NCBI RefSeq assembly: GCF_000400955.1
Contig: NC_021284.1
Location: 558,001 to 622,000 of the forward strand
Source: Spiroplasma syrphidicola EA-1
GTDB taxonomy: Bacteria; Bacillota_I; Bacilli_A; Mycoplasmatales; Mycoplasmataceae
Reading direction: 5' to 3'
Length of the DNA stretch: 64,000 nucleotides
Part shown: positions 1 to 64,000 of the stretch, one piece after another
Layout of the letters: each line of letters opens with the position of its first letter
How positions within the stretch are numbered: position 1 is the first letter of the stretch
Program-made: the position numbers and the translations under genes
Notes under the pieces: model-generated
The model's input: only the letters and a program-made list of their open reading frames with translations
What the model was told of the DNA's origin: nothing
Database searches by the model: none

Positions 1-221
1 CAGTTTGGGGTTACGCAATGTAATTTATATTTACATGGTTTTGTTCGGCAAAAATACATTTGTTGTTCACAAAATGGACATTTTGTAATTGCTACTTGTC
101 CATCTTGCAAATTGTTACATTTTTCACATTCTTTGGCATGTTGTTCACAACCAACTAATACTGTATCAGGCATTGGGATTTTACTTTTTGTTAGATCTTT
201 ATTTTTTTCTTCCGGTTTCAT
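1..221 (-). CDS. Cysteine-rich protein, partial (N-terminal part)
   Basis: The first ~73 residues of a protein that runs off the left edge. It starts at the ATG ending at 221, preceded by an AAAGGA ribosome site. After a lysine-rich start it carries closely spaced cysteines: GC followed by CEKC, then CPFC, FC, PC and HC. This pattern suggests one or two zinc-binding modules of the zinc-ribbon type. There is no signal peptide or membrane segment in the visible part. I do not recognise the family. The zinc assignment is inference from cysteine spacing. Confidence 0.65.
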   Translation of the reverse strand, partial: MKPEEKNKDLTKSKIPMPDTVLVGCEQHAKECEKCNNLQDGQVAITKCPFCEQQMYFCRTKPCKYKLHCVTPN

Positions 222-430
222 AAGATATTTCCTTTCGTTGTAATACAAAAATAATTTTTATCGTTATTTTGTTATTTGGTCCAAAACATTTTTAACATTA
301 AAATTATTATAAAACTTGATTACAATTAAAATCTAACTTTTTTTTACCCTAAAAACAATTAGAATTCCCAAAATTCTGACTTTTTAAAGTTTATTTTGGT
401 TTATTTTGAAAATTATAAAGGCATAAAACA

Positions 431-469
431 TAAAAAAATGATAAGAACAACGCTATTTTTGTTCTTATC
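431..469 (-). terminator. Rho-independent terminator of tpx
   Basis: A 10-bp perfect stem (GATAAGAACA and its complement, 440-469) is followed on the minus strand by a T-rich run. It lies 31 bases after the tpx stop. Confidence 0.85.
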
Positions 470-499
470 AATATCTTTTTTTGTTATTTTTATTGCTTA

Positions 500-1003
500 T
501 TAATTAATTGTTGCCAAAAAGTCATATACTTCTTGATAATTTGGCTCTGATGTTACTGGTGATACAATTTGTAAATAAATTACTTTATTTTCTCGGTCTA
601 AGACAAGGACAGTTCGAATTAATAAATTAATAAAATCAAAGTATAGTTTTGTTTTGTTTCCAAAATCCCGATAGTTTGCATCACTTAACAATAAATGTTG
701 CGGGTGAAGAAAACTTTCACAAGCACGATTTAAAGCAAATGGAAGATCACGGGAAATTGTAATTAATTGAATGTCAGGGTATTTCTCTAAGATTGTTTTA
801 TTAAATTGCGTTGTTTGTAATAAACAAACGCTAGTATCGATACTTGGGATTGTTGAAATAACTTTGTATTTGTTCTCAAGCGAATTTAAATCAAAGTCCT
901 CTAAATCGGTTTTTTCGGCGATAAAAGATAGTTTATCGCCAACTTTAATATGGTTGTTACTAATTTTTTCGAAAACGTTTCCTAATAATGTGCCTTTAGC
1001 CAT
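500..1003 (-). CDS. tpx: Thiol peroxidase (Tpx, atypical 2-Cys peroxiredoxin)
   Basis: A 167-residue cytoplasmic peroxiredoxin that reduces hydrogen peroxide and organic peroxides using thioredoxin. The peroxidatic motif PSIDTSVC is at residues 53-60 (C60). The resolving cysteine is C95, in the context NRAC. This is the same spacing as the C61/C95 pair of E. coli Tpx, and the length is normal for the family. A GAGGT ribosome site precedes the ATG, and a TATAAT -10 box lies about 33 bases upstream. It has its own terminator, so it is probably transcribed alone. It is one of the few oxidant defences visible here. Confidence 0.95.
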   Translation of the reverse strand: MAKGTLLGNVFEKISNNHIKVGDKLSFIAEKTDLEDFDLNSLENKYKVISTIPSIDTSVCLLQTTQFNKTILEKYPDIQLITISRDLPFALNRACESFLHPQHLLLSDANYRDFGNKTKLYFDFINLLIRTVLVLDRENKVIYLQIVSPVTSEPNYQEVYDFLATIN

Positions 1004-1035
1004 ATTTTTACCTCATTTCTTGTCTTAATGTAAAT

Positions 1036-1041
1036 ATTATA
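1036..1041 (-). promoter_or_regulatory. -10 box of the tpx promoter
   Basis: The minus strand reads TATAAT about 33 bases upstream of the tpx ATG. No convincing -35 box is visible. Confidence 0.5.
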
Positions 1042-1046
1042 ATACA

Positions 1047-1074
1047 AAAATAACCACTTTAAGCAGTTATTTTA
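1047..1074 (-). terminator. Terminator of the tlyA unit
   Basis: An imperfect stem (AAATAACTGC paired with GTGGTTATTT) is followed on the minus strand by TTTTTG. It overlaps the tlyA stop codon. Confidence 0.7.
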
Positions 1075-1870
1075 ATTTTTTTCAGGCTGTATTGATAACA
1101 TTTTCAATCATTTTGTTAGAAATATGATTGACAGGATTAGCTGTTCGTTGCAGTAAGGCAATAAATTCAATGTTTGCTTTTTTATTGCCAAGAATTGGGG
1201 AATAATCTAATTGTAAAACACTAAAATCATTTGCTAAAGCCAGGTTAATAATTTTAGTAATTGTTTCAAAATGAACAGTAGGATCAGAAATCTTGCCTTG
1301 ATTAACTTTTTCAATTGTTGTTTCAAATTGTGGTTTAATTAAAACTACCGCAAAATGGTTAGGCTGTAAAATGTCTTTTAAGGGTGGTAAGATTTTATCT
1401 AATGAAATAAAAGAAACATCACAGCAAGCAAATTCAATCGGTTGGGAAAATAAACTAGGAGTTGCATAACGAAAGTTTGTTTTTTCGAGACTAATAACTT
1501 GGGCGTGTTGGCGTAGTTTTCAGACTAGTTGATTTGTACCAACATCAACGGCATAAACTAATTTGGCATTATGTTGCAATAAGCAATCGGTAAATCCCCC
1601 AGTTGAAGAACCAATGTCTAAGCAAACTAAGTTTGTCACATCAATTTTAAAGGCTATTAATGCTTTATCTAATTTATCCCCTGCTCGCGAAACATATTTC
1701 ATCTCTAATCCGCGTAATTTAATTTCACAGTCAAGGGGGACTAATTCTCCGGCTTTTAATGCTGGAACATTATTGACTAAGACATTATTAGCTAAAATCA
1801 TGGCTTTGGCTTTTTCCCTTGATTCTGCTAGGTTTCTAGTTAACATCAATTGGTCTAGACGAACTTTCAC
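1067..1870 (-). CDS. tlyA: TlyA-family RNA 2'-O-methyltransferase (S4 + FtsJ domains)
   Basis: 267 residues. An S4 RNA-binding domain covers about residues 2-60. It is followed by a Rossmann methyltransferase of FtsJ type with the SAM-binding motif LDIGSSTGGFTD at 84-95 and a DVG acidic loop at 109-111. Family members methylate 16S and/or 23S rRNA. The older name 'hemolysin A' reflects an indirect phenotype. One Trp is encoded by TGA. The ribosome site GGAG lies just after the stop of the upstream 163-aa gene, so the two are co-transcribed. In Firmicutes tlyA often sits near dxs and xseAB; here it is far from them. Confidence 0.9.
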
Positions 1871-1884
1871 ATTTTTTTCTCCTT

Positions 1885-2376
1885 TTAATAAAATAGTTTT
1901 TTGTTTTTAGCACGGTAAAAATGCTGTTGTTTTTTAATTCGCGCTGTTCGATAAGTTTCAATAGCAATATCTTGCTGAATTAAGTAGTTAGTAATTTTTT
2001 TAAAGAAATAAGCCCCATAAGTTGTTGATCAACGTAGATCAATTTCATTATTTAGTAGTTTATTTTCGACAATTTTTGTATAGTTAATAACAATATAGTG
2101 ACATGTTAATAGTAAATTATTAATGTTATTATATTTAAACATATAATAATCAGTTTTTGGTAATTGCAGGGATGAAATTAAACTAACTAAGTTTTTGGGT
2201 ACAACTAATTGTTGATTATCAAGATCAAGTTCAACCTCAGCTGGCTGTCATAATGGGATATAATGAATTTTTGCTTTGAGACGAAATAATTCGCGACGAG
2301 TACTGTTAGTAATTCGCCATTTTTTTGCTCATTTATTATTGGCCCAGTTATAATATTTGATATAATCTTTTTCCAT
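1885..2376 (-). CDS. Hypothetical protein, 163 aa
   Basis: Not recognised. It begins at an ATG preceded by GGGGTG. It is basic and rich in Tyr, Asn and Lys, with no signal peptide or membrane segment, and its C-terminal stretch (about residues 140-163) is strongly basic. Trp is encoded by both TGG and TGA. It is the first gene of a two-gene unit with tlyA (14-base gap). The basic tail would fit nucleic-acid contact, but that is only inference. Confidence 0.75.
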
Positions 2377-2452
2377 ACTTTCACCCCTAGTATTTATAGT
2401 AATTATACCAGAAATTAAGGTCTAAAAATAGTAGGCCTCAAAGTTATCAAGC

Positions 2453-2478
2453 AAGAAAAAAAGACTCTTGCAAGTCTT
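2453..2478 (-). terminator. Rho-independent terminator
   Basis: A perfect AAGACT/AGTCTT stem (2461-2478) with a T run on the minus strand. It overlaps the stop of the upstream disordered-protein gene. Confidence 0.8.
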
Positions 2479-3247
2479 ATTTATTTTTATTTCACTTATG
2501 TTTATTATTAAATAAACTATGAAGTTTAAAGACCCCAAATAATCTTTTCATAAAATCTGCGAATTTATTTGATCTTCGCTTTGTTGGATAATATTCTGGT
2601 CCTGTTGTTGGATCAATTCTTCCTGACCATTCTTTTTCAACTAAAGTGTTTAAAAAAGCGACTTTATTAAATTTTTCAACAACTGGTGTTGTTTTAACAA
2701 TTGGCTCTTTTTTAACAACAGGTTCTAACTTTTGTTCAACGTTAAAGGTTGGGCGTAGGTCAACTTTAATTTCAACTGGCTTAGTTTTAACTACTTTTGG
2801 TTTTACTGGTTTATTAATTGCTGGAGTAACTTTTTTTGGTTTTGCTATTTTTGGTGTTGCTTTGACAACTGGTTGCTCTTGAACAATTGGTTTAGTAACT
2901 ACTACTTTAACAGTTGGTTTAGAAATTTTTGGTTTTTTGACTAATTGTTTTTCAGGAGTGCTTAGAATTGTGTCATATTTTTTATTAACAAAATTATCTC
3001 CTTTTTTATTAGTTTTTGACAAATCATTGCGTAATAAAGCACTATATTGTTCACGTTTTTGATCAACTGAATAGTTAGCCATCAGTTTTTTAACCATATC
3101 TCCTTTTAAATTAGCATTATTATGACGAATTAATTTTTCTAACGTAACAGCCGTAATTTTTTTGTCTAATAAGTGAGCTGGTGTTTTTAAATTAGCATCT
3201 TGAAAATTTTGCTCTTTAAAGTTGTTTTGTTTTGATGAAGTTGCCAT
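2477..3247 (-). CDS. Lysine/proline-rich disordered protein, 256 aa
   Basis: Not a known enzyme. Residues ~95-200 are low-complexity, dominated by Lys, Pro, Val and Thr, and probably unstructured. The N-terminus (22-39) contains TPAHLLDKKITAVTLEKL. This resembles residues 26-44 of the protein at 59222-60817 (DPAELVDKKLTPGTI), so the two share a small N-terminal module. The C-terminus carries RIDPTTGPEYYPTKRR and a short amphipathic stretch. It has no signal peptide. It stands alone between its own terminator and the ICE remnant. A structural or cytoskeleton-linked role is plausible inference only. Confidence 0.75.
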
Positions 3248-3329
3248 TTTTATACTCCTCTTTTATTTTAAAAAATTTTATATGAAAACATTATAACAAT
3301 TTTAGAATTAAAATACAAATTTTATATGA

Positions 3330-4101
3330 TTAAGGGGTGAATAACGTTGTTGATGCTGCTAACATCTTCGACAATACCATGTCTTTTCATGTTAAAGCCC
3401 GTTTCTCCTCATCTTGTACCATTCCAGCCATTACTAGCGGTGAAATAAGAAATAAGAACAATAATTCAAATATCTTTTGTGTTAAATCTAAACCTAGCAT
3501 TGCAACGGCAATCAAAACAAATCAGACCGCAAATATTTCAACAATAATACTTCCATCCCGAATATTTTCAGGAGCCATATAATCATTTACGGGTCCACTT
3601 CCACCATGGATATTTCCTGCTCAGTATAAGGTCTCCGCTATTTTAACTCCAGTTGTTCCAAAAATTGTATTTAGGATTGAAACAAATCATACAATAATTG
3701 TATTTACAAAGAAAAAAACCAAGGGGAATAAAGAAAACAAATACTCCTGCTAACCCGGTAAACCGCAAACAACGCATTAATTTTGGTTTCATTTAATCAG
3801 TTTCTTTAAACTGCAAAGTTAAAAATTGTGAAATAAAAATAATAACAAGTAGCCCAACATCCACAATTTCAAATTGTCAAAATGCTGTTGGAATATTTTC
3901 TCACGAAAATTGACTATTTGAATTAAATAATAAATCAAATACTATCCCTGATGATAAAAATATTAACACTTTATCAAAAACAGCAACTAACCCTAATGGC
4001 CCTCAAATAAAAATATTTCAAACAACCTTTAAAATTCCGTCCTGGACTCAATCAACAAATCCAAATAAATTTAAATTTAAACTATTAATAGCCTCTAACA
4101 T
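3330..4101 (-). pseudogene. Broken ICE membrane protein (Mbov_0396/TrbL-like)
   Basis: A polytopic membrane protein resembling the Mbov_0396 family of Mycoplasma integrative conjugative elements (TrbL/VirB6-like component of the transfer channel). From the ATG ending at 4101 the frame is open for about 102 codons, then meets TAA at 3793-3795 directly followed by ATG. It continues for about 30 codons and must then shift frame near the A7 run at 3711-3719 to recover the rest. The tail contains SPLVMAG and, further on, a TWKDMVLSKML segment typical of the family's end. It directly follows the pilin-like gene, as in ICE gene order. At least two lesions make it non-functional unless corrected. Confidence 0.6.
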
Positions 4102-4104
4102 ATA

Positions 4105-4422
4105 TTAACTAGTTGGAGGTTGATAACCCCCACCCCCATTTATTAATTCAGGTAAAATAGTATTTACAAAAATAGGGGCAAAAACGCATAATCCTAATCC
4201 AAATATACATCAAGCAATCGCAAAGATTTGAATGTTTCTCTGTTCAGGATCATCAGCAAATTTTTTAATTTTTAAGCCATGTTTAACGATATATAAAACA
4301 CAAATCGCTCCCGCAATAATTGAAATTGGGGTTAAAATAGCGTTTAGTAAAGTAACAACTAGCTTTGTTGTGCCACTAAAATCGGGCACATCTGCTAAAA
4401 TATTTAATAAAAATCCCATCAT
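4105..4422 (-). CDS. Mbov_0395-like pilin-like conjugal transfer protein
   Basis: About 105 residues with two hydrophobic helices separated by a charged loop (KHGLKIKKFADDPEQRN), the topology of VirB2/TrbC-like pilins. The C-terminus ends in a Gly-rich LINGGGGYQPPTS. In Mycoplasma ICEs this small gene lies immediately upstream of the Mbov_0396 membrane protein, exactly as here (stop of one, start of the next 3 bases later). The start chosen is the ATG at 4420-4422, because GGAG sits five bases upstream; a GTG at 4428 is an alternative. The frame is intact. Family assignment is from memory of the pair's organisation. Confidence 0.6.
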
Positions 4423-5407
4423 TCTCACTCCATTTCTTCTCTTTTTGTTTCAAATTCTTTATTTTGAATTTCTTTAGCACTTAAATACTTGTTAAACTCA
4501 GATTCGTATTCTTTAAAAGCACCTTCATTTCGAAACAATTGTAATCCGTACTCAGGCTTTAAATTTTTTAAATAATCGTCAAATGGCACTCTTAATTCTT
4601 CGAAATCATTTTGTTCAATAAGAATTTCATTATTCTTATTTAAAGTTTTAGCTTTTGTTTCTCAATCTAATACTTGCTCTGCACTAAAACCTATTTTCAT
4701 TAATCTAACACTAATTCCAACAATACCAATTTCATTATTAGCAAAAGCATGTCGTAAACTATAAATTTCATCACGAAACGATTCTTTTCGATAGTTTTGT
4801 TGAACTCTTTTTAAATGTTCAATTGTTTCTAAATAGTTTTTATTTTGATTAATATCATAATTAATTTCTTCTTCTTAAATTTCTAATTCACTTTGCGCAT
4901 ATCCATGCTCAACTTGATAATTTAATTCATTCTGAGCATCTTCATAACTAGTAAATGTATAAAGTAATTTATCATAATTTTCATCATGATTACCATTATC
5001 ATCAAATCCAATAACCTCATGCAATTCAAATATTGTTTTATTTTCTTTGGTTTTTAATTCTGGTTCTTTTTTTAATTCCATATAGTTTTTTAAATTTAAT
5101 TCACATTCAGCTATTGTTGGTTCAATTCCCAAACCTGGAAGTTCTTGTGTCATATATACATCAAAATCAACCATTATTTTTTCTTTTTCATTGCCAATAT
5201 TAATTTTTCCATCAGAGTTTAATGTTTTAAGTAATTTTTCTAAATTTATTACTTGCTCAGATGTATATCCGTATTTCATTAGTTCTACACTAAAATCTGG
5301 AACATGTATTTTTTTATCAGTCACTTTTTTGCTAAGGAATCAATCATATTCATTAATTTTAAAAATTTTTTACTTTTTAATATTTCAGCATTATATTTTT
5401 CTAACAT
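4404..5407 (-). pseudogene. Broken ICE-associated repeat protein
   Basis: Begins at ATG 5407 with AGGAGAG upstream. It needs a frameshift near the A-run at ~5328, and is then open for about 150 codons. It stops at TAA 4875-4877 and continues in the same frame to 4404, overlapping the pilin-like start. Both halves hold a copy of one motif: SVELMKYGYTSEQV with KTLNSDGKINI in the first half, SVRLMKIGFSAEQV with KTLNKNNEIL in the second. So the protein was a tandem duplicate of a ~100-residue acidic domain. I do not recognise the family; context suggests ICE cargo or a transfer accessory. The lesions match decay of the neighbouring membrane gene. Confidence 0.6.
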
Positions 5408-5432
5408 TTTTTTGCTCTCCTATCTATTTCAT

Positions 5433-5681
5433 CTATCTTTTTTTAAGATAATGTTTCTTTTGATTTTTATATTTTTTACCTTTGTGCACTAAAAAATTAA
5501 AACGATTCATAACTCAATATGATTTATTGATCTTAAAATTATTATTTAAAATTTTTTTAGCTTTAAAATTTTCATTAATTTGATATCGTGATTTTAAATT
5601 ATAGTCATATTCAATATAGTTATTTTTAATTTCTTGCTGTGAAAAAGGTTGCGATGATTTAATTGTTCATAATCCTGACAT
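5433..5681 (-). CDS. Small basic hypothetical protein, 82 aa
   Basis: ATG at 5681 with AAAGG upstream, two TGA-encoded Trp, stop at 5433. It is rich in Lys, Asn and Tyr, with a very basic C-terminus. It has no membrane segment and no recognisable family. It lies 25 bases ahead of the broken ICE repeat gene and probably belongs to the same element. Confidence 0.55.
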
Positions 5682-5719
5682 TTATAAACCTTTCATTCAA
5701 TTTTGTTCTTTACCAAATA

Positions 5720-5758
5720 AAAAAAACACATGCATACGATAAAAATCGTAGCATGTGT
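5720..5758 (-). terminator. Strong terminator after the propeller-receptor gene
   Basis: A 14-bp stem with one bulge (ACACATGC + TACGAT and complements) and a 4-base loop, followed on the minus strand by a T7 run. It separates the receptor gene from the ICE remnant. Confidence 0.85.
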
Positions 5759-5810
5759 CATTTGGTCATCTACACAAATATTATACTATAAAAACAAATA
5801 CTTTACTAAA

Positions 5811-7901
5811 CTATTCAGAATTCAACTGATAAATATCTTGATTAGAAGCAGCTAAAATAGACCCATTATTTAATTGTACTATAGATAATTTATTACCACC
5901 AAATTGTTTATCAACTATTTTCTTTTTAATTGTTCCATCCATATTCAACTGATATAGAGAATAACCTGTCGCAGCCAAAATCGTACCATCTGACAACTGG
6001 ATTAACGAACTAACACTACCATCAAATGCTACTCCTCCTGGTTGCTCTACTTTCTTTTTAATTGTTCCATCCATATTCAACTCATAAATATCTCTAGACC
6101 CACCAGCCAAAATCGTACCATCTGACAACTGCACTATTGTATGTAACGAAGTATTAGAACTATTACCAACTTTTTGTTTAATTGTTCCATCCATATTCAA
6201 CTCATAAATAAAACTATTAACTGATGATTCTACAGCTAAAATAGTTCCATTAGCTAATTGAAATAAGGTGTTAACAGAATTATCAAAACTTTGGCCATCA
6301 GGTTGCTCTACTTTCTTTTTAATTGTTCCATCCATATTCAACTCATAAATATCTCTAGACCCACCAGCCAAAATCGTACCATCTGACAACTGCACTATTG
6401 CATTTAACGAAGTATTAGAAGTATTACCAACTTTTTGTTTAATTGCTCCATCCATATTCAACTCATAAATAGAACCATAAGATGATGATTCTATGGCTAA
6501 AATAGTTCCATTTGCTAATTGAAATAATATAGAAACTCATCTTTTAAAACTTTGTCCATCAGGTTGCTCTACTTTCTCTTTTATAGTCCCTATATTTGGA
6601 TTAAATACACGATAATATATTGTTACTAATGGAGAATCAAGAATATATTCTTTGCTATTTTCGCTTACTTTTATTTCTGCCCTACTGTCTTCAATTGAAT
6701 TACTAACTATTTCAATTTGGTTAGTATCAATATTCGGATTTTTATTCTTAATTGCATCCATAATAATTTCTGGGTTTTTATTAACAATATCACCTAGGTC
6801 AACTTGTGATAAAACTTCTGATAAAAGTTTTTTGCCCGTTGTACTAAAGAAAATTTCTAAATTATCATCTTCGAGATAAATAGTATTATTTTCACTTGGA
6901 ATAAGTGTTGCTTTATAAACATCAGTAGTATAAGTTGAATTTTCAATTTTAAGTTGAACTTGTTCTTTTTTTAGTAACTTATTTTCTGGCGCGTTTACAA
7001 TCATATCTATTGTTTTTTCTGGATTTGCTAAATCTACTTCAGCAAAAAAATTTGTTTTTTTAACATGGGTTTGTAATGTAACTGTTTGTGGAGTAAATGA
7101 AACATTAACTAATGAACCAACAATATATGTTTTATTTGATGATAAAACAACAATGTCAGCAGTAGTTTCCGTAATATTTTTAACTAATAAATCTTCGACA
7201 ATCAAATCACTATTTTTATTTTTTGCCATACTTAAAATTGTTTCAGTTCTATTATCATTAATCTTCTGTAAATTTGAATCTACTAAATGATCTGATAAAT
7301 TAATTTGGCCTAATGCCGGCGGTAAGGAAATTATATTATTATTTTCCCCATGAATAAAATATCATCCTAAAAAACTCCCAACTGAACCTAAGATCAAAAT
7401 ACATATTAGAGTCAAAATTACTATTAATTTTCTTGTTTTAACTACTTGCAATGTCAAATGAGTATTATTGCGTTTAATCACATCAACTTGTGAAATAATT
7501 TTAGAAACATTATTTTCGATTTTACTATTAACGTTGGGAAGATTTGACAAAGAATTTACTATAACAAGATTATTATTAGCATCTTCCGCTATTTTATCGA
7601 TTGTTGCTTGTGATAACTTAATTGTATTATTGATTACTGGTATTTTTGAAGAACCATCGCCATTATAAAGAGAATTTTTTCAAAAAAAAGCATATGAATC
7701 ATTTTTACAATGAATAAAAGCCAAAGGTTTAACACCATGATCTTGATTAATTAACCGGTTTTTTTCAACTTTACATGAAAAAAATTCAAGATTTTTGATA
7801 TCTAAATTATTGTTATTTTTTATTTGAATAACAATTTGTTTAAACTTACTTTTACAACGAAAACACATTTTGTTATACAAAAATTCTATTTTATTTTTCA
7901 T
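5811..7901 (-). CDS. Membrane-anchored surface protein: Cys cluster, one TM helix, beta-propeller-like repeats (copy 1)
   Basis: 696 residues starting at ATG 7901 (GGAGG upstream), read through several TGA-Trp codons. Order: a short N-terminal module with cysteines at 13, 16, 43 and 65; a linker; one transmembrane helix at about 158-183 preceded by basic residues (Cys module inside, remainder outside); two ~100-residue domains with the pattern SSN-x-Y/ENS-x-Y, resembling repeats of Spiroplasma surface proteins; then six repeats of ~44 residues with the core DGTILAGGS...YELNMDGTIKKKV. Six such repeats would make a six-bladed propeller. Blades 1-2 and 3-4 are near-identical at DNA level (period 261 bases). 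A paralogue of the same length is at 36583-38673. A receptor or adhesin role is inference. Confidence 0.8.
6030..6460 (-). repeat. 261-base near-identical tandem repeat inside the propeller region
   Basis: The block encoding two blades is repeated with a 261-base period (for example TCTCTAGACC at 6091 and again at 6352), with only scattered differences. This points to recent duplication within the gene and makes it prone to recombination. Confidence 0.75.
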
Positions 7902-8129
7902 TTAATTCCTCCATAAATAATAAATTTTTTCATATTTTAATAATTATACTATAAAATTATAAAAATTAATTAAAACTTTCATGGTGTAATAATTCTAATA
8001 TTATATCCAAAATATTTTTTCCAAATTAAGCTTCATTAAACTAATTTCACCAACTTTTCTAACTTTGTATTTATTATTACCTAACTCTAAAAAATAATGG
8101 TGGAATGGCAAGAGTTTTTTGAACAAATT
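7902..8129. other. AT-rich intergenic stretch without a gene
   Basis: About 230 bases of very AT-rich sequence between the receptor start and the IS remnant. It must contain the receptor promoter (minus). I see no open frame with a ribosome site and no strong hairpin. Inactive IS end sequence may extend into it. Confidence 0.5.
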
Positions 8130-8431
8130 TTATATAGAGTAACGATTTTTATATTCAATTGGTGTTAAATAATTTAATTTGCTGTGAATTCGCACATTAT
8201 TATATCAATTAACAAAGTCAAATAATTCTAATTTAAATTGCTCAACATTTTTACACTTTCTGTTTTTAATTAATTCTGTTTTTAAAATTTTATAAGTTGA
8301 TTCAGAAACAGCATTATCATAAGGACATCCTGGTTTACTATAAGATTTTGCAACATTGTTTTTAGCTAAAATCTTGTAAATAATATTGTTATTAAATTCA
8401 CTGCCCTGATCAGTATGAAATATTTTAATTT
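8130..8431 (-). pseudogene. IS3-family transposase fragment (C-terminal part of OrfB)
   Basis: About 100 residues of a DDE integrase core. HTDQGSEF carries the second catalytic Asp, and CPYDNAVSESTYKILKTE carries the catalytic Glu. A C-terminal YNNVRIH..LNYLTPIEY tail typical of IS3/IS150 OrfB follows. The reading starts abruptly at 8431 and ends at its natural stop, so the N-terminal half, OrfA and the left end are missing. It is inactive. I could not define terminal inverted repeats. Confidence 0.85.
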
Positions 8432-8497
8432 AGTATGATAAATTTAAAATTAAAAAGCAAGCATTATTTCCTAAACATTTAAATATTTTTTAATTAA

Positions 8498-9793
8498 TTA
8501 TTTAACATCATAAATTGCTAAAGCCTTTTTTGTTGAATCTTTATAATCAATAATTTTTTCAACTAGGTCATGATTATCTAAAAATTTGTCACAGTAAATT
8601 AATTGGGGGTCAAATTTTTTTTGTTGTAATTCAGGATTAAAAATTCGGAAAAATGGCTGAGCATCAAATCCTGTTCCGGCGACTCATTGTCATGAACATT
8701 GATTAATAATTGGATCATAATCTATTAACTGTTGAGCAAAATATTGTTCCCCTTTTCGTCAATCAATTTGTAAGTTTTTAACTAAAAAAGAGGCACAAAC
8801 CATTCGAGCACGATTGTGCATTATACCAGTTGTGTTTAATTGTTTCATCCCAGCATCAACTAAAGCAAAACCTGTTTCCCCTTTTTTTCATTTTTCAAAC
8901 CAGTCAGAATTATTTGTTCACTTAATTGTCATTTTTTTATTCCAATTGTCACTAAAATTCCATTGTTGATAAAGTTGGGCATTGAATGTTGCTTGATAAT
9001 AAAAATCTCTCCATGCTAATTGTCGCGCAAAGGGATTATCAAAATTACCAAATTTTTCTATGCTTCAAAGATAACATTGACGAATTGAAACAACCCCAAA
9101 TTTTAAGGCCGTGCTAATGTTTGCTGTTCCATTTGTTAAATATAACAAATCTCTTTGGTTTTGATAATCTTGATCTAAACTATCAATCGCTTTTTTAACT
9201 TGTTCAGGGGTTAATGGTAAATTAAAATCATTTGATGGTAAATTTGTAATATCAAATAATAAATCAGAAGCTTTTACTTTTTCAGCAAAAAATTGGTTTA
9301 CCGGATATCTTGGAATATCATTATTATTAAAAGTTAATTTTAATTTATTTCAAAATGGGGTAAAAACAGTGTAGTAAGAATTTTGACTAGTTTTTATTGT
9401 TTCTGGAGCAACTAGGGAATAATCGTTAAATTCCCGGTAAATAAAGTTATTTAGTTTTGCTAATTCCCGCATTTGTTTACTACGGTTAATGGCAAATGGT
9501 GAGTAATCAAGATTAGTATAAATTTTATTAATTTTGTTCCCTTGATCTAGTAATCCTTTAATCGCTGTTGCTTCTGTTTCACTTTGGATAATATTAATGT
9601 GGATTTTTTCGTTTAACTGTTTTAAACAATAAACCAAGGCATCAAAACTGCGCGGTGAAAAGTAATTATTATTTTTTGTTTGTACTTTTGTCAAAATAAA
9701 TAATAAATAGATTTCTTTTTCTTCCTTTGCTAATTGGGCAAGACCAAGATTATCTTCAATTCTAAAATCACGGTGAAAAATAAAAATATTCAT
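8498..9793 (-). CDS. phr: Deoxyribodipyrimidine photolyase (class I)
   Basis: 431 residues; repairs UV-induced cyclobutane pyrimidine dimers using light and FAD. The N-terminal antenna domain begins [14 protein letters not shown]. The FAD-binding C-terminal half holds [11 protein letters not shown], then a [15 protein letters not shown] segment, then [14 protein letters not shown] and a [18 protein letters not shown] stretch with Trp residues nearby, all typical of class I enzymes. The ATG ending at 9793 is preferred; an upstream TTG at 9802 is possible, and the ribosome site is weak. Several Trp codons are TGA. It lies next to the IS remnant and probably forms its own transcript. Confidence 0.93.
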
Positions 9794-9851
9794 TATTAGC
9801 AACTACTTTCTTTATTTATATTATATCCTTTAAAATAATATTGATAAAATT

Positions 9852-10688
9852 TTATTTTTTATTAATTCCAAAGCGATTATTGATTAAAGCAATAAACTCT
9901 TCATCATCTAGCTGTTTTTTTGCCTGGTAAGTTTCTTGGGCCCCCTTACCAACCACGTAATGAATTTTATTAGGATTATAATCATTAACAGCTGTAAAAA
10001 TTGCTTGTGCCACTTCTAATGGTGTTGAATAACTAGATTCTTGTTCTGTCATTCCAGCGTTAAAAGTTTCGCGAACTTTTGCAATAATAGGATTATATTC
10101 AGGAAAATTGTTTTGATCTTCTTTAACTGTTGCGGCATTAAAAAAATTAGTTTTAACCCCTCCTGGTTCAATTAATTTAACATTAATATTAAAATCAGCT
10201 AGTTCATAACTTAAACCTTCAGTAAAACCTTCAACAGCATATTTTGTCGCATGGTAAATTGAATTTAATGGCATTGTTACTAACCCACCAATTGATGAAA
10301 CACTAATAATTGTTCCTGCTTGTTGCTTTTTAAAAATGGGAAGAAAAGCTCTTGTAACTTCCATTAACCCAAAGACATTTGTGTTAAAAATTGTTTTAAC
10401 ATCTTGTTCGGAAGTTAATTCAAATGGGGCTAATAAACCATAACCAGCATTATTTAATAAAATATCAATTTTTTCATTTTCTTTGATAATATTATCAACG
10501 GCCTGGTTAATACTATTAAGATCACTAACATCCATTTGGTACATTTTAATGTTTTTATTTAGATTTGTCAGATTATCTTTTTCAGGATTACGAGCTGTTG
10601 CAATAACATGATAACCTTGTTCGGCAAAATATAGCGCTGTTGCTTTGCCAATCCCTGAAGTTGAACCTGTAATAACTATTGTTTTCAT
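9852..10688 (-). CDS. Short-chain dehydrogenase/reductase, 278 aa
   Basis: Classical SDR with a Rossmann fold. TGSTSGIG cofactor motif at 7-14, NNAG at 79-82, catalytic Ser at about 131-132, YHATK at 145-149 (Tyr145/Lys149), PGG at 175-177. The extended C-terminus (~40 residues beyond a minimal SDR) matches the group often annotated as oxidoreductases of unknown substrate; an NADP preference is suggested by TARN after beta-2. It is cytoplasmic. A second, more distant SDR lies at 48249-48971. The substrate cannot be deduced. Confidence 0.85.
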   Translation of the reverse strand: MKTIVITGSTSGIGKATALYFAEQGYHVIATARNPEKDNLTNLNKNIKMYQMDVSDLNSINQAVDNIIKENEKIDILLNNAGYGLLAPFELTSEQDVKTIFNTNVFGLMEVTRAFLPIFKKQQAGTIISVSSIGGLVTMPLNSIYHATKYAVEGFTEGLSYELADFNINVKLIEPGGVKTNFFNAATVKEDQNNFPEYNPIIAKVRETFNAGMTEQESSYSTPLEVAQAIFTAVNDYNPNKIHYVVGKGAQETYQAKKQLDDEEFIALINNRFGINKK

Positions 10689-10760
10689 TGTTTCTCTCCT
10701 TATTTAAAGTTTTTTCAACTCTTTCATTGCAATTATAGCACATAATAATTTTCAATAAAT

Positions 10761-10832
10761 AAAAGAATACTTTTAATAAAAAGAGTTTAATAAATAAATT
10801 TTATCGCTCTATTTTATTTTTAGTATTCTTTT
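10761..10832. repeat. Inverted repeat with long loop
   Basis: AAAAGAATACT (10761-10771) and its exact complement (10822-10832) flank a 50-base AT-rich loop. It lies just beyond the acyltransferase stop on the minus strand, so it may end that transcript, though no T run follows immediately. Confidence 0.5.
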
Positions 10833-10852
10833 GAAAATTTTAATTTATATTT

Positions 10853-11887
10853 TTATGTTGTAGTTAAAAATTTCTGATCTCATTTTTTAACAAGTTTTGA
10901 AATTTGTACACCAATAGTTTTATTGTAAAAATATCCAATAGTAGTTCAAAACATGAAACCAACTGGTATTAGAATTCCTCCGATAATACTTCTTAAGCTA
11001 TTTGAACCAGTTCAATATTGTTTTAATCAAACAATTTGCAATTTATGTAATAAGTATGTTACTAATGTTGTTTCAGCTATTGTATCAATAAAATCACATT
11101 CAAAGGGTACAGCTGAAAAAATTCCAAATAATGAGACAGAAAATAATGTAATAAAAATTTGATTTACTGAGGCTGCTAATTTTTCAAAATTTGTGGCATT
11201 CTTTGTAAAACTAAAATATAGCATCACATAGCATATTGGAACAGCAATTAAATAAGTACCTAATTTAGGTCATTTATATTTGCTATAATCAGTTAAATTA
11301 TAAATTTTAATGAGTGCCCCTATTTGAAATCAAACAAATAATTTTACAAAAGACATATCAGTAAAATAATTAGCATAGCTCAATCCTGGCATAAAATTTA
11401 ATCCAAAATTATTATTAAGTCTTGTTAAAGCATTCGTTAAAACAACTGATGTTGAAAAAACAATAAATAAGGTTGTTATCCAATATTTACTATTTTTATT
11501 TGTTTGATAAAAATGTGTAATAAAAGGTGCCAACACATAAATAATAATAATTGAGTAATAGTATCAGCTATCATCAAAAGTTTTTTTAATAAAGTCTTGA
11601 AATGCTAAATTTGGCGGTAAACTATAATCAACACTCCCTAAACCATGAGTTAATAGCAAGGGTAAACCATATAATAAAATTTGTAAGTATTTACTACGCA
11701 AAGTACTACTATTAATTAAAAAAAATCCTGTTATTAGTGCAAAAATTGTATTATTGTTATAGAGAATTGGGTAAGCTGCTGCATATAGTCCAATATTACC
11801 GTATCAAAATGAAGGTATACTATGCTGCGCAATTACAAAAATGATAGCAAAAATTTTTAGTAAATTTATATTTGAATATTTTTTCAT
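10853..11887 (-). CDS. Acyltransferase-3 (AT3) family membrane protein
   Basis: 344 residues, about ten transmembrane helices, start at ATG 11887 with AGGAAG upstream. The N-terminus (NLLKIFAIIFVIAQHS) has the first AT3 helix with its conserved His at the membrane face. The family transfers acyl groups from a cytoplasmic donor to surface glycans or lipids. Several Trp codons are TGA. It is followed on the minus strand by a long inverted repeat. In a wall-less cell the acceptor would be glycolipid or surface glycan (inference). Assignment rests on topology and the first helix only. Confidence 0.65.
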
Positions 11888-11961
11888 TCAGTCTTCCTAG
11901 TTATTTTTTATTTTTTCACTTTTTAAATTATAACATACTTTATAAGTATAAGCATACATTT

Positions 11962-12007
11962 AATTAGTAAATAAAAGTTACCAAATGGTAACTTTTATTT
12001 ACTAATT
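11962..12007 (-). terminator. Long perfect hairpin, probable terminator
   Basis: A 21-bp stem (AATTAGTAAATAAAAGTTACC and complement) with a 4-base loop, overlapping the stop of the Pr6Pr gene. It is symmetrical, so it could act on either strand. Confidence 0.7.
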
Positions 12008-12786
12008 GCTATTTTTTGCAAGTTTTGATAATATTTTGTTTTGATAATTTTATTATTACTATAGTTGTATAAGAACATTGTCCCAATTAGAATTCCTAAA
12101 ATGGCAAAAAAAGCGATGATAAATCAAACATAACCAGGAATACCATGGGTTGATTGGTGAACATTTAAAAAGAAATATGGGAATCAACGATTATGCAAAA
12201 TTCCTTCACTATCAGTTCATGTAAAATGATCCCCTGACATTCGGCGTAATTCACCGCGAATCACTGCATATAAACAATAACCAATTAAAACAATAATGTA
12301 TTTTCAAAAATATTTTACAAAGAATTGCTTTAAGTTTACTTCAGTTTTGTTTTCCATTAAAAAAATAACATAGATAACAAAAGCAATCGGGTTAATCATA
12401 TGATCAACAACCGTTGTAATTCATCCTAAAGGAGTTGTTGGTAATGGGTCAATTGGTAGTAATAAAAAATTATAAATAATAAAAGTAATTGTGATATATA
12501 CTGCCCCGGCTAACGCAACAGGATATGACTGAATTTTTGTCTTATTTTCATAGCGATGACGAATCCCACTAAATAGAAATCAAAAGAGAATTCCTAAATT
12601 TGATAAACAGGTAAATGTTGTAAAAAAATCAGTTACATAAACGGTATAATCACTATTATATTTATTAATAATATTGTCTTTATCAAGAATTCCATTTATA
12701 AAAGCTCATGCTAAAATTGAAATTCCTAGGATTGCAAAAAATAACTTATAAATTTGTTTTCAAATTAATTTTATTTTTAAAGTCAT
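11995..12786 (-). CDS. Pr6Pr (FAR-17a/AIG1-like) six-helix membrane protein
   Basis: 263 residues with about six transmembrane helices, start at ATG 12786 with AAGGAG upstream. The segment DHMINPIAFVIYVIF and a later FLNVHQSTHG segment give the paired histidines of this family. Eukaryotic relatives (AIG1/ADTRP) hydrolyse fatty-acid esters; bacterial members are uncharacterised. It sits within a run of minus-strand membrane genes, with the 119-aa protein just upstream. All Trp codons except one near the C-terminus of the family alignment are TGA, which hides the frame under the standard code. Confidence 0.65.
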
Positions 12787-12825
12787 TTATAACTATTTGC
12801 TCCTTATTTTGTTTTTTATTTTAAA

Positions 12826-12867
12826 AATTGTTGTTGTAATAGTTTTTATGCTACTACAACAACAATT
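12826..12867 (-). terminator. Terminator-like hairpin
   Basis: A 17-bp stem with one mismatch (AATTGTTGTTGTAATAG and complement, 8-base loop), followed on the minus strand by T5. It lies between the 119-aa gene and the Pr6Pr gene. Confidence 0.75.
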
Positions 12868-12881
12868 ATATCATTGCTATT

Positions 12882-13241
12882 TTAAGAAACAAATTTATTC
12901 TTTGCCCAATTCCCTTTTCTTTTTTTAGGCTGGTATAAGTAAATTATTCATAATGCTGGCACTAATAATAAGATTAGGACCATCGTTGTAATTTGAATGA
13001 TATTAAAAATTAATCAAGAATTATTTATTGTAACATTGTAAACAATAAAATCAATTAATAAAACAGTCGTTAAAAAATAAACTAAACTAATAAGACTTAT
13101 TAAAGTAACTTTTTTAGCTTTACTATTAATTAATCCTTTATTTTGTTGTCATTTAATTTGAATAAAAATTGTATTAGTTACACCAAAAGATAAGACAATT
13201 AAAATAATAATGGCATCAAGAATTTCATATCAACTTCACAT
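12882..13241 (-). CDS. Small membrane protein, 119 aa
   Basis: Three predicted transmembrane helices (about 10-27, 47-67, 78-103) and a basic C-terminus (QPKKRKGNWAKNK). Not recognised. Its ATG immediately follows the stop of the polysaccharide deacetylase gene (TAAATG), so translation is coupled and the two probably work together. It could be a small flippase-like or anchoring partner, but nothing in the sequence proves it. Confidence 0.75.
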
Positions 13242-13994
13242 TTAATTCACCAACTTTCCATAATTCATATAATAACTTGGATCAGTTTTATTAAATGAGG
13301 CAAATTGATAACCTTGTTTTTTTAACCATTTGATTAAATCGCGTAATCAAAATTCGGCATAATCACGCGTATGAGCAACATAAATAATCCCTGGTTTTAA
13401 ATGCGTTTCATACTGTTTTAGGATTGTTCTTTTGCCAGTTTTACTTTCTTCATAGTCTGTCCCTAAATAGCCTCTAACTCAAAATGGAATGTTTAATTTC
13501 TGTTGGACATAATCTAATCCTTGAAAATGCTGTAAATAAGGCATTCGAATTGGGATGTCTTTATCATTAATTACCTGGCTATTTGCCCGATAAATATTTT
13601 TAATTAAATTGTTAGTTCTTTGTAATTCATCAATTAAAAGTTTTTGTTTGAAAAGATATTTTTGATGGCTATAAGAATGATTCCCCAAGGCGTGTCCTTC
13701 TTTAATCATTCTATTTAAGATATTTTTAATTGCTGGTTCACGATTGTAACGATCTAAATTAACCCCTGTTTGGAAAAAAGTTGCCTTCACATTTTCCGAC
13801 TTTAAAATATCCAAAATTTTTTCATCAGCTAAACCTGGTCCATCATCAAATGTCAGCATAACAACCTTTTCTTTCGTATTAATTCGATTAACTTCATAGT
13901 TATGTTGGGTAATAAAAGTATTAAAAATAATAACAGTTAGAATCAGGAAAGTTCAAATAATAATATTAATAATAGTTACTTTTTTTTGTAGCAT
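13242..13994 (-). CDS. Membrane-anchored polysaccharide deacetylase (NodB homology)
   Basis: 250 residues. An N-terminal transmembrane anchor (about 8-28) is followed by an extracellular NodB domain. Metal-site motif 1 is LTFDDGPG at 47-54 (D50/D51); motif 2 is HSYSH (H106/H110); motif 3 is the Arg in IRMPYL. Family enzymes remove N-acetyl groups from surface polysaccharides or peptidoglycan. Spiroplasmas have no cell wall, so the substrate is probably an exopolysaccharide, a glycolipid or a host glycan (inference). No clear ribosome site precedes the ATG at 13994; a 31-codon open frame with a strong one ends 23 bases upstream. It is translationally coupled to the 119-aa membrane protein. Confidence 0.8.
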
Positions 13995-14017
13995 GGTAAA
14001 AAAATGATATGCTGTTA

Positions 14018-14113
14018 TTAATTAGAAATTTTAAAAAATAAGTTATTATTTGATTTTGTTGTTAAAGTTATCGTTAATATTTTTATCGGTGCAAAGTTGT
14101 AATTTGTTTTCAT
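14018..14113 (-). CDS. Possible 31-aa leader peptide
   Basis: ATG at 14113 with a near-perfect AGGAG seven bases upstream; 31 codons rich in Thr, Asn and Lys; stop 23 bases before the deacetylase ATG, which lacks its own ribosome site. This arrangement suggests that translation of the deacetylase depends on reading this short frame. It is unknown otherwise. Confidence 0.4.
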   Translation of the reverse strand: MKTNYNFAPIKILTITLTTKSNNNLFFKISN

Positions 14114-14225
14114 ATTTACTCCTTAGTATTTTTAAATAATATCTCAATCATGGAGAATAAAACTATCGATAATAATTTTACCTTTTGTTATTTTTTGAGA
14201 TAAATCTATTATAAATAAATATCAA

Positions 14226-14257
14226 TAAAAAAACATATTTTATAATATGTTTTTTTG
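14226..14257 (-). terminator. Terminator of the PAP2 gene
   Basis: AAAAAACATATT paired with AATATGTTTTTT, ending in a T7 run on the minus strand. It overlaps the PAP2 stop codon. Confidence 0.8.
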
Positions 14258-15370
14258 AAAAATTTTATTAATAAGAAAATGAATGATAAATATCAACCCA
14301 CCGGAAAAAATAAAGGTAAAAGCTGTATCTGAAATTCAATGAAATCGTAAGACAATCAGAGCAAAATTCATTGATAAAATATGAGCCAATCAGAAAATAA
14401 ACATCCCCTTAACTTTCCAATTAATTTTTTGATTATTATGATTTTTTAAGACTAAAAGAATAATTGATCCAGAAAAGTATGTGGCATTAATATGGCCACT
14501 AGGAAAAGCATATTTTCATGGCATTTTAAAAGCAGGCATTTGGGGATTATTAGCCAACGGAAGAGATGGTTTTCACCATGGATATTGATATTCTCATGGA
14601 ATATTATCAATATAACCCGCTCCGTTGTTATAACCATATTTAAAATTAGAATTAAGGTAATGCTCTAATAAATCTGGACGGTCTTTCATTAAATCACCAA
14701 AAACAGCATTATAATAGTATCATCGATGAGTTGTCATTTTTAAAATAACAATAATGATATAGGTTATAGCTAAAAATGAGATTGCTTTAATTGCTTTTAA
14801 TCAATGTTGTTCTGATAATAACCGATTTGTTTTAACTAAGCGATAACGAATATAATATAAGCCTAATCCTAGTAATATTGTTTGATAAATAAAAGCTAGA
14901 ATTATTCCGGTTAATTGATATTTAATACTATCAATTAAAAAATAGTCGATCCCTGGCCCAAAACCAGTGTCCTGATTGGGCACTATAATAATATTAATTA
15001 AATTAATGATAATTCAAATGCCAATAATAATAAAATAGTAAGTGTTAACTAATCAATAACGATTTTTAAACTTTGTTTTTCCGGCTTTAATTTTACTTAA
15101 AAACCATGTTTCCAACAAAATTGTTAAATAAATAATTAACACAACAAATAATTCGCTATTCCCTAACTGTTCATAAAAACGAGATCAGTATTTTCCAAAT
15201 TCAGTTGTTAGACCTTGGGCTAATTTATCCGCAATTAAAAAATCAATTCAAAATCATCCGGTGGCAATTAATATCCCAACACTTGCAAGAATTAATATCG
15301 CCAATGGAATAATAAAAAAATATCGGTTGGGATTTTTTGGGGTAAAAAAGGTAATATTTTTCTTGGTCAT
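14240..15370 (-). CDS. PAP2-family membrane phosphatase, 376 aa
   Basis: Integral membrane protein with about eight helices, start at ATG 15370 (AAGGTGAG upstream). The C-terminal half carries the PAP2 signature FPSGH, followed later by RFHWISD, holding the catalytic His/Asp pair. Family enzymes remove phosphate from phosphatidate, undecaprenyl diphosphate or similar lipids. The usual Arg of the third motif (SR about seven residues before the His) is not at its normal place; the sequence there is AL, with an Arg two residues before the His. It follows the YwaF gene within 25 bases, so they form an operon. Confidence 0.78.
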
Positions 15371-15392
15371 TTACTCACCTTGTTTCTTTCTC

Positions 15393-16154
15393 CTAATTTA
15401 TTTTTTTATTATGATTATTTTTTTTAAGTTGTTTAACTAAAATTTCCCACCATGTTAAATGCAATTTTTCGTGGGTCTGATATTGATAAATTGGTTTGAA
15501 AAAGTACGTGATCATCAGACCAAGACCAATAATTGGAATTCCTAATATGAAAGAAATTAAAAACTGTCATGGGCGTGCTAATTCTTTTAAGCCAATTGCT
15601 CAAGCAATATCTCCAACAATGTAATTTGTGTTAAAATACTGATTAAATAACTCAACAGCTAAAATAATAATAATACCAGTAATAAAACTATGCTGAATTG
15701 ATTGACGAGAAAAATGGTAATTTGTCACCCCAAATAAATAAAGATATAAAAAGGCAAATAAAGTCATTGTATGACCAAAATAAAAAACATAAAAATCTCA
15801 CTCTAAAATTGTAGGTTGGCGGCTTGGAAAGATTAATGTTAAAATTGGCCCCATCACTCCTAGTGGGAAAAAACACTCTAAAAAAATGCGGTTTGGATAA
15901 ATTAACATAATTAAAGCTACTCAAGCCACAATTGTACATGAATATAAGGTAAAATAATTGGCAAAATGTTTTCAACCATCACCATGTAGCATGTATCAAA
16001 ATTGATCAATTTCAACAATTAAAAGTCATATTGCTAATCCAATTCTTAAATATAGGAATTTTGTTGTTTTAAGATAAAACTGCGGAAAAATTCATAAAGA
16101 TAAAACTAAAAAAATTGATAAAAATATTGCTAAAATTCATGAAAATATAATCAT
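15393..16154 (-). CDS. YwaF/TMEM164-family membrane protein (copy 1)
   Basis: 253 residues, six to seven helices, start at ATG 16154 after GGAGAG. It contains YFGHTMTLFAFLYLYLFG and the segment AVELFNQYFNTNYIVGDI, both shared nearly word for word with the copy at 20597-21346. Bacterial members are uncharacterised. The eukaryotic relative TMEM164 acts as an acyltransferase making ether-lipid species, so a lipid-remodelling role is a reasonable guess. Its stop TAG overlaps the ribosome-site region of the PAP2 gene, pointing to co-transcription with it. Confidence 0.75.
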
Positions 16155-16215
16155 TTTCTGTGCTCTCCTATTTTTCTGTTATTAATAATTATTTTTACTA
16201 TTAAAAGTTTTTATA

Positions 16216-16260
16216 ACTTAATACAGTATTTATTATAGCAAATAAATGCTGTATTAAGTT
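16216..16260. repeat. Palindromic hairpin sequence upstream of the YwaF gene
   Basis: AACTTAATACAG and its complement flank an inner paired AT tract, about 45 bases in all. There is no T run on the downstream side, so it could be an operator or a mobile palindrome rather than a simple terminator. Confidence 0.5.
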
Positions 16261-16285
16261 ATATTTTGTTGACTTTTATAATCTT

Positions 16286-16316
16286 AAAAAAAAAAAAAAA
16301 AACTGTTTAGACAGTT
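16286..16316 (-). terminator. Terminator with T17 tail
   Basis: Stem AACTGT/ACAGTT with loop CTAA on the transcribed strand, followed on the minus strand by exactly 17 T. It ends the 122-aa membrane-protein transcript. Confidence 0.85.
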
Positions 16317-16331
16317 CTTATTAATCAATAA

Positions 16332-16700
16332 TTATTCAACATTAAGTACAGGTGTAATTACTTTTGTTTCATATTTGCCAACTAAAATTAAGATTCCCCC
16401 AATAATTCCTGTTAGAATGATTGATACCACTCCAGCAGCAATATGATTGTTGGCTTTACCATTTAGGACAAAAACTGCTAAAAGGATTGAAGCAATTTGT
16501 GCTGCGGCAAAGCAAAATCATAAAATCCCTAAAACCATTGTAACAGTCGAATAGTAAGTGCTAGTAATAAGATGAGCTTGAGCAAAAGCGCTAGCTCCTC
16601 GGGTAATAGAAGTAACTATTAAAATTGCAGCAATTACGATTGTAACAATGCATCCGGCTTTACATAAACTATCTGGTGATTTTGTTTTTTCTTGTTTCAT
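16332..16700 (-). CDS. Small four-helix membrane protein, 122 aa
   Basis: Start at ATG 16700. A short charged N-terminus (KQEKTKSPD) precedes a Cys and then four hydrophobic segments (about 15-34, 50-70, 72-88, 94-112), ending in a polar tail TKVITPVLNVE. Not recognised; it is typical of the many small Spiroplasma-specific membrane proteins. It is transcribed alone, with its own terminator. A short TAGATA microsatellite lies upstream. Confidence 0.7.
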
Positions 16701-16744
16701 TTTGATAATCCTTTCTAATATTTCTAAAGCTTATTATTTTACTT

Positions 16745-16771
16745 TTTATAGATATAGATATAGATATATCA
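16745..16771. repeat. TATAGA/GATATA microsatellite
   Basis: Three to four tandem copies of a 6-base unit upstream of the 122-aa membrane-protein gene, in its likely promoter region. Length variation could affect expression; this is speculation. Confidence 0.5.
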
Positions 16772-16811
16772 TATCTTATGTTTAACAAAAAACCAAATTA
16801 AGATAAAATAA

Positions 16812-16838
16812 ATAAAAAGAACAGTTATAAACTGCTCT
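16812..16838 (-). terminator. Terminator of the ABC exporter operon
   Basis: Stem around CAGTT/AACTG (16818-16838) with flanking pairs and a T-rich tail on the minus strand. Confidence 0.65.
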
Positions 16839-16844
16839 CTTTAT

Positions 16845-17597
16845 TTAAATTGATAAATTTTTTCGATTAAATATAAAGATTGAACCAATAAATAAACCTG
16901 TTCCAACTACTAACGACATTGTAATAGTAATTGCGATATTAGCATTACCGTTATCAATTCATTTAGGAACAAATAAACTAATAATTGTAAAGTATTCCAT
17001 TACTTCTAATTGATTAAACATCTTTGTTAAAAATTTAAAAAGATAAAAAGCAATAAAAATCGCTCCCGTAATTAGCATTGGATAAATTCGACGTTCAAAT
17101 AATGTGGCAATAATAACACAAATGCTGGCAAATAAAACTGTTAAAGCAAACATTGATAAATTAACTAAAGCAAATTTACCAATTGGTTTATAACCTAAAT
17201 TTGAACTGGCAATAATAATAGCCCCTATTACAAAGAAAACTAAATATTGCACTAAGATTGTTAAAACAAAGCCAATAATTTTGTTAAACATAATTTTATT
17301 ACGTGAATGTTGTGATACTAGTAAGACAGCTCATGAACCATCTTCGACATCACCGGCAATAATTTTACTAGCAACAAGAATACAATACATAAAACTAATA
17401 ATTACGCCAAACATTGAATAATACATTGAAGAAACAGTTTGAATTAATGATCCTGGCCCAGTTACCGGTAAATGCGGTTGTTGAGTTGTTTGGACTAAGT
17501 AGACAATTAAAAATAATAGACCAATACTTGTAAAACCTACAAAAGGAATTAAAGCATCTTTGAAAGTTTTTGATAATATTCCACGATTAAAATACAT
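16845..17597 (-). CDS. ABC-2 type exporter permease
   Basis: 250 residues with six transmembrane segments in the ABC-2 arrangement. The conserved first loop contains GDVEDGSWAVLLVSQHSRNKI, where the family has an EKERGT-like coupling helix; the Trp there is TGA. It starts at ATG 17597 inside the end of the ATPase gene (11-base overlap) with a GGGGG ribosome site. Partner of the ATPase at 17587-18318. The substrate is unknown; such pairs often export peptides or drugs or sense antimicrobials. Confidence 0.85.
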
Positions 17598-18318
17598 TTA
17601 ATAATTCCCCCATTTCATCTTGACCATAACATTCTCAAAATTTTTCTTCCACTGTTTTTTGTTCTTCATGAATGGCGGCTAACGTTGAGGTATGAACTAA
17701 ACGTCCTTTTTTTAAAATTGTTAAACGATCACATAATACTTCCACTTCGCGCATAATGTGCGAACATAATAAAATAGTTTTTCCAGCTGCTTTTTCTTTT
17801 TTTACTAATTTAACAAAATTATTTTGCATCACAGGGTCAAGACCACTTGTTGGTTCATCTAAAACATAGATAGAAAAATCGCCCATAAAGGCTGTAATGA
17901 TAGCTAATTTTTGTTTCATCCCTTTTGACATTTTTTTGATTTTTCCACTAGTATCTAAATCAAAATATTTGATTAATGCTTCCATTTTTGTTAAATCTTT
18001 AATTCCTCTTAATTGGGCATAAAATTTTAAATATCCTTTTATTGACATGTTATTTGGAATAATTTGTTCTCCTGCAATAAAACCAATTTCGCGATTAATC
18101 AAATGGGATTTGGTTGTTGGGTCTAAATTATTAATTGAAATATCCCCACAATCTTCTTTTAAAAATCCTAATAAAATTCGCATAATGGTTGTTTTTCCTG
18201 ATCCTGATGGACCTAAAAAACCAAAGATTTCTCCCTTATTAATTGTAAAGGAAATATCAAAAACCCCTTTTTGGGCATTATATCGTTTTGTAACGTTATT
18301 AAATTTTATAATTTCCAT
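17587..18318 (-). CDS. ABC exporter ATP-binding protein
   Basis: 243 residues. Walker A GPSGSGKT at 36-43, signature MSKGMKQK at 130-137, Walker B YVLDEP at 151-156, and a switch His in SHIMRE. The pattern is that of DrrA/CcmA-like exporters paired with ABC-2 permeases. AGGAG precedes the ATG at 18318. It overlaps the permease start and is preceded by a 196-aa membrane protein in the same direction, so three genes form one operon. Confidence 0.92.
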
Positions 18319-18366
18319 TTTCTTTTTTCTCCTTTAATAATTTTTAATGTTGTAAGTTGTTAAAAA

Positions 18367-18957
18367 TTATCAAGGACAGACTCTCGCTACTTTAGTAATA
18401 ATTAAAAGCTCTTTTTGATCAAAGTTAAATTCTAATACTCGGGGTTCATATAAATGATGTTGCGCTGTAATAAGTGTTTGATGATATTCTATTAACTGGA
18501 TGAAAAAATCTTCAAAATTATCTTCTGAATATTTTGAAATAAGGTTATTAAATAAGTACTGTAATAAAATATCATTTTTTAGATAGTAATAACTAACAAT
18601 AGAAAACGCAATACATAAGGCTATAAAAATACCAAAAAAGAACAAATTACTAGCTTGCAATAAGTAAATAATTAATGAAAAAACATTATAAAGAAAATAA
18701 AAATAAATATAAGTATAGATAAACCATGTCATTGAAATCACTGCAATAATCGTCAAAATACTTAATAAGATAATTATTTTACGATAATTTTTTTTATTAA
18801 TTTGACTTAAAAAAATGATAATAACAAATAGTAAAATTAAAACTTTAATTAGTGATTCAATAAATGTTAAGTTTAGCTTAAGTGTGCAGATAAATATTAA
18901 AGAAAAGATTGCAATTAAAAATGTAATGCTTAAGTTATTGATTTTTTTAAAATTCAT
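18367..18957 (-). CDS. Hypothetical membrane protein, 196 aa
   Basis: Four to five hydrophobic helices in the first ~130 residues, then a soluble acidic tail containing YSEDNFEDFFIQLIEYHQ. Ends VCPW with the Trp as TGA directly before TAA. Not recognised. It lies 48 bases ahead of the ABC ATPase and is probably part of that operon, perhaps as an accessory or sensor of the exporter. Confidence 0.7.
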
Positions 18958-19014
18958 TTCTACACCTCATTATTTTCATTATCTTATCGCATATTTTAAT
19001 TTAAAGCAAATATG

Positions 19015-19389
19015 TTATTTTAGATCCTTAGTTTCATTTTCAAGTTCCGCTAGTTTTTTCTTCGCTCTTTTTAAACCTGTTCTATTAATTCAATAACCAA
19101 ATCATGGTGTTAATAAATATAAGAGACCATATAAATAAATTAAAAAAGCAAAAACAAAAATGGTATAAGCGACTGTTATTTCTTTGCGTAATAACCCCCG
19201 ATCAATCTCACTTTGTTTAATTCCGGTCCTAATTGCATAAATTGTTGTCCCAATAACCGGAATATTTTCTCATCAAAAAGGTTTTAAGTTTTTTTCAAAT
19301 TTAATAATATCATCCTTGGTAACTAAGATTTTATACTCTTGAAAAGACATTTTTGCTTCATTTTGTAAATTGTTTGCTGGTTTTTCCAT
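19015..19389 (-). CDS. Small membrane protein with coiled-coil tail, 124 aa
   Basis: Start at ATG 19389 after AGGAG. A soluble N-terminal ~60 residues contains QEYKILVTKDDIIKFEKN. One or two hydrophobic segments follow (about 78-100), then a basic/acidic coiled-coil tail (LKRAKKKLAELENETKD). Not recognised. It is transcribed on the minus strand after the TDT transporter gene and before the ABC operon. Confidence 0.7.
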
Positions 19390-19456
19390 TTTTTCTCCTA
19401 AAATACTATTTCATAAACTTTTTCTATTATATCATTTTAATCTTTATTGCTATTTG

Positions 19457-20539
19457 TTAAATAAAATATTTTAAAAATTTATTTTTAACAACTTTATTAT
19501 CATGGCGATAATAAACATGATAAATACTAAAAATAATTAATCCCATGTCAACAAATAAAATAACTGTTGTTCCAGTGATTGTCGCAATTAAAGCTCATAC
19601 TTTAATAATTGCTGCTAATTGTGATGCATTAGGAAAAATAGTAATAATTCATGTACTTAGTTTGACCATTGCTACCATCCCAATTGCTAATGGGAAAGTA
19701 TAACAAGCAAATAATGGCATAAATTTTTTCTGAAAGGTTTTAAACATTGAAATATAAACACAAATTGTAAAAAAGATTGCTAGTGGGGCAAGACCAAAAA
19801 TAACTAAATTATATTGGCTAGCAATTTGGGTATAACTAAAAGTTGAAAGATAACCTGCTAATAAAAGGTTTGGGGGTGCTGCCATAATCCCATAAGCTGG
19901 TAAATTATTATGCTCAAGATGAGTTGTAAAACTATATTTATAAATCATTAATGGTAACATAACAACATAGTATCCTAAGCCTAGGTATCAACAAAATTGT
20001 GATAATTGATGGATGCCTTGGCTAAATTCTAAACTAATATTGGCCCCAACCCCTTTTGACATTACACAAGCCACAACAATTCCAATTGGGGGAACAAATC
20101 ATGATGCTAAATAATTTTTTCACGAAAAATGAATCACATGATAAATTGTAAAACAAATAATATAAATTAGATGGAGAGAAATACAACTTAATCAAATAAT
20201 TAATTGAACCATCGGCAAATTAACTTGACCATAAAAACCACTAATTACAAAACATGTCATTAAAATAGTGGGAATAAAATTACTTAATGTTGGATGTTTA
20301 AAATCGTAAATAAAATCTTTAGGGGCAAAAAAGTACTTAAATAACATTAAAATGACAACTAACATTGCAAAACTAATTGTGATGTATTTTAATCAACTAA
20401 GTCCAAATGAAAAAACAAGATCAGTTTCATTAAACATTCCTCAGGCATTTCCCATTGTGGCTGTTCCTAAAGCAGCTCCAGATAATGCTAATGGTCGTTT
20501 GGAAGTATTACGATAAAATCGGGTAAAAAATTCTTGCAT
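19457..20539 (-). CDS. TDT-family transporter (tellurite-resistance/dicarboxylate type)
   Basis: 360 residues with ten hydrophobic helices. The first motif PLALSGAALGTATMGN and the later PAYGIMAAPPNLLLAGYL are characteristic of the TehA/Mae1/SLAC1 superfamily (pseudo-repeats each beginning with a P-x-G-x-x-x/APP turn). Members are anion channels or dicarboxylate/sulfite exporters. The ribosome site AAAGGA is 14 bases from the ATG at 20539, rather far. Substrate is unknown; organic-acid export would suit a fermentative cell (inference). Confidence 0.75.
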
Positions 20540-20596
20540 AGTAGTATTCTTATTTTCCTTTATTTTTAATCTAATGGTATTATTTTAACACATTAA

Positions 20597-21346
20597 CTAT
20601 AATTGTTTTCTTTTTAAAATAATTTTTGCTGTGACCAGCTGGATTCAAGTGGAATGATAAAATTGATCATTTTTTAAATCATAAATTGGTTTGAAAAAAT
20701 AAATTGGTAAATATGATAAAAAGATTAAAACTGGTCCTATTACCCCAATCGTTAGTAAAAATAAGAATGGTCGGGTCAATTTTATTCCTAAAGCTCCTTC
20801 TATGTCACCAAGGATATAATTAGTATTAAAGTATTGATTAAATAATTCAACAGCAATAATAGTAATTAAACCACTAATAATACTCTTTAAAATAGTGTCT
20901 TTTGAAAAATGATAATCTGTAAATCCATATCAATAAAGATAAAAAAAGCCAAATAAGATTGCTGTGTGCCCAAAATAAAAACGATAAAATGATAATTCAG
21001 TCACAAGTGGGTAATTATTTGGGACAATTAATGTTAATACTGGGCCAAAAATTGCGTATGGGAAAAAGCATTGTAACATTAATTTATTAGGTCAAACCAT
21101 TAAAATTATAGTTATTCAACCAGATAAAGTACATAATTCTAAATAAAATCAACCTGGAGTTTGAAAATTATTATTTAAAACATGTTGATAGCAAACTTGA
21201 ATTTGTACATAACTCATTCAAAGAAATATTATAATTCTAACAATATTACGAACATTTTTTTTGGCATAAAAGTTAGGAAAAGCATGTAAACTCATTAGAA
21301 GGAGAATCGAAATTATAATTGCTAAGATTTGTGAAAAAATTGTCAT
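20597..21346 (-). CDS. YwaF/TMEM164-family membrane protein (copy 2)
   Basis: 249 residues, paralogue of the protein at 15393-16154: YFGHTAILFGFFYLYWYG and AVELFNQYFNTNYILGD match it closely, and the order of helices is the same. Start at ATG 21346 after AAAAGGAG. Divergence is highest in the N-terminal third. Two copies in 5 kb suggest an old duplication with specialisation. It lies upstream of the TDT transporter on the same strand. Confidence 0.75.
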
Positions 21347-21385
21347 TTAATTCTCCTTTTATAATAATACAATTAAAATTCTAAC

Positions 21386-21418
21386 AAAAAAAAAAAAAAA
21401 AAGCAAAATAGTTTTTAC
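21386..21418 (-). terminator. Weak hairpin plus T17 tail
   Basis: A weak stem AAAAG...CTTTT around 21399-21418, followed on the minus strand by exactly 17 T. It ends the 131-aa gene. Confidence 0.6.
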
Positions 21419-21421
21419 TTT

Positions 21422-21817
21422 TTAATTTGTTCTTAAAATTGTTCCCTTCTGAAAAGTTTTAAGATTATAATATGGATTAATTCAACTAATTTGTCCTTGC
21501 CCCATTTTATTATAATTATTACTTGCATTACGCAAACTTTTTACTTTTTCAATTGTTTGGGCCATTATATTAACTTTTTTATCATTTTTGGTTGTTTGAT
21601 TAACTTTTCTATTATTTTTTTTAATACTTATTCGTTCTTTAACAAGTACTTGTAAATTTTGTTTATCCTTAATTATGTTTAACAATAAACTTTTTTGTTC
21701 AAAAGTAATATCAGTTCTGGTTTTTAAAATTCTTGAAATTGCTACAAAGTTTAATTTTAAGTTTAATAAAAACTTTAATAAAGTTTGTATTTTAGTATCA
21801 AGTTTTAAAGTTGACAT
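21422..21817 (-). CDS. Hypothetical basic protein, 131 aa
   Basis: Start at ATG 21817 with AAAGGA. It is rich in Lys, Asn and Leu. The N-terminal ~60 residues look helical (KIQTLLKFLLNLKLNFVAIS, then FEQKSLLLNIIKDKQN). The C-terminal part is basic and ends KTFQKGTILRTN. It has no signal peptide. The helix set with LNFVAISRILKTRTDITFEQ resembles small DNA-binding or sporulation-like helical domains, but I cannot name a family. Confidence 0.6.
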
Positions 21818-21885
21818 TTATCGTTTCCTTTCTTGTTAGTTCAAAGTAACCAACAACCCTTTTTAGTTCCACTATAACTATAACA

Positions 21886-21920
21886 TAAAAAAATAACTCT
21901 TTCATTAAAAGAGTTATTTT
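21886..21920 (-). terminator. Terminator of rpmG
   Basis: A 13-bp stem AAAATAACTCTTT/AAAGAGTTATTTT with T runs on both sides; it overlaps the rpmG stop. Confidence 0.85.
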
Positions 21921-22063
21921 TTTTCTTTGTGTAATGTATGTGCATTACATTTTGAACAATGTTTTTTAACTTCAAGTTTTTCTTGTTGTTTTTTCTTATC
22001 ACGCTTTGCAATGTAGTTTTCTTCTTTACAATTATCGCAACGTAAAATTACTCCTTCACGCAT
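21914..22063 (-). CDS. rpmG: 50S ribosomal protein L33
   Basis: 49 residues with two zinc-binding Cys pairs, C9/C12 and C36/C39, surrounding a very basic centre, the pattern of zinc-containing L33. GAGGGTG precedes the ATG at 22063. It is part of the large ribosomal subunit near the E site. It is a monocistronic gene with a strong terminator. Its length and motif make the call secure although the protein is short. Confidence 0.93.
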
Positions 22064-22167
22064 TTTAACACCCTCTCTGCTTATTTCTTTTAGAATATTT
22101 CCAACAGATATATCATAACAAAAATATTATGATTAATCTAATCTTTTTGATATTTTTTTACAAAATA

Positions 22168-23037
22168 TTATAATGTAATTTTAGCTGGAATGTCTTTTCG
22201 AAAAATAAAGTAGTATAAAAATGGTAAAAAGATTCCCCCACTTAAGAAATTTCCAAATAGAGTTGGTAATTGTATTGTATAGCCAAACTTTAAGAAGTTT
22301 TGTCAACTACCAGCACTATTACCATAAATACCTAAAAATGGTTGAATTGCTCATAAATAACAATTAGCAACAACGTGCGAAAATCCTGAAATTGCAAATG
22401 CCATAATGATAATAACAACTAGAAAGAATTTTCCTGCAGTATTTTTAGTTGAATGAGCAGCGTATACTGATCCGGCGACTAAAAAATTACATAAAATTGC
22501 ACTAGCAAAATTTTCATATCAAGTATGGTCCAGTTTTGATTCAATCATTCCAACTGTGTTATTTAAAAAATCAGCACTTTTTAAAAATCCAGCAAAATAA
22601 GTAATAATTGCCAAGATTGCACATCCCAAAATATTTCCTAATAAAACAAATGTTAAGTTTAATACAAAGCGATGAACTGAAACTTGACGTTTTACAACGG
22701 CTAAACAAATCATTGAATTGGAAGTAAATAATTCACCACCAAGAAAAATAATCATAACAATTGCAACGGTAAAAGTAATTCCAAACACAAAGCTTTTCAA
22801 TCCGACTGGTAAGTTACTTCAATCACCTCTTGTTGCCATAATTGAGGCAATGTAACCAAAGCCAATAAATAATCCAGCAGCTAATCCCATTAAAAATGTT
22901 TTAAAAAATGAATTTTTTGCTTTCTTTAAAGTATATTTATATATTTCAGTAAAAGTCTGTTCATTTGTAAAATGATCAGATTCAATCACTAATTTATTTG
23001 AGGGCTGTTCCCCTTTCGTTTCTTGTGTATTACTCAT
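22168..23037 (-). CDS. Formate/nitrite transporter (FNT) family channel
   Basis: 289 residues, six helices. The family's first loop (AAGLFIGFGY), the central LGGELFTSNSM and a later ISGFSHVVANCYLW with an N-terminal half-helix are present. FNT pentamers move formate, nitrite, lactate or hydrosulfide with protons. In a fermenting mollicute, lactate or formate efflux is likely (inference). The N-terminal ~45 residues are cytoplasmic and acidic. The AAAGGG ribosome site is 13 bases from ATG 23037. Divergent from pnuC across a 235-base intergenic region. Confidence 0.9.
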
Positions 23038-23272
23038 ATTTATATATTTTCCCTTTCATAATTTAATATTTAATTGCTTTACACAACTATATTCTACACC
23101 TATTTTAAAAAATATATATAATTTAATAAAATTTTAGAAAAAACTTGTCTTTTTAAAATAATTATTATTTATCAATACTTATTAAAAAATGATAGAATTT
23201 GATTATAGTTTACTGAAAGACTTAAAATTATTAGATACTATCATAAAATTAAAAAGAAAAAAGGTATAAAAA

Positions 23273-24193
23273 ATGGAACAAAAAAATAAACAATGATTTA
23301 CTATTACTAGGCCAATTAATTTTTTAGGAGTAAAAACAATAATTCAAGATATTAAAGAGTTACCCAAAATTTACAAAATTTTATTAATTATTGTTGGTGG
23401 AGTTGTAACATTTTTATCTTTTTTTGATTTTAACCATTTAATTAATAGTACAACTAGTCCTTCTTTTTTTACAATTACAAATGTATTAAGTACTCCAAAA
23501 GTTTATTTAGGAAATATGCCTAAATGAGTTGATGCCATATTATACTGTTTAAGTGGTTTAGCTAGCTTTACTGGTATCTTAAATGTTTTTTTAATTAGTT
23601 TAGGTAAGATGAGTACTTATTTTTGGGGGTTAATAAATGCAATTATTTTTGGCCTGTTTGCATTTGATTTTGGCTATACTGGAACTGCGCAACTAAATCT
23701 TTTCTTTTATGTTCCTTTTCAGTTTTTAGGATGGTATTCTTGACAACGTACTCTTGTTTATGGCCAAACATCATCCGTTCAAGCAAGAAAGACAACATGA
23801 TGAATTATTGCTCCGTTAGCCCTAGGGGCTTGTGCAATTTTGACAGTGCCATGGTACTATGAAATTCCAGCTTTTCATTACGCAATTGTCCAATCAGAAT
23901 ATGCGTACGTAAATCAATTTTTACCTCACCTTTTTGATAGTTTAGTAAATAGTTTTGCTATTATTGCTTGCTTGCTAATGTTCTTACGGATCAAAGAACA
24001 ATGAATTTTATGAATTATTTTAAATCTTTTACAATTTTCAATGTTTTCAGGGTTAACTAGTTTAATTGCTCATCAACCAGTCATAATTAATATTAATATT
24101 TTAATACAAACAATATTTTTTATTGGTAATTCGGTGATTGGTTTAATAGCATGAAATAATAAAACAAAACAAAAAATAATTCCTACATTATAG
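23273..24193 (+). CDS. pnuC: PnuC-type nicotinamide riboside transporter
   Basis: 306 residues, seven or eight helices. The PnuC core is present: GLINAIIFGLFAFDFGYTGT, then LNLFFYVPFQFLGWYSWQ with the aromatic/Gln substrate-binding pattern. A final DSLVNSFAIIACLLMFLRIKEQWILW, the Asp-Trp motif, ends the core. It takes up nicotinamide riboside for NAD synthesis. An extra ~100-residue hydrophilic/helical N-terminus is longer than in typical PnuC (about 240 residues). It is one of few plus-strand genes here, with its own terminator. Complements the nadD-yqeK gene at 42957-44051. Confidence 0.85.
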
Positions 24194-24207
24194 GAATTAT
24201 TTTTTTA
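24175..24207 (+). terminator. Terminator of pnuC
   Basis: An 11-bp stem AATAATTCCTA/TAGGAATTATT with a 5-base loop and T8 tail, overlapping the pnuC stop. Confidence 0.9.
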
Positions 24208-24250
24208 ACTAAAATTTTAATTGCTTTATCTGCAATAACATTAATTAATT

Positions 24251-26191
24251 TTACTTAAATTTTAGTTTAATTTGATTAAATGCCAATGAATTTAATAACA
24301 CTACTAATTGGCTAAAGCCCATTACAACAGCCCCCAAAATTGGTGGAATAATCCCAACCATAGCTAACGGAATTGTAATTAAGTTATAACTAAAAGCCCA
24401 AAAAAAGTTTGTTCAAATAATCTTTCTTGTTAATTTTGTCAAAACAAAAGCTTTGTAAATATTAAAAATACTTGGTCGAATTATTGTAATGTCACTACCA
24501 TTAACAGCCCCAGCATTTTCTTCTCCCATCGCAATGGCAAAATCTGCTTGTTGTAATGCTACTAAGTCATTAATTCCATCCCCAACATAAGCTGTCACTT
24601 TCCCACTATCTTGAATTGTTTTAACTATTTGCGCTTTTAACATTGGGTCAACTTGGCCATGATAATTTGGAATACCTAAAGCATCCGCTGTTATTTTAAC
24701 ACTGGTTAGATTATCCCCACTAATCATATGTAATTCAATTCCTTGTTTTTTAAATTTACTAATTGTTACTTGGGCATCACTACGAATTTGATCAGTTAAA
24801 ATAATTATGTTAGTGATTGTTTTGTTAATAGTTAAAGCAACTAATGTTGCATTAGGATGTTTTAATAACGCTACTTCGTTTTTAACAATATTAGGATATT
24901 GCATTTCAACAGCATGGGAATATTCTAATAATTGATATTCTTTATTTTGATATTCTCCTGTTAGACCCTTTCCAGGTTGTTCGGTAAAATTTGTAAATTT
25001 AAGATCAGGAAAACTCTTTTCACCAAAAAAAGCGATAATGCTTTTAGCAATTGGGTGGGCAGATAGTTTTTCTAATTGATAAATAAAACGATAATTCTCT
25101 ACAGAACCAATAATTTTTTCAACTGTTAAGACTCCTGTTGTAATTGTTCCTGTTTTATCAAACGCAATTGCATCAATTTTATTAATTTTTTCAAAAGCAC
25201 TCGTGTTATTAAAAATGATTCCCTCTTTAATTGCTTTCCCAAAACCAACAGCTACTGCTAAGGGGGTTGCTAATCCTAAAGCACATGGGCAACTAATAAC
25301 AATAACTGTAATTGCAATGTTAATCCCCTTTGGTAAATTTGCGGGATTAAAATAAAAATACTGGGCTAAAAAAGTAGCCAAGGCTATTAATAAAATAAAA
25401 GGTGTAAATCATTTCGCAATTCGATCAGCAATTTGTTGCATTCTTGGTTTTTGACTTTGAATTTCATCAACTTTTTGTAAAATATTAGCTAAGACAGTGT
25501 CGGCCCCAACTTTCTGCGCTTTGAAATAAAAGGGTTCACCCATATTAATGGTCCCGCCAATAACATGATCACCAACTTTTTTTGTCACAATTGCGCTCTC
25601 CCCTGTTAGCATTGCTTCATTAAGATAACTAACACCCAACGTGATTACGCCATCAACTGGTACTTGCTCGCCTTTTTTAACTAGTAATAAGTTATTAAGT
25701 TTAACAAGGCGGGTATTAACTACGGTAATATTATTATTTTCATCAACAAGGTTTGCGCTTTGGGCCTGCAAGGAAACAACATCTTTAATCCCCACCGTTA
25801 CTTTTTGTTGCACACTAGTATTAATTAAATTACCAATTAGCATCATTGTGATAATAGTTCCAGCAACTTCAAACAACAACATATAAGCACTAGCGCTAGC
25901 AATAATATAAATGCTATACCCATAGGCTATTAAGGTCCCTATTCCAATTAAGGTATTCATCCCAATTGAATGTCATTTAAAAATTTCCCGATACATATTA
26001 AGGTAATAATTGCGACCACAATAAAACATGATAACTGTTGTTAACCCTAATTGTAATCATTGATTATGTAGTACGTTTAACCCTGGAATCATTGCCAATA
26101 ATAATGGTAAATCACAGCAAATTGCCAGAACTAATTCATAGGTATTTCTAATTTGGCGTTTTGATCATTTTCGCTTTTGTTGGTTAGCCAT
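24251..26191 (-). CDS. copA: P1B-type copper-transporting ATPase lacking an N-terminal metal domain
   Basis: 646 residues with the P1B layout. Actuator loop LTGES; metal-binding CPC in VISCPCALG; phosphorylation motif DKTGT; HP motif in LSAHPIAKS; hinge GDGINDLVAL. It exports (or sometimes imports) Cu(I). The N-terminus goes straight into membrane helices with no HMA domain; instead a separate 74-aa HMA protein is encoded 9 bases upstream. The start is ATG 26191; no ribosome site is visible, so translation probably depends on the upstream gene. Two internal Trp are TGA. Confidence 0.92.
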
Positions 26192-26200
26192 TTGTTTAAC

Positions 26201-26425
26201 TTAAACCATTTCTGCTGATAATTCATCATAATCAAAACCAGTTTTTTTCATTTTTGCCAAAATATCATCTTTACTAATTTCATTGGGATTAAAAGTTATT
26301 GTAACTGTTTTTGTTGCCACCCCAATTAGTAATTTAATCGCAACTATTTTTTGTAATTTTTTTTCAATTGCATTAGCACAACTACTACAATTTAATTCGG
26401 GAACATAAAGTTTTAATGTCATCAT
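26201..26425 (-). CDS. copZ: CopZ-like heavy-metal-associated (HMA) protein
   Basis: 74 residues with a single ferredoxin-like HMA fold. The metal motif is NCSSCA (C13, C16), followed by a LIGVATKTV core and a C-terminal KKTGFDYDE. It carries Cu(I) to the ATPase encoded immediately downstream. GGAGA precedes the ATG at 26425; a second ATG follows at once, so the exact first residue is uncertain. Co-transcribed with the ATPase. Confidence 0.88.
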   Translation of the reverse strand: MMTLKLYVPELNCSSCANAIEKKLQKIVAIKLLIGVATKTVTITFNPNEISKDDILAKMKKTGFDYDELSAEMV

Positions 26426-26465
26426 AATTGTCTTCTCCTTTGTTAAGGTAATTTTAGCACTAATT

Positions 26466-26499
26466 TAAAAATTAAAAAGAGGTCAATAGACCTTTTAAT
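26466..26499 (-). terminator. Terminator of the ABC transporter operon
   Basis: Stem AATTAAAA..GGTC paired with GACC..TTTTAATT around loop TATT; T-rich tail on the minus strand. It overlaps the permease stop. Confidence 0.75.
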
Positions 26500-27268
26500 T
26501 ATCTCATTTAAAAATTCGTAAGTTAATTCAAACGCTTAGCACTGATAATAATATTAATCCCCCAATAATACTAAAGTAAATTCCTATTCCTAATGGGCTC
26601 GTAATAACTGTGGTGTAATTATTGCCAAAAGCCATTGGAATAAAGACCACCATTATAAAAGCTCCCCCCACAAAAATTAAACTGAAAATTGTTGAAATTA
26701 AGGTTTGCATTGAACGTGAATAAACTAAAACAACAAAAATCAAAATTAAACAAGTCACAAAAATCGTTGAAAAAATTGATAAAACAAAACCTAATAAAGT
26801 AATTATTGAAAAAACATTGCTAAAATTCAATTTTAAACTAGCGGTAATAATAATGCTTGTAATTAAAACTAACAGATCAGTAATAATAACAAGGGTTAAA
26901 CAATAGAACAATGATATTAAAATAAAACCAAATGGTTTAATTCCTAATAACCCAATTCGTTTATAAATCACGGACATTTTTAAATCTAATAAAAATCCAA
27001 CAATAACATAAATCGAAATGGCACTGCCAATTGCAATAAAGGTAATTCCTAATTTTAAATCATAAAATCCTTTTACTCCATTAAAAAAACCTTGAAAAAC
27101 AATTGCTAAGGGAATGATAATTAAAGTGAAAATGGCAACAACTTTTTGACGTTTTAAATAATTAATAAAAAAACGATATAGCGCTAAAATATTAATATTT
27201 TCACTAACTAATAAACTATTTTTTGTTTTTATCAACGTATTTTTTTCATTGTTTTGCTCATTTATCAT
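26495..27268 (-). CDS. ABC transporter permease (ABC-2-like), 257 aa
   Basis: Six hydrophobic helices after a ~45-residue cytoplasmic N-terminus. The first helix begins KRQKVVAIFTLIIIPLAIVFQ, and the coupling region is KMSVIYKRIGLLGIKPFGF. Ends VWINLRIFKWDN with TGA-encoded Trp. It starts at ATG 27268, 11 bases inside the ATPase gene, so it is its direct partner. Substrate unknown. Confidence 0.82.
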
Positions 27269-28019
27269 TTGACACCTCCTGATTTAAATTACTATTGCTA
27301 ATATTAGTTGGTTGAATTTGATACTCTTTAAATTTTTCTTTTACAAATTTTTCAACTGTCCCAAATTCGCGAACAATTTCTTGGACGTTGCTAATTTTTT
27401 GAATAACGCCATTAACCATAAAAATTAAGGTGTCACAAAAATTTTGAATTTCATCCATATTATGAGAAATAATAATTAAGCCTTTTTCTTGATCACCAAG
27501 AAATTGTGATAAAAGGTCATAAATTCGTTCTTTACTTTCCAAATCTAAGCCAGTCGCTAATTCATCAAGAATAACTAAATCAGGATTAATAATTAACGCT
27601 AATAAAATATTAATTCGTTGTTGTTGTCCCCCAGATAATTTTGAAATGTCTTTATTCATTAATTCTTTCACATTTAGCGTTGTTAAATAACTTAAAATTA
27701 CTTCTGGCTCTAAATATAGTTTATAAGCTTTTAAGTAGAGGTTTAAAATATCATAAGCAGTTGTTCCTTTTGGATATTTTGACTCTTGTAATTGCATACC
27801 AATCCGAACGCCATATTCTTTTAGGGCTTGACCACTGGAAGGACGACGTAATTGTGCTAAAATTTCACATAAAGTAGTTTTCCCACTCCCGTTTGGCCCA
27901 ACAATTCCAATCCGATCACCTTTTTTCACCTCTAAATTAATATCTGATAAAACAGGCTCATGATTATAAATTTTTGAAATATTTGTTGCTTTGACTAAAT
28001 ACTTATTTTCTTGTTGCAT
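27258..28019 (-). CDS. ABC transporter ATP-binding protein
   Basis: 253 residues. Walker A GPNGSGKT at 41-48; signature LSGGQQQR at 128-135; Walker B LVILDE at 148-153; switch His at 186. A ~50-residue C-terminal extension is rich in Asn and Gln. The pattern fits exporters of the DrrA/CcmA group with an ABC-2 permease. It is located between the permease (overlapping) and the 3' end of parC (42-base gap). Confidence 0.92.
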   Translation of the reverse strand: MQQENKYLVKATNISKIYNHEPVLSDINLEVKKGDRIGIVGPNGSGKTTLCEILAQLRRPSSGQALKEYGVRIGMQLQESKYPKGTTAYDILNLYLKAYKLYLEPEVILSYLTTLNVKELMNKDISKLSGGQQQRINILLALIINPDLVILDELATGLDLESKERIYDLLSQFLGDQEKGLIIISHNMDEIQNFCDTLIFMVNGVIQKISNVQEIVREFGTVEKFVKEKFKEYQIQPTNISNSNLNQEVSNDK

Positions 28020-28061
28020 TTTGGCACCTTCCTTAATAAAGTAATTATAACTAAAATTTAG

Positions 28062-31000
28062 CTATTTTTTCTCTTTTAATAAATCATCAAAGGTAATTTG
28101 CAATTCTTTTGTTTCATCAATTGCCAAATCATTTTTAAATTGTGTTTTATCAACTTTTTTGTTAGTTGGTTTTTTATTGGTAAAATCAACTTTAATTAAT
28201 TTTTCTGGTTCTGGTATTTCTGATGTTATTGTTTTTTTAGTAACTAATTTTTCAACTGTCGTTGTTACTTTTCCAAATGACTTTAACTTAAATTCAGTTG
28301 GACTAACCGTTTTGGTAGGTTCCTTTATTTCTGGTTCTTTTACAACTTCCGAAACTGGTGAGATACTTTCCGCAGATTTTATCTGCTGTTTTTGTTCTTC
28401 TTTTTTAGCTAATAATTTTTCAACTGTCGTTGTTACTTTTCCAAATGACTTTAACTTAAATTCAGTTGGACTAACCGCTTTAACAGGTTCCTTTATTTCT
28501 GGTGCTTTAACAACTTCTGAAACTGGTGAAATACTTTCCGCAGATTTTACCTGCTGCTTTTGTTCTTCCTTTTTAGCCAATAATTTCTCAACTGTCGTTG
28601 TTACAGTTTGTGGCTTTACTTTGTTAGCCACATCAGGAACTGAAGGAACAGAATCTTCATTTTTTCCTTCTTGTTTCACTTCTTCAACTATTTGTGTTGA
28701 TGAAAGAGAGTTACTAATTGTTGTATCATCTTCTTTAACAGGCTCATTGAAATTTATCATTATCTTGTTTTGCGGGTTGAGGTCAACTTCATCATCATTT
28801 TTACTAATCGATGTTTGATCTTTAATCGCCCCTTTTTCACTTGCTACTTTACTTGGTGTTGAGACTGAACTTTTTGCTGGTGTTACTGAAGCTTTACTTT
28901 GCTTTTGATTTGCAGCAACGGCTTTTTTAACCCCAGCTTGACTAGGATGTTTTGGTTCACTCGGATTTACAGTTGGACTTGCCACCGATGGAATTTGTTT
29001 TAAATCATAAAATGTTGGAATTACGGCGTTAACAATGTTTTTTAACTCAAATTCACCAGCTGGTAATGCTAATCCAGTTACAGGTAATTTATCAACTTTA
29101 AAAACATTAATTTCATCATTTGCATTTAAAACATTTAAGACATCTTTATTTTTTGCAATAAATAATAATTTAACTAATTCTGGTGATTTTTTATTTTGTT
29201 TAAACAGACGAGCACCTTTAATTGGCCGAGCTGATAATGCTAATTCAGTTGTGGCAATTCGTTTGGCAGTTCCATGATCGGTCAACAATAAAATTGAGTC
29301 ATCTTTACAGTAACCAGCATTAACGACAATATCATCTTTTAAATTAATTGCCTTAACCCCAGCTGTTCGTAATCCTAAAGTTGGGATTTCACTAGCTTTA
29401 TATTTAACAGCAAAACCATTTGCTGTGGCAATAATAATATATGGTTGTTTTGTCACTAATTGACTATTAACAACTTCATCATCTCCTTTTAGGTTAATCG
29501 CACGAATCGCTTTACTAATTCGCGTTGCCATAAAATCAGGGACAGCTGTTTTTTTAATCATTCCATTTTTTGTTGCTAACATAATATAATTATCAGGTTT
29601 ATTAAAATCATTTAATAAGTAACAACCAATAATTTTTTCTTCCCCTGGTAATTCCGAAATTGTATTAACATGTTCACCAATATCTTTAATTTTTGAAACC
29701 TTAATTTTGTAAACCGGAATAATAACATAATTTCCTTTTGAAGTTATTAATAATAATTTATCTAAGGTATTAGCTTGTAAATCAGCAATTCAAAGATCAT
29801 TTGGCTTACGTTTAAAATCTTCATTTGCCAAACGCGCTAGTTGATTATTTTCTAATGCTTTAATATAACCATCATATGATACTCAAATATTTAAATCTTT
29901 TTCAATAATTGTTTCAGTTTTTTCAATTTCAATTGTTTCAATTTCTTCTTCAATAAAAGTACGACGAGGAGCATTAAACTTATTTTTAATTAATGTTAAT
30001 TGTTCAACAATAACACTATTTAATTTATTAATGTCACTTAAAATTGCTTCTAATTCTGTAATTAAATTTTTCAATTCTTTTTGTTCAGCTTGTAATTGTA
30101 AAATGTCAGTTGATGTTAAACGATATAAACGTAACTGCACAATTGCTTCCGCTTGTAATTGGGTAAATGAAAATTTTACCACTAAATTTTTAATGGCATC
30201 TTGGCGATCTTTAGAATGACGAATCACAGCAATTACTTCATCTAAAATGCTAACTGTTTTAATTAAACCATCAACAATTTCTGAACGTTTAGTTGCTTTA
30301 GCAAGTTCAAATTTTGAACGGTTTGTGACAATCTCTTGTTGGTGAGCAACATAATAACCAAGGATTTCTTTTAGTCCTAGTAATTTTGGTTGTTTATTAG
30401 CAATTCCAACAATATTAAAGTTATATGAAACTTGCAAGTTAGTATTTTTCAATAAGTATTTACGGACTGTTTCATAATTTGCTTGTTTACTTAATTCAAT
30501 AACAATTCGTAATCCTGTTCGATCAGTTTCATCTCGAACTTCTTTAATATTCAAGCCTGGTTCATTATATTTAATATCATCAATTTTCTTAACTAAATCT
30601 TGTTTAACAACTTCATAAGGAATTTCAGTAATAACTAAATTATTGTTTTCATTAGTAATTTTACTACGAATAATAATTTTTCCTTTTCCTGTTTGGTAAG
30701 CATCAATAATTCCTTGTTTGCCTTGGACAATTCCTCCCGTTGGAAAATCAGGGCCTTTAATAAATTTTAGTAACTCTGACAAACGACAAGTTGGTTTTGA
30801 TAAATAAAAAATTGTTGCATCAATAATTTCTGGTAAATTATGGGGTGGGATATTTGTTGCATATCCAGCTGCAATTCCTGTGGCCCCATTAATTAATAGG
30901 TTTGGGAATAACGCTGGTAAAACAACTGGTTCTTGTTCAGAATCATCAAAGTTTGGAATAAAAGCCACAGTATCTTTTTCTAGATCTTGTAATAAATAAC

Positions 31001-31397
31001 TAGCAACTTCACTTAATCTTGTTTCGGTATAACGCATCGCCGCTGCTGGGTCCCCATCAATTGAACCATTATTTCCATGCATATCAATTAATGGATAACG
31101 AACTTTTCAGTCTTGTGATAAACGAACCATCGCATCATAAACAGAAGTATCACCATGGGGGTGATACTTCCCAATTACTTCCCCAACAATCCGTGCTGAT
31201 TTTTTATAGCTCGAATTAAAAGTTAAATTTAATTCATTCATCGCAAAAAGGATTCGTCGTTGAACCGGTTTTAATCCATCACGCACATCAGGTAAAGCAC
31301 GATCTTGAATAATGTATTTGGCATAACGACCAAAACGGTCTTCCATAATATCATTTAAAGTATAAATTAAATTTTCTGGTTTAACATTATCACTCAC
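28062..31397 (-). CDS. parC: DNA topoisomerase IV subunit A with a long repeat-bearing tail
   Basis: 1111 residues, against about 750-880 in relatives. The N-terminal breakage-reunion domain holds the quinolone-region stretch [18 protein letters not shown] and the catalytic Tyr123 in AAMRYTE. The GyrA/ParC C-terminal repeats follow ([29 protein letters not shown]). From about residue 790 there is an acidic/Lys-rich tail absent from normal ParC, with two perfect-phase 56-residue repeats plus part of a third. It decatenates chromosomes with ParE. Start is GTG 31397 with AAAGGA ten bases upstream. It follows parE by 24 bases. Two Trp codons are TGA. Confidence 0.95.
28253..28640 (-). repeat. 168-base tandem repeat in the parC tail
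   Basis: CAACTGTCGTTGTTAC recurs at 28253, 28421 and 28589, exactly 168 bases apart. Two full units and part of a third encode [18 protein letters not shown] and the following SPVSEVV and [10 protein letters not shown] segments. Units differ at only a few bases. Confidence 0.9.
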
Positions 31398-31421
31398 AAT
31401 GTTGGTTTCCTTTCTTATCTA

Positions 31422-33359
<1,938 letters not shown>

Positions 33360-33486
33360 CTATTGAACTTCCTTTTTTTATCTCTTTCTATAATATATTA
33401 TATTATAACTGTAATATTTACAAATATTTTAAATTAATTTATTATTATAGTATACTTAAAAAGATTTAAAGATAGAGGTGAAGAAA

Positions 33487-34332
33487 ATGGAGATTTATGG
33501 TATTATTGGCACAATTATTGGGTCAATTATCGCTTATTTAATTGGTTCTTTTAGTTGATCAATTTTAATTAGCAAATTAATGTATAAAGTTGATGTCCGG
33601 GATTATTATTCAAAAAATGCGGGGGCAACAAATACAACTCGCGTTTTAGGGAAAAAATGAGGATTAGCAGTAACTTTCTTAGATATGGGAAAAGTAATTG
33701 TGACAATGTTTATTGTTTTTGGAATTAGTTGTATTAATATTAATGGCGTTAATTTTGGGGCAACTAGTTATTATATTCCGGCTTTCTTCGTGTTAGTTGG
33801 ACATTGTTATCCAATCTATTACCGTTTTAAAGGTGGAAAAACAGTTGCATCATTTGGGGGGTTATTATTAATGGCAAACCCCTACTTGTTCTTAATAGCC
33901 GCCGGAACTTGATGAATTACCATCTTTATTTGAAAACGTGTTTCGGTTTCATCAATTTTAGCAGTATTTTTAGTTGCTTGTTTATGTTGGGTCCCACAAA
34001 TTAGTGGTATTAGTGTCATTAATTTTGATGGAAATTTATTAGCTGATTCAAAAATTATTTGATTTAACCAATTTCACCACCTTGCAAATAATTATAATAA
34101 CTATTATGATAGTTTAGCATTAATTAATATTGTTATTGTTTTAGGAGCAATTTTGTCAATTGCTCGCCACCACGAAAATATTGCCCGCTTATTAAAAGGA
34201 ACAGAACCAAAATTTGATTTCAAGAAAAAATCATCTTTAGCTACTGGGGAAATTAGCCGTGGTAGCAGTAAAACAAAAAAAATCGCACAAGAACCAAAGA
34301 AGAAAGAACAAGACATTGTTTCAAAAAAATAA
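33487..34332 (+). CDS. plsY: Acyl-phosphate:glycerol-3-phosphate acyltransferase
   Basis: 281 residues. The first step of phospholipid synthesis: transfers an acyl group from acyl-phosphate to glycerol-3-phosphate. The three membrane motifs are present: IGSFSWSILISK, then KNAGATNTTRVLGKKWGL, and GHCYPIYYRFKGGKTVASFGG. Seven helices. A Lys-rich ~50-residue cytoplasmic tail extends beyond the usual ~200-residue enzyme. Start ATG 33487 after AGAGGTG. In Firmicutes plsY commonly lies beside parE and parC, as here. It ends at a shared hairpin before typA. Confidence 0.95.
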
Positions 34333-34363
34333 AAACTTAGGATTATCCTAAGTTTTTATTTTT
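34331..34363 (+). terminator. Terminator of plsY
   Basis: A 12-bp stem AAAAACTTAGGA/TCCTAAGTTTTT with T-rich tail. It lies between convergent plsY and typA and may serve both. Confidence 0.9.
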
Positions 34364-36199
34364 TTATTCTACTGGTGTTTGTTCTTGTTTTTCATATTGT
34401 TTTCGTTCACTAGCATTTAATCATTTCTTACGTAAACGAATATTTAATGGTGTAATTTCAACTAATTCATCATTTTCAATAAATTCTAATGATTCTTCTA
34501 AATTCATAATGATTGGTGGTGATAAGCGAATGGCATCATCATTTCCAGCTGATCGCGTATTTGTTAACTTTTTATTTTTACATGGGTTAACAACTAAATC
34601 ATTACTACGACTATGAATTCCGACAATCATTCCTTCATAGACTTTTGTTCCTGGAGTGACAAATAAACTTCCGCGTTCTTCTAACGCCCCTAAAGCATAG
34701 GCGGCTGTTGTTCCTAATTCATTTGCAATTAAGACCCCATTACCACGACTAGGGATTTCACCTTTATATTGTTCATAACCACTAAATTTACGAACTAAGA
34801 TTCCTTCTCCATGAGTTGCATTAATAAATTCACGTTGATAACCAATTAAACCACGCGTTGGAATACTATATGTAATCTTAGTATGAGTTCCGACCATATC
34901 CATATTTAACATTGTTCCTTTACGTAAATTTAATTTTCCAATTACTGTTCCTGAATACTCATCCGGAACAGTAATAATCACTTCTTCCATTGGTTCTAAT
35001 AAGACATTAACATCATCACGGCGTAGAAGAACTTCTGGTTTTGAAACCGCTAGTTCAAACCCTTCGCGGCGTAGATTTTCTAATAAAATCGATAAGTGTA
35101 ATTCTCCCCGTCCTGAAACACGGAATCCATCAACACTTGAATCACTTAATGGTTGGACACGTAATCCGACATTAACTTCTAATTCTTTTTCTAATCGTTC
35201 TTTAATATTACGAGTTGTAACAAATTTTCCTTCTTTTCCAGCAAATGGTGATTTGTTAACTAAAAAGTTCATTGCTAAAGTTGGTTCTTCAATTGTAATT
35301 GGTTCCATTGCAACAACATTATTTTTATCACAAATTGTATCTCCAATTGAAATATCACTAATTCCAGCAATAATAACAATATCCCCAGCAACCGCTGTTT
35401 GTTTTTTAATTCGTTTTAATCCTTCATAGACAAAAACACCAGTAATTTTTCCTTTTGCTAATTGACCATCATTTTTAGCAATTGTCACTTCTTGCCCTTC
35501 ACTAATTGTTCCAGCAAATAAACGCCCAATTCCTAAGCGCCCAATATATTCATCAAAAGCTAAAGAACTAACTTGCATTCTTAATGGTTCACTAGTTAAA
35601 TCCGGATATGGTGTGACATGATTAATAATTGTTTCAAATAACGGAATTAAATTTTCTCCTTGATCAGTTAATTCTTTTTGCACAATTCCTTGTTTAGCAA
35701 TTCCATATAAAACTGGAAAGTCTAATTGTTCATCAGTTGCTCCTAAATTCATAAATAATTCTAAAGCTTCATTAACAACTTCCGCTGCTCGTTGATCTTT
35801 TTTATCAATTTTATTAATTAATAAAATTGGACGTAACCCTAATTCTAATGATTTTTGCAATACAAAACGTGTTTGGGGCATTGGCCCTTCACTTGAATCG
35901 ACTAATAAGATTACTGTATCAACGGTTTTAATAATACGTTCAATTTCTGATGAAAAATCAGCATGGCCAGGGGTATCAACAATATTGATTTTATAATCCT
36001 TATAGTTAATCGCACAATTTTTTGCATAAATTGTAATTCCCCGCTCTTTTTCTAAGGCATCACTATCCATTATCAGGTCCACAATTTGGGCATTCTCATG
36101 AAAAACACCACTTTGTTGCAATAAAGCATCAACTAACGTTGATTTACCAGCATCAACATGGGCAATCACGGCAATATTAATAATTTTTTTATGTTCCAT
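34364..36199 (-). CDS. typA: GTP-binding protein TypA/BipA
   Basis: 611 residues. A ribosome-associated translational GTPase involved in stress and late ribosome assembly. G1 AHVDAGKST, G3 DTPGHAD and G4 NKID are present, followed by the EF-G-like domains and the BipA-specific C-terminus (STRGLIGYQREF-like IPTRGLIGYQREF). The start is taken at ATG 36199, because GAGGAG lies six bases upstream; an in-frame ATG 21 bases earlier lacks a site. The C-terminal 20 residues follow a TGA-Trp and are acidic/Lys-rich. Confidence 0.97.
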
Positions 36200-36582
36200 T
36201 TTTTTCTCCTCAATTATCATAACTAATTAATTATACTTGATATTTTTAAAAAAAGATAATCAATTAATAAATCGTTTTAATAATTTACGTTGTTGATCAT
36301 AATTCTGGTTGATCACTAATATGTTATTTTCTTTGATAAATTTTCTAATGTATAATTGTTTTTAATTTTATGTAAATGGTCATTTTTATCTTAACATAAA
36401 ATAAAAAAATCCTATCTATTAAAATAGGATTAAATTTAATAAACAAATTATTTTTATACTTTAATCCTTATAAAATTTAGATATTAAGAGTAAAAAATGC
36501 ATTACAAATATTAAAAAATTTAATCATGCATTTATTAAAATTTAACTAAAAAATAAATCAGAATAATCAAAATAATTATTTT
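36200..36582. other. Intergenic region between typA and the second receptor gene
   Basis: About 380 AT-rich bases with no supported gene. It contains the typA promoter region (minus), a terminator-like hairpin at 36402-36431 and a weak TGCAT-based inverted repeat around 36495-36532. Confidence 0.6.
36402..36431 (-). terminator. Terminator downstream of the second receptor gene
   Basis: An AATCCTAT/ATAGGATT stem (36409-36431) with T7 on the minus strand, about 150 bases beyond the stop of the gene at 36583. Confidence 0.75.
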
Positions 36583-38673
36583 TTATTCAGTTCTTAATTT
36601 ATAAACTGAAGCTTCAACAGATAACATAAAGAAATCTCCATTTGGAAGTTGAACTGTTCCAAAAGCGGATTTGCGAAAAGCCTCAACTTGTTCTTTAACA
36701 GTACCATCATCATTTAGTTGATAATTTGTTTGCATGCTTGTTGCCAAAATCGTTTCATCCTTCAATTCTATTATAGAATAAATGCCATTTTTAAAATCAC
36801 CAACCTTTTTAATAATCTTACCTGCCATTGTTAGTTGAAAAATTCTTCCTCCAATAGAATTCTTTCATCCTCCAGCCAAAATAGTATTATTTGATAATTT
36901 TACTAGTGATGAAATTACCACGCCAAGATTTTCCTGAACTGTTGCAATTACTTTGCCATCTTTATTTAATTGATAGATTGCCCCATTATATCCTCCAGCC
37001 AAAATGGTTCCATCTTCTAATTGTAAAAAAGAAGTAATGGTATAAGAGTTCTGAATTTTTTCTTGATTAATAACTGAACCATCAGAATGCAAATGTCATA
37101 CAGTCTGTCTCCCAGTTGATACTAAAATAGTGTTATCATTTAATTTACCAATTGCTTTAATCGAATTGTCGTCGCCCATCTCATCATTAATTTTTGATTT
37201 AAATGTTCCATCTGAATTAAGTAAATATAAACCAGTATTTGTTCCAACTAATATTTTTTTGATACTATCTAAATATAATATTCCATTACCACTTGTAGCA
37301 TCATTAAACTCAGTTGAATCAGTAGTTGGTATTGAACTAATTACAGTACCAATATCTTTATTAAATACACGATAATTAACTTGAATTGGGTCAGTATCTA
37401 AAATGTAATCTTCATTATATTTTGTCGATACTTGAATAAAAGCAGAAGAATTAAGAATTGTTCCCTTTTCAACTTCAATTGCTTTTAGATTTACTTCCGG
37501 ATTCTTTTCCCCAATTTTATTTATGATTGTATCTTCTTTTTTATTTAAAATATCCTCAAGATTAACGTCAGTTAAAACTTCTGATAATAATTTACGATTA
37601 CTTTGACTAAAATATAATTTTAAAACATCACTATTTAAATAAATTTTACTATTTTCAATGACAGTTAAGTCAACTTGCAAGACATCATCACCAATCTTAT
37701 TAAAATTTTCTATTTTAACATTACTTGTAACCAAATCAGCATTTTCAATAGACCCTTTAACTATATCTAATAGTTCCTCTGACGTCCCGCTAGTGACAGT
37801 TTTTGGAAAATTTACTTTTTTAACATCAGTTGCTAATGTTATTAACTCTGGTAAGTAATTTACTTCAACCGAAGAATTATGCAAATAAATATTACTTGAT
37901 GATTTTACAAAAACACTAGCTTTACTAGCTTTAATATTTTTAAGATAAAGATCATCTTTTTTCAAATTATTATTTTGGGCCACTGCAGCATTTAAAATAG
38001 TCTCTTCTCTATTATCAGGAATCGGTCCTAAATTACGCTTTGTTAATACTTCTGCTAAATCAATACGTCAATTTGGATCTGATGATTGTGAGCCAGCAAT
38101 TTTATTTTCAATTCGTGTAAAATATCATCCTAAGGTTCCAGCAACTACTCCGATAATTAAAATAAAACCTAAACCTAAGCTTAAAATTAGTTTTTTAATC
38201 TTTGACATATGTAAAAGATGTTGACGATTCATAATTAACATTTGTCGACCAAAATGATTTTTTAAGGAATTACTATTTTCATTAATAAGTTTTGAAGCAA
38301 TTAATTCTGTTTTCTCTTTTTTAATGACAGCTAATTGTTGTTGATTTGTTGATTTTTCTTTAATTCTCTCAATTGTTGCTTGTGATAATGTGATTACATT
38401 ATTTACCATATTTAACTTGGGTGATCCATCACCATTATATAAATCCTCTTTTCAAAAGAAAGCATAAGAATCATGTTTACAGAAAATAAAAGCTACAGGA
38501 ATAACCCCATTGTCTTCATCAATATCGTGGTTTTTATCAATATTACATTTAAATAATTCTAAATCATCTAAATCTTTTAAAATGTTTTTCTTAACAGCAC
38601 TAACAACTTTTTTAAACTTTTGTTGGCAACTAGTACACATATTGTCGTAAAATACTTGCATTTTATTTTTCAT
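36583..38673 (-). CDS. Membrane-anchored surface protein: Cys cluster, one TM helix, beta-propeller-like repeats (copy 2)
   Basis: 696 residues, exactly as long as the paralogue at 5811-7901 and with the same plan. Cysteines are at 13, 16, 43 and 65, the same spacing, followed by KHDSYAFFW. A shared LSQATI motif precedes the TM helix at about 162-184. Two ~100-residue external domains follow (each with a Y..N/DS..V..NY/YY strand and a LLSEVL segment). Six propeller-like repeats are recognisable from LVGTNTGLYLLNSDGTFKSKI to the last YKLRTE. Here the repeats have diverged and show no near-identical DNA copies. GGAGG precedes ATG 38673. A T17 tract lies upstream of the -10 box. Function unknown; receptor or adhesin is inference. 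Confidence 0.8.
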
Positions 38674-38726
38674 ATTCAGTTCACCTCCAAATGATACAAT
38701 ATAAATATTTTTAATTACTTGGCGTA

Positions 38727-38732
38727 ATTATA
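38727..38732 (-). promoter_or_regulatory. -10 box of the second receptor gene
   Basis: The minus strand has TATAAT about 55 bases before the ATG. A tract of 17 T (38766-38782) lies roughly 34-50 bases upstream of it, where an UP-element would be; changes in its length could alter expression. Confidence 0.45.
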
Positions 38733-38891
38733 TATTAAAACATAAAAAATTATTACTATTTTTGCAAAAAAAAAAAAAAAAATCAAAAAAATGAAAAAAA
38801 TTGGTAAATTAAGTTCCAAATAAAAAAATATTAAATATTTAAACTATACTTCAATAAAAAACCGATAATTATGGATATCTCCAATTTAAAT

Positions 38892-38919
38892 ATCAAAAAG
38901 ACTGAATAATTTCAGTCTT
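38892..38919 (-). terminator. Terminator of the FtsX-type permease gene
   Basis: A 9-bp stem AAGACTGAA/TTCAGTCTT with T5 tail on the minus strand. Confidence 0.85.
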
Positions 38920-38967
38920 ATAAAATATAAGTTTTCAAACAACCTTTTTTTATTCAGTTAATAAATG

Positions 38968-41900
38968 TTATTTTGTCAAATCAATTAACCGTTCACGACG
39001 TAAACGAATTAAAACAATCATTGTAATTGCACTTGTCAGAACAAATAACGCTAGAATAACTATCACAATACTTTGCCATGAAAAGACTAATTCAAATAAT
39101 AAACCCGTTAAAGAAAAAATAAAACTAGTTAATAATTGCCAAGCATAGAAGGAAATTAAGAATGGTAACCCTAAACCAATCACAAAAGCAATTATATATC
39201 ATGATAAAACATAATTCATAATTTTAAAGTTACTATAGCCCATTGCTTTTAAGGTTGCCATAATTCCTTTATTTTCCTCAACTACAATATTAACTAAAAC
39301 CATTAAAATAAAGGCCACAATAATAAAAGTAAAAATAGCTGTAATTTGAATTAATAAAGTAGCATTTTTAAAAACATTTTCTAAAGATGTTTGTAATAAA
39401 TCAAGGGGCATTAAACTATTTGCATTATTTAAAATTGCCGTTGCATATATTACAGCCTCATTTTGATCTTTAGCTGAGGTTGGGGTAAAGTAAATATAAT
39501 TTTCTGGTTTTAAACCATTTTTTGAATAAATTGTTAAATAATGTTCAGGTTGAAAGCCTTCTTTCCGTTTGGAAATCAAGCGATTTTGGCCAAAAACTTT
39601 TTTATCAACTTGATCTGGAATTCGGTCAATCCCTAATAAACTCCGAAGAGTTTTACTATCCATATAAATATTATTGGTTGTAGTATCATTATTTGTATAA
39701 CCAACAACTTGTAATAAGGTTGTTTGATAATCTTTTGGCGAAGTTTTAACTTTTCATTCAAATGGGTGAGTAATGGGAATTTCATTACTATATCATATTT
39801 TTTTTGAAACAACAATTGGAATAGCAGTTGAATTTGATAGTGGTTTAAAAAGATTATTAACATAGCTAGTATTATCATCAAAATTATAATAATCAGCAAA
39901 ATTAGTTTCTTGGTCTAAACCAATAACACTCGCTTGGCGGATTTTAGTATTATCTTCTAATTGTAAAGGTTCAATTGAGGTTGAAAACAATGGTAATTCA
40001 TCATTTGAATCATAAATAAATTTTCCAAAACTTAAATTTGGGATTGATGGCTGTAATTTAGCATTTTGTAAATAAAATTTGATTTTGACAAATAATTCTG
40101 GTGTCGTTGCAGATTGAACTGTGCTTAATAATTCATCAAAAGATTTACTATTAATTACTTGTTTTAAATAATCACCATTAAGACACTTATTCATCATTGG
40201 TTGAGAGATAATTCTAATTATTTCGTTTCCTGGTTTATTTTTACCAACTTCGTCGTTTTGATCCGTAAAAGTAATTGGCATATATTTATTTGCTCATTCT
40301 CACGAACAATTAAAACTATTTTCATCAATATCTGCTGGAAAGATTTCTGACTCTGGAATTCAATTGTAATTAAAAGTAGTTGGGTCAGGGTTTATTGCTA
40401 ATTTATCATTTGCCAGTTGATATGAAAACTGAAAAGGAATATCAATTACTTGGGTTGTTTTTTGGGTATACGGTGTTCGAACACTAGCAACATATTTATT
40501 AAATAAATCAATAGCATTAAACTCAAAAAACAACACTAAAGTTCCAAAAAGGAAAGTTAACAAAGTTGTAATCCATTTTGTAATTGATTTTTGGGCAAAA
40601 GAAGTGGCAATTTTGACACCAAATGGTAAATAAAGGACGGGTTTTTTACGAATTGTTCTAAATTTTTTCCCAATTTTAAGACTATTAAATTGTTTTTGAT
40701 TATTAATTAATGTTAACGGATTTTTATTCAATAAATTAATCGTAATTAGCATTAAAATCATTATAAAAATTAATGGAATAGTGACCAGAAAAACAGCAAA
40801 AATAATTCAATTGTTATAAAAATCACTAAATGGTAATAATGCAAATGGTTTGTATAAAATAATAAAGTAACTAGCAAACCCAAAGGCAAAAATATAACCT
40901 AAAATTGAACCTAAAATAATTGTTAAAACAATTGGAACAATAATACTTAAGGCTAATTGCCAAGTACTATAACCAAGTGATTTTAAAATCCCTAATGTTT
41001 GATGTTGAGCGGCAATATCACGTTTAATAAAAAAGTACATAATCGTTAAAATAACCAAGCTGGCGGCAAAACAAACTACGGCAAAAATAATATAATCAAT
41101 CAAAATTAAAATTTCTTGTTGACCAGGTTCCCCAAAATCATCATACTTAGTAATTGTTTGATTTCAAGTTGTTGAAAAATAGTTAGTTATTAAAGTATTT
41201 AACTCTTTAAAACTATTATTAAAATTATCATTATTGTTAAAGCGGATATAAGCTTGATAATTATTTGTTAAAGCCGGATTATATTCAAAAATATTTTTAT
41301 AGCCATTATCGGTCATATAAACCAAAGCAAAATTAGTTGAAGATGAACCATTGTAATTACCATTAATTGTCCGAAACGCTTCTAACATTAAATCACTATA
41401 ACGATAACCATTTCCAACAATTTCAAATTGATTTGGTTTACCATCTTTCACCCCTAAATTAAGCAAATCATTATTTTTTAAGCCATTTTTACTCATAAAA
41501 TAACTATTAACAAAAATTTCACCATCACTAATACTAGTCGCTGTTTTAATATTGTTACTAATATCAACACGGTTTAAGTTATTATTGCTTCACAATTGAT
41601 TTATGTTATGGTGAAAAGCATTAATTAGATGATAAGTTGTCTCATTAATTGTTAAATCGGCACTATTATCAACCATCAGTTCTCAATTTAATGGTTTTTT
41701 TGTTTGGGAATCTAAGCTAGTTGTTAAAATATTTTTTAGACTATAAATTAAATAGTTACAATTTACTCCTTTAAATTCTTCAACAAACTGGGATAATGAT
41801 TTTCCAGGTTTAAAACTTAAATTATGTTGACTAATAAAAGTTTGTAATTGATCAGTAATCCCTTTTTGTGAATCAAGACAAACTTGGGTATTATTATTTG

Positions 41901-42213
41901 TTTTTTCAATAAATTCAATTCAATCTGAAATCATCGTTTTTTGATCAAAGTTAGCAAAACCAATTCAATCACTTGCTAAAGCATTATAACTACGACTATT
42001 TAAATCCATTTTATTTAAATTGACATGCGTATCATAACGAATTGAATTGTTAACTGCATTTGTATATAAGACATCTAACTGAGCATTATAATTAAACATC
42101 CCAGCAAATACCCCAACTGATAAAATTAATAGAAAAAAGATTGATAAATAGTTTAATAGTTTTTTTGAAATATACTGTAATGAATTTTTAATTAACTTAT
42201 TGATAAAATTCAC
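38968..42213 (-). CDS. Giant FtsX/MacB-type ABC permease, 1081 aa
   Basis: One continuous frame once TGA is read as Trp; I checked the in-frame triplets across the gaps between TGA codons and saw no TAA or TAG. An N-terminal helix (~20-42) is followed by a large extracellular domain. The first FtsX helix set comes at about 371-470 with ILKSLGYS, a second extracellular domain follows, and a last FtsX set has TLKAMGYS. So the gene encodes two FtsX modules in one chain. No ATPase gene is adjacent. Family members release lipoproteins, export peptides or transmit mechanical force. The ends are marked by a terminator and by the mtnN 3' end. Confidence 0.85.
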
Positions 42214-42288
42214 CCTCTTCCCAAGAAAAACATGTTTGTTAAGGATAAAAAAGTTTTTATAGTCTACTAATTAAATTATAATAAAAAG

Positions 42289-42957
42289 TTAGCAAGATAG
42301 CATTAAATTATCAATAATATTTTTAATTTTTTTACTTGCTAATAATAAATTAGTTTTAAATTCAACTTCCGAATTAATTGGCGAAAAAACCTGGTCACTA
42401 ATAATTTTAACTGCAACAATTGGAATGTTAAAACTATAAGCTGTTTGGAAAAAAGCTGTTCCCTCCATATCACTAACAGTAAGTTCGACTGGGATTGCTC
42501 TTAAATGTGCTAAATGATTTGAACTATTAATAAAAACATCACTTGTTCCTAACAATCCCACTTTAGCATCAGGGGCAATCTTTTTTAAACAAGTCATTAA
42601 GGTTTGATCACTTTGATAACCAAATGGTTCTTGGGGAATTTGTCCTAATTGATAGCCAAAAACTGTTGCATCAGCAAAAGTATAATAAGCTTTTTCAATA
42701 ATAACAATATCTTGAATTTTAACTGTTGGGATTAAACTCCCTGCTGTCCCTAAATTAAAAATTTTACTAATGTCAAAATTTTGAATAATTGTTGTTAAAG
42801 CAATTGCAGCATTAACTTGACCAATTTTTGTAATAGCAAATAATCAATCATTTTTTTGATAAACTTTTAAGCCATTTTTATTATGAATTAATTGTGCTGC
42901 TAAACTAGTTAATGTTTCGCTAAGTTCTTCAGCCATTGCACTAATTATTAATTTCAT
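42289..42957 (-). CDS. mtnN: 5'-methylthioadenosine/S-adenosylhomocysteine nucleosidase
   Basis: 222 residues. Cleaves adenine from MTA and SAH, by-products of methylation and polyamine synthesis. MAEE near the N-terminus gives the catalytic Glu; VSDMEGTAF holds the ribose-binding Glu; IISDQV holds the catalytic Asp. Length is normal. Its ATG overlaps the stop of nadD-yqeK (TAATG), so translation is coupled. Supplies SAH removal for methyltransferases such as TlyA. Confidence 0.93.
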
Positions 42958-44051
42958 TAAGATTTTCCTCACTTTGAAATTGTTTTAATAATATTCTTGC
43001 CGATTCCTGACAACCCATGCTTGTCAACTGCCCGCTGATATTGCATAATAATTAATTCCTGGAATGTTTTTTCCAAATTAATTTTTGCCAATTCACGGTA
43101 ATGTTCAACCTCATCATAATGACGTTCTTTTGAAATTTTATCAGCAATAAAAGTAATCATTTCTAATTTTGTCATTGATCGATGACCGACCGTATGTCAT
43201 TTGATCGCTGATAAAATTTCTTCATCGTTAAATAGTAATTCATGTTTTAAATAATAATATGCACTATAGCCATGTCATGTTGGCATTGGCTCACTAACTA
43301 ATTCTGGCGCATATTTTAATAAATAAGCCTCTTGTTTTTCAAGCGATCATTGTTTTGTCACATCATGTCATGTTCCAGCAATTAAAGCTTGTTGGGGATT
43401 TAAATCATAAAGTGTAGCTAATTCTTGGGCGGCTTGCCCAACATTTAAACAATGCTGGTAACGTTTTTCATCCATTTGCGATTCTAACCGTTCTGGTAAA
43501 TATAATAAGTGTTCATTAATATAGTTATTAATAGCCGGAATTTGTAAAGTTAAATTCTTTCCCGCCCTTAAATCTGTTGATGCTAAAAAATTATTATTTA
43601 CAAACGGAATCGTAATAGCTTGATACTTTTGCAATAACTCTGGGGAAACTTCTTCTGAGCGTTGTAAAATAATAAATGTTTGAATTTTAATTAATTCGTT
43701 TATATTATTTCATTCATCTAATTTTGGTAACTGGTCAGAACCAATAATAAAATAAAATTCAATGTTAGGGTTACTTGCTTTTAATTTAACAACCGTTTCA
43801 TAAGTAGTGCTTGGCTCATTATTTTTCAATTCAATATTATTAATTTTGACATACGAAATATCATTAACGGCTAAATTGATCATTGCTAAACGATCAGTAA
43901 TTGGAGATAATTTTCTTGTTTTGAAAGGATTTTGGTTAGTTGGAATTATTCAAATTTCATCAACTGGCAATGTAGTTTTAACTAATTTAATAATTTGTAA
44001 ATGATCAGTATGAAAAGGGTCAAAACTACCACCAAATAAAGCTACTTTCAT
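42957..44051 (-). CDS. nadD: Fused nicotinate-nucleotide adenylyltransferase and YqeK-type HD hydrolase
   Basis: 364 residues. The N-terminal half is NadD, making NaAD from NaMN: GGSFDPFHTDH nucleotidyltransferase motif (HTDH in place of the usual HxGH) and a central IIGSDQLPKLDEW. The C-terminal half is YqeK, an HD-domain phosphohydrolase acting on Ap4A: YQHCLNVGQ, then GTWHD and GYSAYYYLKHEL. In most Firmicutes these are two neighbouring genes; a fusion is seen in several mollicutes. Start ATG 44051. Operon with the upstream 231-aa gene and the downstream mtnN. Confidence 0.92.
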
Positions 44052-44076
44052 TCTCCAAAATCCTTTCTGTTTTAAT

Positions 44077-44772
44077 TTATTTTTGTTTAATCCCTAATTC
44101 TACTAAAACATCTTCAACAGTATCACGGACAATTTTTTGTAATTGATCAATTGATAAGGTAATTGTCATTTCATCATCCATTTTTTTAGGTTCTTTTTTT
44201 GCTTTTCCCCCCGGTTTTGGTTTAGATTTTTCAACAGCTGTTTTTGGAACAAAAACCTTTTCACCATTAGCATTAATAATTACCTCTTCCTCATCAAATT
44301 GTTCTTCAGTAATTTTGTTATTTTTAAATTTATGGTCATCACGATGCGATGCATTAATTCGTGACATAATATAGTCCATTCTATCATTAAAATTACGTTC
44401 TTTAATTTGATTTAACATTTGTTGAAATTCATTTGGTTGGGCTGTTGCATTGTCCCGCAAATTTTTTAATTGCTCTAACCGTTCTAATAAATTTTCATGT
44501 TCATTCATATTTGATTCACTTTTAATAACATTAATTTTATTACGTGCTTGTTGCAAAATACTTGAGATATTTTCTGGTTTGCCTTTTGAATTAGTTTGAT
44601 TATCATTAAATTCTGCTTTTGGAACTTCATTATTTTCAATCGGTGATATAACTGGGTCATCATTAAAATGAAAGCCACTAACTGCTTCAATTTCATCATC
44701 ATATGAGCTTGCTGTTTTTAAACTAGTAATTTCGCTCTCATTAAGTTTTTTGCGTTTGAATCAGTTTTTCAT
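44077..44772 (-). CDS. Charged, mostly disordered protein, 231 aa
   Basis: Begins with a short basic segment (KNWFKRKKLNES), continues acidic, then has a helical middle with RLEQLKNLRDN and an RNFNDRMDYIMSRINASHRDD segment. A Pro/Lys-rich linker follows, and the end is a helix ITLSIDQLQKIVRDTVEDVL. No membrane segment. Not recognised. It sits 25 bases upstream of nadD in the same direction. The final helix could be an interaction handle (inference). Confidence 0.7.
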
Positions 44773-44883
44773 CTTGTTTTCCTTATCTAAAAAATATAAA
44801 TTCCTATACGATTATTTTATCAAATTTTTTATGACAAAACATTAATTAACTTAAATATTCTTAATAAAATTAAGAAATAATGG

Positions 44884-44889
44884 TATGAT
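44884..44889 (+). promoter_or_regulatory. -10 box ahead of the TPP riboswitch
   Basis: TATGAT about 12 bases before the first paired base of the aptamer; no clear -35 box. Confidence 0.5.
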
Positions 44890-44899
44890 AAAGTTGTAA

Positions 44900-44985
44900 T
44901 TGACAGAGGTAGCTTATCTTCAAATGATAAGTTTGAGAAATACTCTTAGAACCTGATCTAGTTAATACTAGCGGAGGAAGTTCAA
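44900..44985 (+). ncRNA. TPP (thiamine pyrophosphate) riboswitch
   Basis: Matches the THI-box: GAGGTAGC start, a variable hairpin (CTTATCTT..GATAAG), TTGAGA in place of CTGAGA, then ACCTGATCTAGTTAATACTAG and CGGAGGAAG. Downstream (44981-45029) TTCAAATTA can pair with TAATTTGAA around an inner ATCTATT/AATAGAT stem, a possible expression platform. High TPP would be expected to lower expression of the downstream thiamine transporter. Confidence 0.92.
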
Positions 44986-45075
44986 ATTATGGCATCTATT
45001 ATTAAAATAGATATTTTACTTAATTTGAATCTCATATGTTAATTATTGTTAATTTAATGTAAGGAGATTTTTTTT

Positions 45076-46089
45076 ATGACAATAACAAAAGAACCACAAT
45101 GAAAAAAGATTTTAATTACCAATAAAACTCTTCTTTTTATTTCTCTAGGCTTATTTTTAAGTTTTTTTCTTATCTTTGTTACTCTTAACAACGAACAACT
45201 AATAACAATTTTCCCAGCTCTTACTGTTGAAACTGTTGATAATATTAAAAAGTTTTTAATTGCCTTTACAACGCTTGGTTTAATTTTTAATGTCTTATAC
45301 TCAATTAGTAGTTGATTATGTACAAAAGATGAATATCTCCATTATAAAATGCAGTTTATAATGCTAAATATCATTGGTTTAAATCTAATTAATTTAACTT
45401 TTAATTGCGTTGTTTATTTATATTATCGTCACGAAATTAAATGACAAATTAATGACCAATCATTTTGAAAACAAATCAAAATTAAATTGGGATTTTGAAA
45501 ATGACAAACCTTTGATTATGTTTTAATTGCTCTTTTTGCTAGTTTTACGATTGCTTTAGGGTACATTGAGAGCTACTTTTTACCTAATCTGCCCTTTGGT
45601 GGCGGTTTAGCCCTAAAATATATTCCTTTAATTATCATTGCTTTTCTACATTCTAGTTTAGCTGGTTGAATAACGGGAGCTATTAGTGCCTTAATGTCTT
45701 TACTGTTTATTCAAGCTGGTTATATTATTTCCCCCTGATCATACTTATTAGACTATTTTTTACCAATGACAACACCAGCGCTAGCTGGATTAATGCGCTT
45801 TGCCGTTAAAAAAGATAAAAATTATATTACTTATGCTAACTATTTTATTCTATGTATCACTATTTTTTTAATTATTTACTTATGACAAGTAATTGGGGGC
45901 TATTTTATTTGAACAACTGCCTTCCCTGATTCAGTTTGGCCAGGTTATAGTAATTGATTATACAGTTTAATTTATAACTTTATTCATTTATTTATTTTTA
46001 CCTATCCCTTATCGCAAGTTGTTATTCCCCTATCGTTACGAGCATTAGCACCTATTTTTTGGGAACGTTATTTAAATAGTTCTTATTAA
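45076..46089 (+). CDS. thiT: ThiT-like thiamine transporter (ECF S-component) with extra N-terminal helices
   Basis: 337 residues; ThiT is normally about 190. The C-terminal ~190 residues have the S-component fold: GYIESYFLPNLPFGGGLALK, then PLIIIAFLHSSLAGWITGA and PWSYLLDYFLPMTTPALAG, with the acidic, aromatic and LDY residues typical of thiamine binding. About 140 residues with three hydrophobic helices precede it. AAGGAG is nine bases from ATG 45076. Controlled by the TPP riboswitch upstream. The shared ECF ATPases and T-component are not in this window. Confidence 0.88.
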
Positions 46090-46139
46090 TAGAAAATATC
46101 AAGGTAGTCTTAAAACAGTATTATTTTTTACCATATAAA

Positions 46140-46217
46140 AATGTTTCTTCTAACTACTAAATTTAATAATAATCTGCTACGATTTTTATTAAATTCTTTA
46201 AAGTTAAAAGAAACATT
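46140..46217. repeat. Large interrupted palindrome between convergent genes
   Basis: AATGTTTCTTCTAAC (46140-46154) pairs with the segment 46203-46217 with one mismatch. Inside, AATTTAATAA pairs with TTATTAAATT. The ~78-base structure lies between thiT and tkt. It may stop transcription from both sides or be a remnant of a palindromic element. Confidence 0.6.
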
Positions 46218-46236
46218 ATAATAATTACTCTCTATT

Positions 46237-48192
46237 TTATAATTTATCAATAATTTTTTTGGTAATATGATCAACACTAATTCCAAAATAATTAAAGACA
46301 TCTTGGAATGGTCCTGATTTTCCAAAAGTATCAATTCCAATATTTAAACCATTATTTGAAGTATAACGTTCTCAACCAAATGTTGCTCCTAATTCAATTG
46401 ATACTTTAAACGCCGTTGGTTCAATTAAACTTTCACGATAAGCTTTTGTCTGTCGTTCAAATAACTCTCATGACGGCATTGAAACAACTTTTACTTGTAA
46501 TTTTTCTTCTTGTTCCAGTTTTTGGGCAACAGCAATTGCTAAATGCACTTCACTTCCTGTTGCTAAAATTACAATATTATTATTTGCATCTTTACCATAA
46601 ACTTTGTATGCTCCTAGATTAACTTTTTCAGCACTAGTATCACTTAATTCTGGTAAATTTTGGCGGGTAATTAAAATTGCACTTGGGGTATGTTTTGTTT
46701 GAAACGCTTGATAATAAGATCCTAATGTTTCTTTAAAATCAGCTGGGCGATAAACATTTAAATTTGGTTGAGCTCTTAACATTGCTAATTGTTCAATTGG
46801 TTGATGGGTTGGGCCATCTTCACCAACAGCAATTGAATCATGCGACATAATGTAAATTACTGGTAATTCCATTAATGAACTCATCCGGATGGCTGGTTTC
46901 ATATAATCAGCAAAAACAAAGAAAACCCCAGCAAATGGTAATAATCCCCCATGGGCATAAATCCCATTATTGATAGCTCCCATGGCAAATTCACGAACAC
47001 CATAATTAATGTTTCGGCCAGTTAAATGGTCGTGACTATAATTACCATCGGCTCCTTTTGCTTTTGTACTACCAGTTAAGTCAGCACTACCACCAATTCA
47101 ATTTGGACATAATTGTGAAATGCGATCAACAATTGTCCCACTACTAATACGTGTTGCTTGCGGTTGGGTTGGAATTAAATCGCTAAAATCTTTTAGGTTA
47201 ATTGCAAAATCACCATGAATTGCCCGATCAATTTCCGTTCCAATCTCTGGATATTCTTGGCAAAAATCTTGATAAAGTTTAATTCAAGTTTCGTAAGCAT
47301 CTTCACCACGTTCTTTAACATTTTTTTCAAAACAACTATAAACCTCAGTTGGAACAACAAAATCTTTTTCTGTTCATTCTAAGCTGGTTTTAACTGTTTC
47401 AATATCATGGCCTAATGGTGCCCCATGGACATTTGGGGTTCCTTGTTTTGTTGCCCCTTGCCCAATAATTGTTTTAACTTCAATTAAAGTTGGTTTATCA
47501 CTTAATTTGGCCTGACTAATTGCAGCATCAATTGCTTCGACATCATTCCCATCCTTAACTTTTAAATAGTTTCAGTTTGCCGCAACAAAACGTTCAGCAA
47601 TATTTTCACTTTGCGCAACTGATGTCATATTATCTAACTGAACATCATTTGAATCAAATAAAACAATTAATTTCTTTAGTTTTCAATGTCCAGCTAATGA
47701 TAATGCTTCTTGGGTTACCCCTTCTTGTAAATCACCATCGCCACATAAGACATAAGTATAATGGTCAAACAAAGGATATTTTTCTTGATTATATTTTGCC
47801 GCTAAAAACGTTTCAGCTAACGCACTTCCAACTGCCATTGCAAATCCTTGTCCTAATGGCCCTGTTGTTACATCAACTCCTGGTGTTAAATGTGATTCAG
47901 GATGGCCTGGAGTAATTGAATCAACTTGACGAAAATCTTTTAAATCGTCAATGGATAAGTCAAATCCTGATAAGTGCAATAATGGGTATAATAAACCAGT
48001 CCCATGTCCAGCTGATAAAATAAAGCGATCACGATTAATTCATTTATCAACACTTGGATTAACTCGTAAATGCTTTGTAAATAGCGTATAAGCCATTGGT
48101 GCTGCTCCTAAAACAATCCCAGGATGCCCTGAATTTGCTTTATTAATTGCTTCAACTCCTAGTATTTTAATTGTATCAATTGCTTTTTTCAT
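46237..48192 (-). CDS. tkt: Transketolase
   Basis: 651 residues. Thiamine-diphosphate enzyme of the non-oxidative pentose phosphate pathway, transferring two-carbon units between sugar phosphates. N-terminal [14 protein letters not shown] and [17 protein letters not shown]/Mg motif [13 protein letters not shown]; central region with the acidic TPP-activating Glu and [21 protein letters not shown] precedes ATG 48192. Multiple Trp are TGA. Uses the cofactor supplied through the nearby TPP-regulated transporter. Confidence 0.96.
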
Positions 48193-48248
48193 TTTCTTCT
48201 CCTTTAAAATTATCATACCTTTTTTGAAAAATAATATTTTTTAGTTAG

Positions 48249-48971
48249 TTAGCATAATTGATTTGTTGCTGATGTAACTAATTCTTTAATCGCAATACGC
48301 TGTGGTAATTGATAAACATATAACATCATTGCCGCTAAATCTTCAGGTTTTAGCCCATTATCAATTTCTTTTTTCGTTGCTTGGTAACTTGCCAAAATAT
48401 TAGCATTTTTAACCGAAGTTAATAAATTCGTATCAACAATAGCAGGAGCTAAAACACTAACGCGAACATTAAATTGCCCTAATTCTTTACGAATTTCTTC
48501 ACTAATTGCGTGAACAGCATATTTTGTTCCACAATAAACACTATGATTAGCAAAAGTATAGCGGCCAGCAACTGATGAAACATTAATAATTGTTCCATGG
48601 CAACGTTCTTTCATCCCATTCACAACAGCATGAATCCCATTTAAAACACCTTTAATATTAATATCAATTAAATTATATTGATCTGTTAATGGTTGGTCAT
48701 AAATTTTATCTAATGGCATTATGCCCGCATTATTAATTAATAAATCGGCAGGGCCATATTGTGCTTCGGCAGCTTTAATTGCGTTGTTTAAACTTTCAAA
48801 ATCAGTTACATCAACTTGGGCACAAATTGCTTCTGGTAATTGTAATTGCTCTAACAATTCTTTCCGGCGAGCAATTAACAATAACGGGTACCCTTCCTTA
48901 CTAAAAGCAATTGCTGCTGCTTTTCCAATTCCTGATGATGCTCCTGTAATGATTACTAGTGGTTTTTTCAT
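48249..48971 (-). CDS. Short-chain dehydrogenase/reductase, 240 aa
   Basis: TGASSGIG cofactor motif near the N-terminus, RRKELLEQL after beta-2 (NADP-type), NNAGIMPLDK, catalytic Ser in VSSVAG and YCGTKYAVHAISE. The start is ATG 48971, set by AGGAGG seven bases upstream; an in-frame ATG 24 bases earlier has no site. The family group resembles serine/3-hydroxy-acid dehydrogenases, but the substrate is not defined. Divergent from the plus-strand genes at 49.1 kb. Confidence 0.85.
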   Translation of the reverse strand: MKKPLVIITGASSGIGKAAAIAFSKEGYPLLLIARRKELLEQLQLPEAICAQVDVTDFESLNNAIKAAEAQYGPADLLINNAGIMPLDKIYDQPLTDQYNLIDINIKGVLNGIHAVVNGMKERCHGTIINVSSVAGRYTFANHSVYCGTKYAVHAISEEIRKELGQFNVRVSVLAPAIVDTNLLTSVKNANILASYQATKKEIDNGLKPEDLAAMMLYVYQLPQRIAIKELVTSATNQLC

Positions 48972-49085
48972 AATGTTTCCTCCTATGCATTTCAATTATA
49001 CCGTAAAAGATGAAACAAACCTTAAAAAATTTGATAAAATAACAGTAATAATTTAACTTATTATTACGAAAAGAGGATAACACAA

Positions 49086-49127
49086 ATGAAAAAATACTTA
49101 TTTAAAAGTCGAGATGATGTTTTATAA
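49086..49127 (+). pseudogene. Tiny or broken reading frame with good ribosome site
   Basis: AAGAGGAT precedes ATG 49086; 13 codons (KKYLFKSRDDVL) then TAA. One base shift after codon 12 would extend it (FYNLGKKNKEKF). It looks like the start of a decayed gene or a leader peptide. Confidence 0.3.
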
Positions 49128-49207
49128 CTTAGGTAAGAAAAACAAGGAAAAATTTTAATAATTAATAACAATTTTATATTTATCATAAAAAAATGGAGAG
49201 CAAAAAA

Positions 49208-49294
49208 ATGAAAAATTCTTTTTTAAATCAACATCTAATTTTAGCCACAATAAATTCTTTTTCCCTGATAGTCTCAATGTTTCACTTTGATTAA
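49208..49294 (+). CDS. Possible 28-aa hydrophobic peptide
   Basis: GGAGAG seven bases before ATG 49208; 28 codons with a hydrophobic centre (LILATINSFSLIVSMFHF). It ends 19 bases before the next ATG, which lacks a ribosome site. It may be a leader that couples translation, or the truncated beginning of that protein. Confidence 0.35.
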   Translation: MKNSFLNQHLILATINSFSLIVSMFHFD

Positions 49295-49313
49295 AAAAGT
49301 GTAACAGATATTG

Positions 49314-49955
49314 ATGATCGAAAAAAATTCAAATTGTGGTGTAACTTTTAAGCCCATTTTTGAAATAGCTATAATCGCTTTATTAAGTAGTTTTACTTTT
49401 GTCTTAAACTTAGTTTTTCGTTTTATTCCTGGCTTTAATTTTTTACCTTTTATGGTTATTATTACAACAATTGTTTTTCGTTATAATATTGCCCTAGGGG
49501 TTATTAACATCAGTAGTATATTACAATTTTTGTTAGAAAGTGCCGTCATTGAAATGGTTTTCATTATGTTACTATATAATCTTTACGGAATTTTAATTTT
49601 TATCTTACGAAAATATTTAATTCGCTGATGGTGAATTTTAATTATCTTAATGCCAATCTTAATTTTAGGAATGCGCTTAACTAATTATTTAGTTTGACTT
49701 TTAATTCATAATCTTGCAACGGCAAATGCATTATTCATACAAAATACCTTAAAAGATGATATTTTATTTACCTTATATTTGATTTTACCATTTACCTTAT
49801 ATCCTCTTTTTTGACGCGTTTTAATGCTATATCAAAATAAATGGCCTTTTCTCTTTAATAAATTCTTTTTAAATGCTAAAAAAGTTAATTTATATCAACG
49901 CAAAAAAAATCATAAAAATATTTTGCAACAGAAAGGAACACGATATGAAGAATAA
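49314..49955 (+). CDS. Membrane protein resembling an ECF transporter S-component
   Basis: 213 residues, six hydrophobic helices. The N-terminal FEIAIIALLSSFTFVLNLVF and FRFIPGFNFLPFMVIITTI have the look of vitamin-uptake S-components (first helix with ALLSA-like pattern, then a P-G-x-x-F loop), but I cannot name the substrate. The start at ATG 49314 has no ribosome site, so it may be translated by coupling. A basic C-terminal tail follows the last helix. It overlaps the start of the MFS-like gene by 11 bases, so the two are a transport unit. Confidence 0.6.
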
Positions 49956-51153
49956 ACTGATTCCTTGGAAAATAACGCTTTTTTGACAAGGAGCCCTCTT
50001 GGGGACAATTTTTTCCCTATTACCAACAATAATTTATTTTAACCTCGGATTACACTGAATGTGACTTTTTTTGCTAATACCAATAATGATGTTTTTCATA
50101 ACTCCTCTTTGAATGCGGTTAAAAATAAAAATTGGTAATCAAAAAGTCTTACAAATAAATAGTTGTTTCTTATTCATTTTTTTAACAACCATAATGATTA
50201 TTAATGCTTTTAATCTTAATAATTACTTAACGTTGTTTATTATTAATTTAATTTTAATTGGAATTTTTACTGCCGGTTTAGTTCCCTTCACAATGGAAAT
50301 AACGCGTAGCTATGCAATTAAAAATGAAATTAAATTTAATCCCAATCTGATATTTAATCTTGGCTTAGTTTCATTAATTCTAATCCCCTTTCTTATTATG
50401 TTTTTGACAAAAAATCAAACACAAAATATTATTCTTGGAAGTTATCTAGGAGTTTTGGGGTTAGGTAATTTAATTTTAGTTTTAACTAACCAAGATATTA
50501 AAGGGGAAAATATTACTTTTAATTTAAAAGATGCCAATTTTAAAGAGCTTTTAAAAAATAAAGCTTTTCTAAAATATCTATTTACAAACAGTTTTTTAAA
50601 CGGAATAATTGAATTTTTTGGTTATGTTTTACCAATTTTAGTTTTTCCAATAACCCCTGAATTAATTATCCTGATTGGAGTCTTATATTTTATTCGAAAA
50701 AGTGCCTTTTTAATTGGTTATGCCCTGAAGATTAGCAACAATAACAGTTATCGTTTCTTAGTAACTATTATTAGTTTCATTAGTCTCGCATTATTATTTA
50801 GTACTTTTTTAATAACTACTTTATTTACCAACACTTTTTTTGCTTGACTATACTTCATTTTGGGCCTTGCGGGCGGTTTTTTTGGGCTAAGTTTTAGTCT
50901 GGGAATCATGCAACGCAAACAAAAAGCCGAAATTACGGAAATCGTTCCTGCTCATAACTTTAATCTAGCGATGATGATCCAACATGTTTTTGGTAACGCC
51001 ATTATCAGCTTAATAATTAGTGCTGTTTGTCTACCATTACTAATTACCTTTAATGCTAATAATCTGGTAATTTTAATCATTTATGGTACTTTCCTTGGAA
51101 TTGCCATTATCAGCTTCCCATTATTTCTGTCAAAACAAAAAATAAATCAGTAA
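49945..51153 (+). CDS. MFS-like 12-helix transporter, 402 aa
   Basis: Start at ATG 49945 after AAAGGA. Twelve predicted helices in two halves with a central loop (TNQDIKGENITFNLKDANFKELLKNKAF). MRLKIKIGNQKVLQ after helix 2 resembles the MFS A-loop. A second half opens with LFTNSFLNGIIEFFGYVLP. Substrate unknown. Overlaps the S-component-like gene and ends at a perfect palindrome shared with the converging gene at 51220. Confidence 0.65.
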
Positions 51154-51169
51154 ATAATTTGATTTAACA

Positions 51170-51201
51170 AAAAAACTCATTCAATATTGAATGAGTTTTT
51201 T
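51170..51201. terminator. Bidirectional terminator
   Basis: A perfect palindrome (AAAAAACTCATTCAAT and complement) with A and T runs at its ends. It lies between the converging MFS-like gene (+) and the 397-aa gene (-). Confidence 0.9.
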
Positions 51202-51219
51202 TTAATGTTTAATTAAAAA

Positions 51220-52413
51220 CTATTTACGATAAATTGTAATAATATTACCATCTTTATTACTTTGTAAGGTTAATTCAAAAACTTGACCAGTTTGTGGAAT
51301 ATTTTTTGCAATTAACTGGATAATTTTGTATTCTTCATTTTGATAAAATAAGACATCTCCTGGTTGATAAATTGCCCCACCGCTTTGATCAATAATTTCG
51401 GTTTTTTCACTATAATTATAATTATTTAAATCAAACCCAACCTTTTCTTTAGTAGTTTCAGTTGTTGTAACTTCGTCTTTAAAATTAATTTCTTGAATTT
51501 CAACTGTTGTTGTATTATCAATCTCTTCTGATTCATTTAAAACTTTGTCAACTTTCTTACGATCAAATATTGCACTTAACGATAATTTTTTTTCGGTTTG
51601 TGGTAAGTTTGTTGATAAAAATTCTTGCGTTGGAAAATTATTAACAAAATTTTCTTCTCGTTTTGGCATAATATATTCTTTTGGTTCTATCAAACTAACT
51701 GGGCGATTAATTGCATCTTGTTCAACAGAAAGTTTTGGGGAAGGGTTATTTTCTTGTGCCTGATTTTGATCAGATATTAATTGTTCTTGTTTTTTCAAAA
51801 TTCCATCTAGGTCATTTTTTTTGGTCGTTAAAAATGTTTGATGGGTTTTCATTACTGCTGATTGTTTAGAACTTTTTGGTGTTATTAAACCAGTAAATTT
51901 TTTTAGAGCCTTAACATCATAATGGAGTTTAACTAAAAACTCTTGAATATCATTCATATTTTGTTTAATTTCTGTTAATAAAATTTCCTCTGATGATGGT
52001 TTTGGTGCTTTTACTTCTTGAATTACTTTGCTTTTATCATTACCATGAAAAATTATTACTAAGATTAAACTAATAACAGTTGTTCCTAAAATTGGGGCAA
52101 CAATAACTAATAAAATATAACCAATTTGATAACCTATTAAAATTGTTGCACTAACTGTTTGAGGCGCTAGGGCAAACTTCATTGCTGAAAGATTTCCTAA
52201 TGAAAATTGCAATAAATAAAATGGTGATAATAAATACTCAACCGGGGCGATTTTATTATTGTTGGGAAATATTAACTTTTGATCTTGTTGATTTACCAAT
52301 TCCGTATTAATCATTTTCCCAGTTGTTCCTAAGATAATTAATGACAAAACAATTACTAAGAGCATCAACAAACTAACGATGAGAAGACTAATTTTTCATT
52401 TATTTTTAAACAT
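51220..52413 (-). CDS. Membrane-anchored protein with long cytoplasmic tail, 397 aa
   Basis: Start ATG 52413, overlapping the pepP stop (TAATG). One N-terminal helix (~8-30) and a second hydrophobic pair (~75-125). A Lys/Glu/Ser-rich middle follows, predicted helical and partly disordered, and then a small C-terminal domain beginning YQPGDVLFYQNEEYKIIQ that looks like a short beta barrel. Not recognised. It is coupled to pepP and dxs in one transcript, so it may be a housekeeping membrane or secretion factor, but that is inference. Confidence 0.7.
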
Positions 52414-53510
52414 TATTTTAAAATTAATTTTCTATCTGATTTTGTTAGTAATTCATAGCCAGTTTCTGTTACTAAAATATCGTCTTCAATCCGTACGCCC
52501 CCAAGATTAGGAATATAAATCCCTGGTTCAACGGTAATAATCATTCCTGGTTCTAATGGCACTTGGCAAAACGGAGAAACCCGAGGAAATTCATGAATTT
52601 CAATTCCAACGCCATGACCAGTTGAATGGGTAAAATATTCACCATATCCTTTGCTATTAATATAATCACGAGCAATTTGATCAATTGTTGAAGTTAACAC
52701 CCCTGGTTTAATCGCCTTAATGGCAGCATCCTGAGCCTCATAAACAATTTGAAAAATTTCTTGCAATTTTGCACTAGGCTGACCAACCCCAATTGTTCGT
52801 GTTGTATCGGAACAAAAACCATTATAGATACAACCAAAATCAATTGTAATTAATTCATTATTTTGAATTACCCGCTCTGTTGCGCGACCATGTGGTAAAG
52901 CTCCTCGTTCGCCAGACGCAACGATTGTATCAAAACTTGGTTTTTCTGCTCCAGCGCTAATAAAAGTATTAATAATGACTTGTTCAACTTCCCGTTCTGT
53001 CATTCCAGGTTTAATCACTTTTAAAACATTTTCAATAGCTAAATCTCCAATTGCACAAGCTTGAGCTAAAGCGTTAATTTCCTTGTTTGTTTTAACTGCT
53101 CTTAATTCCGAAAAATCAACTGGAACTAACGTAATTGGAGCCAGTTGCTTTTGTAATACTTGATAATGTTGATAGGTTAAAAAATTACTTTCAAATCCAA
53201 GGTTATTGATATTATTAGCTATCAATTGTTCTTTTAACATTTGTAAAAATCCCCCAGGATTATTAGTAATCATTTCAGCAACATTTGTAACATTTTTTGC
53301 TTTTGCTTGACCATCGGTAATATAACGACCATCTAAAAATAATGTTGTTTGGGTTTTACTAAATAGTAAATACCCCTCTGATGACATAAATTCTGATAAT
53401 CAAAAACGATTTTCTGGTGAATAAAATAAAATCCCGTCGAGGTTATTTGCTGTTAACTTTGCCAATAATATTTTAGTTTTATCAATTTCCTTATTAAGAT
53501 AAGTTTTCAT
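52413..53510 (-). CDS. pepP: Xaa-Pro aminopeptidase (M24 family)
   Basis: 365 residues. Removes N-terminal residues preceding proline. N-terminal creatinase-like domain, then the pita-bread catalytic fold: metal ligands in TIDFGCIYNGFCSDTTRT (two Asp), STGHGVGIEIHE (His), ITVEPGIY (Glu) and RIEDDILV (Glu). HGRATE carries the substrate His. Start ATG 53510 after GGAG. It shares a TAATG overlap with the next gene. Confidence 0.94.
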
Positions 53511-53563
53511 TTTTTGTGACTCCTTTACATTAATCAATCTTTAACAAATTAATTTTAACAGCA

Positions 53564-55369
53564 TTATTGCTGTTTTTCGTTTTTCCCAATCAAATTTTTA
53601 ATAATTGTTGTAATATCCGCTGGATAATCATTTGTTAAGCCATTGGTAAAACCATAATGGACTAAATTAAACTGTTGATCAGCGGGAAAACAACTAGCAA
53701 TTTTACTATACAATCCGGTTTGAGATAACACTTCTTCAAAAATAATAATTTTTTTATAGCGCTGATTAAAAATAGCTGCTAGCATTGTTTCATCGATTGG
53801 ATTAATGAAACGAGCATTTACCAAATCAATCTTTTGCTCTTCACTTGCTGTAATTGCTGTTTTTGCTTTAATAACGTTATTTCCATAAGTAATAATTAAA
53901 TATTGCGCTTGTGGGATTTTAATTTGATATTCTCAACTACCAATCCCAAAAGGAACAAAATTATCTGGGGAGTTAAAAGTTATCCCTGATTTTGGATAGC
54001 GAATAAAAAATGGATTACTTTTATTATTAAGAGCTAAAGCAAATAATTGATTAAATTCTAAATCAGTTGCTGGTTGGGCAATGATTGCTAAATCCCCCAT
54101 ACTATTTAAAAAACCAACGTCATAAATCCCATGATGACTATCACCATCCCCTGGTGATAAACTAGCACGATCTACTAAAAAAATAACTGGTAAATGATTA
54201 CGAATAATATCATGCAAAAGTTGATCATAGCAACGTTGTAAAAAAGTTGAATAAATACTTACCACAACTTTTTGACCATCAAGACTTAATCCTGAGGCAA
54301 GGGTCACAGCATGTTCTTCAGCCATCCCAACATCAATACAATAGTTTTTATTATTATTCATAAATTCTTCGAGATATAGCGATGATTGCATTGCGGCGGA
54401 AATTAAATAAAATTTTTCTCCCTGGTCATTAAAGTTTCTTTCAAGTTGTTGGGCAACATAATAACTTCATTCTTGTTCTTTTTGACTAATTAAACTATAA
54501 GAATGATAACGCTCTTGGACTTCTTGCTCCAACCCAAAACCATATCCTTTTTTCGTGTTAACATGAACGACAACTGATCCAGAGGTTTTCTTTGCTGCTT
54601 GTAGGCCTTTTTTTAATTCTTTAAAATTATGGCCATTAATCCGACCAATATAATCTAGTTTAAATCCAGCAAAAATACTTGGAATGACAAAGGCTCGCAC
54701 TATTTTTTCAACTAATAAATATCCCAATCAAAAAATTGTAAAGGGCGGAATGTATTTTGTTACTTTTGCAATTTTAACTCCCCAGCGATAGAATCAACCA
54801 CGGCGCACTTTGCTGACAGTTGTATGTAAAATATTAATATTTTTTGAAATACTCATCCCATTATCATTTAAAACAATAATAATTTTGTTATCAATTGTTC
54901 CTAAATGGGTTAATGCTTCTAACGTTAAACCATTTGTAAATGCTGCATCACCCAGAACACAAATAATATTATTATTCTTAGGATTATAACTATAACCAAT
55001 TGCAATTGACAAGCCTGTTCCGGCATGGCCGTTAGCTAAAAAATCATATTTACTTTCTTGAGGATGTTGAAAAGCAGCTAAACCATTACGTAACCGAATT
55101 GTCTTAAATGTTGTTTTACGATCAGTTAAAATCTTATAAGTATAAGTTTGATGACCAGTATCAAAAATAATAATATCATTATTATCTAAATCAAAATTCT
55201 GTAATAAACTAATTGTTAATTCAACAATCCCTAAATTACTAGCTAAATGGCCACCATTTTTTGTAACTGTTGCAATAATTTCTTGGCGCAGGTCAGCAGC
55301 TAATTCAATTAACGCTTTAGTTTTAAGGTTTTTTAAATCATTAAAATTTGAATATTCTGCTAACTTCAT
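53564..55369 (-). CDS. dxs: 1-deoxy-D-xylulose-5-phosphate synthase
   Basis: 601 residues. Condenses pyruvate and glyceraldehyde-3-phosphate using thiamine diphosphate, the entry step of the MEP isoprenoid pathway. GHLASNLGIVELT and DTGHQTYTYKIL near the N-terminus; TPP/Mg motif in LGDAAFTNGLTLEAL with NDNGMSIS (GDA where most enzymes have GDG); IGRINGHNF; MAEEHAVTLASGLS; then the C-terminal transketolase domain. Start ATG 55369 after AAGGAG. In-frame check across TGA codons shows no other stop. MEP genes are rare in Mollicutes but known from spiroplasmas. Confidence 0.95.
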
Positions 55370-55381
55370 TCTTGTGACTCC

Positions 55382-56050
55382 TTAGTATTTTTTTAAAAAG
55401 TAATTATTGCGTTGAATAAATTGATTAAAATATAATGGCGTAATTTTGGCAATGGCATATTGGTATTCCCAAATAACATTTAATTTAATTTTGTAAAGAT
55501 CAACATTTTCATAATCTTTAAAAATCTTTTTCATAACAGTTAAATTAATTAAAAAAGTAACTAAATAACCATAGTTATAATACAATTGATAATTATCTTG
55601 TTGTAAAAATGGTTGAACATAAATTTGGGCAATAATAGAATATAGTTGGTGAAAATTATAATAGCGTTCTGTTTTATTATTTAAATTATTTTGCTTAAAA
55701 ATTTCTGTTTCTCAATTAAATTCAAATTTATTATTAATTACTTTTTCGCCTAAATCTTGTAAGACCTTTAAAATTTGTTCTCCTTGAGCTTGAACTTTAC
55801 TATTTTTAACATGCTGAAGATGATAGTAAATTAATAATAATTTAATTAACATAATACTATCAAAATAGTCTTGTTCATTTAAATTTGCTAAGCGCAGTAA
55901 ATAAACAAAATTTTTAATAATTAAATCTTTTTTATCAAATGGTTTAAAATGACGAGAAATAATTCAGCTTAATTGTAATTTATTTAACCGGTGCAAAATT
56001 TTCAGATTATTTTTTTTAAGTCATCCTTTACGTTCAAAAATTTGGGCCAT
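55382..56050 (-). CDS. Hypothetical protein in the position usually held by ispA, 222 aa
   Basis: All-helical, Leu/Lys/Asn-rich, basic N-terminus (RKGWLKKNNLK). In many Firmicutes the gene between xseB and dxs is ispA (polyprenyl synthase). This protein shows no DDxxD motif, so it is not a standard prenyl synthase. The first residues of some helices (LRLANLNEQDYFDS) remain unidentified. Its ribosome site GGAG overlaps the xseB stop; ATG 56050. Tight coupling to dxs and xseB suggests a housekeeping role. Confidence 0.7.
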
Positions 56051-56058
56051 CTTAACTC

Positions 56059-56280
56059 CTATTCATTCACTGAAAAGTCACTAATTTTATTATCTTGCAC
56101 AATTTTTGTTACTTTGTTCTTAATATCTTGTAGCTGTTGTTCCGCTTGTTTTGTTAAATTAATCCCCTTTTCAAAATTAGCAATTGCTAAATCTAATGGT
56201 AACTGATTATTTTCAAGTTCACTGACTACTGTTTTTAACTCATCTAAAATTTCTTCAAATGATTTATTCTTTTGTTCCAT
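56059..56280 (-). CDS. xseB: Exodeoxyribonuclease VII small subunit
   Basis: 73 residues. Core [18 protein letters not shown] and [19 protein letters not shown], the two helices that bind the large subunit. The start is the internal ATG 56280, since the longer frame upstream lies inside xseA. Overlaps xseA by 17 bases, as in many bacteria. With XseA it degrades single-stranded DNA. Confidence 0.93.
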
Positions 56281-57568
56281 TCGTTTTTTCTTCCTTCCCA
56301 ACTTTATCAACTGTGGCATAAATAATTCCATCATTAACTCTTGTGATAATTTTATCATTATTTTTAACAGCATTAGTTGTAAAAACAATTTTTTTTGTTG
56401 CTTCTAAATAAGTAATACTATAACCACGGGTTAACGTTTTTAACGGGCTTAATAAATCTAATTTTGCTATTAAGTTATTTTTATCATAGGTTTTTTGTTT
56501 TAAAAGCTTTGCTATTAAAGTTACTATTTTAGTTTCAAAATTTTTAATTTGATTTAAATTATGACTAAAAAAAGTTTCTTTTAGATGAACGAATTTATTT
56601 TCAATTAACTGATAGCTATATAATTTTTGCTCATAAATTTGCAAAGGATTTTTTAAGACTTGATTATTCTTATACGTAACAATTTGCTGGGCGATTTTAT
56701 CAACATTGTTTTTAATAATACTAATTAAAATTTTTTGTTGCTGTTGTAAATAACGATATAATTCTTGTTGATTCGGAGTCGCTAACTCAGCGGCCGCTGT
56801 TGGGGTTGGGGCCCGCAAATCACTAACAAAATCGGCCAAGGTAAAATCAATTTCATGGCCAACCGCTGAAATGATTGGAATTGCTGATTGATAAATTGCT
56901 TCAACAACTGCTAGTTCATTAAAACTTCACAAATCTTCAATACTACCCCCACCGCGGCCAACAATTAAGACATCTAATTTAACAGCAAAATTATTAGCCC
57001 CCTTAATTTTATTTGCAATATCATTTGTGGCCTCTTTGCCTTGTACTAAACAAGGAAATAGATAAATATTAACTTGGGGATAACGACGATGAATTGTCGT
57101 AATAATATCACGAATAGCAGCTCCTGTTGGGGCCGTAATAACTCCAATATTTTTTGGAAAGCGTGGAATCGGTTGCTTTAGGGACTGATCAAATCAACCT
57201 TGCTGTTCTAAACGAACTTTCAATTCTTCATATTGTTGATATAGTTCACCAACCCCATCTAACGTTAAAACATTGACTTGGAGACTATAAGTGCCATAAG
57301 GTTCATATAATTTAATTGTTCCAATTGCGACAACTTTTAAACCTTCTTTTAAATTAAATTTTAAATTTTTGGCATTAAAATTAAACATAATTGCTTTTAA
57401 CTGGGAATCTTTATCTTTAATTGTAAAATAAAGATGACCAGTACTATGACGTGTTAGATTTGAAACTTCACCTTGAATTGCAATGTTAATTAAATTATTG
57501 TCTTGTTCTAAGACGGTTTTCAAATATTTATTAATTTCACTAACAGTATATGTTTTAACACTAGCCAT
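56264..57568 (-). CDS. xseA: Exodeoxyribonuclease VII large subunit
   Basis: 434 residues. N-terminal OB fold ([24 protein letters not shown]), then the catalytic domain with [22 protein letters not shown] and [17 protein letters not shown], and a coiled-coil C-terminus that holds XseB. Start ATG 57568 after GAGGGAAAG. Forms an operon with xseB, the 222-aa gene and dxs; nusB is just upstream, 53 bases away. Confidence 0.96.
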
Positions 57569-57621
57569 TCTTTCCCTCTTTTCTACAATTAACTACCAAT
57601 CATTTAAGGGGAAATTTAACC

Positions 57622-58002
57622 TTAAATTTGATCAAGAACTTTATTAATATAATTCAGTTCTGTTAATTCACCATATCTTTTTAATATTTCTAATGCTTCA
57701 TTAATAACAACTGCCCGGGGAACCGCTAAATATTTAATTTCATATGTACTATAAACTAATGTTGCCTTATGAAAATTACTTAAGCGTTCAAAATTTCAGT
57801 CTTCCGCTAAATTTTGATTAATTAAAATAATAATTTCATCAAAGTATTTTAATAGTTGCTCAAAATTATTGCTTTCTTCAATAGTTGTAATACTTTGTGA
57901 AAAATCAAATGCTTCTTGACGAGTAATCGTTAAATCATGATTTAAGACAAAATGGCGATATAATAAGTTAATAGCGTTTAAGCGTTCTTTTCGTTTTGAC
58001 AC
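57622..58002 (-). CDS. nusB: Transcription antitermination factor NusB
   Basis: 126 residues, all-helical NusB fold. N-terminal KRKERLNAINLLYRH, later FHKATLVYSTYEI and the C-terminal signature VPRAVVINEALEILKRYG. With NusE it binds boxA RNA during rRNA transcription. Start is GTG 58002, six bases after GGAGAATTAT, which itself overlaps the stop of the upstream gene. One Trp is TGA. Confidence 0.93.
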
Positions 58003-58014
58003 GATAATTCTCCT

Positions 58015-58680
58015 TTAAATTAAATGATACAAACAATATAATCAATGTTTTTTGATCCGATGATTTTTTTTATTACTATGGACTGTAAAAATCTTATGTA
58101 ACGCAAAAATTGTTTCATCAGCTAAATAATCTGAACTTAGTTCATCATATTTTTCGATATGCTTAATTATATCACTTCCTGTTAATTCTTGAGTATTTAA
58201 AATATGAATATTACTATATTTTGTTATGTCTTGAAAAGATGTTTGCTCAGCGTATTTTAATAATTGTAAATTGATAACACAAGTTGCTAAAAACTGTTTT
58301 TGTTGTAAAAGTTCTAATACTTGATTAATAACAAATTGTTGAGTGACAATTGGGGAACTAATATTTTTATTACCCTTACTTCAAACCGGATTGGTTAAAG
58401 TAAATTCACCTTCTAAGGGAATTATTTTTGCTTTAAAAACATATAAATGTTTTCGGGTTAAAAGCAGACGGGGTAAATAATAGGTTAAGTTTGTTTTTTC
58501 ATCATAAAAGGCGACATTTTTAAAATATCAATAGTAATTAACGTTTTTTAAGTACTTTTTAATGGCTTTATCCAAATCATGATACTTTTCTGGTTTTAAT
58601 TCCAGTTTTCAGGTTAATGGCGCTAATTTTAACGCTTGGCGACCCTGATTTACGGCTTTTTTTCAACGATATTTAGTCAT
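58015..58680 (-). CDS. NERD-like domain protein, 221 aa
   Basis: A soluble protein with a central stretch: strands YLPRLLLTRKHLYVFKAK, GEFTLTNPVWS and a following KGNKNISSPI. Weakly resembles NERD/nuclease-related domains (a strand, a K in VFKAK, then a NPVW element). The C-terminus is basic. AAGGAG precedes ATG 58680. Sits upstream of nusB in one transcript. Call is tentative. Confidence 0.5.
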
Positions 58681-58696
58681 GGCTTAATTCTCCTTA

Positions 58697-58722
58697 AAAT
58701 AAAAAAGAAACAATTGTTTCTT
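58697..58722 (-). terminator. Terminator of the 143-aa gene
   Basis: Palindrome AAGAAACAATTGTTTCTT (58705-58722) followed on the minus strand by T6ATTTT. Confidence 0.85.
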
Positions 58723-58723
58723 C

Positions 58724-59155
58724 TTAGCGGTTTTTCCGTTTCGTACGTTTTTGGCGATATTCTTCTTCTTCATTATTAATTAATTGTTCAAGCAAGTTTT
58801 TATTATATTCTTGGGTTAACTCTTTTGAATATGAAAGAAGATTATCATTTAAGCGAATATGAACTTCGTCAATAATTAACGGTTCAGGATTTTCGGTTAA
58901 ATCTAAGAGGTACAATTCATTAGTAAACAAATATAAAGCTTTATTATCTAACTTAATATTTTTTAATAACACATATTCTTTACGATGCTTAATATCTGCC
59001 ACTTGGTCTTCAAAATATATTCGATAATATAAATAGTTTCTTTTTTCATTACGTGAATTAAAAAATAACCTTTTTTTATGACTGCGATCAATACAAATTA
59101 ATGACTCATCTTTAAGACGGTAAACATGTCGACTTTTAAGTTCTAATTTTGGCAA
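58724..59155 (-). CDS. Hypothetical protein, 143 aa
   Basis: Starts at a TTG (59155) with GAGGGA upstream; no earlier in-frame start. Mostly beta/charged N-terminal half with repeated YRL/YYRIYF elements, then a helical Glu/Lys tail ending KRTKRKNR. No membrane segment. Not recognised. Lies downstream of the 531-aa disordered protein and ends at its own terminator. Confidence 0.65.
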   Translation of the reverse strand: MPKLELKSRHVYRLKDESLICIDRSHKKRLFFNSRNEKRNYLYYRIYFEDQVADIKHRKEYVLLKNIKLDNKALYLFTNELYLLDLTENPEPLIIDEVHIRLNDNLLSYSKELTQEYNKNLLEQLINNEEEEYRQKRTKRKNR

Positions 59156-59221
59156 AATAATCCCTCATTTACTGATTGTTTTTAATAAAAATAACTTCCT
59201 GTTATTTATTAATATTATAAA

Positions 59222-60817
59222 CTATTTTTTGTTTTCTTGACGGAATTTATTTGCTAATTTCGTTTGTTCTTGTAATAATTCAATTAATTGTTGACGAGTG
59301 TCTTTAATTGTTTCTTGTAGAATTAATAACTTTTGAAACTCTTTTTTCGAGCGAACAAATCCTTCAATATCAGCTTTAACCTCTGTATTTTTTAATAAAT
59401 GACGATTTAAAATTAATAATTCTAACTGTTGTTTACGGTTTAATAATTTAACATATAAACGTAAAAGGTTATTAGCACGTTTATGATTTTCAATAATATC
59501 TGCATTAAATAGCATTGATTTGGTTTGATTAATTGCTTGATTAAAATCAGCTAACTCTTGGGAAATTTGGCGATTATAACCTTGGTCATATTGTTCTTGA
59601 ACTGTTAATAAATAATTTAAAATTTGTTGCTCAAATGTTTCTTTTTTATTTTTAACAACATTAGGGCGTTTCTCAGCATCAAACACATAATTGTAATCTG
59701 TTTGTTTATAAACTTCAGCATCTGGTAATTCCATCTCTGAGATTTCCGCAATTAATTCTGTTTGCAACGATCTTGTCATTTCTCGTTGGGTTTCAAAATC
59801 CCCTTCTTTAATTCCTAAAATATGACGAAGATTTTTTAACTGTTGTAGTTCTAATAATTCTAGTTTATCTACTTTTGCTTTACTTTCTAAGCGTTTTAAC
59901 ATGTGTTCTTCTAATGTTAAACGTTTTTGTTCTTTACGAATTACTTTAACTGGCGTTGGTTTTTCAATAACTTCTGGTTTAGCAAAAAATTCATCAAATT
60001 CAATTTCAATTTTATGGTCTTTTACTAAATGAACTAAAATTTCATCGTCTTTTTTTTCAATTTCAATTTTATCATCTGGTTCAATAATAAAATCAACAAT
60101 TGATAGGCCATTACGTTTAATTTGTGATAATTGTGTTGCAAGAACAGGGCGATATTGACGTTGAATTTCATTATTTTCCTGTTTTGTTTGTCCTTTATTT
60201 TTGTTAGTAAAGTTAGTTCCTCGCCCTTCGCTATAACTACCAACAACTTCTTGGTTTCATTGTTTTGCTAATTCAACAGTAACCTCTTTTTCGTTGTGAA
60301 CTGGTGGTTTAATTAAATTAGCTGCCCCGGTTTTTTTCTCCTTTTTTGGTTTAGCAACAGCTTTCAGTTTAACTGGTTTAGGATTTAAATTTTCTTTTAC
60401 CTTTGCAGTTTTTTCTAATAATTTAATTGTTTCATTAGCACTAACTGTTGAAACAGTTTTAGCATTTTTTGCTGGTTTTTTTGCTAATAAAGCAAGTTTT
60501 GTTTCAGTTTTTTCTTTATAGTCATTTTGATAATCGCGATTAATAAACTGGCTCTTAGTACGGGCTTTTTCTCAATGTGAAGCATTATTTAAGCGAATTA
60601 CACCTGGTTTTTTAGTACCAGCAACTTCATCATGATATTTTTTTTGTAATGTTTTAAACTCTTGACTATTTTTATCAAGCTTTCCTAATAAGGCTTTAAT
60701 TGTCCCAGGAGTTAATTTTTTATCGACTAACTCAGCTGGATCACGATTAGGATCAATAATATTACCATAATTAATATTTTCTGTTAATAATTGATTACTA
60801 TTTTTTTCTTTTGCCAT
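59222..60817 (-). CDS. Large disordered/coiled-coil protein with KRPN motif, 531 aa
   Basis: N-terminal module DPAELVDKKLTPGTI (26-44), like that of the protein at 2477-3247. Then a Lys/Pro/Ala-rich low-complexity stretch (~110-190), two acidic repeats (IEIEKKDDEI, IEIEFDEFF), and a long helical C-terminal half. This half contains the D-x-x-K-R-P-N motif at 380-386 (DAEKRPNV) and a coiled coil to the end. No signal peptide or TM. ATG 60817. Not a known family. With the next two genes it forms a block of related architecture. Cytoskeletal or tip-structure scaffold is plausible inference. Confidence 0.75.
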
Positions 60818-60956
60818 TTTTTTACCCTCTTTTTATTCACTATTATATTATATAAAATTTCTGATCTTTTTTAAATAGTTTTTACTAAAATGTTGATTTT
60901 TTTTATAAATTATCTATAATATTATACTTATTTTATTTATCCTTAAAAATAGGGAT

Positions 60957-60984
60957 AAAAAAATAATAATCAAAGTGATTATTA
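60957..60984 (-). terminator. Terminator of the 201-aa gene
   Basis: Stem AATAATCA/TGATTATT around AAG with T7 tail on the minus strand; overlaps the stop codon. Confidence 0.85.
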
Positions 60985-61587
60985 TCATTTTGACCGTGGC
61001 CCTTTTTTATAAACTATTTTTTTTGTAAATAGTTTTCGCGGTTTTTTTACTTTCTTCACTTTAGGAAGTTTAACAACCGGGGGTTGATTGTACATTTCAT
61101 ATTCATCGATTAATGTTTTAGCAATTTGTTGCATAAACATTGTGCCATATGATTGATCATCAACTGCTTTTTTCTTTTTTAAAGCCATTATTTCTTGGTT
61201 TAATTGTTCAGAATCTTGGTTAATTTTAACATCTGCATTTAAATCTTTTTTTGTGATTCGCGGCAATTTTTGTTTTTGATTTAAAGTTGCTAAATACTCT
61301 TCGCGTAACTTTAATTCTTGGAGTCTAATTTGCTGTAAATCTTTTAATTTTAAGTGCTTTTTGATCAATGATTGATTTGTTCCAGCTAATTTTGCTTGCT
61401 CAAGTTGAAGCAGTAATTGGCGCTGTAATTCAGCGTCTTGCTCTTTTGATCACAGTTCCTTTTCTTTGGCTCATTGTAAAGCAACATCTGGTCGTTTTGT
61501 TGCATCAATTCCACTTGAGGTAATCACTTCATCAAAATACTTATTAATTAATTTTTGAATTTCCATCTCATTTTGTTTCGTGCTCAT
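60982..61587 (-). CDS. Basic coiled-coil protein with KRPD motif, 201 aa
   Basis: Start ATG 61587 after GAGGTGAG. GIDATKRPDVALQW at 26-39 carries the shared motif. A long helix rich in Gln, Leu, Glu and Lys follows (about 45-150). The very basic tail ends KKPRKLFTKKIVYKKG..KW, with the last Trp encoded by TGA. No known domain. Lies between the two larger members of the block; its own terminator follows. Confidence 0.75.
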
Positions 61588-61626
61588 TATCTCACCTCAT
61601 TAATCATAGTTTGTTTAATAGTTGAG

Positions 61627-63723
61627 TTATTTTTTTGGTTTTGATTCATCAATTAACATCCCATTAATAACCTTTTTCCCTTCTTTTTGATATTTATCAA
61701 TTAAAATTTTAGGTAATGGTTGTGGTTTAACATATTTATTTTTTAAATGTTTTTGTTGCCGAGCAGTTTTTTTCAAATTCTTAGCAATTAATTTTTCTTT
61801 TTGTTGTTGTTCATTTACCTCTTTTAGATATTGGCGTTCAATTTCGCGAATTTCTTTGGGATGATAACCCTCATAGGTATAAATATTTCTTGTTAAATCC
61901 TTGTCTAAGTCGGGTCGTTTTTCTAAATTAAAATAGTCAATTTGATAATCTGGTAATTCTTTTGGAGCAAAACTTTCCTCATTATCAATGTTTTTACTAC
62001 TTTTTTTTGTTTTTCTTAAACTTCTTTTCCCTACTTGCTTAATATCATTTTGTTCGTTATCTTTGCTAGCATTATTGAATGTTTCCCCATATTTTAATTT
62101 TTTTAAATTTGGTCGTTTTTTTGGATCAATAATTGAAACATATTTTTCCTCGATAACTTTATTTTCTTTACCCAGAGTTATTTTTGGTTCAGCTTTAATG
62201 TCATCGGAAATCGATGATGCCATTGCCATAGTCTGTTGCTCTTTTTTAAGTTTTTCTTCATTTGAAATTACCAAAGACTTAATTTCTAAAAGCTTATTAT
62301 TATCCAATTCTGTATTATTAGGATTTGATTTAATAACTGTTTTAATCGCCGTTGATTCAGCAATATAATTTGAAATAACTTTGCCATCAAAAATCCGTTT
62401 TTTACCAAGGGTATTTTTGAAAGCGGCACCACTAATTTGTTTTTGTTTCGCTAAAATTTCTTGAGTTGTCACTCGTTTACGACGTGGAGCTGGTTCAGCA
62501 CCTTTTTTTTGTGATGAACCAATAAATTCTTTTCATTGTTGGGGAGTTAAATCCCGACCAGCAATTAATTTTAACTGTCCTGGTGATAACTTAAAGTTTT
62601 GATTAATAACATTAATTTTATTAAGACTTTCTTGCTCCTGATGAGTTTCAACTTCCAGGTTTGTCTTTACACCAGTCTTGGCAAGACGATCATTATTATA
62701 TTGTGGTTTAACACTATCACGACGTTTTAATAGTTCAACTTGAGTCTTACTTAACCCAAATGTTTTTGATTTTAATTTAATTCGTTCATTAAATGATACA
62801 ATTTCTTTATTTTCAGAAATAGCATTATCTTCATTTGCTAACATTTCATCAAAAAAATTTGTGGTTGGTTGTTCATTAAAAGGTGATGGTAATGAGGCGT
62901 CTTTTTGACTATTTTCACCTGATGTTAAAGTCTTTGACCTTTGAGGATATCCTGAACTAGTGTTTTTTACATCATTATTTCGTTTTTTTAATAATTCCAA
63001 TTGTGTTTTATTTAACCCAAATGTTTTTGATTTTAATTTAATTCGTTCATTAAATGATACTAATTCCTTATTTTCCAAACTAGTGTTATCATTATTTGCT
63101 AACATTTCATCAAAAAAATTTGTGTGAGGTTGATCAGCAACCCGCGATGATAGTGAATCCTTTTTCTGCACGTTTTCATTTGATGTTTCAGCATTCAAAT
63201 TCTTAAGATTGCTTAAGCTAAGTTGTTTTTTCCCATTCTTACGGCTTTTTAATAATTCTAATTGTGTTTTACTTAATCCTTTATTTTTGGCACTTAATTT
63301 AATTTTTTCGTTAAACATAAAAGCATTAGTTTCCGATGAACTATTATTAATTAATGGTAGCGGGACTTGGTTAACTTTCTTAATTTGTGGGCTAGCATTT
63401 GAATGCAAAACTTTTTCTGACTTTCTTTCGTTACGTAAATGTTTTGTTGGTGCTGTTGTTCCCTTCGATTCTGTTAATTTTTCCCCCAAAAGGTTTTTAA
63501 CAAATTTTAAATATTGCGCTTGGTATTTTTGAGATAGATCTGTTGTTTTTCCTGAATTTTTGTCTGTTGTTTTCATTAATTTTTGATATTCTTGTGAAGC
63601 TTTTCAACTTTTAATTAAAATTTTTGACATTTCCGGTGTTTGATCTGGCAAGATAAATTGTTTGTTTAATTCTGCTAACTTAATATCTTCTGTTTTGTTT
63701 ATCATTGCAAGATTTTTTTTCAT
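61627..63723 (-). CDS. 698-aa lysine-rich repeat protein with KRP motifs
   Basis: One frame from ATG 63723 (AGAGGTAAAG upstream) to 61627 across TGA-Trp codons. Three repeats with an 87-residue period at about 137, 224 and 311, each with FNERIKLKSKTFGLxKTQLELLKxR preceded by TNFFDEMLAN. A degenerate fourth (NFKLSPGQLKLIAGRD) follows near 376. The C-terminal third holds two KRP motifs (DPKKRPNL ~534-540, LEKRPDL ~600-606) and a coiled coil. No signal peptide or TM. A palindrome overlaps its likely promoter. Not a known family; scaffold or cytoskeletal role is inference. Confidence 0.78.
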
Positions 63724-63764
63724 TTTCTTTACCTCTATTTGCTATAAATAAAATTTCTAAATAA

Positions 63765-63792
63765 ATTATATCATTTTTTTGAAAAAAATGAT
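63765..63792 (-). promoter_or_regulatory. Promoter with abutting perfect palindrome
   Basis: TATAAT on the minus strand (63765-63770), about 42 bases before ATG 63723, touches a palindrome with 11-base arms and one central base (ATCATTTTTTT and complement, 63770-63792). The position is that of an operator, though the A/T-tract arms could also be simple low complexity. Confidence 0.5.
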
Positions 63793-63800
63793 ACAATTAA

Positions 63801-63893
63801 TTACCAATAAAAATAAGGGGAAAAGTTGAAAAATACCCCTAAAAAACGCAATAAAATAAGGGTTTTTAGGACCTCAAGAAGATATTCCAACAT
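63801..63893 (-). CDS. Possible 30-aa hydrophobic microprotein
   Basis: ATG 63893 to TAA 63801 encodes an amphipathic then hydrophobic peptide (LEYLLEVLKTLILLRFLGVF, then aromatic residues). It sits in the leader region of the 698-aa gene. A ribosome site is weak, and coding is not proven. Confidence 0.25.
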   Translation of the reverse strand: MLEYLLEVLKTLILLRFLGVFFNFSPYFYW

Positions 63894-63932
63894 TTACCAA
63901 TTTCTTATTTTCCTATCTCCGGCTAAAATAAA

Positions 63933-63960
63933 AAAAATTAACATAATTATGTTAATTTTT
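63933..63960 (-). terminator. Terminator of the gene entering at the right edge
   Basis: Stem AAAAATTAACAT/ATGTTAATTTTT around AATT, overlapping that gene's stop; T-rich tail on the minus strand. Confidence 0.8.
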
Positions 63961-64000
63961 TATTTCGCATGTCTGGCTTTTTTCGCCGCCATTTTTTCTT
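63960..64000 (-). CDS. C-terminal end of an unidentified basic protein
   Basis: The last ~12 codons before TAA 63960-63962 encode a very basic tail (EKMAAKKARHAK). Followed immediately by a terminator. It is too short to identify; a ribosomal or nucleic-acid-binding protein would suit such a tail. Confidence 0.4.
   Translation of the reverse strand, partial: EKMAAKKARHAK

What the first reader, a model, noticed from the sequence alone, without database searches (positions are those of the whole stretch)
5811..7901. A paralogous pair of propeller receptors with a conserved intracellular Cys cluster
Copies at 5811-7901 and 36583-38673 are both 696 residues. Each has cysteines at exactly 13, 16, 43 and 65, then a TM helix, two external domains and six blade-like repeats. 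The identical Cys spacing in otherwise diverged proteins implies a metal-binding domain under selection inside the cell, joined to an external sensor or adhesin. I know of no described receptor type with this order, which makes it the best candidate here for a new signalling or host-contact system. A receptor role is inference.
Basis: partly seen in the sequence, partly recalled or inferred. Interest (0 to 1): 0.72.

Follow-up and report, generated by a model that had tools for sequence, protein, structure and literature searches.

The report
Spiroplasma surface proteins with exchangeable heads
These two genes belong to a Spiroplasma-only family of cell-surface proteins that keep one conserved cysteine-bearing part inside the cell and swap a six-bladed propeller "head" outside, probably to vary how the bacterium contacts its insect host.

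Summary
Both genes are real. They lie on the minus strand, read with code 4, are 696 aa each, 38% identical, with Cys at exactly 13, 16, 43 and 65, one TM helix and six blades. They are not a pair but two of 8 copies in this genome; the sister genome has 14 hits, and 12 of 14 genomes of the genus have the N-domain. It is in no Pfam family and was found only in Spiroplasmataceae. C13 and C16 are invariant (40/40). Position 65 is Cys (35) or His (5). C43 is Cys in only 19/40. AlphaFold2 gives a closed six-bladed propeller (Z about 23 to DFPase and TRIM2 NHL). Topology is N-in; Cys is almost confined to the N-domain.

The strongest new result is mosaicism. Paralogues share about 90% identity in the N-domain but about 33% in the propeller. 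At one syntenic site the gene is 46% identical while its neighbours are 87-96%. The 36583-38673 gene is cleanly absent from the sister genome. No response regulators and one sigma factor were found in 14 genomes, so classical signalling is unlikely.

Best explanation: a variable, non-lipoprotein host-contact (adhesin-like) family on a constant intracellular anchor, probably metal-binding. New variant of a known kind.

The parts
5811..7901 (-). family member 1 (P0001), 696 aa
   Evidence: ORF under code 4; 8 copies in the genome
7572..7901 (-). cytosolic N-domain of member 1 (residues 1-110; C13, C16, C43, C65)
   Evidence: alignment A6, counts
7365..7427 (-). transmembrane helix of member 1 (residues about 159-179)
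   Evidence: hydropathy and positive-inside count
6594..7310 (-). three stalk repeats of member 1 (residues about 198-436)
   Evidence: reading of alignment; copy L051 carries the same kind of repeats and matches MAG1450-family lipoproteins
5814..6593 (-). six-bladed propeller of member 1 (residues 437-696)
   Evidence: AlphaFold2 model, VIA Z 22.9, blade HMM
6040..6583 (-). tandem duplication of a two-blade unit, 261 bp x 2.1, 91% matches
   Evidence: Tandem Repeats Finder
36583..38673 (-). family member 2 (P0002), 696 aa
   Evidence: ORF under code 4
38344..38673 (-). cytosolic N-domain of member 2 (residues 1-110)
   Evidence: A6; AlphaFold2 of residues 1-112
38128..38190 (-). transmembrane helix of member 2 (residues about 162-182)
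37366..38067 (-). three stalk repeats of member 2
   Evidence: alignment to P0001
36586..37365 (-). six blade repeats of member 2
   Evidence: blade HMM finds 6
36274..38957 (.). stretch carrying member 2 that is absent at the syntenic site of the sister genome
   Evidence: blastn: window 34335-36273 and 38958-42499 are adjacent in L238
46077..46124 (.). place where the sister genome carries an extra family copy (about 2.3 kb in L058) and this window has none
   Evidence: blastn, gene synteny

Best explanation
A Spiroplasma-specific multigene family of single-pass, N-in surface proteins. A conserved domain of about 110 residues (C-x2-C ... C/H, probably a metal site) sits in the cytosol. One TM helix and stalk repeats carry a six-bladed propeller head outside. 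The family expands, recombines, gains and loses whole copies and decays, so the head varies while the inner domain stays constant. I infer that the head binds host surface ligands and that the inner domain ties every head to one common intracellular partner, for example the membrane cytoskeleton. Shown here: architecture, predicted propeller fold, distribution, mosaicism and presence/absence. Inferred: surface exposure (from topology and relatives), metal binding, ligand binding, common partner.
For: Eight copies here and 14 hits in the sister genome. N-domain found in 12 of 14 genomes of the genus; no credible match outside the family in 296 genomes of the class. N-in topology: 182 K/R before the TM against 53 after; Cys 171 of 4999 residues in N-domains against 32 of 19857 outside. 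Propeller: pLDDT about 87, 24 strands, Z about 23 over 247-249 residues; 20 sequences keep exactly six blades at about 30% identity. Mosaics: N 0.89-0.94, propeller 0.33-0.35 among three paralogues of the sister genome, with a sharp DNA-level step. Syntenic copies: flanks 87-96%, family gene 46%; in another syntenic pair dN/dS is about 0.10 in the N-domain and about 0.64 in the propeller. Clean absence of member 2 in the sister and an extra copy there. Stalk-type repeats match mollicute surface proteins: MAG1450 family E 1.4e-54 (below that model's whole-protein cut-off), Spiralin 3.4e-6. No canonical signalling partners.
Against: No ligand, localisation or expression data. One syntenic pair (L054/L063) is about 91% identical throughout, so not every head varies. 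Propellers also do enzymatic and structural work. Fast divergence could be relaxed constraint, and several copies in the sister genome are broken. The metal site lacks a universal fourth ligand.
Confidence: 0.6

Rival explanations
1. The N-domain is a cytosolic thioredoxin-like redox domain; the protein links an external propeller to thiol chemistry inside the cell.
For: Profile-profile score to thioredoxins 27.1 against 12.7 +/- 2.0 (max 19.4) for shuffles that keep CxxC; best PDB profile hit is thioredoxin-like 2-1, E 0.24; Pfam Thioredoxin E 0.037 for member 2.
Against: All database E-values are at chance level, and a Dicer-related helicase domain ties in the second PDB search. The AlphaFold2 model has a helix, not a strand, before CxxC, and no thioredoxin is among its Foldseek matches. 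The dipeptide between the Cys is very variable, and C/H65 conservation is not explained.
Confidence: 0.15
2. True sensory receptor: ligand binding by the propeller changes the N-domain and signals inside.
For: Constant inner domain with variable outer domains is also the logic of receptor families.
Against: No response-regulator domain in 14 genomes of the genus and a single sigma-70 region 2 gene in each. No enzymatic or output domain was seen in the members read.
Confidence: 0.12
3. The propeller is an extracellular enzyme or metabolite-binding domain (PQQ-like, SMP-30-like), not a host-contact head.
For: Closest folds include DFPase and lactonases; some members hit SMP-30 or PQQ-like models weakly.
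Against: About 12% identity to those structures; heads at syntenic sites diverge so fast that a conserved active site is unlikely. Active-site residues were not compared.
Confidence: 0.1

Closest known systems
Variable surface lipoprotein families of mollicutes (MAG1450 family here; Vsp/Vpma-type families from my own knowledge)
   Same: multicopy, recombining; stalk-type repeats related to NF046007 in copy L051
   Different: signal-anchor TM behind a conserved 110-residue cytosolic Cys domain; no signal peptide with lipobox seen; propeller head
PQQ-like propeller proteins of Spiroplasma noted in PMC12453411
   Same: propeller-domain genes in the Chrysopicola, Mirum, Citri and Poulsonii clades; function stated as unknown
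   Different: the passages read describe PQQ-ETX proteins with a signal peptide and PQQ genes without ETX; this N-domain and TM architecture is not mentioned there
Spiralin (PF05215)
   Same: spiralin-like domain outside the membrane in members L118 and, below cut-off, L112
   Different: spiralin is a lipoprotein without cytosolic domain or propeller (own knowledge)
Six-bladed propellers: DFPase, TRIM2/NHL
   Same: fold, Z 22.9 over 247-249 residues
   Different: 12-15% identity; context and probable role differ

Membership tests
six-bladed beta-propeller fold | six four-stranded blades closing a ring | tested here: met
   24 strands, Z about 23 over the whole domain of P0001; six repeats in P0001 and P0002. 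Predicted, not solved
mollicute variable surface protein family | multicopy, mosaic, copies gained and lost between close relatives | tested here: met
mollicute variable surface protein family | shown to lie on the cell surface and to vary within a population | not testable with these tools
   topology is predicted only; no isolates of one species were compared
mollicute variable surface lipoprotein | N-terminal signal peptide with lipobox cysteine | tested here: not met
   110-residue soluble N-domain precedes the only TM; P0002 has no Cys after residue 65
four-Cys zinc domain | four conserved ligands | tested here: not met
   C13, C16 40/40; 65 C or H 40/40; C43 19/40
metal-binding domain in general | bound metal | not testable with these tools
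   C to H exchange at 65 is suggestive only
thioredoxin fold | strand-CxxC-helix core and structural match | tested here: inconclusive
   profile signal but no structural match of a model from 4 sequences
two-component receptor | a response regulator as output | tested here: not met
   no PF00072 in 14 genomes
zinc anti-sigma factor | partner ECF sigma factor | tested here: not met
   one Sigma70_r2 gene per genome

The most novel reading that the evidence does not exclude
The N-domain is a new cytosolic metal-binding fold that serves as a genus-wide chassis: one intracellular docking site onto which Spiroplasma plugs at least five kinds of external head, so that a wall-less helical cell couples variable host contact to its internal skeleton.
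Probability: 0.3. Interest if true: 0.72.

Novelty: new variant of a known kind. Interest (0 to 1): 0.52.

Why it matters
Few proteins are known by which Spiroplasma binds insect tissue. A family with one constant inner domain and swappable heads gives a testable set of candidates across the genus, and an unnamed domain whose binding partner may connect adhesion with the cytoskeleton. It also groups RefSeq 'hypothetical proteins' (for example WP_147076951.1 on an S. citri plasmid) into one system.

Tried and rejected
HMA metal domain for the N-domain: hhalign score 19.9, inside the CxxC-kept shuffle range up to 23.1. MsrB/Mss4-like: the test had only one usable sequence, so uninformative. RIG-I-like (DRH-3) C-terminal domain: a tied E 0.35 PDB hit that would line up CxxC and C65 with zinc ligands; chance level, not pursued. 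Foldseek and VIA on the N-domain model gave no match in PDB or viral models; this does not prove a new fold. Phage origin: no match in phage records. Genome contigs gave only S. poulsonii and S. phoeniceum relatives plus one hit in an unrelated genome that I take for chance. Short TTAATAAAT direct repeats flank the member 2 stretch, but in AT-rich DNA this may be chance.

Full report
Observation. Under code 4 the two genes are on the minus strand at the stated coordinates, each 696 aa. They align end to end at 38% identity, E 5e-130. Cys fall at 13, 16, 43 and 65 in both. Apart from one TM Cys in P0001, neither has any further Cys.

Not a pair. The window is 558001-622000 of a 1,107,344-bp chromosome. 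Eight places there encode the N-domain; the sister genome (1,123,322 bp) has 14 hits. From memory these sizes match S. syrphidicola and S. chrysopicola; no tool confirmed the names. Twelve of 14 genomes in the genus and two more in the family have it. Among 296 genomes of the class, the only hits outside the family were three weak ones that begin after the CxxC. Pfam and NCBIfam have no model for it.

N-domain. In 40 diverse members C13 and C16 are invariant. Position 65 is Cys in 35 and His in 5. C43 is Cys in 19, otherwise mostly Ile or Val. The Cys-to-His exchange and the free choice of the two residues between the Cys favour a metal site over a redox CxxC, but this is inference. AlphaFold2 on residues 1-112 with four sequences gave one model of five at pLDDT 82, the others about 40. 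It has helix 4-11, CxxC at the start of helix 14-29, strands 38-46, 61-64, 69-74 and 93-97, and helix 98-110. No match stood out in PDB or BFVD. Against that, profile-profile comparison with thioredoxins stands about 7 standard deviations above shuffles that keep CxxC. The fold is unresolved.

Topology. In 48 members long enough to judge, one TM helix follows the N-domain. Lys and Arg are 182 before and 53 after it, and Cys is 3.4% of N-domain residues against 0.16% outside. This indicates N-in, C-out.

Outside. The model of P0001 has 24 strands in residues 440-693 at pLDDT about 87. It aligns with closed six-bladed propellers over the full domain at Z about 23 (DFPase 2gvv, 2.8 A, 247 residues; TRIM2 NHL 7qrv, 3.2 A, 249 residues). 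Twenty sequences keep exactly six blades. The stalk consists of three related repeats. A 990-aa paralogue with the same kind of repeats and no propeller matches MAG1450 lipoproteins, and other members carry a Spiralin domain. The same N-domain thus carries at least five kinds of exterior: stalk plus propeller, propeller without stalk, repeats only, spiralin-like plus propeller-type repeats, and the shorter citri-clade form.

Evolution. Mean pairwise identity in 16 propeller-type members is 0.58 in the N-domain and 0.30 in the propeller. In the sister genome three copies share 0.89-0.94 of the N-domain but 0.33-0.35 of the propeller; DNA identity drops sharply (about 0.9 to 0.5) at the propeller start in one pair and after the TM in another. 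At syntenic sites: one gene is 91% identical; one is 68% with flanks mostly 91-97%; one is 46% with flanks 87-96%. For the second, dN/dS is about 0.10 in the N-domain and about 0.64 in the propeller. Member 2 is missing from the sister genome exactly between its two neighbours, while the sister has an extra copy where this window has 48 bp. The stretch around member 1 (3346-8472) gave no match at the syntenic site, which holds other DNA. At least three copies in the sister genome are broken by frameshift or stop. Member 1 carries a 261-bp duplication, which is two blades.

Function. Response regulators are absent from all 14 genomes and each has one sigma-70 gene, so the usual routes for a sensor are missing. 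A constant inside with a varying outside fits host contact better. In S. citri the relative is annotated 'hypothetical protein'. A 2025 study records PQQ-like propeller genes in these clades with unknown function (PMC12453411).

Verdict. Real, ordinary in its propeller, unusual in its constant cytosolic domain and its mosaic heads. New variant of the known kind 'variable mollicute surface protein'.

Noticed in passing
window 28062-31397 (-): Topoisomerase IV A-like protein of 1111 aa with a long C-terminal low-complexity tail holding three near-copies of a '[18 protein letters not shown]...[12 protein letters not shown]' unit.
   Followed up: no
window 61627-63723 (-): 698-aa protein with three near-copies of 'FNERIKLKSKTFGLSKTQLELLK' spaced through a disordered-looking N-terminal half.
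   Followed up: no
window 3346-8472: About 5.1 kb including member 1 has no counterpart at the syntenic site of the sister genome, which holds about 6.7 kb of other DNA instead.
   Followed up: partly
L055 and L056 (sister genome), downstream of family copies: Broken family copies lie just upstream of transposase-like reading frames with shared flanking DNA; IS elements may help move or break them.
   Followed up: partly
L131 (S. poulsonii) and L229 (S. citri plasmid): The citri-clade relative lies between helicase genes and ruvA/ruvB-like genes; the S. citri copy is on a 123-kb plasmid beside helicases and a RuvB fragment, as if a chromosomal segment had been copied.
   Followed up: partly
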